From: Thioalkalivibrio thiocyanoxidans ARh2
GTDB taxonomy: Bacteria; Pseudomonadota; Gammaproteobacteria; Ectothiorhodospirales; Ectothiorhodospiraceae
NCBI RefSeq assembly: GCF_000385215.1
Contig: NZ_ARQK01000029.1
Coordinates: forward strand, 1-35,175
Length of the DNA: 35,175 nucleotides
Direction of reading: 5' to 3'
Part shown: one piece after another, positions 1 through 35,175 of the stretch
How the letters are laid out: each line of letters starts with the position of its first letter
How positions within the stretch are numbered: the stretch's first letter is position 1
Position numbers and translations under genes: made by a program
The notes under the pieces: generated by a model
What the model was told of the DNA's origin: nothing
What the model saw: only the letters and a program-made list of their open reading frames with translations
The model's database searches: none

Positions 1-324
1 CGTGCGTTCACGAGTGCTCGGCAGGCGGCGGCGTTCCATGGGCTGGTACCGGTCCTGCAGGAGTCCGGGACCTCGGTCCAGCGACCCCCGCGGCTGGCGA
101 AGGCCGGCTCGGGGCGGCTGCGCAAAACGCTCTACATGGCCGCCGTCGTGGCCACCCGCCACAACCCGGACGTACGGCACCAGTACCACCGTCTCCTGAG
201 GCGGGGCAAGGCCAAGATGGCTGCCATCGGGGCAGCCATGCGCAAGCTCCTGCACATCGCCTTCGGCGTCCTCAAGTCGCAAACCCCGTATCAACCCCGA
301 AATGACACGCCTTGCCCCTCATAG
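1..324 (+). pseudogene. IS110-family transposase, C-terminal part only (cut by window edge)
   Basis: An open frame enters from the left edge and ends in TAG at 322-324. It encodes about 107 residues typical of the C-terminal Transposase_20 domain of IS110-family transposases: a glycine-rich helix-hairpin segment (SGRLRKTLYMAAVVATRHN at about residues 39-57), then the RLLRRGKAKMAAIGAAMRKL region. The DEDD catalytic domain would lie upstream and is not in the window, so I cannot tell whether the gene is intact. IS110 elements lack classical terminal inverted repeats, and no clear element end is visible before the 48-bp repeat at 342. The family call is fairly secure from the motif order; intactness is unknown. 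Confidence 0.8.
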
Positions 325-341
325 GGCAAGACGGTATCTAC

Positions 342-389
342 GGTTGGGGTGTGAAGCGTAGGGTGCACTGAGCGCAGCGAACTGCACCG
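342..389 (+). repeat. 48-bp dispersed palindromic repeat, copy 1
   Basis: This 48-bp unit matches 1135-1182 at 46 of 48 positions in the same orientation. It holds an inverted repeat, GGTGCA...TGCACC, around the core GAGCGCAGCGAA. The same core occurs in the GATGCG...CGCATC units at 1104 and 13619-13697. It is a REP-like intergenic repeat. It and copy 2 bracket the toxin-antitoxin pair. Confidence 0.75.
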
Positions 390-394
390 ATCCG

Positions 395-775
395 TTATTG
401 CGGTCGGAACAGATGTATCTCGAGTCCCTCGATATGGCGATAGTGTCGGTCGTTGGCGGTGGCCAGAGGCAGGCCGAGCTGTGTGGCGGTCGCCGCGATC
501 AGGGCGTCGGCCATCTGCATGTTGTGGCTAAGGGTATAGGTCTCGACGAGGAACGTGGCCCGATTCGAGATGCCCTCGGTCAGGGGCTGGATACGTGCCT
601 CCCAGTACTGCATGGCCTGGCGGAGCGCGCGGAATTCGGACTGGTCCCGCAGGCCCTGGACGAGTTCCATGTACGTCACGGCAGACACCGTGAATCCCGG
701 AGAGCCGTCGAGCCATTCGGCGGCTTTGGGGTTCCCGCGCAGGTTCCAGATCAGGACATCCGTGTCCACCAGCAT
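395..775 (-). CDS. vapC: VapC-type PIN-domain ribonuclease toxin
   Basis: A 126-residue PIN-domain protein, the usual VapC length. The acidic residues of the metal site are in place: D4 and D6 in the LVDTDVLIW strand, E37 (TYMELVQG), D90 (MQMADALIAA) and D109 (TANDRHY). VapC toxins are Mg-dependent endoribonucleases that cut tRNA or rRNA when free of antitoxin. The ATG at 775 shares its A with the upstream antitoxin stop (TGATG), so the pair is translationally coupled. A TTG at 778 in the same frame is a less likely start. The partner is a Phd/YefM-like rather than a classic VapB protein, a common mixture. The catalytic residues argue for an active toxin. Confidence 0.9.
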   Translation of the reverse strand: MLVDTDVLIWNLRGNPKAAEWLDGSPGFTVSAVTYMELVQGLRDQSEFRALRQAMQYWEARIQPLTEGISNRATFLVETYTLSHNMQMADALIAATATQLGLPLATANDRHYRHIEGLEIHLFRPQ

Positions 776-1020
776 CAATCAAACTCCCTGAGTTGCCGGA
801 TCCGGCGGACGTGTTCGTCAACCGAGTCGGTTTGATCGCGCCAGAGTCCGAACAGCGGATTACGGGCGGGTTTCGCCTTCGCCGTTTTGTCGGGGGCTCG
901 GTAGGGGACCAGTCGTGCACGCAGACGGCCTCGATAGGTAATCTCGATCTCCTCGCCCCGGTCCACGGCGGCGAGCAGTTCGCGGCTGTGCAGACGCATG
1001 TCTTTGGTGGTGGCTTCCAT
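775..1020 (-). CDS. Phd/YefM-family antitoxin
   Basis: An 81-residue protein with the Phd/YefM layout: an N-terminal DNA-binding part (SRELLAAVDRGEEIEITYRGR, the typical 'L..V..GEE..I..RGR' signature at about residues 14-33) and a charged, probably flexible C-terminus that would wrap the toxin. It should neutralise the PIN toxin and repress its own promoter. I chose the ATG at 1020 over the in-frame ATG at 1032. The 1020 start has a Shine-Dalgarno GGAGG at 1029-1025 with good spacing, while the 1032 start lies only 2 bp from the operator palindrome and has no ribosome site. It overlaps the toxin by one base. The family assignment is by motif. Confidence 0.88.
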   Translation of the reverse strand: MEATTKDMRLHSRELLAAVDRGEEIEITYRGRLRARLVPYRAPDKTAKAKPARNPLFGLWRDQTDSVDEHVRRIRQLREFD

Positions 1021-1034
1021 AGTGGCCTCCATTG

Positions 1035-1054
1035 GTTACACTTATAAGTGTAAC
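1035..1054 (-). promoter_or_regulatory. Perfect 20-bp palindrome, probable toxin-antitoxin operator
   Basis: GTTACACTTATAAGTGTAAC is a perfect palindrome 14 bp upstream of the chosen antitoxin start. A possible -10 (TACACT) lies inside it on the minus strand, 16 bp from a TTGCCC. Toxin-antitoxin operons of this type are autorepressed through such palindromes; binding is inferred here from position and symmetry. Confidence 0.8.
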
Positions 1055-1103
1055 GTCCTTGCGCTGCAGGGCAAGAAGCGCGGGGGGCCGGCGAAGGAGT
1101 TTT

Positions 1104-1182
1104 GATGCGTTTCGCTGCGCTCAACGCATCCTGCGGTTGGGGTGCGAAGCGCAGGGTGCACTGAGCGCAGCGAACTGCACCG
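1104..1182 (+). repeat. Composite REP-like repeat (GATGCG unit plus 48-bp unit copy 2)
   Basis: At 1104-1129 a GATGCGTT...AACGCATC hairpin carries TCGCTGCGCTC in its loop. At 1135-1182 lies the second copy of the 48-bp unit seen at 342-389. The two units share the core GAGCGCAGCGAA (the first in reverse complement), so they look like diverged members of one palindromic family. The first unit recurs as an inverted pair at 13619-13697. Confidence 0.75.
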
Positions 1183-1199
1183 TGCTGAGCGGTCGGGGG

Positions 1200-1739
1200 C
1201 TACAGCCAGCGGGCGAGCCAGAGGCGCAGGCGCAACTCCAGGGGCGGGGCGTAGCCCTGCTTGCGGAAGACGATCTCGCCGTCGGGGTTGATGATGAAGG
1301 TCGCGGGTACGCCGCGGACGTTGTATTGCGAAGCGAGCCGGCCCTTTGGGTCGTTGACCACGGCCAGTTCGCGCTCGCGTTCGTTCAGGTGCTCGAGTAC
1401 CTCTTCCGGCGTGCCGGACTGCATGGCCACCGTCAGGACCGGATGGCTCTGCGACAGGCGCACGATCTCGCCTTCCTCCAGGCGGCAGATCGGGCACCAG
1501 CTGGCCCAGAAGTGCAGCAGCATGGGCTCGTCCGCGTAGTCGGCGAGCGTCACGGGCGTGCCGTCCAGCAGTTGTGCCTCGAACGCGGGCGCCGGACCCT
1601 CGACCATGTCGCGCGCCATCCAGGCACGCACGGCCAGGAAGATCACCAGCGCGATCCCGATCTGGATGCCCCAGCTCAGGGCGCGGCGGCGCCGGGAAGG
1701 CTTCGGGCGTTTCGGTTTGTCGGGGCGGGTCTCGGTCAA
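1200..1739 (-). CDS. Membrane-anchored thioredoxin-like protein (TlpA/ScsD-like)
   Basis: A 179-residue protein with a basic N-terminus (KRPKPSRRRR), one membrane segment at about residues 22-40, and a periplasmic thioredoxin fold. The active site is WCPIC with C82 and C85, and the cis-proline is in GVPAT (P145). This layout matches TlpA/DsbE/ScsD-type proteins, which handle disulfides in the periplasm, for example in cytochrome c maturation or copper tolerance. The start is TTG at 1739; its first bases overlap the upstream stop (TTGA), implying translational coupling to the LRV-repeat protein. No ATG gives a longer product. The exact subfamily is uncertain. Confidence 0.82.
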   Translation of the reverse strand: MTETRPDKPKRPKPSRRRRALSWGIQIGIALVIFLAVRAWMARDMVEGPAPAFEAQLLDGTPVTLADYADEPMLLHFWASWCPICRLEEGEIVRLSQSHPVLTVAMQSGTPEEVLEHLNERERELAVVNDPKGRLASQYNVRGVPATFIINPDGEIVFRKQGYAPPLELRLRLWLARWL

Positions 1740-2167
1740 CGGATCATCTCGGCCTGTCCGGGGCGGGCGCGGGTCCCACGTTTTTTCGGGCCCTTCCGCA
1801 CCGCGATGCGCACCAGTTCGTCCTCGTCATCCATCAGTTGTTCCCGCTGGGCGTCTGTCAGCAGTGGATTGCGCGCGACGAAGTAGCGCAGGTTCGGGTC
1901 GCGGTCGTTCACGCAGGCCTCGACCTGTTCCGGTGTCAGATCGGGCCGCTTGGCGCAGTTCAGGCGCACGGTCTGGTTGGGGTCGGCCAGCAGCAGGGCG
2001 ACCTCCTGGGGTGTGAGGTCCATGCGGCGGGAGAAGTAGGCCTTCACCTGGGCGTGCTGGTCGCGCACCAGCAGCGGTCGCCAGTGTGCCTCGAGGTTCG
2101 CGGACAGGGCGAGGTCCATGCGCTCCTCGAAGGTCATCGCCTTGTATTGCTGCTTCAGATCGGTCAT
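1736..2167 (-). CDS. Small leucine-rich-repeat-variant (LRV)-like repeat protein
   Basis: A 143-residue cytoplasmic protein without signal or membrane segments. Residues 48-124 hold three repeats of 24-26 residues, each of the form R-x-D/P-L-T-x-x-[six or so residues]-D-x-[D/N]-x-x-[V/L]-R. They begin at RMDLTP, KRPDLTP and RNPLLT. This resembles LRV/HEAT-like helical repeats, which serve as protein-binding surfaces. It overlaps the TlpA-like gene by 4 bp and is transcribed first. A role in assembling or regulating a redox protein is possible, but nothing in the sequence fixes it. Confidence 0.7.
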   Translation of the reverse strand: MTDLKQQYKAMTFEERMDLALSANLEAHWRPLLVRDQHAQVKAYFSRRMDLTPQEVALLLADPNQTVRLNCAKRPDLTPEQVEACVNDRDPNLRYFVARNPLLTDAQREQLMDDEDELVRIAVRKGPKKRGTRARPGQAEMIR

Positions 2168-2255
2168 GGCCGGCGCATTATAGGCGCCCGGGTTGGGATG
2201 CGCGGGGACGCCCCCACAATGTGTAGGAACGACAGCGCCCGCGAGCGTGTCGTAC

Positions 2256-2275
2256 TATTAGCTAACGATAATCTA
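2256..2275 (+). promoter_or_regulatory. AT-rich patch with TTAGCTAA palindrome and possible -10 upstream of nadA
   Basis: This short AT-rich patch in GC-rich surroundings holds the palindrome TTAGCTAA at 2258-2265, followed by GATAAT at 2267-2272, a good -10 candidate about 30 bp before the nadA start. No convincing -35 is seen at 17 bp, so an activator or repressor may bind the palindrome. The role is inferred. Confidence 0.4.
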
Positions 2276-2301
2276 CCCCGTATGCCGGGGTGAGAGGACC
2301 C

Positions 2302-3384
2302 ATGACTGCACCGGTGGCCGAAATTCCGATCTTCCAGGTTCCGCGCACGGATCACGTGACGGCCTCGCTGCATGCGTTGACCGATGCCCAGCGCGACGAG
2401 CTGGTGCGTCGCATCAAGCGCCTGCTGATCGAGCGCAACGCGGTGCTGGTGGCGCACTACTACGTGGACGAGTCCCTCCAGCGTCTGGCAGACGAGACCG
2501 GCGGCTGCGTGTCCGATTCGCTGGAGATGGCCCGCTTCGGCAAGGAACATCCGGCCGAGACGCTGGTGGTGGCCGGGGTGCGCTTCATGGGCGAGACGGC
2601 CAAGATCCTGAGCCCCGAAAAGCGCGTGCTGATGCCGACGCTGGAGGCCGAGTGTTCGCTGGACCTCGGCTGTCCGGCCGACGAGTTCGCGAAATTCCGC
2701 GCCCAGTATCCGGACCACACCGTGGTCGTGTACTCCAACACCTCGGTGGACGTAAAGGCACAGGCCGACTACGTCGTCACCTCCAGCATCGCGGTGCCGC
2801 TGGTCGAGCATCTGCGCGACCAGGGCAAGAAGGTCCTGTGGGCCCCGGACAAGCACCTGGGCGACTATATCCGCCGCACCACCGGTGCCGACATGGTGCT
2901 GTGGGACGGCTCCTGCGTGGTGCACGACGAATTCCGCTCCTGGGCGCTGGAGGATCTGCGCGGCCGCCATCCCGGCGCAGCGGTGCTGGTGCATCCGGAG
3001 TCCCCGCGCGAGGTCATCCACCAGGCCGACGTGGTGGGCTCCACCAGCCAGCTGATCGCGGCGGTCAAGAACCGCCCGGAGCAGGAATTCATCGTTGCCA
3101 CGGACAAGGGCATCTTCTACAAGATGCAGCAGGCGGCCCCGGGCAAGACCCTGATCGAGGCCCCCACCGGCGGCCACAGCGCCACCTGTACCAGCTGCGC
3201 CCACTGCCCGTGGATGGCGATGAACGACCTGGTCTCGCTGGCCGAGACGCTGGAAGACACGGCGGAACCGGCGAAGAACGAGATCTTCGTCGACGAGACC
3301 GCGCGTCAGAAGGCCCTGGTGGCCACGCAGCGCATGCTCGACTTCGCCGCCGAACACCGCAAGGCCACCGAAGGCGACGCCTGA
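2302..3384 (+). CDS. nadA: Quinolinate synthase
   Basis: NadA condenses iminoaspartate with dihydroxyacetone phosphate to form quinolinate, the first committed pyridine precursor of NAD. The 360-residue protein carries the three cysteine regions that hold its [4Fe-4S] cluster: C118 ([10 protein letters not shown]), C205 (GSCVVHDEF) and the C-terminal CTSCAHC with C296, C299 and C302. Other family signatures are visible, such as [11 protein letters not shown] near the start and HPESPREV. The start is ATG 2302, preceded by AGAGG at 2293-2297; a GTG at 2290 is possible but has no ribosome site. No nadB or nadC is adjacent. It is monocistronic, convergent with the small gene at 3490. Confidence 0.97.
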
Positions 3385-3400
3385 CAAGGCCGCCCCTGTA

Positions 3401-3472
3401 GGAGCCTGCTTGCAGGCGAAGCCCCTGCCCGCGTCCGACTCTGGCAGTGGCATTCGCCTGCAAGCAGGCTCC
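3401..3472. repeat. REP-type inverted repeat between convergent genes (20-bp perfect arms)
   Basis: The arms GGAGCCTGCTTGCAGGCGAA (3401-3420) and its exact complement (3453-3472) are separated by 32 bp. Each arm is itself partly palindromic (GCCTGCTTGCAGGC). The flanks continue the GTAGGAG/CTCCCAC pattern seen at 5092-5130 and 6652-6720. Placed between the 3' ends of nadA and the gene at 3490, it could stop transcription in both directions, although there is no T-run. Confidence 0.8.
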
Positions 3473-3489
3473 CACGATGGGGTGGGTAG

Positions 3490-3696
3490 TTAGCGGTCGT
3501 TCAGCCAGGCGGCCCACTGGGAGTGGGTGGAGACATCCACGCCGTCGGCCTTGGCGGCCTTTTGCAGGTGGGTCTGCAGGTCGGCCATCAGTTCAGAATC
3601 CATCAGCTCGGGGGCCAGCGTCAGCTGCGCGTGCAGCGTGCTGTAGACGAGCTTGAGTTCATTTGTCGGGTACTGCGACCAGTCGAGGTGGGGCAT
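3490..3696 (-). CDS. Small hypothetical protein, 68 residues
   Basis: I do not recognise this protein. It is 68 residues, soluble, rich in leucine and glutamine, with helical middle and C-terminal parts (ELMADLQTHLQKAAKADG) and a WAAWLNDR end. The ATG at 3696 is preceded by GGAG at a workable distance (CGGAGAACGGACGCC). It stands alone, convergent with nadA across a REP repeat, and its upstream side is the first MITE. Ribosome site and composition suggest a real gene; the function is unknown. Confidence 0.6.
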   Translation of the reverse strand: MPHLDWSQYPTNELKLVYSTLHAQLTLAPELMDSELMADLQTHLQKAAKADGVDVSTHSQWAAWLNDR

Positions 3697-3773
3697 GGCG
3701 TCCGTTCTCCGTTTCGATCAATTGGCTTATAGCCTGACGGTGGCCTGCGGTGCCATTCAAAAGCACCTGCTAG

Positions 3774-4039
3774 GGAAACACTGATTAATGTACACACTCG
3801 CGTTGGCACCCCAGGTTTTCCGAGACAAGGCGCGCCGTGCAGCGGGTAGTGGTTCTACCCGCAAGCGGCGCAACGCCGGATCGGGGAACCTGGGGTACCA
3901 ACCCCGAAGGGGCTCGGCCGCTTTTGTGCGCGCACGGCGTTGCGGTTCCCTTGTGCAGAATGACTGCACGGCGGTCACCGCGCCTTGTTCGCACGCAAAA
4001 GCGACTCGAGCGCGAGCGTGTACATTGATCAGTGTTTCC
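3774..4039 (+). mobile_element. MITE copy 1 (266 bp, non-coding, terminal inverted repeats)
   Basis: The ends are about 30-bp inverted repeats. The left starts GGAAACACTGATTAATG; the right, read from outside, starts GGAAACACTGATCAATG, with only two mismatches through CTCGCG. The flanking 4-bp sequences are CTAG (3770-3773) and CTGG (4040-4043), a near-perfect duplication. The interior is strongly palindromic: CCCCAGGTTTTCC against GGGGAACCTGGGG, GGTAG...CTACC and GTGCAG...CTGCAC. A second copy lies at 7592-7886. IS5-group transposases are known to duplicate YTAR targets, so an IS5-like enzyme is the likely mover; no transposase for it is in the window. Confidence 0.88.
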
Positions 4040-4052
4040 CTGGGGAGTGGAG

Positions 4053-4430
4053 ATGTATAAGCGCCGTGCGCGCCTGCTGGTGGCGGCGGAACGGCCGGAT
4101 GGACGCGCTGCGCGCGTGGCAGAGCTGGCCGCGGCGGCCGAGTTCGAGGACTGGATCGAGGTGCGCCCGGCGCGCGCGATGGCCGAGGTGACGGACGCCG
4201 ATCTGGCCTGGGCCGATCTGCTGGTGGCGGTCGACACGGCTGCGGCCCGCGCCATGCCGGCACATCGTCCCGCGAACTGCCGGCCGAAGTACTGGCAGCT
4301 GCCCGGCGAGACCGGGGCCGATTTCGACTTGCAGACCCTGGAGGCGCTGCGCTGCATGGTGGGTGGTATGCGCATGCTGGCGCGTGTGGATGCTGCCGGG
4401 GACGATGACGGGGAAGGCGGTCACGCGTAA
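4053..4430 (+). CDS. Hypothetical protein, 125 residues, directly behind MITE copy 1
   Basis: Not firmly recognised. The ATG at 4053 is chosen because GGGGAG (4042-4047) sits 5 bp before it; an in-frame start at 4032 would lie inside the MITE end. The product is alanine-rich and soluble. The stretch TDADLAWADLLVAVD (about residues 49-63) recalls the second half of low-molecular-weight tyrosine phosphatases, but the CX5R phosphate loop that family needs at the N-terminus is absent. It could be a degenerate relative or unrelated. The MITE inserted only a few bases upstream of its ribosome site, so the native promoter has probably been separated from the gene. Confidence 0.6.
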   Translation: MYKRRARLLVAAERPDGRAARVAELAAAAEFEDWIEVRPARAMAEVTDADLAWADLLVAVDTAAARAMPAHRPANCRPKYWQLPGETGADFDLQTLEALRCMVGGMRMLARVDAAGDDDGEGGHA

Positions 4431-4487
4431 CGGATCGCGTGTTGTCGAGACGCCGCGTTGATGTGAGCGCCCGGGGGTGCCCCGAAA

Positions 4488-4519
4488 GATCGCCACGGCG
4501 CTGCGCGCCTCGCGATGAC
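4488..4519. repeat. Short dispersed intergenic repeat
   Basis: On the minus strand this begins GTCATCGCGAGGCGCGCAG and ends GGCGATC, the pattern of a widespread proteobacterial intergenic repeat (GTCATTGCGAGG...GGCAATC). Its ends form an imperfect inverted repeat. Only one copy is in the window, so the assignment rests on recognising the motif. Confidence 0.45.
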
Positions 4520-4524
4520 AAGTG

Positions 4525-5055
4525 CTATTCGGGGTGGTACGGGACGGGCGCCCGGGCGTGCAGCTGGGCCAGGTGGTCCTCGTAGAGGGCCCAGATGCGC
4601 GGCGCGATCGCGCCGCGCGAACCGGGGTAGGTCAGGCGGTCGGGGTTGAAGGTGGCCAGGCGCTCGATCTCGGTGCAGCGCAGCTCTTCGCTGACCACGT
4701 TGAAGATCAGGATCTGTGTGCCCTGGTCGGCGATCGGCAGCAGGGCCCCGATGATGCCGGTGTCATTAAGCCCGGGCTCGCCACGGGCGTCGCCCAGCTC
4801 GGCCGGCGGGCGTACCAGCGTGCCGAGCAGCTCCTGGTAGGCCTGGCCGCAGGCAAAGCAGATCTCCGGTGCACGCAGTCCCTGCACGCGTTCGCAGGCC
4901 TGGCGTACGGTGTTGTCCGGCAGTGCCATGCGCGCTGGCGGGATCGGGATGCGGTTGCTCTCGCCATTGGGCAGCAGGCGCGGGACCGCCTCCTGGCAGG
5001 AGGGACAGCGCCAGGTGGCGACCCGCGGGCCGTCGATCACGTTGCTGGGCGGCAT
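4525..5055 (-). CDS. Hypothetical protein with two CXXC motifs (possible zinc ribbon)
   Basis: A 176-residue protein I do not recognise. It has CPSC at C17/C20 and CFACG at C66/C69, spaced as in a zinc ribbon with two knuckles, plus isolated C54 and C127. No signal peptide or membrane segment is seen. The middle (DTGIIGALLPIADQGTQILIFNVVSEE) looks like a small alpha/beta fold with hydrophobic strands. The ATG at 5055 has only a weak ribosome site. It lies between a dispersed repeat at its 3' side and a REP-like palindrome at its 5' side, with no operon partner. Metal binding is inferred from the cysteine pairs alone. Confidence 0.65.
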   Translation of the reverse strand: MPPSNVIDGPRVATWRCPSCQEAVPRLLPNGESNRIPIPPARMALPDNTVRQACERVQGLRAPEICFACGQAYQELLGTLVRPPAELGDARGEPGLNDTGIIGALLPIADQGTQILIFNVVSEELRCTEIERLATFNPDRLTYPGSRGAIAPRIWALYEDHLAQLHARAPVPYHPE

Positions 5056-5091
5056 GCGGTGGCCATGGTTCGGGGTGTGCGTTCAGTATAC

Positions 5092-5130
5092 GGCGGGCGC
5101 GCCCGCCGCGCGGGCAAGCCCGCTCCCGTA
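5092..5130. repeat. REP-like palindromes
   Basis: GGCGGGCGCGCCCGCC (5092-5107) is a perfect palindrome. It is followed by GCGGGCAAGCCCGC and CTCCCGTA (5110-5130), the reverse of a GGGAGCGGGCTTGCCCGC unit well known from Pseudomonas-type REPs. It belongs with the repeats at 3401 and 6652. It lies between the unknown gene at 4525-5055 and the 3' end of the peroxiredoxin-like gene. Confidence 0.65.
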
Positions 5131-5164
5131 TGGTCGCTTCGGCCGGCCCGCCCCGGTGGGTGCG

Positions 5165-5746
5165 TCAGCCGTAATAGTCCGGTTCGTTGCCTGGGCGCCA
5201 CTTGATGTTGCAGCCGAGGCTTGGGTGCTGCGGGTCGGGGGCGGGCTGGCCCGCCAGCAGGGCATCGCTGGCGGCGCGCAGGTCACGCCCGGTGACCGGG
5301 GTGTCGGAGCCGGGGCGGGTCTCGTCGAACTGGCCGCGATAGAACAGCTTGCGGTCGGCGTCGAACAGGTAGAGGTCCGGGGTGCAGGCCGCGTGGTAGG
5401 CCTTGGCTACGGACTGGTCCTCGTCCAGGCAGTAGGGGAACTTGTAGCCGAAGCGGCGGGCGTCGTCGCGCATCTTGTCCGGGGCGTCGTCCGGTACCGC
5501 CTGGATGTCGTTGGAGTTGATTGCGATCACCGCAATGCCCTTGTCCGAGTATTCGCGGCCGTAGCGCGCGAACTCGTGGCGGATCAGTTGCACGAACGGG
5601 CAGTGATTGCAGATAAAGGCGATCATGTAGCCTTTCGCGTCGGGAAAACTGTCGAGGCTGATGGTGTCGCCGGAGACGACGTCCGGCAGGGAAAAGTTCG
5701 GGGCCTCGGTGCCCAGTTCAATCATCTGCGAGGGGGTGCGGGCCAT
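5165..5746 (-). CDS. Thioredoxin-fold peroxiredoxin-like protein (PRX_like1 type)
   Basis: A 193-residue cytoplasmic thioredoxin-fold protein. The signature is FICNHCPFV with C46 and C49, followed by INSND, a CTPD motif (C121) and the C-terminal SLGCNIKW, all typical of the AhpC/TSA-like family often annotated as 'thioredoxin family protein'. Members are presumed thiol reductases or peroxidases, but the substrate is not established. The ATG at 5746 has GGAG 5-6 bases upstream; a longer frame to 5821 lacks a better start. It is divergent from the NADP reductase gene across about 150 bp. Confidence 0.88.
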   Translation of the reverse strand: MARTPSQMIELGTEAPNFSLPDVVSGDTISLDSFPDAKGYMIAFICNHCPFVQLIRHEFARYGREYSDKGIAVIAINSNDIQAVPDDAPDKMRDDARRFGYKFPYCLDEDQSVAKAYHAACTPDLYLFDADRKLFYRGQFDETRPGSDTPVTGRDLRAASDALLAGQPAPDPQHPSLGCNIKWRPGNEPDYYG

Positions 5747-5895
5747 GGTTGCTCCGTTAACCTGTGATGGGGGATTCGGGCGCCAATTATACGGATTGGG
5801 GCGGGGCGGATTAATCCGCATCGCCTGAAGGACAGCTTGAAACCATCCGGACGCGGCGCCAGTCTGGATAATACTTGAGTCATGGAGTCGGGAAT

Positions 5896-6636
5896 ATGGG
5901 CTGGGTCACGGGGACCGTGCAGGAGCGCAAACAATGGACGGACCGCCTCTTCTCGCTGCGGGTAGAGGCAGATGTGGAGCCGTTCAAGGCCGGGCAGTTC
6001 AATCGGCTGCGCCTGGAGATTGACGGCGAGCCAGTCGCGCGCCCTTATTCCTATGTGAATGCCCCGGACGAGACCCCGCTGGACTTCTACCTGATCACAG
6101 TGCCCGAGGGCCCCTTGTCGAACCGGCTGGTGCAGCTGGAGCCCGGCGACACGGTGGAGCTGATGCCGCGCGCCACAGGGTTCTTCACGCTGGACGAGCT
6201 GCCCGACAGCCGTGACCTGTGGCTGCTGTCCACCGGTACCGCGCTGGGGCCCTTCCTGTCGATGCTGAAGACCGACACGCCGTGGCAGCGTTTCGAGAAC
6301 ATCCGACTAATCCACGCCGTGCGCAAGGCGGAGGAACTGACCTACCAGGACACGATCCGGCAGTTCCAGGAGCGCGACCCGAAACAGTTCCAGTACATCC
6401 CGTTCGTCAGCCGCGAACCCTGCCCGGGCGGGCTCGAGGGCCGTATCCCGGCCGCGATTGCCGAGGGTCGCCTGGAGCATCACGCCGGCCTCAAGATCGC
6501 GCCGGAGCACTCGCAGTTGATGCTGTGCGGCAACCCGGCAATGGTGAAGGATACCGCCGCCATCCTCCGCGAGCGCGGGCTGGAGAAGAACCGCCGCCGC
6601 AAGCCGGGGCAGATCACCACCGAGAACTACTGGTAG
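5896..6636 (+). CDS. fpr: Ferredoxin/flavodoxin-NADP+ reductase
   Basis: A 246-residue bacterial FNR. It carries FAD and exchanges electrons between NADPH and ferredoxin or flavodoxin. Visible motifs are RPYSYV (R49-S52, FAD binding), GTALGPF (114-120, nicotinamide/pyrophosphate region) and the C-terminal aromatic end ENYW, as in E. coli Fpr, which also ends in YW. The ATG at 5896 has GGAG about 8 bases upstream; a TTG at 5875 is in frame but less likely. GATAAT at 5867-5872 is a possible -10. It is monocistronic and ends 15 bp before a REP inverted repeat that may act as terminator. Confidence 0.95.
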   Translation: MGWVTGTVQERKQWTDRLFSLRVEADVEPFKAGQFNRLRLEIDGEPVARPYSYVNAPDETPLDFYLITVPEGPLSNRLVQLEPGDTVELMPRATGFFTLDELPDSRDLWLLSTGTALGPFLSMLKTDTPWQRFENIRLIHAVRKAEELTYQDTIRQFQERDPKQFQYIPFVSREPCPGGLEGRIPAAIAEGRLEHHAGLKIAPEHSQLMLCGNPAMVKDTAAILRERGLEKNRRRKPGQITTENYW

Positions 6637-6651
6637 AGCCTCGCCCATGGT

Positions 6652-6720
6652 GTAGGAGGCCAGCCCTCTGGCCGATTGGACGCCGGTAAAACCCATCGGC
6701 CAGGGGGCTGGCCTCCTACA
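6652..6720. repeat. REP-type inverted repeat between convergent genes
   Basis: GTAGGAGGCCAGCC...GGCCGAT is followed after a short loop by ATCGGCC...GGCTGGCCTCCTAC. The arms are about 25 bp with one or so mismatches. It shares the GTAGGAG outer ends with the repeat at 3401-3472 but has a different palindromic core (GGCCAG). It separates fpr from the convergent hydrolase and may end both transcripts. Confidence 0.78.
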
Positions 6721-6740
6721 AGTTGTGGCGTGCGCCGGGG

Positions 6741-7511
6741 TTAATCCAGCAGGTTGGCGGCCCAGGCGTGGATCAGTCCGGCGACATAGCGGGTGTGCTC
6801 GGGGCGCGAGAGCAGGTGGTCGGTCTGGTGCAGGGCGACAAAGCTCTTGGGGTGGTGGGCCTGCTGGAAGATCTTGCGGGCATGATCGACGCTGACCACG
6901 GTGTCTCCGGGGGCATGCAGCAGCAGTAGCGGCTGCGTCATGCGCTCCAGCGCGCCGTCCAGTGTCGGTTCTTCGATCGAGTCCAGGAAGGGCTGCCCGA
7001 TCTCGACCGGGCGGCCGCCGATATTGACGCGCGCGAAGCCTTCGCGCTGGATGGTCGCAGCGATGTCACCGAACAGATGCGCGACATGGCCGGGCCGGCT
7101 GGGGGCGGCGATGGTGACAATGCCGCCCAGTTCTTCGCGCTGGCTGCCGACATGGATGGCCATGGCCCCGCCGAAGCTGTGACCGATCAGGAGGTCAGTG
7201 GGCTCGCCGGTTGCCTGCTGCAATGCGTCCAGCGCCGCGTTCAGGTCCTCGCAATAGGTGTCGAGCGTGCTGTCGCGAAAGCGTCCGTCGGAGTCGCCCA
7301 GCCCGGCGAAGTCGAAGCGCAGCGTGGCGATCCCCTCCTCCGCCAGGGCGCGCGCCAGGCGCACGGTCGCGGGAAAGTCCTTGGAACAGGCGAAGCAGTG
7401 TGCAATGCAGGCCTGGCCCAGTAGCGGGCCTTCGCTGGGCTCTACCAGAACGCCGTTCAGCTGGATGCCACGCGGGGTGTCGATGGGCAGGCTGGTGTTG
7501 CGGATGGCCAT
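6741..7511 (-). CDS. Alpha/beta hydrolase (OsmC-partner type)
   Basis: A 256-residue serine hydrolase with catalytic residues visible: nucleophile S112 in GHSFGG, acid D203 in HAPGDTVVS, and H232 in QTDHLLS. The N-terminal pattern AHCFACSKDF...LRFDFAGLGDSDG is that of the hydrolase half of 'bifunctional alpha/beta hydrolase/OsmC' proteins. Here the protein stops after the hydrolase domain and no OsmC domain follows. The substrate is unknown. I used the ATG at 7511 because the frame continues upstream through the MITE without a plausible ribosome site. MITE copy 2 lies about 80 bp before the start and may have replaced part of the promoter. Confidence 0.88.
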   Translation of the reverse strand: MAIRNTSLPIDTPRGIQLNGVLVEPSEGPLLGQACIAHCFACSKDFPATVRLARALAEEGIATLRFDFAGLGDSDGRFRDSTLDTYCEDLNAALDALQQATGEPTDLLIGHSFGGAMAIHVGSQREELGGIVTIAAPSRPGHVAHLFGDIAATIQREGFARVNIGGRPVEIGQPFLDSIEEPTLDGALERMTQPLLLLHAPGDTVVSVDHARKIFQQAHHPKSFVALHQTDHLLSRPEHTRYVAGLIHAWAANLLD

Positions 7512-7591
7512 GGGCGCGGGATGGTCCGGGCGGGGTGGGTCTGCGATGATACGCGAGCTGAATGTATCTCGTGACCCGCACAAACAATTAA

Positions 7592-7886
7592 GGAAACACT
7601 GACTAATGTACACGCTCGCGTTGGTACCCCAGGTTTTCCGAGACAAGGCGCGGTGCGCAGCCGGTAGTGGTTCTACCGGCAAGGGCCGCAACGCCGGATC
7701 GGGGAACCTGGGGTGCCAACCCCACAAGCCATTGAAAGCAGGGGCTCGGCCGCCCGTTGTTATCGAAAACGGGCGCGGGAACGGCGTTGCGGCTCCCTTG
7801 TGCAGAATGACTGCACGGCAGTCACCGCGCCTTGTTCGCGCGCAAAAGCGACTCGAGCGCGAGCGCGTACATTAATCAGTGTTTCC
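7592..7886 (+). mobile_element. MITE copy 2 (295 bp) with TTAA target duplication
   Basis: The ends GGAAACACTGA...TCAGTGTTTCC are exactly flanked on both sides by TTAA (7588-7591 and 7887-7890), a perfect 4-bp target duplication. The sequence is closely similar to copy 1 along its length and in the same orientation. It differs mainly in the middle, where it is about 29 bp longer and contains an extra hairpin (GCCCGTT 7752-7758, AACGGGC 7768-7774). No credible coding sequence is present. Its right end lies directly against the ribosome site of the YdcH-like gene. Confidence 0.92.
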
Positions 7887-7900
7887 TTAAGGAGGGGCTG

Positions 7901-8101
7901 TTGGAGACGGAGAGTCAGATTCGTGCACGACTGGCGGAGCTTGAGTCCGAGCATCGGGCGCTGGATTCCGCGATCGCGGTGATGCACGAGCAGCCTGCGC
8001 CGGATGCCTTCGCGATCCAGCGGCTAAAAAAGCGCAAGCTCCAGCTGAGAGACGCCATCCAGCGGCTGCGCAGTCGCCTGATCCCCGACCTGAACGCCTG
8101 A
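7901..8101 (+). CDS. YdcH-like (DUF465) small coiled-coil protein
   Basis: A 66-residue helical protein with the DUF465/YdcH pattern: LESEHRALDSAI near the start and LKKRKLQLRDAIQRL toward the end, both heptad-like and likely to form a coiled coil. The function of this family is not known. The start is TTG at 7901, supported by a strong AAGGAGG (7889-7895); the only later in-frame ATG would remove the conserved first helix. The Shine-Dalgarno overlaps the MITE's right-hand TTAA duplication, so any promoter now lies in or beyond the MITE. The stop is followed by a terminator hairpin shared with fccB. Confidence 0.85.
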   Translation: METESQIRARLAELESEHRALDSAIAVMHEQPAPDAFAIQRLKKRKLQLRDAIQRLRSRLIPDLNA

Positions 8102-8110
8102 CTCATCGCC

Positions 8111-8142
8111 GAAAAAGAAAACGGCGCCCGCAGGCGCCGTTT
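8111..8142. terminator. Bidirectional intrinsic terminator between the YdcH-like gene and fccB
   Basis: The stem AAACGGCGCC (8119-8128) pairs with GGCGCCGTTT (8133-8142) around loop CGCA. On the minus strand it is followed by TTTTCTTTTTC, a strong U-tract, so it mainly ends the fccAB transcript. On the plus strand only a few T follow, making it weaker for the YdcH-like gene. Confidence 0.88.
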
Positions 8143-8179
8143 CCGTCCATCGTTTGCTGCTTTGCAGCCGTAAGCGGGT

Positions 8180-9475
8180 CTAGCCCCAGATATCCTGGGT
8201 GATCCCGGCGTACCAGGCCCGGGTGAACGCGGCCTCACGCTCGCGGAAGCTCGAGGTCTCGCCCGAGGGGCTGACACCGCCGGCCCCTTCGACGCCAGCC
8301 TGTGCCCCATCCTGGTACTTGTACACGGCCGCCACGCTGATCCCGTGTTCCGGGGTGATCAGGCTGTAGCAGGTGTTGGCCGAGGAGGGATCGATCGGCT
8401 CCTGGTCCATCAACTCGCGCACGATCGCCGCGGCGACGATCTTGCCCTGGTTGTTGGCCGAGTGGCCGGACTTCGGCATGGCGCCCGCCACGCTGGCATC
8501 CCCCAGCACGTAGATGTTGTCGTCCATCTCCGACTTGAAGGTCCGCTGGTCCACCGGGACCCAGCCTTCGTCGTTGGTCAGGCCGACGTCGTGGGCGATC
8601 TGGCCAGCACGCTGTGCCGGGATGAAGTTCATCACGTCCGCGCGGACACGCTCGAAGCCGGCGTCGGCCCGGGCGGTCATCTCGCCGACGTCGATTTCCT
8701 CGACCAGGCCACCATCCGATGCAGCACGCCACTCGATCATGTCGCCGTAGTGCATCTCCCAGCCTTCTTCGAACAGGCCCTGCTTGGAGAAGTTGTCCTT
8801 GGCGTCGAGCACGATGATCTTGGAGCGCGGTTTGTGCTCCTTCAGGTAATGCGCGATCAGCGAGACGCGCTCGTACGGCCCCGGCGGGCAGCGGAACGGG
8901 TTCGGCGGGGCGACCATCACGAACACGCCGCCGTTCGGCATCTCCAGCAGCTGCGAGCGCAGCATCTCGGTCTGCTCGCCAGCCTTCCAGGCGTGCGGGA
9001 TCTTTTCCGCGTCGGCCTCTTCAATGCCGGGCATGTCGTCGTACTTGAAGTCGATCCCCGGGGACATGACCAGCTTGTCGTACTGCAGGCTGTCGCCGCT
9101 TTCGAGGCGCACGGTGCGGTTGTCAGCGTCCACGCCGACGACCTTGTCCTCGATCACGTCGATGCCGTCGCGGTCGCGCAGGTTGTGGTAGCCGTGCGTG
9201 ATCGAATCCATGCTCTCGAACCCGCCGATCACCCAGTTACTGCCGTAGCAGGTGACGTAGGTGGCATTGGGTTCGACCAGCGTGACCATCATGTCCGGCG
9301 AGAACTGCTTGAGGTAGCGTGCCGCGGTGGCCCCGCCGGAGCCTCCCCCGACCACGACCACATGGGCCTTGGCCCCGTTGCGGGCTGCGTGCGGTGCGCA
9401 ACCGATACCGGTCAGTGCAGCTGCACTGGTAATCCCGAAGGCCTTCAGGAAGTGGCGTCGAGTAAAATTGTGCAT
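8180..9475 (-). CDS. fccB: Flavocytochrome c sulfide dehydrogenase, flavoprotein subunit
   Basis: A 431-residue FAD enzyme that oxidises sulfide to sulfur or polysulfide in the periplasm and passes electrons to its cytochrome subunit. The N-terminus has a Tat signal (TRRHFLK, residues 5-11, then a hydrophobic stretch). The nucleotide-binding site is VVVGGGSGGATAA (39-51). C76 (TCYGSNWVIGG) matches the cysteine that binds FAD covalently in Allochromatium FccB. C196 (FRCPPGPYERV) and C369 (NTCYSLI) match the redox disulfide. Removing about 34 signal residues puts them near 42, 162 and 335, close to the published 42, 161 and 337. It follows fccA by 19 bp. Confidence 0.96.
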   Translation of the reverse strand: MHNFTRRHFLKAFGITSAAALTGIGCAPHAARNGAKAHVVVVGGGSGGATAARYLKQFSPDMMVTLVEPNATYVTCYGSNWVIGGFESMDSITHGYHNLRDRDGIDVIEDKVVGVDADNRTVRLESGDSLQYDKLVMSPGIDFKYDDMPGIEEADAEKIPHAWKAGEQTEMLRSQLLEMPNGGVFVMVAPPNPFRCPPGPYERVSLIAHYLKEHKPRSKIIVLDAKDNFSKQGLFEEGWEMHYGDMIEWRAASDGGLVEEIDVGEMTARADAGFERVRADVMNFIPAQRAGQIAHDVGLTNDEGWVPVDQRTFKSEMDDNIYVLGDASVAGAMPKSGHSANNQGKIVAAAIVRELMDQEPIDPSSANTCYSLITPEHGISVAAVYKYQDGAQAGVEGAGGVSPSGETSSFREREAAFTRAWYAGITQDIWG

Positions 9476-9494
9476 TGTTGTAATCCCCCCGTGA

Positions 9495-9809
9495 TCAGAA
9501 GCGCGCGAAGTAGACCGACATCGCTTCGATCTCTTCGTCCGTGTAGCCCTTGGCGTGACGATCCATGATGGTCGCGTCACGGTCGCCATCGCGGAATGCG
9601 CGCATCTGGCTCTGGATGACCTCTGGCGAGATTCGGCCCAGATCGGGCACGCCCTTCTCGGCGCCAGCGGCGTTGTGGCAGGCCTTGCAGGAAGCGGCCA
9701 TCAACTGGCCACGGGTGATTTCGTCATTGTCGGCGATTGCCTGGGATGTGGTACCAACCATCGCCAGCGAGGCCACAAGCCCCGCCACGAACAAACGTGA
9801 TTGCTTCAT
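9495..9809 (-). CDS. fccA: Flavocytochrome c sulfide dehydrogenase, monoheme cytochrome subunit
   Basis: A 104-residue periplasmic cytochrome with a Sec signal (LFVAGLVASLAMVGTTSQAIA, cleavage near residue 26) and one heme site, CKACH at 41-45. M82 in ATIMDRHAKGY, or M69, is the likely sixth ligand. It accepts electrons from FccB and passes them to soluble cytochrome c. Allochromatium FccA has two hemes in about 21 kDa; this one is half that size with one heme, as in green sulfur bacteria. It is the first gene of the operon, and the 226 bp upstream hold the regulatory signals. Pairing with fccB makes the call secure. Confidence 0.93.
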   Translation of the reverse strand: MKQSRLFVAGLVASLAMVGTTSQAIADNDEITRGQLMAASCKACHNAAGAEKGVPDLGRISPEVIQSQMRAFRDGDRDATIMDRHAKGYTDEEIEAMSVYFARF

Positions 9810-9941
9810 GGTAACGGACTCCTCCGTCTCAAAGTGGCTTTCTGGTAGGCGACAGTCTTCTGCGTACTGCCTGACTCCTCGCACCCGGTGCATTTGCCGG
9901 GCTGGGCCGTACTTCCAGGTTCGTTGGCCTGGAGTTGCACC

Positions 9942-9963
9942 TGATCGTGTGATGGAACGATCA
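9942..9963. promoter_or_regulatory. Inverted repeat in the fccAB / PilZ divergent region
   Basis: TGATCG (9942-9947) and CGATCA (9958-9963) form a 6-10-6 inverted repeat about 140 bp upstream of fccA. Such spacing suits a dimeric repressor or activator. No recognised consensus is matched; the role is inferred. Confidence 0.35.
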
Positions 9964-9998
9964 TTGTGTGGGATATAGCACAACCTATCTATCTTTTC

Positions 9999-10017
9999 GA
10001 TGCCTTGAGAAGGCATC
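9999..10017. promoter_or_regulatory. Hairpin just upstream of the PilZ gene
   Basis: GATGCCTT-GAG-AAGGCATC is a perfect 8-bp stem with a 3-base loop ending 18 bp before the PilZ start. It lies in the leader of that gene and could be an RNA hairpin or operator. No T-run follows, so it is not a terminator. Confidence 0.4.
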
Positions 10018-10035
10018 TGCAGCAGGAGACAGGCC

Positions 10036-10347
10036 ATGACAGGGGAACGTCGGCGCCATCCGCGCATCCCGATGACCGTCGAGGTGGTGGCGGAATGCCG
10101 TGACGGGAGCCAGGTCAGACTTACGACGAATGATATCTCCGGTGGCGGGGCTTTTCTGGCCTGGGAGGATCGGGGGCAGTCCGGGATCAGCCTCCTGAAG
10201 GAGTTGAACCCGGACGATGAGCTCATGCTGCAGGTATTCGGTCTGCTCGGGGATGGTGGCGAGCCGCCACGGGTACGGGCCCGGATCGTCCGTGTGATGG
10301 AAGACGGGGTCGCAGTACAGTTCGACCCCTCCGCACTGGGGACGTGA
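10036..10347 (+). CDS. PilZ-domain protein (probable cyclic di-GMP receptor)
   Basis: A 103-residue single-domain PilZ protein. Both ligand motifs are present: the arginine-rich RRRHPRIP at residues 5-12 and DISGGGAF at 33-40 (the D/N-x-S-x-x-G motif). PilZ proteins bind cyclic di-GMP and act on motility, pili or exopolysaccharide. No effector domain is attached. The ATG at 10036 has AGGAG upstream (10024-10028). It is divergent from fccAB and convergent with the DUF3775 gene, 33 bp away, with no terminator visible between them. Confidence 0.9.
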   Translation: MTGERRRHPRIPMTVEVVAECRDGSQVRLTTNDISGGGAFLAWEDRGQSGISLLKELNPDDELMLQVFGLLGDGGEPPRVRARIVRVMEDGVAVQFDPSALGT

Positions 10348-10380
10348 TTGCTTCTCCCGTCGGGCGGGGGCAACGGTTCC

Positions 10381-10773
10381 CTACTCGGCGGCCTGCATCT
10401 GTTCCAGGCCGGCCTCCCATTCGTCCGCAATCATCGGATTGGCAATCAGGCGATGGGCCGTGTCCGGGCTCCAGTCGTCGCGGGCATCCTCCAGCGCGCT
10501 TTCCCATTCTTCGGCCTCGTAGTCGCCACGCCCTAGCGCACTGAGCGCCTGCAACTCCGCCTGGTATTCCGGTCCGAGCCCGCTCAGGGTGCCTTCCAGC
10601 TCGCGCAGCGTCAGGTCACCGGCGTGATCCGCCAGGACCTGCATGGCCCAGTCATCGTCCGAGGTGTCGGGGTTCGAGTCGGGGAACACGACCTCCTCCT
10701 TGGCGTGGAACTCCCGCGCCGCCTGGATCAGGCGGGCCAGGGTGTCGTCCTCGATGCCCAGGGGGGAGGCCAT
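10381..10773 (-). CDS. DUF3775-family protein
   Basis: A 130-residue acidic protein. The sequence pattern matches the DUF3775 family: an N-terminal helix (IEDDTLARLIQAAREFHAK), a middle DDDWAMQVLADHAGDLTLREL, and ALSALGRGDYEAEEWESAL. The function of the family is unknown. I chose ATG 10773 because the longer frame to 10935 runs antisense into the DUF2288 gene and has no family similarity. It follows the DUF2288 gene by 7 bp, so the two are an operon. Confidence 0.82.
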   Translation of the reverse strand: MASPLGIEDDTLARLIQAAREFHAKEEVVFPDSNPDTSDDDWAMQVLADHAGDLTLRELEGTLSGLGPEYQAELQALSALGRGDYEAEEWESALEDARDDWSPDTAHRLIANPMIADEWEAGLEQMQAAE

Positions 10774-10780
10774 GGCCGGG

Positions 10781-11095
10781 TCAGTGCGCCGTGCTGCGCT
10801 CCTGGGCGAGTACCCAGGGGGCGGCGACGATGGCGGTAAAGACGGGGTTGTTCGCCGCCCAGCGCCGCGCGTCGTCATCCGTCGCGCGTGCGACCTGATC
10901 ACTGGCCAGCCATTCGCTGACCTGATGCGTGGCATCGTCGCGAAATGCGCGCGCCACCTCGATCAGGTCCAGCTCGGGGGCCACGCGAATCACCACGCCA
11001 CGGGCGAAATGCGGCATCAGTTCGTCCCAGCGCAGGGGTCCGGCTTCTTCCTCCAGGGGTACCTCGGGTTCGGAGGAGGCAGGGGCTTGAGTCAT
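10781..11095 (-). CDS. DUF2288-family protein
   Basis: A 104-residue soluble protein with the DUF2288 layout: LRWDELMPHFARGVVIRVAPELDLIEVA in the first half and a C-terminal AIVAAPWVLAQE. The function is unknown. It is the first gene of a two-gene operon with DUF3775 and is divergent from the PepSY-PhoP-PhoQ-like operon. The PhoP-box-like repeat at 11111-11127 lies between them, just 15 bp before this gene, so it may influence both. Confidence 0.85.
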   Translation of the reverse strand: MTQAPASSEPEVPLEEEAGPLRWDELMPHFARGVVIRVAPELDLIEVARAFRDDATHQVSEWLASDQVARATDDDARRWAANNPVFTAIVAAPWVLAQERSTAH

Positions 11096-11110
11096 GACGG
11101 GAACATCCAG

Positions 11111-11127
11111 TTTCAGATAACGTTCAG
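11111..11127 (+). promoter_or_regulatory. PhoP-box-like direct repeat upstream of the two-component operon
   Basis: TTTCAG-ATAAC-GTTCAG is a direct repeat of hexamers 5 bp apart, the spacing known for PhoP boxes ((T/G)GTTTA-N5-(T/G)GTTTA) and OmpR-family sites. TATAGC at 11136-11141 could be a -10. This would allow the encoded PhoP-like regulator to control its own operon. The hexamers differ from the enteric consensus; binding is inferred. Confidence 0.5.
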
Positions 11128-11191
11128 GCTAGGCCTATAGCCTTGTAGCTGCAAGAGTTTGTTCGCCCACACCATCACGGAGACTACCGCT

Positions 11192-11518
11192 ATGCGCCCC
11201 GGACCGGAGACCGTTGCCAAAGGCGGTGGCCGGAGACGCCGAATCATCGGCGGCGCGGGTGTGCTCGGGCTTCTGCTGGCGGCCCTGATGGTGCCTTTCG
11301 CGGCTCAGGCCCAGTTCATCACCGAAGACCCGCGTGCGGCCGTCTGGACACTGGACGAGGCGGTGTCACGCGTCGAGGCCAACTACCCGGGCCGGGTCCT
11401 TTCCGCACGCGAAGATTTGACCGAGTACGGGAATCGCGTGTTTATCGTGCGTATCCTGACCGACAACCAGCAGGTGCGAACGATCAAGATCGAGGAGGGG
11501 GCGGAGCTCGACCCATGA
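11192..11518 (+). CDS. Exported PepSY-domain protein
   Basis: A 108-residue periplasmic protein. The N-terminus is a signal peptide (RRRR then GVLGLLLAALMVPFAAQA, cleavage near residue 40). The mature part is a single PepSY domain (TLDEAVSRVEANYPGRVLSAREDL...VFIVRILT...VRTIKIEEG). PepSY domains often modulate peptidases or act as extracytoplasmic sensors. The ATG at 11192 has GGAG 9 bases upstream. The stop overlaps the response regulator start (ATGA), so it is translationally coupled and probably feeds the signalling pathway, perhaps as a periplasmic partner of the histidine kinase. Confidence 0.87.
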   Translation: MRPGPETVAKGGGRRRRIIGGAGVLGLLLAALMVPFAAQAQFITEDPRAAVWTLDEAVSRVEANYPGRVLSAREDLTEYGNRVFIVRILTDNQQVRTIKIEEGAELDP

Positions 11519-12231
11519 ATCTGCGCGTGGTGGTGATCGAGGACGATCTGGCTCTGCGCAGCCAGATCGCCGAGGAGATGGAGAACAACGGCTGCCGTGT
11601 GGATACCGCCTCGGACGGCGACACCGGCCTTTACCTGCTGACCGAGTACCACTGCGACATCGCGGTGGTGGACCTGGGGCTGCCCGGCATGGATGGCCTC
11701 GACGTCATTCGCAAGGCCCGCGAGGTGAAGCCGCAACTGCCCATCCTGATTCTTACGGCACGCGACCGCTGGCAGGACAAGGTCGAGGGGCTCGAGGCCG
11801 GGGCCGACGACTACCTGACCAAGCCCTTCCACATCCAGGAGCTGGTGGCGCGCCTGCGCGCCCTGGCGCGGCGCAGCCTGCAGGCCGGCCGGGAACGGCT
11901 GGAATTCGGGCCGCTGGTGATCGACACGGCCACCGATGACGTCCGCCTCCATGGCGAGCTGGTTTCCCTCACCACCTTCGAGTACCGCCTGCTGCTGACG
12001 CTGGTGCGCCAGCCCGGGCGGGTGCTCAGCAAGGAGACGCTGGCGGACTATCTCTACGAGCATGACGAGGACCGCGAGAGCAACGTGATCGAGGTACTGA
12101 TCGGGCGCCTGCGCCGCAAACTCGATCCGGACGGCAGCCTCGGGCTGATCGAGACCCTGCGCGGTCGGGGCTACCGCTTCGCCCGCGAGGCGGATACCGA
12201 GACGTCGTCTGGTTCCACCCGCGGCGCCTGA
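11515..12231 (+). CDS. phoP: OmpR-family response regulator (PhoP-like)
   Basis: A 238-residue response regulator. The receiver domain (about 1-115) has acidic residues E9/D10/D11, the phosphorylated D53 (VVDLGLPGMDG), T81 and K103 (LTKPFH). The C-terminal winged helix (about 125-225) ends in the typical RGRGYRF. The closest named type is PhoP/QseB. It is transcribed with the PepSY protein before it and the PhoQ-like kinase 40 bp after it. The target genes cannot be read from this window beyond the nearby box. The symbol is by similarity, not proof of Mg2+ sensing. Confidence 0.9.
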   Translation: MNLRVVVIEDDLALRSQIAEEMENNGCRVDTASDGDTGLYLLTEYHCDIAVVDLGLPGMDGLDVIRKAREVKPQLPILILTARDRWQDKVEGLEAGADDYLTKPFHIQELVARLRALARRSLQAGRERLEFGPLVIDTATDDVRLHGELVSLTTFEYRLLLTLVRQPGRVLSKETLADYLYEHDEDRESNVIEVLIGRLRRKLDPDGSLGLIETLRGRGYRFAREADTETSSGSTRGA

Positions 12232-12271
12232 TATTGCGCACGGTCCACGCCAGTCCCGTGTTCGGAACCCC

Positions 12272-13594
12272 ATGAGACGCCCTCTGCGCCAAATCCGCAG
12301 CAGCCTGACCCTGCGCCTGGCGCTGGTCGCTGGGGTCACCGTACTGGTGTTTTCCCTGCTCACGGCCTGGGTGTTGGAGGCGGCTTTTCGCGACAACGCG
12401 GCAGATGCCGTCGAGACTCGCCTAGAGGCCCAGGTACTGCTGCTGATGGGGCTGGTCGAGGTCGTCGGGCGCAACGAGGTACGCGTCCCCGAGATGCTGC
12501 CCGAGAGTCGGCTGCAACTGCCCGCCAGTGGCCTCTACGCCCGCATCCTCGGCCCGGACGGGCGCACGCTCTGGCGTTCCCCCTCTGCGGTGGGGGTCTC
12601 CCTGCGTGGCTGGTCGGAGGATGACTTCTTCGCCTTCAGCCTGCCCGTGCAGTGGGAGCTGGACGGCGGCCAGGTCGGACTGACCTTTCAGATACTGGAG
12701 GACCGCGAGGCATTCGAGGAGCAGGTCGAGCAGTATCGCGTCAGCCTCTGGCAGGGGCTGATGACCATGACGATTTCGCTGATCGTCGCGCTCGGGCTGG
12801 CGCTGTGGTTCTGGGGGCTGTGGCCGCTCCGCCGCGTGCAGGGTGACCTGGAGGCGCTGCGTCACGGGGACTATGGGCGATTGGAGGGCCCTTATCCGAC
12901 CGAAGTGCAGGCCCTGACCGGGAGTATCAACGACCTGATCGAGTTCGAGCGTGCACGTTTGACTCGCCAGCAGAATGCCCTGGCCGACCTGGCGCACAGT
13001 CTGAAAACCCCGATCTCCGCGCTGCGCCTCAACCTGGAAAGCCAGAACCCCGACCCGGAAGACATGCGCCGCCAGGTCGACCGGCTGCAGGCGATCGTGC
13101 AGCACCAGCTCAGCCAGGCGCAGCGCCTGGGTCCCGCGCCCTTCCAGGCCCCCGAGCCTTTGAACCCCATCATCGAACGAACCTGTCAGGCGCTCGGGCG
13201 GCTTGCCAGCCAGCAGGGGGTGGATCTGGACAGTTACCTCGAGCCGGGTTGTGCCCTGCGCATGGAGCCTGGTGCCATCTTCGAGCTCCTGGGCAACACC
13301 CTGGATAACGCAATCCGCCACGCGACCAGCCGGGTATGGATCTCGACGCAGTGCACAGCGGAGGCGGTGACCCTGACCATCGACGATGACGGGCCCGGGA
13401 TCGCGCCGGGGGATCGTGCCCGCGTGCTGGAGCGGGGTGAACGAGCGGATGTGCGCAGCGATGGCGAGGCCGGTCAGGGGCTGGGGCTCAGCATTATCCA
13501 GGCCCTGGTGCAGGACCACGGTGGCGAGCTGTATATCGAGCAGGCCCCGGAACTGCACGGGGCCCGCATCCGCATGGTGTTCCCGGCATCGTAA
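12272..13594 (+). CDS. phoQ: PhoQ-like sensor histidine kinase
   Basis: A 440-residue membrane sensor kinase. Two membrane segments (about 14-36 and 164-184) enclose a periplasmic domain of about 125 residues. HAMP-like linker residues lead to the H-box LADLAHSLKTPISAL with H242; the HSLKTP form is characteristic of PhoQ rather than HELRTP of EnvZ-type kinases. The N-box (NTLDNAIRH), the DDDGPGI motif and GQGLGLSII complete the ATPase domain. It phosphorylates the upstream regulator. The sensor domain has some acidic clusters (WSEDDFF) but no clear Mg-binding patch that I can identify, so the signal is open. Confidence 0.9.
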   Translation: MRRPLRQIRSSLTLRLALVAGVTVLVFSLLTAWVLEAAFRDNAADAVETRLEAQVLLLMGLVEVVGRNEVRVPEMLPESRLQLPASGLYARILGPDGRTLWRSPSAVGVSLRGWSEDDFFAFSLPVQWELDGGQVGLTFQILEDREAFEEQVEQYRVSLWQGLMTMTISLIVALGLALWFWGLWPLRRVQGDLEALRHGDYGRLEGPYPTEVQALTGSINDLIEFERARLTRQQNALADLAHSLKTPISALRLNLESQNPDPEDMRRQVDRLQAIVQHQLSQAQRLGPAPFQAPEPLNPIIERTCQALGRLASQQGVDLDSYLEPGCALRMEPGAIFELLGNTLDNAIRHATSRVWISTQCTAEAVTLTIDDDGPGIAPGDRARVLERGERADVRSDGEAGQGLGLSIIQALVQDHGGELYIEQAPELHGARIRMVFPAS

Positions 13595-13618
13595 ACGGGG
13601 TGGCCTGTCGTGCCGGAT

Positions 13619-13697
13619 GATGCGTTTCGCTGCGCTCAACGCATCCTACGACAGGCAGGAAGGGCTGTAGGATGTGTTGAGCGCAGCGAAACGCATC
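13619..13697. repeat. Inverted pair of GATGCG REP units
   Basis: The arms at 13619-13649 and 13667-13697 are 31 bp with one mismatch, reading GATGCGTTTCGCTGCGCTC... and its complement. Each arm contains the GAGCGCAGCGAA core also found at 342-389 and 1104-1182. It lies between the convergent kinase and dadA genes and may form a long stem in RNA. Confidence 0.85.
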
Positions 13698-13711
13698 GCC
13701 CCGGGCCGAGA

Positions 13712-14968
13712 TCAGAGCCTCAGGTCTTCCATGGATAGAGACGGCGATTCGCCCAGCACCCCTGCACGCACGAGTGCCGCCGCCCCGCACGCAAACGTCC
13801 AGCCCAGATGGCCGGACCCGGTATTCAGGTGCAGGCCCTCGATGGCGGTGGGGCCGAGGATGGGCGTGCCACGGGCACTCATCGGGCGCAGCCCGGTCCA
13901 GGGCGCCATCGTCTCCCAGTCGAAGGTCGCGGGCAGGCCAGTCAGCGTGCGCCGGCACTGATCGAGGACATTGGCTGCGCGTTCGGCATTCAGGTGGCGG
14001 TCGCGGCCGGCGAACTCGGCGGTGCCGGCCAGGCGCAGGCGCTCCCCCAGCGGGGTCATCACCACCTTGTTGGCGTCATCGATCAGCGGCAGGTTCAGGC
14101 GGCAGTCGGCGTCCATCGGCAGGGTCAGCGAATAGCCCTTCACCGGGGCGACGGGGAGATGCAGTCCCAGCGGGCGTAGCAGGTCCGGGGCGTGGTAGCC
14201 GTTGGCCACCACGCAGGCCGCCGCCGCGATCGGCCCTTCGGAGGTCTCCACCGCGTCGATCCGGCCGCGGTGGGTGCGCAGGCGTCGAACCGCGACATTC
14301 GGGTAATAGCGGATGCCCCGGCGCTGGCCGATCGCGAGCAGTTGCTCGGTGAAGCGGGCGGCGTCGCCGATCGCATCCCCAGGGAAGAACAGCCCGCCGC
14401 ACAGGCGGTCGCGCACCGGGGCCAGCGCCGGCTCCTCCGCGATGATGCGCTCCACGTCCCAGTCCTCGAAGCGCACGTCCTCATCAGTCATCGCCTCGCT
14501 GGCGGCGCGGTTGTGGGCCTGGCTGGCCGGGTCCTGGAACAGCTTCAGGATGCCGCAGCGGCGAAAGTCGAAGTCCAGCCCCTCGCTCGCCAGTTCCCGC
14601 TGCAGGCGGTCGATCTCCCGGAGCGAGAACGCGGCCAGCCGGGCATTCAGGCGGGTGTGCTGCTCGAACAGCGAACGGCGGCTGTTCCAGAGAAAACGCA
14701 GGCCCCACCCGGCCAGCCCCGGCAGCGCGCGCGGGCGCAGCAGGAGCGGTGACTCCGTGCGACCGAGAAAGCGCAGCAGGTCCAGGCCGACGCCGGGGGT
14801 GTTCCAGGGCTCGGCGTGGCTTGCGTGCAGCATGCCGCCGTTGGCCTGGCTGCAGCCGGTCGCGGGGGCAGGGCCGGCATCCACCAGCACGACCTCGGCC
14901 CCGGCCTCCTGCAGGTACCAGGCAGAGGTCACGCCGATTACACCGGCCCCGATCACGACTACGCGCAT
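13712..14968 (-). CDS. dadA: D-amino-acid dehydrogenase-like FAD oxidoreductase
   Basis: A 418-residue DAO-family flavoprotein. The N-terminal dinucleotide-binding motif is VVVIGAGVIGVTSAWYL (3-19), and the C-terminal FAD contact is LNTGSGHLGWT. The pattern matches DadA, which oxidises D-amino acids such as D-alanine to keto acids at the inner membrane and feeds electrons to the quinone pool. No alanine racemase lies beside it. It starts 25 bp after hrpA and is likely cotranscribed. A related glycine/sarcosine-type oxidase cannot be excluded. Confidence 0.85.
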   Translation of the reverse strand: MRVVVIGAGVIGVTSAWYLQEAGAEVVLVDAGPAPATGCSQANGGMLHASHAEPWNTPGVGLDLLRFLGRTESPLLLRPRALPGLAGWGLRFLWNSRRSLFEQHTRLNARLAAFSLREIDRLQRELASEGLDFDFRRCGILKLFQDPASQAHNRAASEAMTDEDVRFEDWDVERIIAEEPALAPVRDRLCGGLFFPGDAIGDAARFTEQLLAIGQRRGIRYYPNVAVRRLRTHRGRIDAVETSEGPIAAAACVVANGYHAPDLLRPLGLHLPVAPVKGYSLTLPMDADCRLNLPLIDDANKVVMTPLGERLRLAGTAEFAGRDRHLNAERAANVLDQCRRTLTGLPATFDWETMAPWTGLRPMSARGTPILGPTAIEGLHLNTGSGHLGWTFACGAAALVRAGVLGESPSLSMEDLRL

Positions 14969-14993
14969 CCGTTGCTTCCTCTGTCCAGATTGC

Positions 14994-17900
14994 TTATTGG
15001 CCGCTTGCCAGTCGTTGGATCACGTCGGTGTATTCGCGTTCCAGCCGCTTCGGTGACACCTTCTCGCGGGTGCCCAATTCCTGGGCGAACTGCGAGACGC
15101 GAAACTCCTCGATGCGGTAGCGAAAGGCGAGCACGTCGGGGTGGTCCGGCGCCCGCGCGATCAGCTCCTGTGCCTGCTGCCACAGTGGCTCGACCGCCAC
15201 GCGCCGGGCGCGGTCCTTGTCCGGGGCCTGGGTCAGGCGTTCCAGGCGCTTGTCGATCGCCTGCAGGTAGCGTGGCAGCTCGGGCAGCACGTCGTGCGGG
15301 GTGCGCAGCAGGAAATCGGCCGGGACCAGTGCTTCGAGCTGCCCGCGGATGTCGCGTGCCGCCTCGATCCAGGACAGCGGCAGATCCCCCTGCAGCCGGG
15401 TGCGCAGATCATGCCAGTGGCGCAGGATCTCGGCGGCCAGGCGCGAGAGCTCCATCACCGTCGGCGAGAAGTCGGGCAGGCTGGCCTCCAGGCGTTCTTG
15501 AAAGGCCTCGGCATCGCGTGGCCAGGGCTCGGCCAGGAACACGCGGTCGGCCGCGGCCTCCAGGATCTGGTCGCGCAGGGCCTCGCAGCTGCCCAGCGTC
15601 GAGTAGTTCAGGCAGGCGCGCTCGATCTCCGGGAGCTGGCGGCGCAGGTCGCGGGCGGTCTTGCGCGCGCCCAGCAGGAACAGCCGACGCAGGCCCGCAC
15701 GGTGGGCGCGCGTGGCCCGGGCCGGGTCCGGTTCCAGCTCCAGCGAGACGGCGTCGCCGCGATCGACCAGGATCGGGAAGGCGCGCAGCTGCGCCCCCTG
15801 GTGGTCGAACTCCACACTCTCCGGCAGTGCGCCGAAGTCCCACTCGGTGATCCCCTCGCGGGTGATCTCGTCCGGGCGGCTGGCGTCGAAGTGGGCCTCG
15901 GCGCTGTCGCCCAGCCGGCGCTTCAGCGCGGCCAGGTCACGGCCGCTGGCCTGCTCCTGGCCTTCCGGGTCGAGGATGCGGAAGCGCATCACCAGGTGTG
16001 GCTCCAGGTTCTCCGGGCGCCAGGCATCCAGCGGGATCTCGGTGCCGGTCATCGCGCGCAGGGCCTCGGCCAGCGCCGGGATGAGCGGGCCCTGGCGGTG
16101 TTCGATGCGCGCCAGCGCCGCCTGCGCGAAGTCCGGCGCGGGCACGAACTGGCGGCGCAGGCCCTTGGGGAGGCTGCGCAAGAGGCCGGTCACGCGATCT
16201 TCCAGCAGCCCCGGCACCAGCCAGTCGCCCAGCCAGTCGGGCACCGCGTTCAGCGCCGCGATCGGGATGGTCACGGTCACGCCGTCGTCCGGCTGGCCGG
16301 GTTCGAAGCGGTAGGCCAGCGGCAGGCGCAGGCCCTCGACCTCCAAGTGGTCGGGATAGGCCCCTTGCGGGAGCGTGGTGTCCGGCTCGTTCAGGAGCTC
16401 CGCGCGGTCGATCCGCAGGGCGTCGGGGTCCCGCTTCTCGGTCTTGCGCGCCCAGGTCTCGAAGCTCGTACCGTCGGTGATCTCCGACGGCAGGCGGGTG
16501 TCATAGAAGTCGAACAGTCGATCCTCTTCCACCAGCAGGTCGCGCCGGCGTCCGCGTGCCTCCTGCTCGGCGATCTCGGCCACCGCCTCGCGGTTGGCCT
16601 GCACCCCCTTGGAGCGGGTGCGCAGCTCGCCGCCGACCAGGCCCTCACGAATCAGGATACGCCGCGCCTCGGCCGGGTGGTGCCTGGCGAAGTCCACCGG
16701 TTTTTTCGGTGCGACGACCAGGCCGTACAGGGTGATGCGGTCGAAGGCCCCGACGCGCCCGCTGCGACGCTGAAAGTGCGGCTCGAAGATGTGGTGCTTG
16801 AGCAGATGCGGCGCCGCGGCCAGGATCCAGTCGGGCTCGATGCGGGCGTTGTCGCGGGCGTAGACGCGGGTGGTCTCGGCGATCTCCGCGCTCATCACCC
16901 AGGCGGGCTTCTTCTTCGCCAGGACCGACCCGGGATGGATCTGGAAGCGGCGGTTGCGCGCGCCCAGATAGTCGCCACGCTCGGTCTTCTGCCCGATCTG
17001 GCTGACCAGCCCGGTCAGCAGCGCGCGGTGTACGGGCTCGGCGTCGGCCGGCGGGTGGTTCGGCTTCAGGTCCATCTCGCGGGCCTGGCGCAGCAGCTGC
17101 ACGCGCAGCTCCTGCCACTCGCGCATGCGCAGGAAGTTCAGGAAGTGCTCGCGGCACCAGCGCTTGAGCGCATTCGAGCCGAGGTCCTCGCGCGCGGTGT
17201 GCCAGGCCTCCCACAGCCGCAGCATGCCCATGAAGTCGGAGCCCTCGACCTGGAACTCGCGATGGGCCTGGTCCGCGGCCTGCGTGGCCTCCGCCGGGCG
17301 TTCGCGCGGGTCCTGCAGCGACAGGAAGGCGGCGATGGTCGCGGTCTCGGTCACGCAGCCGTGGTCGGCCCCGGCCAGCAGCATCGCGCCGTGGCGCGGG
17401 TCGATGGGCATGCGTGCCAGCTGGCGGCCGCGCGGGGTGATGCGGCCGCGGGCATCCACCGCACCCAGCTCCTCCAGCAGGCGGTAGCCGTCCTTGACCA
17501 GGCGCGGGTCGGGCGGGTCCACGAACGGGAACTGGCGCGGCTGGCCGAGCTTCAGCGCGGCCATCTGCAGGATCACCGAGGCGAGGTTGGAGCGCTGGAT
17601 CTCCGGGTCGGTGAACGGCGGGCGCAGGTTGTAGTCGTCCTCCGCGAACAGCCGGATGCAGATACCGGGGCCCAGCCGTCCGCAGCGCCCGGCGCGCTGG
17701 TCGCAGGCGGCTTGCGAGATCGGTTCCAGGCTCAGGCGCTGGACCCGCGAGCGCCAGGAGTAGCGCGAGACACGGGCCAGCCCCGAGTCGATCACGAAGC
17801 GGATGCCGGGGACCGTCAGTGCGGTCTCGGCGACATTGGTGGCCAGCACGATGCGCCGGCCGGCGTGCGACTGGAATACCCGCGACTGCTCGCGCGCGGA

Positions 17901-18917
17901 CAGGCGCGCGTACAGCGCCAGGACCTCGGTGTCCGCGCGCACCTGGCCGCGCAGGGCCTTGTGGGCGTCGCGGATCTCGCGCTCGCCGGGCAGGAACACC
18001 AGGATGTCGCCGGGCCCGGCGCGCTCACATTCGGCCACCGCGTCGCGGATGCCGTCGAACAGGTCGCGTTCGCCGCGGCCGGCGTTCTCGTCCTCGCCAG
18101 CGTCTTCCGGCTCGATCGGGCGGTAGCGCAGCTCCACCGGGTAGGTGCGCCCGGCCACGGTCAGGATCGGCGCGTCGTCGAAGAACGCGGACAGCCGCTC
18201 CGGGTCCAGCGTCGCGGAGGTGATGATGATGCGCAGCTCCGGGCGCTTCTTCGACAGGCGCTTGAGCACGCCCATCAGGAAGTCGATGTTCAGGCTGCGC
18301 TCGTGGGCCTCGTCGACGATCAGGGTGTCGTAGGCGCGCAGCTCCGGGTCATGCGCCAGCTCCGCCAGCAGCATGCCGTCGGTCATCAGCTTGACCCAGT
18401 TGTTCGGCCCGGTCTGGTCGGAGAAACGGACCTTGAAGCCGACGGTGGAGGTCGCATCGCCCCCCAGCGTGGTGCCCAGTTCCTCGGCGATGCGGCTGGC
18501 GACCGAGCGCGCGGCGATGCGGCGCGGCTGGGTGTGGCCGATCAGCCCGGTCTCGCCGCGCCCGGCCTCCAGGCACAGTTTGGGCAGCTGGGTGGTCTTG
18601 CCGGAGCCGGTCTCGCCGCACAGCACCAGCACCGGGTGTTCGCGGATCGCGGCGACAATCCGCTCGCGCTCGGCGTGGATCGGCAGGTCGCCGGCGTAGA
18701 CGGGCTGCGGGCGCAGGCGTTCGCGTTCGGCGGCGCCCTGTTCGGCGCGCGCAAGGCGTTCGGTCAGGGTGGAGACGAGCCGGTCACAGGGCTGGCCGCG
18801 TTGGTGCCGCTGGCGGGCCCGGCGCAGCAGTTCGCCCAGTTCGCGGCGTTCGTTGCCCTGCGGCAGGGCCTCCACGGTCCTCGCCAGCGCGTCCAGGTCC
18901 GGGCCGGCCGTGGCCAT
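14994..18917 (-). CDS. hrpA: ATP-dependent RNA helicase HrpA
   Basis: A 1307-residue DEAH-box helicase of the usual HrpA length. Motif I is GETGSGKT (101-108), motif II is DEAH (202-205), motif III is TSAT, and the QRAGRCGR motif VI follows. The helicase core is followed by the HA2/OB region and the long DUF3418 C-terminal domain. HrpA acts on mRNA processing and rescues collided ribosomes in E. coli. The ATG at 18917 overlaps the stop of the SPOR gene (TGATG), so translation is coupled. The antisense strand also has a long open frame, which is a GC-codon artefact. Confidence 0.96.
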   Translation of the reverse strand: MATAGPDLDALARTVEALPQGNERRELGELLRRARQRHQRGQPCDRLVSTLTERLARAEQGAAERERLRPQPVYAGDLPIHAERERIVAAIREHPVLVLCGETGSGKTTQLPKLCLEAGRGETGLIGHTQPRRIAARSVASRIAEELGTTLGGDATSTVGFKVRFSDQTGPNNWVKLMTDGMLLAELAHDPELRAYDTLIVDEAHERSLNIDFLMGVLKRLSKKRPELRIIITSATLDPERLSAFFDDAPILTVAGRTYPVELRYRPIEPEDAGEDENAGRGERDLFDGIRDAVAECERAGPGDILVFLPGEREIRDAHKALRGQVRADTEVLALYARLSAREQSRVFQSHAGRRIVLATNVAETALTVPGIRFVIDSGLARVSRYSWRSRVQRLSLEPISQAACDQRAGRCGRLGPGICIRLFAEDDYNLRPPFTDPEIQRSNLASVILQMAALKLGQPRQFPFVDPPDPRLVKDGYRLLEELGAVDARGRITPRGRQLARMPIDPRHGAMLLAGADHGCVTETATIAAFLSLQDPRERPAEATQAADQAHREFQVEGSDFMGMLRLWEAWHTAREDLGSNALKRWCREHFLNFLRMREWQELRVQLLRQAREMDLKPNHPPADAEPVHRALLTGLVSQIGQKTERGDYLGARNRRFQIHPGSVLAKKKPAWVMSAEIAETTRVYARDNARIEPDWILAAAPHLLKHHIFEPHFQRRSGRVGAFDRITLYGLVVAPKKPVDFARHHPAEARRILIREGLVGGELRTRSKGVQANREAVAEIAEQEARGRRRDLLVEEDRLFDFYDTRLPSEITDGTSFETWARKTEKRDPDALRIDRAELLNEPDTTLPQGAYPDHLEVEGLRLPLAYRFEPGQPDDGVTVTIPIAALNAVPDWLGDWLVPGLLEDRVTGLLRSLPKGLRRQFVPAPDFAQAALARIEHRQGPLIPALAEALRAMTGTEIPLDAWRPENLEPHLVMRFRILDPEGQEQASGRDLAALKRRLGDSAEAHFDASRPDEITREGITEWDFGALPESVEFDHQGAQLRAFPILVDRGDAVSLELEPDPARATRAHRAGLRRLFLLGARKTARDLRRQLPEIERACLNYSTLGSCEALRDQILEAAADRVFLAEPWPRDAEAFQERLEASLPDFSPTVMELSRLAAEILRHWHDLRTRLQGDLPLSWIEAARDIRGQLEALVPADFLLRTPHDVLPELPRYLQAIDKRLERLTQAPDKDRARRVAVEPLWQQAQELIARAPDHPDVLAFRYRIEEFRVSQFAQELGTREKVSPKRLEREYTDVIQRLASGQ

Positions 18918-19501
18918 CAACCGTCCCGGTGACGCAGGCGCAGGGCCTCGATGTTCTCCGAGCGCAGGCGGTCCAGGGCGCGGTTGACGTCGTCCTCCTG
19001 GGTGAAGGGGCCGACAAAGACGCGGTGCCAGGTCTCGCCCTCGATCTGGACCTCGTGCACCTGCGGGCTCAGGCCCAGCAGGGAGATGCGGGCCTTCATC
19101 TCGTCGGCCTGTTCGAACCGCCGGAACGACCCGATCTGCAGGATCACCGGATCGCCCTCGGCCGGGGAGGCCGGGGGCGGGACCACCTGATCTTGCGGGA
19201 CTTCGCGCTCGGCACCGGGGACGCGGACCTCGTCTTCGGGCAGCAGCTCGTAGTAGCGAAACCGCGGCTCGTCATCGGTGGGCAGGCGCTCCGGCTCCGC
19301 CGCGGGTGCACGCTCGGCCGGGGTCTCCGGTTCGCCGAACAGGGCGCCGATGTCGGGCGAGCGATCGGCTCCCTGGAGGTAGAGTACGGCGGCAATCCCC
19401 AGCCCGATCAGCAGGCCAGCGAACATCCAGACCCAGCCCGGGATCGGTCGCGAGGCGCGGGCGGGGGTCGTCTTGCGGCGCTTGCGGCGGGCCTGGGCCA
19501 T
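18917..19501 (-). CDS. FtsN-like SPOR-domain membrane protein
   Basis: A 194-residue bitopic protein: basic N-terminus (RRKRRKTTPARASR), one membrane helix (about residues 23-43), a proline- and acid-rich linker, and a C-terminal SPOR domain (about 115-190, ILQIGSFRRFEQADEMKARI...HRVFVGPFTQEDDVNRAL). SPOR domains bind denuded peptidoglycan at the septum. The position after argS matches the ftsN-like gene in many gammaproteobacteria. It begins 3 bp after argS and overlaps hrpA. FtsN identity is likely but not proven. Confidence 0.88.
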   Translation of the reverse strand: MAQARRKRRKTTPARASRPIPGWVWMFAGLLIGLGIAAVLYLQGADRSPDIGALFGEPETPAERAPAAEPERLPTDDEPRFRYYELLPEDEVRVPGAEREVPQDQVVPPPASPAEGDPVILQIGSFRRFEQADEMKARISLLGLSPQVHEVQIEGETWHRVFVGPFTQEDDVNRALDRLRSENIEALRLRHRDG

Positions 19502-19504
19502 GGG

Positions 19505-21268
19505 CTACATCCGTTCGGGGGCGGTGACGCCGAGCAGGCGCAGCCCATTGTGCAGCACCTGCTTGATGCCGGTCAGCAGCGCCAGGCGCGCGCCGATGAC
19601 GTTGGCGTCCTCGGCATTCAGGAACGGCACGGCGTTGTAGTAGGTATGGAAGCCGGCGGCCAGCTCGCGCAGGTACTGGGCGATCTGGTGCGGCTCGCAG
19701 GCCTCGGCGGCGGCCGCGATTACCTCGGGGAAGCGGTCGAGCCGATCCAGCAGGTCGTCTTCCTGCGGCTCGGTCAGGCGTGCGGACAGCCCGGCGTCGT
19801 CCAGCGCGCTGGCGGTATGGCCGCGCTCGGCGGCGGTACGCAGCACGCTGGCGATGCGCGCATGGGCGTACTGGATGTAGTACATCGGGTTGTCGTTGGA
19901 CTGCGACTTGGCCAGGTCCAGGTCGAAGTCCAGGTGCTGGTCGCAACGGCGCTGCACATAGAAGAAGCGTGCGGCATCCGATCCGACCTCGTCGCGCAGC
20001 TCGCGCAGGGTGACGAACTGCCCGGCGCGGGTGGACATCGGCAGGCGTTCGCCCCCGCGGTAGAGGATCGCGAACTGCACCAGCAGCACGTCGAGGCGGT
20101 CGGCCTCCAGGCCCAGGGCCTGCAGGGCGGCGCGCACGCGCGGGACGTAGCCGTGGTGGTCGGCGCCCCAGATGTTGATCACGCGCTCGAAGCCGCGCTG
20201 GAACTTCTCGCGGTGGTAGGCGATGTCGGAGGCGAAGTAGGTGTAGTCGCCGTTCTCGCGGCGCACCACGCGGTCCTTGTCGTCGCCGTAGTCGGAAGAG
20301 CGGAACCACAGCGCCCCGTCCTGCTCGTACAGCGCGCCGTGTGCCTCGAGATCCTGTACCGCGGCATCGATCGCGCCGGAGTCGGCCAGGCTGCGCTCGG
20401 AGAACCAGCACTGGTATTCGACTCCGAACTCGCGCAGGTCGTCGCGGATGTCTTCGAGGATCGCGTTCAGGCCGCAGTCGAATACCGTGCGGTACAGCTC
20501 CGGGCCCAGCAGTTCGCGGGCGCGTGCGATCACCGCGTCGATGTAGACCTCCTTGTCGCCGCCGGCCGGTTCGTCCGGCGGCAGGTCGCGGGTCACGGCC
20601 TCGGCCGGATGCACCGCCTGTTCGCCGATCTGCGCGGTCAGGGCCTCGGCGACCGGGTAGATGTAGTCGCCCTGGTAGCCGTTGGCCGGGAACGGGACCT
20701 GCACGCCGTGCTGTTCCAGATAGCGCAGCCAGACGCTGGCGGCGAGGATGTTCATCTGCCGCCCGGCGTCGTTCACGTAGTACTCGCGGGTGACGTCGAA
20801 GCCGCAGAAATCCAGCAGGTCGGCGACGGTGGCACCGAAGGCCGCGCCGCGGCCGTGGCCGACATGCAGCGGGCCGGTGGGGTTGGCGGAGACGAACTCC
20901 ACCTGCACCGGGCGGCCGTTGCCCACGCTCGAGCGGCCAAAGTCGGCGCTCTGGGTGGCGATGCGGCCCAGCACCTGAGTGCGGGCATCTGCGGCGAGGC
21001 GGAAGTTGATGAAGCCGGGGCCGGCGATCTCGGTACCGGCCAGGCCGGGCACCTCGGGCATCGCGGCGCACAGGGCCTCGGCCAAGTCGCGGGGCTTGGT
21101 CTTCGCCGGGCGTGCGAGCTGCATCGCCAGGTTGCTGGCAAAGTCGCCGTGCTCGCGGTCGCGGGCACGCGTCACCTGCACCTCGACACCGTGATCGGCG
21201 GGTACGCGACCATCGGCCACCAGGGTCTCCAGGGCGGCCGCGAGGGCCTGGGTAAGGGCGTCTTTCAA
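19505..21268 (-). CDS. argS: Arginyl-tRNA synthetase
   Basis: A 587-residue class I aminoacyl-tRNA synthetase charging tRNA-Arg. The HIGH motif is HVGH (135-138) in SANPTGPLHVGHGRG, and the KMSKS counterpart is the loop MSTRAGQFVTL, as usual for ArgRS lacking a canonical KMSKS. The N-terminal Add-1 domain and C-terminal DALR anticodon-binding domain are in place. The start is TTG at 21268; no ATG or GTG is near, and the encoded MKDALTQALAAAL is the expected first helix. It lies between priA and the SPOR gene. Confidence 0.97.
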   Translation of the reverse strand: MKDALTQALAAALETLVADGRVPADHGVEVQVTRARDREHGDFASNLAMQLARPAKTKPRDLAEALCAAMPEVPGLAGTEIAGPGFINFRLAADARTQVLGRIATQSADFGRSSVGNGRPVQVEFVSANPTGPLHVGHGRGAAFGATVADLLDFCGFDVTREYYVNDAGRQMNILAASVWLRYLEQHGVQVPFPANGYQGDYIYPVAEALTAQIGEQAVHPAEAVTRDLPPDEPAGGDKEVYIDAVIARARELLGPELYRTVFDCGLNAILEDIRDDLREFGVEYQCWFSERSLADSGAIDAAVQDLEAHGALYEQDGALWFRSSDYGDDKDRVVRRENGDYTYFASDIAYHREKFQRGFERVINIWGADHHGYVPRVRAALQALGLEADRLDVLLVQFAILYRGGERLPMSTRAGQFVTLRELRDEVGSDAARFFYVQRRCDQHLDFDLDLAKSQSNDNPMYYIQYAHARIASVLRTAAERGHTASALDDAGLSARLTEPQEDDLLDRLDRFPEVIAAAAEACEPHQIAQYLRELAAGFHTYYNAVPFLNAEDANVIGARLALLTGIKQVLHNGLRLLGVTAPERM

Positions 21269-21290
21269 GGGAACCGGGTCCGTCGTCTCA

Positions 21291-21319
21291 AAAGCCCGGC
21301 ATTCTAACCAGAATGCCGG
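21291..21319 (-). terminator. Probable intrinsic terminator after priA
   Basis: On the minus strand CCGGCATTCT-GGTT-AGAATGCCGG forms a perfect 10-bp stem (21296-21319), followed by GCTTTTG. The T-run is short, so termination may be partial and allow some read-through into argS. Confidence 0.7.
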
Positions 21320-21343
21320 CCCGATGCCTGTTCTATGCGGGTT

Positions 21344-23539
21344 TCAGGCGAGCGAGACCGGGTCCACGTCGATCGCGATGCGAACCCCGCGAGGCAGATC
21401 TTCGGTCTGCCAGGAATGCCGCGCCTGCGCGAGCGTGCGGTGCAGGGCCTGACGCTCGGCCGCGCGCAGCAGGATCTGCTCGCGGAATCGCCGGTTCACG
21501 CGATGGCGCGGGGCGGGGGCCGGCCCCAGGACGCGCAGCTCGCCGTGGCGCGTCGCGAGCAGGTGTCCCGCGATGGTCTCCGCGTGGCGATGCGCCGCCG
21601 CGGCCTCGGCGGCTTCGACGCGGACCAGGGCCAGGTGCCCGTACGGCGGCAGCCCGGCCGCCTCGCGTTCGGCCAGCAGCGGCTCCAGCATCTCCGGGTA
21701 CTTACGGGCATCCAGCCCCCGCATCAGGGGGTGATCGGGGTGGCCGGTCTGCAGCAGGACCCGCCCGCCGCCATCGCCCCGGCCCGCGCGCCCGGCGGCC
21801 TGCACGATCAGTTGCAGGGTGTGCTCGGTGGCACGCAGGTCGACGCTGAACAGCCCCTGGTCGACGTCGATCACGCCGACCAGTCCGACGCGCGGGAAGT
21901 CATGGCCCTTGGCCAGCATCTGGGTGCCGACGACGATCGCGGCGTCCAGCCGCCGGATGCGATCCAGTGCGGCCTCCAGGGCGCCCTTGTGGCGCACGCT
22001 GTCGCGGTCGAGGCGGATGATTGGTGTCTGCGGGAAGTGCCGGGCCAGGGCCTGCTCCAGACGCTGGGTGCCCAGCCCGCGATGGGCCAGGGTCTCGCCG
22101 CATTCCGGGCAGCGTTCGGCGCGGGGTTCCTGGTGCCCGCACAGGTGGCAGATCGCGCGGCGATCATGGGCATGCACGGTCAGGTGGGCATCACAGTCCG
22201 GGCAGTCGGCGACCCAGCCGCAAGCCTCGCAGGTCAGCACCCGGGCAAAGCCGCGCCGGTTGAGCAGGACAAAGCACTGCTGGCCCTCAGCCAGGGTCTG
22301 CTGCATCGCATCCAGCAGCGGCGCGGTCAGGCCCTCGTCCGGGCTGTGCACGCGGGTGTCGATCGTCTCCACGCCGGGTGGCTGCGTGCCATCCGGGCGG
22401 GTGCGCAGATGTACATGGGTGTAACGGCCCTGGCGCGCGGCGTGCAGGGTCTCCAGGGTGGGCGTCGCCGAGCCCAGCACGACCGGGGTGTGTTCCAGTT
22501 GCCCCCGCTTGACTGCCAGATCCCGCGCGCTGTAGCGAAAGCCGTCCTGCTGCTTGAAGGCGCTGTCGTGTTCCTCGTCGACGATGATCAGGCCCGGCTC
22601 GGGCAGCGGGACGAACAGGGCCGAACGGGTCCCGACCACGATGCGGCGCTCGCCCTGCCGGGCCGCCTCCCAGGCGCGCAGGCGTTCGCCCTCGGCCAGG
22701 CCGGAGTGCAGCAGTGCCACCTGTCCCGGAAAGCGTTGCTGGATGCGCCCGGCAAGCTGCGGCGTCAGCGCGATTTCCGGGATCAGGAACAGGACCTGAC
22801 GGCCACGCGCGACCGCATCGGCGGCCATGCGCAGATAGACCTCGGTCTTGCCGCTTCCGGTGACGCCCTCCAGCAGCATCGGGCGGGGGTCGTCCGGGGC
22901 CAGCGCCGCAATAGCCGTCTCCTGCTCGGGGGTCAGGGTGTAGTCGGTACCGCTGGGGGGCGCGGGTTCACCGGGAGCGGCACGCGTCTGTTCCAGCCAG
23001 CCGCGTGCCTCGAGCTGTCGCAGGTCCTTCGCGGTGATCTGCAGGGCGGCCGTGGTGGCCAGCGTCGTCCGGTCCAGCGCGGCCCCGAGCGCGGGCAGGG
23101 CGCGCAGGATGGCGAGCTGGCGGCGGCCCCGTACCTGCCCTTCCGCGAGCGCCGCGTGGCCTTCCGGGGTGAGCCGCCAGAGGGGCTCGGGGGTCAGGCC
23201 GGGCAGCGGGTGACCCCGTCGCAGGCCCGGTGGCAGTGCGCCCAGCACGGCCTCGCCCAGCGGGTGGTGATAGTAGCGGGCCCCGAAGCGCAGGAGTTCC
23301 AGCACGGTCGGTGTCAGGATGGGCCCGGGATCGGGTGAACCCAATGCTTCGCGCAGCTTGTTCTCGGGGACGTCGCTTTGGTCCGCGAGTGCGACGACGA
23401 TGCCGATCGCCTCGCTGCGCCCGAAGGGCACACGGACCCTTTGTCCGGCCCTCAGGTCGGTCCCGGCGGGGATCCGGTAGTCGAACAGGCGGTCCAGCGG
23501 TCGGTCGAGTGCGACCTGGGCAATTCCGGTCTCGGGCAT
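21344..23539 (-). CDS. priA: Primosomal protein N' (replication restart helicase PriA)
   Basis: A 731-residue PriA that recognises stalled forks and loads the replisome. The 3'-DNA-binding N-terminal domain is present (ALDRPLDRLFDYRIP). The Walker A is GVTGSGKT (225-232) and motif II is DEEH (321-324). Eight zinc-binding cysteines at 437, 440, 446, 449, 464, 467, 477 and 480 form the usual two zinc sites. There is no Shine-Dalgarno before the ATG at 23539, and a TAGACT lies only 6 bp upstream, so a leaderless mRNA is possible. DnaA-box-like sequences lie 45-80 bp upstream. Confidence 0.97.
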   Translation of the reverse strand: MPETGIAQVALDRPLDRLFDYRIPAGTDLRAGQRVRVPFGRSEAIGIVVALADQSDVPENKLREALGSPDPGPILTPTVLELLRFGARYYHHPLGEAVLGALPPGLRRGHPLPGLTPEPLWRLTPEGHAALAEGQVRGRRQLAILRALPALGAALDRTTLATTAALQITAKDLRQLEARGWLEQTRAAPGEPAPPSGTDYTLTPEQETAIAALAPDDPRPMLLEGVTGSGKTEVYLRMAADAVARGRQVLFLIPEIALTPQLAGRIQQRFPGQVALLHSGLAEGERLRAWEAARQGERRIVVGTRSALFVPLPEPGLIIVDEEHDSAFKQQDGFRYSARDLAVKRGQLEHTPVVLGSATPTLETLHAARQGRYTHVHLRTRPDGTQPPGVETIDTRVHSPDEGLTAPLLDAMQQTLAEGQQCFVLLNRRGFARVLTCEACGWVADCPDCDAHLTVHAHDRRAICHLCGHQEPRAERCPECGETLAHRGLGTQRLEQALARHFPQTPIIRLDRDSVRHKGALEAALDRIRRLDAAIVVGTQMLAKGHDFPRVGLVGVIDVDQGLFSVDLRATEHTLQLIVQAAGRAGRGDGGGRVLLQTGHPDHPLMRGLDARKYPEMLEPLLAEREAAGLPPYGHLALVRVEAAEAAAAHRHAETIAGHLLATRHGELRVLGPAPAPRHRVNRRFREQILLRAAERQALHRTLAQARHSWQTEDLPRGVRIAIDVDPVSLA

Positions 23540-23583
23540 TCGACTAGTCTACGCCAGTCCGCGTGGGTGCAAGAGTGTGATCG

Positions 23584-23606
23584 TTATCCACAAAACCTGT
23601 GGACAA
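23584..23606. promoter_or_regulatory. Pair of inverted DnaA boxes
   Basis: TTATCCACA (23584-23592) is the consensus DnaA box. TGTGGACAA (23598-23606) is the reverse of TTGTCCACA, one base off consensus. They are 5 bp apart, and a third partial site (TGTGGAGGA) begins at 23610. DnaA binding here could control priA or mark a replication-related site. Confidence 0.65.
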
Positions 23607-23787
23607 CTCTGTGGAGGAAATGGGGTGAAAGCCACTAAATGCCTGTTGCTGCTTGGGTCGTGTCAGAATGGCTAAAAAGCGACCAAAGCCATTTTTATCG
23701 TGTTATCAGTGGCTTGCGTTTCTTTGGTGATATCGGTTGGCCGTTGTGTCACCTAATTGCCATCGTTTCCTTGCGCCTGTGGGTATC

Positions 23788-23809
23788 GTGTACAGGGGGT
23801 GTACAGGGG
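23788..23809. repeat. Tandem 11-bp direct repeat
   Basis: GTGTACAGGGG occurs twice without spacing, one helical turn apart. Such a repeat can bind a protein cooperatively on one face of the DNA. No known consensus is recognised. Confidence 0.7.
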
Positions 23810-23843
23810 TTGCTCCGATATTGGTCTCCCGGGAGGGTGCGCA

Positions 23844-23880
23844 CAAAAAAGCCCGGCCGCGTTGAAAACGGGGCCGGGCT
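23844..23880 (-). terminator. Intrinsic terminator of the pnt operon
   Basis: On the minus strand the stem AGCCCGGCC (23880-23872) pairs with GGCCGGGCT (23858-23850), followed directly by TTTTTTG. It lies 37 bp after the pntB stop. This is a textbook Rho-independent terminator. Confidence 0.93.
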
Positions 23881-23916
23881 CGCAAGCGAGGGACGGGCGC
23901 CAGGCCCGACCCAAGA

Positions 23917-25305
23917 CTAGCCGAGGGCCTTGACCGAGGCCACCAGTTCGGCGGCCACCTTCTGGCCGTCGCCGTACAGCATCTGGTTGTTGTCGGCATA
24001 GAACAGGTGGTTCTCGATGCCCGAGAACCCGGCGCCCCTGCCGCGCTTCACGCAGATGACGTTGTGGGCCTGGTCGGCGTTCAGAATCGGCATGCCGTAG
24101 ATCGGCGACTCCGGATTGGTCCGGGCCACCGGGTTCACGACGTCGTTCGCGCCGATCACCATCGCGACATCCGCGGTCTTGAACTCCTCGTTGATCTCGT
24201 CGAGATCGAAGATGATGTCGTAGGGCACGCCGGCCTCGGCCAGCAGCACGTTCATGTGCCCGGGCATGCGGCCCGCGACCGGGTGGATCGCGAATTTCAC
24301 GTCCACGCCGCGCTTCTGCAGCAGCTGGGTGAACTCCCAGATCTTGTGCTGCGCCTGCGCCACCGCCATGCCGTAGCCCGGCACGATAATGACCTTCTCG
24401 GCGTAGGCCATCATGATCCCGGCGTCGTTGGCCTGGATCTCCTTCATCGTGCCTTCGATCTCTTCCTCGGCACCGCCGGAGGAGCCGCCGAACTGGCTGA
24501 ACAGGATGTTCTTGATCGGGCGGTTCATCGCCTTGGCCATCAGCTGTGTGAGCAGCGTACCGGCCGCACCGACCACGATACCGGCGATCATCAGGGCCGG
24601 GTTGTCGAGGACGATACCCTTCAGACCGACCGCGAGGCCGGTCAGGGCGTTGTACAGCGAGATGACCACCGGCATGTCGGCGCCGCCGATCGGCAGGGTC
24701 ATCAGCACGCCAAAGGCCAGCGCCAGGACGAAGAACAGCAGCAGGCTGAACGAGCCGATCTCGCCGCCACCGGTGGCCATCATGAAGCCCAGCAGCACGG
24801 TGATCGCGAAGATCGCGATGTTCACGATCTGCTGGCCGCCGAAGGTAAAGGTCTTCTTCATCAGGCCTTCGAGCTTGGCGTAGGCCACCAGCGAGCCGGA
24901 GAAGGCCACCGAGCCGATCAGCGAGCCGGTCACGGCGATCGCCAGGCCGGTGTTGGTGACCGTTTCCGGGGTGGCCTGCAGCAGGTAGATCGCACCGATA
25001 CCGGCCGCGGCGCCGCCGCCCATGCCGTTGTACAGCGCGATCATCTGCGGCATGTCGGTCATCGCGACCTTCTTGCCACTCCACCAGGCCAGCGCACCAC
25101 CAATGGCGATACCCAGGATGATCAGGGTGTAGTTCACGCCGCCGGAGATCTCCGGATGCACGAAGGTCACGAGCGTGGCGATCACCATGCCCACGCCGGC
25201 CCAGATGATCCCCGGACGCGCGGTGGTCGGGGAGGACATCTGCTTGAGGCCGACGATGAACAGCACCGCCGCCGCGAAGTAGGCGAGGTTGATGATCAGG
25301 CTCAT
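23917..25305 (-). CDS. pntB: Proton-translocating NAD(P) transhydrogenase, beta subunit
   Basis: A 462-residue membrane protein. The N-terminal two thirds carry about eight or nine hydrophobic helices (domain II); the C-terminal 180 residues form the NADP(H)-binding domain III with GYGMAVAQAQ and a Rossmann fold. It couples proton re-entry to hydride transfer from NADH to NADP+, supplying NADPH for biosynthesis. The start ATG overlaps the pntA2 stop by 4 bp. Last gene of the operon, followed by a strong terminator. Confidence 0.96.
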   Translation of the reverse strand: MSLIINLAYFAAAVLFIVGLKQMSSPTTARPGIIWAGVGMVIATLVTFVHPEISGGVNYTLIILGIAIGGALAWWSGKKVAMTDMPQMIALYNGMGGGAAAGIGAIYLLQATPETVTNTGLAIAVTGSLIGSVAFSGSLVAYAKLEGLMKKTFTFGGQQIVNIAIFAITVLLGFMMATGGGEIGSFSLLLFFVLALAFGVLMTLPIGGADMPVVISLYNALTGLAVGLKGIVLDNPALMIAGIVVGAAGTLLTQLMAKAMNRPIKNILFSQFGGSSGGAEEEIEGTMKEIQANDAGIMMAYAEKVIIVPGYGMAVAQAQHKIWEFTQLLQKRGVDVKFAIHPVAGRMPGHMNVLLAEAGVPYDIIFDLDEINEEFKTADVAMVIGANDVVNPVARTNPESPIYGMPILNADQAHNVICVKRGRGAGFSGIENHLFYADNNQMLYGDGQKVAAELVASVKALG

Positions 25306-25613
25306 GCGTTATCTCCCTTCTTGTCGTCCTTCTTGCTGGTCTTGAACATCTCCAGCATGCGTTCGGTGACGACATAGCCACCCACGGCGTTGCCCGCGGC
25401 CAGGATCACGGCGACAAAGCCGATCGCCTGTTCCAGCGGCGTCTGGGCATGGCCCAGCGCGACCATGGTCCCGACCAGCACGATGCCGTGGACGAAATTG
25501 GAACCGGACATCAGCGGGGTATGCAGGATGACCGGCACCTTGGAGATGATCTCGTAGCCGGTGAAGGCCGCGAGCATGAAGATGTACAGCGCGATAAAGC
25601 CTTCGATGATCAT
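25302..25613 (-). CDS. pntA2: NAD(P) transhydrogenase, alpha subunit membrane part
   Basis: A 103-residue protein with three hydrophobic helices, equivalent to the C-terminal membrane region of E. coli PntA (MIIEGFIALYIFMLAAFTGYEII, VHGIVLVGTMVALG and IGFVAVILAAGNAVGGY). The split into two alpha genes is as in Rhodospirillum rubrum (PntAB). It overlaps both neighbours by 4 bp (ATGA), giving 1:1:1 coupled translation. The charged C-terminus (KTSKKDDKKGDNA) is cytoplasmic. Confidence 0.93.
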   Translation of the reverse strand: MIIEGFIALYIFMLAAFTGYEIISKVPVILHTPLMSGSNFVHGIVLVGTMVALGHAQTPLEQAIGFVAVILAAGNAVGGYVVTERMLEMFKTSKKDDKKGDNA

Positions 25614-26743
25614 GATTGCGCTCCCTTCAGGGCCTCACGGGTGGCCTCGTGCACGATCTCGCCGTCGCGGGTCAGTACGCTCTTGGCGATGACCTCGTCT
25701 TCCCAGTCCGGCTTGAACTCGCCGCCCTCGGCGATCATCGGCGTGAGGAAATTGAGCAGGTTCTTGGCGTACATCTCGGAGGCATGCAGCGGAACCTGCG
25801 AGGGCACGTTCAGCGGGGCGTGGATGATCACGCCCTTGCTCCGGCTGGTCTTGCCCGGCTTGGACAGTTCGCAGTTGCCGCCACCTTCGGCCGCCAGGTC
25901 GATGATGACCGCGCCCGGCTTCATGCCCTCGACCATGTCTTTCGGGATCAGTTTCGGGGACTCGCGGCCCGGGATCGCGGCCGTGGTGATCAGCACGTCC
26001 GCCTTGGCGATGAACTCGCCCAGGGCGTCCTGCTGCTGCTTCTTCTCTTCCGCGGTCAGTTCGCGGGCATAGCCGCCTTCACCCTCGGCCGAGACGCCAA
26101 GATCCAGGAACTTCGCCCCCAGCGACTCGACCTGCTCCTTGGTCGCGGAGCGCACGTCGTAGGCCTCGACCATCGCGCCCAGGCGCTTGGCCGTGGCGAT
26201 CGCCTGCAGCCCGGCCACGCCGGCGCCGATCACGATGACCTTGGCCGGGCGGATGGTGCCGGCCGCGGTGGTCAGCATCGGGAAGAAGCGGCAGGACAGA
26301 TCCGAGCCCATGATCGCGCCCTTGTAGCCGACCACGGCCGCCTGCGAGGACAGCACGTCCATGCTCTGGGCGCGCGAGATGCGCGGGATCAGTTCCATCG
26401 CGAAGCTCAGAATCTTGCGTTCCTGCATCGCCTTGACCACGTCCGGGTTGCGGTGGGCGTGGAACAGGCTGACGACGGTTGAGCCTTCCGGCAGCTGATT
26501 GACCTCTTCCACCGTTGGCGGCGCCACGCGGACCATCAGGTCCGACTGGCCGTAGGCCGTCTCGGTGTCGACCACGGTGGCCGACTCGTAAGAGTCATCC
26601 GGGAAATGGGCGTTGGTGCCGGCCCCCTTCTCCAGCTGCACGGTGACGCCCAACTGGGCGAACTTGGCCGCCACCGTCGGATCCAGGGCCACGCGGCGCT
26701 CGCCGCTGGCACTCTCCTTGGGAACGGATAATTTGATTGCCAT
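25610..26743 (-). CDS. pntA1: NAD(P) transhydrogenase, soluble alpha subunit (NAD-binding)
   Basis: A 377-residue soluble domain I protein, related to alanine dehydrogenase, that binds NAD(H). The Rossmann motif VIGAGVAGLQAIATAKRLGA lies at about residues 172-191, and RAQSMDVLSSQA is the conserved loop near the nucleotide. The ATG at 26743 has GGGGAG about 8 bases upstream. It is the first gene of the pnt operon and corresponds to R. rubrum PntAA. The gene is often named simply pntA. Confidence 0.95.
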   Translation of the reverse strand: MAIKLSVPKESASGERRVALDPTVAAKFAQLGVTVQLEKGAGTNAHFPDDSYESATVVDTETAYGQSDLMVRVAPPTVEEVNQLPEGSTVVSLFHAHRNPDVVKAMQERKILSFAMELIPRISRAQSMDVLSSQAAVVGYKGAIMGSDLSCRFFPMLTTAAGTIRPAKVIVIGAGVAGLQAIATAKRLGAMVEAYDVRSATKEQVESLGAKFLDLGVSAEGEGGYARELTAEEKKQQQDALGEFIAKADVLITTAAIPGRESPKLIPKDMVEGMKPGAVIIDLAAEGGGNCELSKPGKTSRSKGVIIHAPLNVPSQVPLHASEMYAKNLLNFLTPMIAEGGEFKPDWEDEVIAKSVLTRDGEIVHEATREALKGAQS

Positions 26744-26866
26744 GCGCTCTCTCCCCGGGCCAAGCGTTCCCGCAATCCCTCCGGGACGTTCGGCCGCGCT
26801 CGCGGGTGGTAATAAGGACGCCGAACAAGGCTTTTGTGGCCCATTCGGCGGAAAAAACGGCCAGCA

Positions 26867-26895
26867 AGTGTAGCGGAATCGCCTTCGCGCTTAAA
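26867..26895 (-). promoter_or_regulatory. Candidate promoter of the pnt operon
   Basis: On the minus strand TTTAAG (26895-26890), a 17-bp spacer and TACACT (26872-26867) form a weak sigma-70-like promoter about 125 bp upstream of pntA1. The -35 matches poorly, so this is tentative. Confidence 0.35.
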
Positions 26896-26964
26896 CAGCC
26901 CGCCGATTTGTCGCGAATTCCGGGCCACAATCGGTTGCTCAAACCGGTATTCATGCCCCTGTAA

Positions 26965-26993
26965 TTGCGTTGAACGGTCGGCCTGTTTATTGT
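26965..26993 (+). promoter_or_regulatory. Candidate promoter of the HNH nuclease gene
   Basis: TTGCGT (26965-26970), a 17-bp spacer and TATTGT (26988-26993) form a fair sigma-70 promoter. Transcription would start near 27000 and give a leader of about 135 bases containing the inverted repeat at 27053-27107. Confidence 0.5.
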
Positions 26994-27052
26994 CAAGCAA
27001 GTTCTGTGCGATCCCGTGCCGCGCAAGCGGTCGACTTCGGCGAAGGGGGCAT

Positions 27053-27107
27053 GGATTTGCTCACGCCTGGTGCGTCGAGCCTGCTCAATTTCCGCGTGAG
27101 CAAATCC
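27053..27107 (+). promoter_or_regulatory. 14-bp perfect inverted repeat in the HNH gene leader
   Basis: GGATTTGCTCACGC (27053-27066) and GCGTGAGCAAATCC (27094-27107) are exact complements 27 bp apart, ending 27 bp before the ATG at 27135. In RNA they would form a strong stem. No T-run follows. It may be a regulatory hairpin or an operator. Confidence 0.6.
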
Positions 27108-27134
27108 GTGTTTCCTTGGAGACGGGACGAGGTC

Positions 27135-27716
27135 ATGTTGCCGACCGAGCATCAGGTCCTGCGTACGGACGCTGCGGGCATGCCACTGGAATGGATCGGC
27201 CTGGAACAGGCCGTGCGCCTCTATTACACCGAGCAGGTCGCCTACGCCTGCGGGAGTCTGCTGTATCGCGTGCGTGGCGGCATCAACGCCCGCACCGGGT
27301 TGCGATCCCGGGTCGAGGTCAACTCGATTATCGCCACCTTCGGCACCCGCCAGTCCCGCTTCAATCACTACATCCCGCCGCTCAACAACACCACGCTGTT
27401 CCGTCGTGACGCGCATCTGTGCCTGTACTGCGGACAGCACTTCTACGAGCGCGATCTCTCGCGCGACCATGTGACCCCGATCAGCCAGAACGGGGCGGAT
27501 ACCTGGAACAATGTGGTCACCGCCTGCAAGCGCTGCAACAACCACAAAGCCGGGCATACCCCCGAGCAGGCCGGCATGCAGCTGCTGGCGATCCCGTTCA
27601 CGCCCACGCACGCGGAATACATCTACCTGAAAGGCAAGCGGGTGCTGGCCGACCAGATGGAGTTCCTGCTGGCGCATTTCCCCCGAACCAGCCCTCTGCG
27701 CGGCCGCCTCGGCTGA
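27135..27716 (+). CDS. HNH endonuclease-family protein
   Basis: A 193-residue protein with a C-terminal HNH domain. Zinc cysteines are C96/C99 (CLYC) and C131/C134 (CKRC). The catalytic part is SRDHVTPISQNG (D111, H112), with N126 in TWNNVVTAC and the CNNHK end. The N-terminal segment, including MPLEWIGLEQAVRLYYTEQVAYACG, and the C-terminal THAEYIYLKGKRVLADQMEFLLAHFPR are conserved in a widespread group of free-standing bacterial HNH proteins of unknown biological role. The ATG at 27135 is the start usual for this group; a longer frame from 26970 has no support. The gene precedes hemH. Confidence 0.9.
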   Translation: MLPTEHQVLRTDAAGMPLEWIGLEQAVRLYYTEQVAYACGSLLYRVRGGINARTGLRSRVEVNSIIATFGTRQSRFNHYIPPLNNTTLFRRDAHLCLYCGQHFYERDLSRDHVTPISQNGADTWNNVVTACKRCNNHKAGHTPEQAGMQLLAIPFTPTHAEYIYLKGKRVLADQMEFLLAHFPRTSPLRGRLG

Positions 27717-27825
27717 CCGCTCCCGCGCGCCCCGCGCGCCGCTCGCGCTATCCTTGGCAGGGAACCAACCTGACCCGCGTGACTCCGACAGGAGTCATCC
27801 ACTCTCTATTGCCGCAGGGAGCACC

Positions 27826-28920
27826 ATGAAGTACTTCGGAGAGGCGGACTACCGCCATGGCCAGCCACGCAAGGCGGGCGTACTGCTGACCAACCTCGGT
27901 ACGCCGGACGAGCCCACCGCCCCGGCGCTCAAGCGTTATCTGAAGGAATTCCTCTGGGACCCGCGTGTGGTCGAGTTCCCGCGCCCACTGTGGTGGCTGA
28001 TCCTCAACGGCATCATCCTGAACATCCGCCCGAAGTGCTCGGCCGCCAAGTACGCCACCGTCTGGACCGACGACGGCTCGCCGCTGCTGGCCATCTCGCG
28101 GCGTCAGGCCGAGGGTGTACGCACCCGTCTGGCCGCGCAGGCTGGCGAGGAGGTCCCGGTCGCGCTGGGCATGCGCTATGGCAACCCGTCGATCGAGGCG
28201 GGCCTGGACGAGCTGCGCCGCCAGGGTGTTCGCCGCGTGATCGTGCTGCCCCTTTATCCCCAGTATTCGGGGAGCACCACCGGCTCCACCTTCGATGCGG
28301 TGGCGGATGTTCTGAAGGGCTGGCGCTGGGTCCCGGATCTGCAGTTCGTCGCCTCCTACGACGCCGAGTCCGGCTACATCGAAGCCCTGGCCAGCAGCGT
28401 GCGCGAGCACTGGAATGCGCACGGCCGGGCGGACCGCCTGGTGATGTCGTTCCACGGCATCCCGAAGCGCTATCTGCTCAAGGGCGACCCGTACCACTGC
28501 CTTTGCCATGCCACCGGCCAGAAACTGGCCGCCCAGCTGGGCCTGAACGACGACCAGTGGCAGGTGACCTTCCAGTCGCGTTTCGGCCGCGAGGAGTGGC
28601 TGAAGCCCTATACCGACAAGACGATGAAGGCGCTTCCCAAGGAGGGCGTGCGTTCGGTGGACGTGATCTGCCCCGGTTTCTCGGCCGACTGCCTGGAGAC
28701 GATCGAGGAGATCGGCGACGAGAACCGCGAGATCTTCCTCAAGGCCGGCGGCGAACGCTTCCACTACATCCCGGCGCTGAACGACCGGGCCGACCACCTC
28801 GACTTCCTGGCCGGACTGGCCCGCCAGCACATCGCCCCGTGGCTGGACGATCCGGACAATGCCCCCGAGGCCCGCGCCGCCGCCCGCGAACGGGCGCTGG
28901 CCCTGGGCGCGCAGCAGTAG
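27826..28920 (+). CDS. hemH: Ferrochelatase
   Basis: A 364-residue enzyme that inserts Fe2+ into protoporphyrin IX, the last step of protoheme synthesis. The catalytic histidine is H210 in VMSFHGIPKRY and the metal-path glutamate is E291 in GFSADCLETIEEI. LTNLGTPDEP at the start and PLYPQYSGSTTGS are family signatures. The ATG at 27826 is preceded by GGGAG. Heme supply fits the cytochromes encoded nearby. It is followed by the CinA-like gene after 6 bp, so they are cotranscribed. Confidence 0.97.
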   Translation: MKYFGEADYRHGQPRKAGVLLTNLGTPDEPTAPALKRYLKEFLWDPRVVEFPRPLWWLILNGIILNIRPKCSAAKYATVWTDDGSPLLAISRRQAEGVRTRLAAQAGEEVPVALGMRYGNPSIEAGLDELRRQGVRRVIVLPLYPQYSGSTTGSTFDAVADVLKGWRWVPDLQFVASYDAESGYIEALASSVREHWNAHGRADRLVMSFHGIPKRYLLKGDPYHCLCHATGQKLAAQLGLNDDQWQVTFQSRFGREEWLKPYTDKTMKALPKEGVRSVDVICPGFSADCLETIEEIGDENREIFLKAGGERFHYIPALNDRADHLDFLAGLARQHIAPWLDDPDNAPEARAAARERALALGAQQ

Positions 28921-28926
28921 GCCGCA

Positions 28927-29706
28927 ATGGACGAGACCACCGCGCCCGGGCGAGTCGCGGAAGCCGACGAGACCGAGATCGGTGCCGTGATCATCGGCGA
29001 CGAACTGCTCAGCGGGAAGCGCCGTGACCGGCACCAGGAACACCTCACTGCCGCCCTTGCGGAGAAGGGGCTGGAGCTGGCCTGGATCCGCATTGTCGGG
29101 GACCACGCCGGCCGCCTGACGCAGACCTTTCGCGAGACGCTGGCGACTGGGGCAGAGGTCTTCAGCTTTGGCGGGATTGGCGCCACGCCGGACGATCGCA
29201 CCCGCGCCTGCCTCGCCGAGGCGCTTGGGCTTCCTCTTCAGCCGCACCCGGACTTCATGGCCATCCTCGAGGAACGCTTTGGCGCGGAGGCCTGGCCGCA
29301 CCGCGTGCGCATGGCCGACCTGCCGGAAGGCGCCAGCCTGATCCCGAATCCGGTCAACGGCATCCCGGGGCTCAGCTGCCAGCGTCATCACTGCGTGCCG
29401 GGATTCCCGGTCATGGCCGAGCCGATGGTGCGCTGGGTGCTGGACCAGCGTTTCCCCGGGCGTGATGCCGCCGCCGGCTCGATCGAGGAGGTCCTGGTGC
29501 TCGAGAACGTGACCGAGAGCCGCCTGGTCCCGGTGCTGGAGGCCATGGAGGCGGCATTCCCCGATCTGCGCATCTCCTGCCTGCCCCGGATGGACCGCCA
29601 GGCCCCGCAGGTCGAGCTGGGCCTGCGCGGCCCCCGCGCCCGCGTAACCGAGGGCCAGGCCGCGCTGCGCCAACAGCTGATTTCCGGGGGCTTTCTGAGC
29701 CACTGA
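28927..29706 (+). CDS. CinA-like / molybdopterin-binding-domain protein
   Basis: A 259-residue protein whose first 170 residues form a MoCF-type domain as in the N-terminus of CinA: AVIIGDELLSGKRRDRHQEHL, IRIVGDHAGRL, and FSFGGIGATPDDRT (the conserved GGxGxTxDD loop). The C-terminal deamidase domain of full CinA is absent. CinA-type N-domains hydrolyse ADP-ribose or related pyrophosphates, a repair role in nucleotide metabolism; short versions like this are uncharacterised. It lies 6 bp after hemH. Confidence 0.85.
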   Translation: MDETTAPGRVAEADETEIGAVIIGDELLSGKRRDRHQEHLTAALAEKGLELAWIRIVGDHAGRLTQTFRETLATGAEVFSFGGIGATPDDRTRACLAEALGLPLQPHPDFMAILEERFGAEAWPHRVRMADLPEGASLIPNPVNGIPGLSCQRHHCVPGFPVMAEPMVRWVLDQRFPGRDAAAGSIEEVLVLENVTESRLVPVLEAMEAAFPDLRISCLPRMDRQAPQVELGLRGPRARVTEGQAALRQQLISGGFLSH

Positions 29707-29737
29707 CAGGGTGGTGTCGCGCAGCGCCATTGGGGGC

Positions 29738-29765
29738 TTGCGCGCCCCTGCTTTCCCGGTATATT
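29738..29765 (+). promoter_or_regulatory. Candidate promoter of the 2OG-Fe(II) oxygenase gene
   Basis: TTGCGC (29738-29743), a 16-bp spacer and TATATT (29760-29765) form a good sigma-70-like promoter. The predicted transcript start near 29772 lies inside the open frame, ruling out translation from its 5' end and favouring the GTG at 29825. Confidence 0.6.
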
Positions 29766-29824
29766 GCATTGGGCAGGCACTTGCCTGCGTGCCGCGTTCG
29801 CGGCCCGAATGGAAGACCCCGCAC

Positions 29825-30544
29825 GTGAATCTGCCCGTTCCCGGCCCCGAGTGGCTGGACCCTGCCGAGAGGCTCCCGGCCCGCGCGCCGGCCGTCATCG
29901 AATCCCGGGTTCCCGAGGCCTGCGAGCCGGAGGGCTGGCTGGATACGCTGATGCGCGATCAGCGGTGCGTCTGGCCCGACTTCCTGCCGGCGGGCACGGT
30001 CGATGCCCTGCACGACGAGGTCTACGCCCTGCGCGATGCCGCGCAGCTGGCGCAGGCGCGGATTGGTCGGGGTGGCGAGCGCCATCGCGATCGGGCCACC
30101 CGCGGCGACTGGATCCACTGGCTGGATGGCGCCAGCCCGGCCCAGCAGGCGTTCATGGAGCGCCTGGACGCGATCCGGCTGCAGGTGGGCCGGACGTTGA
30201 TCCCGGGCCTGTTCGAGACCGAATCGCACTTTGCCCTGTACCCGCCCGGCACTCATTACGCCCGGCATGTGGATGCCTTCCAGGCCGGCAACTGCCGCCG
30301 GCTATCGCTGGTGTTCTACCTGAACCGCGACTGGCACGAGCGGGACGGCGGCCAGCTCGCGATCTATGACGACGCAGGCCGCGAATGCCAGCGCATCCAG
30401 CCGACGGCCGGCACGCTGGTGATGTTCCTCAGCCAGGCCGTGCCCCACGCCGTCCTGCCCACCCGCCGCTGGCGCGCCAGCATCGCCTCCTGGATGCGCG
30501 TGCGCGAGCTTGCCAACCCCCTCGCCGGTCTCGACCGCTTCTGA
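29825..30544 (+). CDS. 2-oxoglutarate/Fe(II)-dependent oxygenase (prolyl-hydroxylase type)
   Basis: A 239-residue double-stranded beta-helix oxygenase. The Fe ligands are H148 and D150 (YARHVDAF) and H208 (AVPHAVLP); R217 in RRWRAS is the likely 2-oxoglutarate anchor. LSLVFYLNRDW and GGQLAIYD are typical of the prolyl-4-hydroxylase-like P4Hc group. Bacterial members hydroxylate proteins such as EF-Tu or small molecules; the substrate here is unknown. The start GTG 29825 follows from the promoter and a GGAAG upstream, but is not certain. Confidence 0.85.
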   Translation: MNLPVPGPEWLDPAERLPARAPAVIESRVPEACEPEGWLDTLMRDQRCVWPDFLPAGTVDALHDEVYALRDAAQLAQARIGRGGERHRDRATRGDWIHWLDGASPAQQAFMERLDAIRLQVGRTLIPGLFETESHFALYPPGTHYARHVDAFQAGNCRRLSLVFYLNRDWHERDGGQLAIYDDAGRECQRIQPTAGTLVMFLSQAVPHAVLPTRRWRASIASWMRVRELANPLAGLDRF

Positions 30545-30643
30545 CACCGGCCACGGCGCGTTCTTGCAGCCTGCGGCGCCGGCGCCCATGATCGGGGAAG
30601 GGCGCGCAGCGCCCTTCGATCGAGCGCAACGCGGCGGGCCAGT

Positions 30644-32779
30644 ATGGGCAAGAGCCGGCAAAGGCAGGACAAGGCGACCTCACTTCAGGACACGTCCACG
30701 GACGTGCCGTTGCAGGCCTCCTCGGCTTCGATCTGGGCCGAGCGCTATCAGTTGCATGACGCCCAGGGCGAGCCGGTGGATGCCTCGGTCGAGGCGATGT
30801 TCGACCGTGTCGCCGGGGCCCTCGCCGCGGTCGAGGCGCCGGACAAGCGCGCATCGATCGAGCGCGAGTTCCGCTGGGCGCTGGACAACGGCGCCATCCC
30901 GGCCGGGCGGATACTGGCCAATGCCGGGGCCGAGGCCCACAAGCCTCAGACCACACTGATCAACTGTACCGTATCGCGCACAATCCGGGATTCGCTGCAG
31001 GCCATCCTCGATGCCAATACCGCCGCCGGCCTGACGCTCAAGGCCGGGGCCGGCATTGGCTACGACTTCAGCACCCTGCGACCGAAAGGTGCGCTGGTCG
31101 CGGGTGCCGGCGCCCCCACCAACGGCCCGGTGGCGTTCATGCAGATCTTCGACCAGACCTGCCGCACCATCGGCGCAGCCGGTGGGCGCCGCGGGGCGCA
31201 GATGGCGACGCTGGATATCGGCCACCCGGACATCGAGCGCTTCATCCTCGTCAAGCGCCGCAAGGGGCGGCTGACCCAGTTCAACCTGTCCGTGCTGGTG
31301 CGCGATGCCTTCCTGGAGGCCGTGGAGCGCGACGACGAATGGGCGCTGGCCTTCCCGCTGTTGCCCGTCGAGCAGGACCGGGTGTCCGCATCCGATATCG
31401 TCTATCGCGACTGGCCGGTGGTCGAGGACGGCTACCGCGTCGACGACCAGGGGCGGGTCGCCTGTCGTGTCTACCGCCGCGTGCGTGCCCGCGAGCTGTG
31501 GGGCACCCTGATGCGCAGCACCTATGACGTCGGTGAACCCGGCGTCATCCTGATCGATCAGGTCAACCGCCAGAACAACGCCTGGTTCGACGAGGTGATC
31601 CGGGCCACCAACCCCTGCGGCGAGGAGCCGCTGCCGCCGGACGGGGCCTGTCTGCTGGGGTCGGTGAACCTGAGCCGGTTCGTGTCCGCGCCGTTCAGCG
31701 CCGATGCTGCCTTCGACTGGGCGCGTTTCGAGCGGGTGGTGCGCGTGTTCACGCGCATGCTGGACAACGTCGCGGACATCTCCGGACTGCCGCTGCCGGA
31801 ACAGCGCGCCGAGATGCTGCGCAAGCGTCGCCACGGCATGGGCATCCTCGGGCTCGGGTCGGCCTTGGCGATGCTGGGGGAGACCTACGGCTCGGAGTCG
31901 GCCGCCGATTTCACCACAGAGGTCTGTCGCCGCCTGGCGTTGGAGAGCTGGCGGGCCGGGCTGGAGCTGGCGCGCGAGAAGGGCCCGGCGCCGATCATGG
32001 ACGAGGACTTCACGCTGACCGCGGACATGCTGCGGCGTCAGTCGGCGCTGGCCGAGGCCGGCTATCAGGTCGGCGACGTGCTGAAGGGGCGGGAGCTTCA
32101 TGCCCGCTTCAGCCGCTACATGCAGCGCATCGCCGAGGAGGACCCGGCGCTGGTGGCGGCGCTGGCCGAGGAGGGCGCGCGCTTTACCCACGCGACCTCC
32201 ATCGCGCCCACCGGCACCATCAGCTTCTCGGTCGCCAACAACGCGAGCAACGGCATCGAGCCGACCTTTCTCCACCATACCTCGCGCAACATCCGCCGCC
32301 CCGGGCGGCGTACCCGCGAGGCGGTGGACTGCTACTCCTACGAACTGCTTGCCTACCGCGCCCGGGTCGATGCCGAGGCGGGGCCGGTGGATCTGCCCGC
32401 CAACGCGATCACCGCGGACCGGGTCAGTGTGGACGCCCACATCCGCATGCAGGCCGCCGCCCAGCCGTGGGTGGACTCGGCCATCTCCAAGACGCTCAAC
32501 GTCCCGGCCGATATCCCGTTCGAGGACTTCCTGCAGGTCTACCTGCAGGCCTGGCGCGCTGGTCTCAAGGGTTGCACCACCTACCGGCCCAACCCGCAGG
32601 CGCAGATGGGCGTGCTGGTGGACCCCGCACGCCTGCGCAGCACCTGGTACACCTTCACCCTGGCGGACGGCCGGGAACTGACCCTGCGCGGCGACGAAGA
32701 GGTCGAATACGAAGGCCAGATCCACACCGCCGCGAATCTCTTCGCCGCGCTGGACGAGGGCTACTACGACGACGTCTGA
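30644..32779 (+). CDS. nrdJa: Adenosylcobalamin-dependent (class II) ribonucleotide reductase, catalytic subunit NrdJa
   Basis: A 711-residue class II reductase that makes deoxynucleotides without needing oxygen. C108 (TLINCTVS) is one of the reducing pair; C325 and E327 in NPCGEEPL are the thiyl-radical site motif. LKAGAGIGYDFSTLRP and the PTGTIS loop (phosphate site) are family features. The protein ends in DEGYYDDV with no C-terminal CXXC for re-reduction; those cysteines appear to be on the next gene product. This matches the split NrdJa/NrdJb of Pseudomonas aeruginosa. The ATG at 30644 has a weak ribosome site. Confidence 0.96.
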   Translation: MGKSRQRQDKATSLQDTSTDVPLQASSASIWAERYQLHDAQGEPVDASVEAMFDRVAGALAAVEAPDKRASIEREFRWALDNGAIPAGRILANAGAEAHKPQTTLINCTVSRTIRDSLQAILDANTAAGLTLKAGAGIGYDFSTLRPKGALVAGAGAPTNGPVAFMQIFDQTCRTIGAAGGRRGAQMATLDIGHPDIERFILVKRRKGRLTQFNLSVLVRDAFLEAVERDDEWALAFPLLPVEQDRVSASDIVYRDWPVVEDGYRVDDQGRVACRVYRRVRARELWGTLMRSTYDVGEPGVILIDQVNRQNNAWFDEVIRATNPCGEEPLPPDGACLLGSVNLSRFVSAPFSADAAFDWARFERVVRVFTRMLDNVADISGLPLPEQRAEMLRKRRHGMGILGLGSALAMLGETYGSESAADFTTEVCRRLALESWRAGLELAREKGPAPIMDEDFTLTADMLRRQSALAEAGYQVGDVLKGRELHARFSRYMQRIAEEDPALVAALAEEGARFTHATSIAPTGTISFSVANNASNGIEPTFLHHTSRNIRRPGRRTREAVDCYSYELLAYRARVDAEAGPVDLPANAITADRVSVDAHIRMQAAAQPWVDSAISKTLNVPADIPFEDFLQVYLQAWRAGLKGCTTYRPNPQAQMGVLVDPARLRSTWYTFTLADGRELTLRGDEEVEYEGQIHTAANLFAALDEGYYDDV

Positions 32780-32798
32780 CGCCGTCGGGGAGGACACG

Positions 32799-33500
32799 AT
32801 GCACCGGATCGACCAGCCCATCATCGCCTTTCGCCGCTCGGATGCCCGGCAGGGCGAGGGCGCGTCCGGCAGCGACGATCACCCCTTGGGCAAGCGCATC
32901 CCGTCGCGCCCCGAGGGGGAGCTCGAGTCGGTTACCGAGAAGGTGCGCTACTGGACCCAGGACGGGCCGCAGACGGTCTATCTGGTGGTCAGCTTCGTGG
33001 CCGTCTCCGGCACGGTCAGTGGCGAGCGCGTCACTATCGAGCGCCCGATCGAGTTCTTCCTGCCCACCGGGCAGCACTCCGAGTCCTACCAGTGGATCTC
33101 CGCCACCATGCGCAGCCTGTCGTTGGCGGCCCGTGGCGGCTACGCCGCCCGCGCCCTGCGCGATCTGCGCAAGGTCACCTGGGACCGCGGCCCGGTCCGC
33201 TGCGGCGAGAACGAATACGGCAAACCGCTGTACCACCCCTCCGAGGTCGCCGCGATCGCCCACGCCCTGCAACGTATCCTCCAGCGCCGCGGCTTCCTCG
33301 ACCCGGACGGCCACCCCCGCCCGCTCCGCGAACTGGTCGCCGCCTGTCGCGACAGGGACCGAATCCCGGAAGCCGCCGCCATTCTGGAAGCCCCGCGCCT
33401 GGGGGCTACAGGCGCTGCGCCCTGCCCACAGTGCGACGGCCCGCTCGAGCTCATCGACGGCTGCCCCACCTGCCGCGACTGCGGTTATTCGAAGTGCTAG
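32799..33500 (+). CDS. nrdJb: Ribonucleotide reductase auxiliary subunit NrdJb (TSCPD/zinc-ribbon)
   Basis: A 233-residue protein. The middle GQHSESYQWISATMRSLSLA and AARALRDLRKVTWDRGPVRCG are the TSCPD-type domain found at the C-terminus of single-chain NrdJ. The end carries CPQC, CPTC, C and C (CPTCRDCGYSKC), able to bind zinc or to serve as the mobile thiol tail that re-reduces the active site. The gene starts 19 bp after nrdJa with GAGG upstream of the ATG. In P. aeruginosa both halves are needed for activity, which I infer here too. Confidence 0.93.
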   Translation: MHRIDQPIIAFRRSDARQGEGASGSDDHPLGKRIPSRPEGELESVTEKVRYWTQDGPQTVYLVVSFVAVSGTVSGERVTIERPIEFFLPTGQHSESYQWISATMRSLSLAARGGYAARALRDLRKVTWDRGPVRCGENEYGKPLYHPSEVAAIAHALQRILQRRGFLDPDGHPRPLRELVAACRDRDRIPEAAAILEAPRLGATGAAPCPQCDGPLELIDGCPTCRDCGYSKC

Positions 33501-33520
33501 GGCGAGGAATGGAATCTCGG

Positions 33521-34333
33521 TTATCGGCTCTGCAGTCTCCCCCTGAGGTCCAGTGTCATGCACTTCATGCCGCCACCGGATTTCTGAAATTCGTCGATCG
33601 CGACCCGATGCACCTCCATGCCGCGCTGTCGGTAGCGTTCGGCGAGGCCAGTGGCCCGGTCGCTCAGGACGATTCGCTCGCCGTCACTGACCGCGTTAAG
33701 GCCGTAGGCCAGCGCATCGGCTTCGTTCGCCTCGATCACATTGGGCACACGATGCCGTACCGCCTCCAGGCTCTCTTGGGTAAAGGCGGGCGGATAGAGG
33801 GCAACGGATTGGCGATCGACCACGGTGAAAGCCGTGTCGAGGTGGTAGAAGCGGGCATCGGTTAGCTGGAGGCTGACCACTTCCACATCCAGAAACGACG
33901 CGAGCTCGGCGTGCGCCGCCTGATCGCTGCGCCAGGGGTAGCCGGCGAAGAGCGTGTCGTTCCAGATCAGCGCATCGCCTTCGCCTTCAAAGTCGTGGCG
34001 GGGCTGGTAGAGCGCTGTGAACCCCTGCTCGCGCAGCCAGCTTTCGAACCACCAGGTCTCTCCCTGACGCTCTGGATGCCGAAAGGTGGGCAGTGCCACC
34101 TTGTGACCCACGACGAGCGCGCCGTTGGCCGTGAAGACCATGTCCGGAAACCCCTCGACGGGCGGGATCAGGTTTACGTCCCAGCCGAGGGTCTCCGTAT
34201 ACAGTTGATAAAGCGCCTCCCATTGCCGGGTCGCGGTCTCCGGACACACGGGGCACTCAAGGTCCATCCAGGGGTTGATCTCATAGTGGATGGCGAAATA
34301 CTCCGGGCGACACATCAAAACGGATTTCGCCAT
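33521..34333 (-). CDS. Amidinotransferase-family hydrolase (dimethylargininase/arginine-type)
   Basis: A 270-residue member of the pentein fold. Catalytic residues are H164 (FYHLDTAF) and C258 (SGGGMKCMTLDLR); D64 and the FTAN loop (67-70) and E117 (HDFEGEGDAL) make the guanidinium site. Family members hydrolyse or transfer guanidino groups of arginine or methylarginines, for example dimethylarginine dimethylaminohydrolase. The exact substrate cannot be read from the sequence. The ATG at 34333 has GGAG 7 bases upstream. It converges on nrdJb with only 20 bp between. Confidence 0.88.
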   Translation of the reverse strand: MAKSVLMCRPEYFAIHYEINPWMDLECPVCPETATRQWEALYQLYTETLGWDVNLIPPVEGFPDMVFTANGALVVGHKVALPTFRHPERQGETWWFESWLREQGFTALYQPRHDFEGEGDALIWNDTLFAGYPWRSDQAAHAELASFLDVEVVSLQLTDARFYHLDTAFTVVDRQSVALYPPAFTQESLEAVRHRVPNVIEANEADALAYGLNAVSDGERIVLSDRATGLAERYRQRGMEVHRVAIDEFQKSGGGMKCMTLDLRGRLQSR

Positions 34334-34459
34334 TGTGGTACTCCACTAGTAGCCGGAATCGGCACGAACACGCTTTTGACTTGAAACGTGCCAGCAAGGG
34401 TGCGTCCCTTCAAGTGCCTCCGTCGAGGTACGTGAGCGGGCGCGCGACAGCTGGTACGC

Positions 34460-34486
34460 CGGGTTGGGTAGAGACCGGCTGCGTAG
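34460..34486 (+). repeat. 27-bp direct repeat, left copy
   Basis: CGGGTTGGGTAGAGACCGGC and the following bases match 35095-35121 at 22 of 27 positions; four of the five differences are G/A or C/T. The two copies flank the gene at 34612-35040 in the same orientation. Confidence 0.5.
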
Positions 34487-34506
34487 TGGTCTGTCCACAT
34501 TTCTGC

Positions 34507-34522
34507 ATCCACCACAGTGGAT
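34507..34522. promoter_or_regulatory. Inverted repeat upstream of the gene at 34612
   Basis: ATCCAC-CACA-GTGGAT is a 6-4-6 inverted repeat about 90 bp before the GTG start. It may be an operator or hairpin; the role is inferred. Confidence 0.35.
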
Positions 34523-34611
34523 AGCTACACGGCTGGCGGGGGCGTCGTGGAAATCTCGAATGCGGTCTCGTACTCTGGCCCGCCACTCGTCCATACCCCG
34601 CGGGAGACATC

Positions 34612-35040
34612 GTGGCCAACATCCTGAATCCTTACGCCGATGATCAGCCCGAGCCGAAGCATATCGTGCTGCGTGCCCGCAGTGATCAGGCGGTCTCCGC
34701 CGACTTCACCCTGCAGGATCGGCGGGGCCGTGAGAGCGCGGCGGAATACCTGTTCCATCTCTATTCCACCATCAAGCAGAAGCTCGGCGAGCCGGTCCTG
34801 GATACCGCTGCGCCATCGCCGGACGACCAGGCCGCCATGCAGCGACTGATCCTGTATTCGGCCGGCGCCCACGACACCATGTTCGGCACCTTTAATGCGT
34901 CCAGCACCTCCTCGGAGATGCCGGAGGAGGAGCGAAACGAGTTCGTAGAGATCTTCCTGCTGGCCTGTGCGACGGTCATTGAGGGTCAACGGATCACCGT
35001 CGACCTCCAGCGCGGCCTCATCACCGCCGAGGCGGCCTGA
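34612..35040 (+). CDS. Hypothetical protein, 142 residues
   Basis: I do not recognise this protein. It is acidic and soluble; the second half is mainly helical (EERNEFVEIFLLACATVIEGQRI), followed by a short strand pair (RITVDLQRGLITAE). The GTG start at 34612 is set by GGGAG at 34602-34606. It stands alone between two diverged copies of a 27-bp repeat, with no nearby partner. The ribosome site and codon pattern support a real gene. Confidence 0.65.
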   Translation: MANILNPYADDQPEPKHIVLRARSDQAVSADFTLQDRRGRESAAEYLFHLYSTIKQKLGEPVLDTAAPSPDDQAAMQRLILYSAGAHDTMFGTFNASSTSSEMPEEERNEFVEIFLLACATVIEGQRITVDLQRGLITAEAA

Positions 35041-35094
35041 ACGCAACGGCCCTGGAATGGCCTCGTGCTGCCAGCAAGGACTGGATTGGCGGGC

Positions 35095-35121
35095 CCGGTT
35101 GGGTGGAGGCCGGCCGCGCAG
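35095..35121 (+). repeat. 27-bp direct repeat, right copy, in a GC-rich palindromic tail
   Basis: Diverged copy of 34460-34486. It is followed to the window end by palindromic GC-rich sequence (GGCCGGCC, and CGAAG...CTTCG near 35127-35141) resembling REP-type repeats. The unit is cut off by the window edge, so its extent is unknown. Confidence 0.45.
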
Positions 35122-35175
35122 CGGCGCGAAGCCTGTCTTCGCGAGGCCGGAACGGCGTGCGCCGGCAGGCGCGCG

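Follow-up and report, generated by a model that had tools for sequence, protein, structure and literature searches.

The window analysed here, a stretch of 35,175 nucleotides (contig NZ_ARQK01000029.1) from the soda-lake bacterium Thioalkalivibrio thiocyanoxidans ARh2, contains two copies of a small non-coding mobile element of which this organism carries about 50. Copy 1 occupies positions 3774–4039 (266 bp) and copy 2 positions 7592–7886 (295 bp), both on the plus strand. As an earlier note on this DNA had claimed, the two are homologous from end to end, with 91% identity in two ungapped blocks and 83% over the full length, and they have termini of about 30 bp in common. The ends of both copies read GGAAACACTGA..TCAGTGTTTCC. 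The terminal inverted repeats of copy 1 lie at 3774–3802 (left, plus strand) and 4011–4039 (right, minus strand); when flanking bases are included, the inverted arms span 31 nt in copy 1 and 33 nt in copy 2 and are 94% complementary in each. The flanking target duplications were likewise as described: copy 2 lies between TTAA (7588–7591) and TTAA (7887–7890), and copy 1 between CTAG (3770–3773) and CTGG (4040–4043), which differ by one change. The reported absence of a credible protein is borne out by a Pfam domain search, in which no domain was found in the three open reading frames over the copies. An Rfam search of the whole window at the gathering threshold returned no match, and a search of loci L001, L025, L221 and L230 at E ≤ 1 returned a single match, located outside the copy. 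Copies 1 and 2 and the copy at L056 each have a ribosome-binding-like sequence directly downstream.

The interior of the element is a four-way cloverleaf in which two inverted 78-nt hairpin cassettes flank a mini-hairpin. In copy 1, which lacks optional modules, these parts are cassette 1 (3813–3890, plus strand; AAGGCG..GTAGTGGTTCTAC..CAACGC), the central mini-hairpin CCCC-GAA-GGGG (3902–3912) and cassette 2 (3923–4000, minus strand), the inverted homologue of cassette 1. Copy 2 has its cassettes at 7631–7708 (plus strand) and 7774–7843 (minus strand), and alignment A1, described below, places two optional modules between them: module B (7724–7740), which takes the place of GAA in the mini-hairpin, and hairpin module C (7753–7773; CCCGTTGTTATCGAAAACGGG). 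Scored with R1, a covariance model of one cassette, the first cassettes of copies 1 and 2 gave 96.9 and 88.8 bits, both being within the training set, and the second cassettes gave 44.5 bits (copy 1, outside the training set) and 36.4 bits (copy 2), both on the minus strand. The folding of the copies is far beyond chance: copy 1 has a minimum free energy of −176.6 kcal/mol, with z of −13.5 on the plus strand and −14.3 on the minus strand, and copy 2 has z of −12.4.

The earlier note spoke of a two-copy family, which holds for the window alone. In this genome, the terminal-repeat pattern marks 48 forward and 48 reverse ends, compared with 0 for a reversed-pattern control; scoring of 40 among its 120 first-look candidates showed every one of these places to be a copy, two of them being possibly one copy at two contig ends. 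The family is present in 16 of 30 Thioalkalivibrio genomes, this one counted, mostly as elements of 265–310 bp. Copy number and controls rule out chance or artefact as the source of the repeats.

The proposed YTAR target duplications are supported by the flanks of 66 copies, a count that includes orthologous copies and leaves out the 162-bp and 203-bp copies. YTAR stands on at least one side in 48 of the 66, compared with 0 at displaced positions, and 15 have the same 4-mer on both flanks, compared with 6.0 by shuffling. Empty sites in relatives were also found. At 9 of the 16 orthologous sites examined, the empty relative has a clean single 4-mer, which equals that of the filled copy at two of the nine (L056 and L071); a tenth has one extra base, and the remaining six are not clean, owing to indels or remnants. 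Empty relatives of copy 1 read CGAG (G008), CCCG (G013) or CGCG (G010), those of copy 2 read GCGA (G014, G008, G013 and G005), and at several sites GCGA, CTGA or TCAA occurs in empty relatives in place of the TTAA that flanks the filled copy on either side. Such differences might suggest that the element brings its own YTAR. However, at five YTAR places between the two copies, compared across four genomes, the background 4-mer was kept in just 7 of 20 comparisons, whereas conservation of 4-mers overall is 71%; rewriting of the target therefore need not be assumed.

Congeners carry a 1.2-kb IS5-family element with ends that match those of the small element and with 4-bp duplications, the partner that the earlier note had suggested looking for; in this genome, no IS5-family transposase or element with matching ends was detected, a point against the case for mobilization at the present day. 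The transposase of the 1.2-kb insertion sequence (IS) matches NF033581 at 2.2e-95. The two elements have 16–17 end bases in common and nothing else, the cloverleaf is absent from the initial 267 nt of the IS, and the interior of the small element is not IS-derived. No empty sites of two IS copies were found in the stretches searched. Because the match is confined to the ends, the copies are best taken as type II MITEs; their MITE anatomy is supported by the terminal repeats, the copy number and the lack of a Pfam domain. Type II bacterial MITEs are mobilized by an IS to which they are similar only at their ends (PMC10969869), and they resemble the present element in being short and non-coding, with terminal repeats of about 30 bp and a small target duplication. 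MITEs are typically AT-rich (PMC10969869), whereas G+C here is 62%; and, unlike them, this element has as its interior a conserved cloverleaf that recurs in elements with other ends.

Within the genus, the fold and its modules were followed in alignment A1, which comprises 61 of the 68 collected copies (L022, L101, L161, L166, L202, L214 and L215 were left out). Paired cells amount to 97.8%, and double changes occur in 23 pairs, whereas shuffles give 7.4 and slid controls no more than 9. Modules A, B and C appear in all eight combinations among the 61 copies. Eleven orthologous sites are occupied in two or more genomes; the copies at seven of them differ in length or in the modules they contain, and at one further site the element is inverted. 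Some of these orthologous pairs are still mutual nearest neighbours (for example, L158/L163, 98.8% identical, modules A and C). Copy 1 is nearer to some paralogues than to its own orthologues, so re-insertion instead of conversion is possible at that site.

So strong a fold, with very strong covariation, would also be expected if the core were a regulatory RNA or the gene of a structured RNA and had become mobile, with selection acting on one transcribed strand. The position of copies 1, 2 and L056 directly upstream of ribosome-binding-like sequences favours this idea, as do the class-wide cassettes described below, which, read in their own direction, have 74 G.U to 12 A.C in the stronger arm and 59 to 27 in the weaker arm (34 distinct rows each); against this, the G.U excess stems from model-fitted rows. 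On the pairs of A1 that are common to both strand folds, which are free of that bias, G.U and A.C are nearly equal (41 versus 39), which gives no sign in the genus of one functional RNA strand and led us to reject one-strand selection there. Moreover, the two strands of copy 1 fold equally well, the cassettes are mutually inverted, so that no single strand favours both, and the copies have no Rfam match. Relative to neighbouring genes, copies occur in both orientations, with no clear bias (20, 16, 11 and 9 copies in the four arrangements, with five uncalled; calls are heuristic and include orthologous copies). We consider an RNA gene unlikely.

The core is not confined to Thioalkalivibrio. R1 matches occur in 85 of 369 gammaproteobacterial genomes and in 64 of 271 genera (this genome and one congener counted); the E-values are rough, and covariance-model matches favour the modelled fold by construction. 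An inverted cassette pair is present in 40 of 81 searched loci, with a start-to-start distance of 99–116 nt in 39 and of 143 nt in the module-bearing L025; outside Thioalkalivibrio, the pair is found in 38 of 79 loci, with near-fixed spacing and inside elements of about 270 bp. In the other 41 loci, some of them at contig ends, no second cassette passed. A further 18 loci yielded nine more inverted pairs. The class-wide cassettes have a covariation score of 0.790, compared with 0.191 when shuffled and at most 0.157 when slid; two of the five measures in this test do not exceed the shuffles (double-change pairs, 23 versus 22.3; pair types, 91 versus 88.1). A second alignment, A2, leaves out three of 19 candidates (L035, L216 and L267). 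The stems contain all four Watson–Crick pairs beside conserved loops, which argues for a maintained fold. All three folded elements from other genomes form the cloverleaf as well (L347, z −15.8; L328, z −18.1; L340, z −9.7). The earlier view that the internal symmetry exceeds what transposition needs is thus supported in part: it is upheld by the retention of the same fold across the class in elements with different ends, whereas the structured RNA or DNA role suggested with it would be a hypothetical one, with no sign in the genus of one functional RNA strand. L347 has matches in four plasmid records (Azotobacter twice, Halomonas and Pseudomonas), two of them spanning most of the element, and in no phage record; for copy 1 and L328, no plasmid record matched. 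The Azotobacter plasmid copy adjoins an annotated IS630-family transposase gene, and no inverted repeats common to the two were found in the stretch scanned. Farther afield, a match in Limisphaerales (L323) reaches only E 0.19 with R1, and one in Clostridia looks like repetitive coding sequence and was put down to chance.

REPINs are inverted hairpin doublets of high copy number that are not known to have IS-type terminal repeats or target duplication. The resemblance of the doublets raises the idea that the cassettes are hairpins of the REP/REPIN kind, mobilized by a RAYT (Y1) transposase, and Y1_Tnp is indeed detected in 73 of 85 core-positive genomes, compared with 168 of 284 core-negative ones. 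This excess may reflect kinship or general mobile-element load, however, and the remaining 12 core-positive genomes, some of them incomplete, have no detected Y1_Tnp, so that an association is seen and necessity is not borne out. The present elements have both IS-type ends and target duplications, which tells against this idea, the least probable of the readings we weighed. REPINs and GTAG-type REPs are alike in doublets and copy number, whereas the element here is 266–310 bp long with IS-type ends and target duplications. Of the papers on these repeats (PMC3733652, PMC3116915), the first has none of the motifs AAGGCG, CAACGC and TTCTAC in its main text, figures apart.

Whereas the core is kept, the ends of the elements differ. 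Terminal repeats from 37 elements were sorted into as many as 14 clusters (L332 and L366, without an inverted repeat, and L381, with an odd repeat, were left out), and cassettes are up to 96% identical across clusters, as in L329 and L364. The core thus occurs behind many terminal repeats and at least two target-duplication lengths, a Chromatiaceae type having 5-bp duplications and one detected cassette. Most clusters have YTAR-type flanks, and several have first bases in common (GGGCCTGTT, GGGCGTGTC), so some of the diversity could be due to gradual drift of the ends. A single old MITE lineage, spread by descent and horizontally, with ends that drift as they track transposases, no exchange of ends and a functionless core, would fit these flanks, the G- or T-led end kept in most clusters and the constant overall length and geometry. 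Set against it are the unrelated ends behind the near-identical cassettes of L329 and L364, the Chromatiaceae type, and the maintained fold for which the four Watson–Crick pair types and conserved loops argue. We regard this account as a serious contender, with the odds somewhat against it.

The reading that we prefer, and think probably correct, is that the copies are type II MITEs whose core is an independent passenger lineage that exchanges cassettes, modules and ends; the core looks like a hitchhiker changing vehicles. An IS5-family transposase would have mobilized the copies in trans. Recombination or conversion between copies would swap cassettes and the optional modules of 15 bp; on a longer timescale, it may also swap transposon ends, through which different transposases could carry the core. 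A folded strand, either an extruded cruciform or single-stranded DNA during replication or transposition, would probably explain why the fold has been kept, and, by analogy with Correia elements, read-through transcripts might form long RNA hairpins that are possible RNase III substrates. A broader proposal, to which we give an even chance, is that of a phylum-spanning non-coding mobile superfamily in which the heritable unit is the folded two-cassette core and the ends are exchangeable; the core would parasitize several families of transposase one after another and propagate through the exchange of cassettes and ends, with perhaps a host or transposase factor recognizing the folded strand.

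BOX elements of pneumococcus are modular mobile repeats with variable internal blocks; the element here is modular too, with unrelated modules and host. Correia/NEMIS and ERIC repeats are mobile, with transcripts that fold and, for Correia, are cut by RNase III, according to PMC10969869; in contrast to these, the present element has a core that recurs class-wide and hairpin cassettes arranged as an inverted pair. TIMEs, described in PMC4133298 as 262-bp Tn3-derived elements that lack a transposase, help to build mosaic elements and make 5–6-bp duplications, have 38-bp Tn3-type ends, whereas the ends here start GGAAACACTGAT, a distinction drawn from description rather than from sequence. No description of this core was found in the literature searched, a weak sign of novelty given that subscription papers lay largely outside its coverage.

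MITEs are normally seen as the ends of one particular IS with dispensable filling between them. Here, the ends differ, whereas the fold of the filling is retained across a bacterial class and further afield. A core that truly changes ends would be a non-coding genetic parasite with a lineage of its own, independent of any one transposase, which would raise the question of what recognizes the AAGGCG / TGGTT / CAACGC hairpin. In addition, many intergenic repeats that are at present unexplained could be annotated with one covariance model.

Both repeats lie at the coordinates reported in the earlier note, 3774–4039 (copy 1, 266 bp) and 7592–7886 (copy 2, 295 bp, carrying the optional modules B and C), and their kinship extends from end to end, as two ungapped blocks with 91% identity. 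The termini of both are GGAAACACTGA and its complement, and the inverted arms, 31 nt and 33 nt long in the two copies, are 94% complementary. The target duplication proposed for copy 2 is exact (TTAA/TTAA); the flanks of copy 1 are CTAG and CTGG, as described, and are not identical. A Pfam domain was absent from all three ORFs tested across the copies, in agreement with the view that they encode no credible protein. Copy 2 is placed between an alpha/beta hydrolase gene (6741–7511) and a DUF465 gene with a TTG start (7901–8101), and the GGAGG ahead of the latter comes directly after the right TTAA. Another family of repeats (TGATGCGTTTCGCTGCGCTCAACGCATCCTACG and GTGCACTGAGCGCAGCGAACTGCACC), some of them in close inverted pairs, occurs at 338–389, 1103–1187 and 13618–13703, and short intergenic GC-rich palindromes at 3400–3475 and 6653–6721 read as REP type or terminator type.

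The description of a two-copy family did not hold. Forty places were scored among 120 first-look candidates in the 2.77-Mb assembly (61 contigs, the window being contig 29), and all 40 were copies; at least 12 contigs start or stop within one. Ends were searched in six genomes with a 20-base terminal pattern (≤3 mismatches), which gave forward/reverse counts of 48/48 in the genome of the window, 44/51, 40/38, 46/40 and 6/4 in the relatives G005, G013, G014 and G011, and 0/0 in G004; with the pattern reversed as a control, no ends were found in any of the six. The element is present in 16 of 30 genus genomes, the window's genome counted.

Target sites were tallied for the 66 copies of at least 240 bp among 68 distinct copies collected. 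YTAR stands on the left of 30, the right of 33, either side of 48 and both sides of 15, and at displaced control positions on neither side (0 and 0), which upholds YTAR duplication as a family trait. The same 4-mer occupies both flanks of 15 of the 66 copies (6.0 by shuffling); TTAA is found on both sides of 6 copies and CTAG on both sides of 7. CCAG replaces CTAG facing the element on one side in 12 copies, which very-short-patch repair or avoidance of CTAG might explain. This change, from CTAGG to CCAGG and often on one side, concerns 3770–3773 and 4040–4043 and copies among loci L001–L216.

For 16 sites, the filled copy was set against relatives that lack it, and at nine (L001, L010, L019, L025, L056, L061, L071, L077 and L100) at least one relative has one clean 4-mer between conserved flanks. 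The empty site at L005 is one base longer, and L006, L011, L014, L029, L030 and L069 contain indels or element remnants; deletion remnants were also seen at L205, L200 and L203. Among the nine clean sites, relative and filled copy agree in the 4-mer only at L056 and L071; elsewhere they differ, the relatives having, for example, GCGA at copy 2 in four genomes (filled copy, TTAA) and CTGA at L061 in seven. Target rewriting by the element, which such differences suggested, was rejected because background YTAR between copies 1 and 2 is likewise conserved in just 7 of 20 comparisons, versus 71% for all 4-mers. By eye, the L061 copy (in G013) seems to interrupt a reading frame that is continuous through the empty site in relatives, and its insertion may disrupt a gene.

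The IS5-like element with the same ends that had been sought is present in G005 and congeners. DUF772 or DDE_Tnp_1 had no match in the genome of the window. G005 contains three 1,200-bp elements with identical printed ends, starting GGAAACGCTGATCAATGG and GGAAACACTGATTTATTCC and flanked by CTAG/CTAG, GTAG/GTAG and CTAG/CTAG; relatives occur in G009 and G016, and G006 and G011 have lone matching ends. The protein of this element, 321 aa long, belongs to the IS5-family transposases (NF033581, 2.2e-95; DUF772 + DDE_Tnp_1). MITE and IS share their terminal 16–17 bases and elsewhere match only at chance level, so the MITE falls under type II, defined in PMC10969869 by IS similarity confined to the ends. 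At L112 in G005, a diverged 310-bp MITE copy (450–759) abuts an IS5-family element (764–1963), the two having the intervening CTAG in common.

Both strands of copy 1 fold into a four-way cloverleaf (z = −13.5 and −14.3), and copy 2 does likewise (z = −12.4); the IS does not form it in its first 267 nt (z = −5.0). Across 61 aligned copies, 97.8% of 5,235 cells are paired; both sides have changed in 23 of the 86 pairs (7.4 in shuffles, ≤9 in slid controls); terminal repeats within one copy frequently change together. Minor states on the 62 pairs common to both strands' folds comprise 108 Watson–Crick, 41 G·U, 39 A·C and 41 other, with no sign in the G·U and A·C counts of one favoured RNA strand. 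These states fit a fold that is maintained in the DNA itself, or on either of its strands.

Element length follows ~265 + 15n, from three optional ~15-bp blocks, A, B and C, and all eight combinations are present in the 61 copies (none, 28; B, 10; C, 7; BC, 6; ABC, 4; AC, 3; A, 2; AB, 1). L012 carries block C reverse-complemented relative to the usual form, as does L006 with one change, and copies at the L056 site, upstream of what we take to be minD, have a different tip hairpin with pairing kept. Eleven sites are occupied in two or more genomes with the element in one orientation, and module content or length differs at 7 of them; at a twelfth, L031 (G000) and L206 (G008) are in opposite orientation with different modules. 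The module-differing pair L158/L163 are still mutual nearest neighbours, and from such sites we infer local conversion between copies. L001 and L031/L206, which also differ in modules, lack mutual nearest neighbourhood, and re-insertion is possible there.

The cassettes also occur outside the genus. A scan for exact matches to a cassette 1 pattern found, among the matches listed, Thiocapsa, Thiorhodococcus, Endozoicomonas and Microbulbifer, and Thioalkalivibrio is among the named records sharing the hairpin; matches in Clostridia and Limisphaerales were unsupported. R1, a covariance model built from 16 cassettes, had matches in 85 of the 369 gammaproteobacterial genomes searched, which include two Thioalkalivibrio and represent 64 of 271 genera. 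Of 398 genomes sampled from the phylum it matched 51, and 30 of these lie outside the class. It gave 128 matches (E ≤ 1) in 81 searched loci, with a plus and minus cassette pair in 40 (38 of 79 outside Thioalkalivibrio) spaced 99–116 nt start to start, or 143 nt in the module-carrying L025. Among 18 additional loci, 9 have the pair; nine of the 18 lie outside the class, and the pair is present in 3 of those. An inverted repeat surrounds 38 of the 40 pairs, delimiting elements of 258–274 bp in 36 of 38 (L025, 303 bp; L381, 338 bp), with 36–47 nt from cassette to element edge in 37. Three elements folded from other genomes are cloverleaves too (L347, z = −15.8; L328, −18.1; L340, −9.7). In an alignment of 114 distinct cassettes, the paired share of cells is 89.4% (56.8% after shuffling) and covariation scores 0.790 (shuffled, 0.191; slid, ≤0.157); neither double-change pairs (23 versus 22.3 shuffled) nor pair types (91 versus 88.1) are in excess. 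The 103 distinct rows outside R1's own loci have all four Watson–Crick pairs at many stem positions, next to which CAAGGCG and GCAACGC are conserved.

The ends differ between elements. For 37 elements, clustering on the left-hand 24 bases (71% single-linkage; L332, L366 and L381 omitted) gave 14 terminal-repeat clusters, an upper figure since some have their first bases in common, and cassette identity between clusters reaches 96%. The main rival reading is that ends drift within a single lineage; L364 and L329, with a near-identical cassette 2, have unrelated terminal repeats and a different cassette 1. Elements of the Chromatiaceae type, in which one cassette was detected, have CCTAGATCCGGCAGTTGA as their ends, and 9 of the 12 copies inspected show 5-bp duplications (for example, TTGAA, ATAAT and TTAAA). 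These comparisons suggest that ends and core have, to some degree, separate histories. Y1 transposases were detected in a larger share of core-positive genomes (73 of 85) than of the others (168 of 284), but went undetected in 12 of the 85, so dependence on a RAYT is not established. A literature search among openly accessible papers, PMC3733652, PMC10969869 and PMC4133298 included, returned no description of the core. In the simplest account, cassettes, modules and ends would be swapped by recombination or conversion, and the core would be a structured passenger moved by whatever transposase suits its ends.
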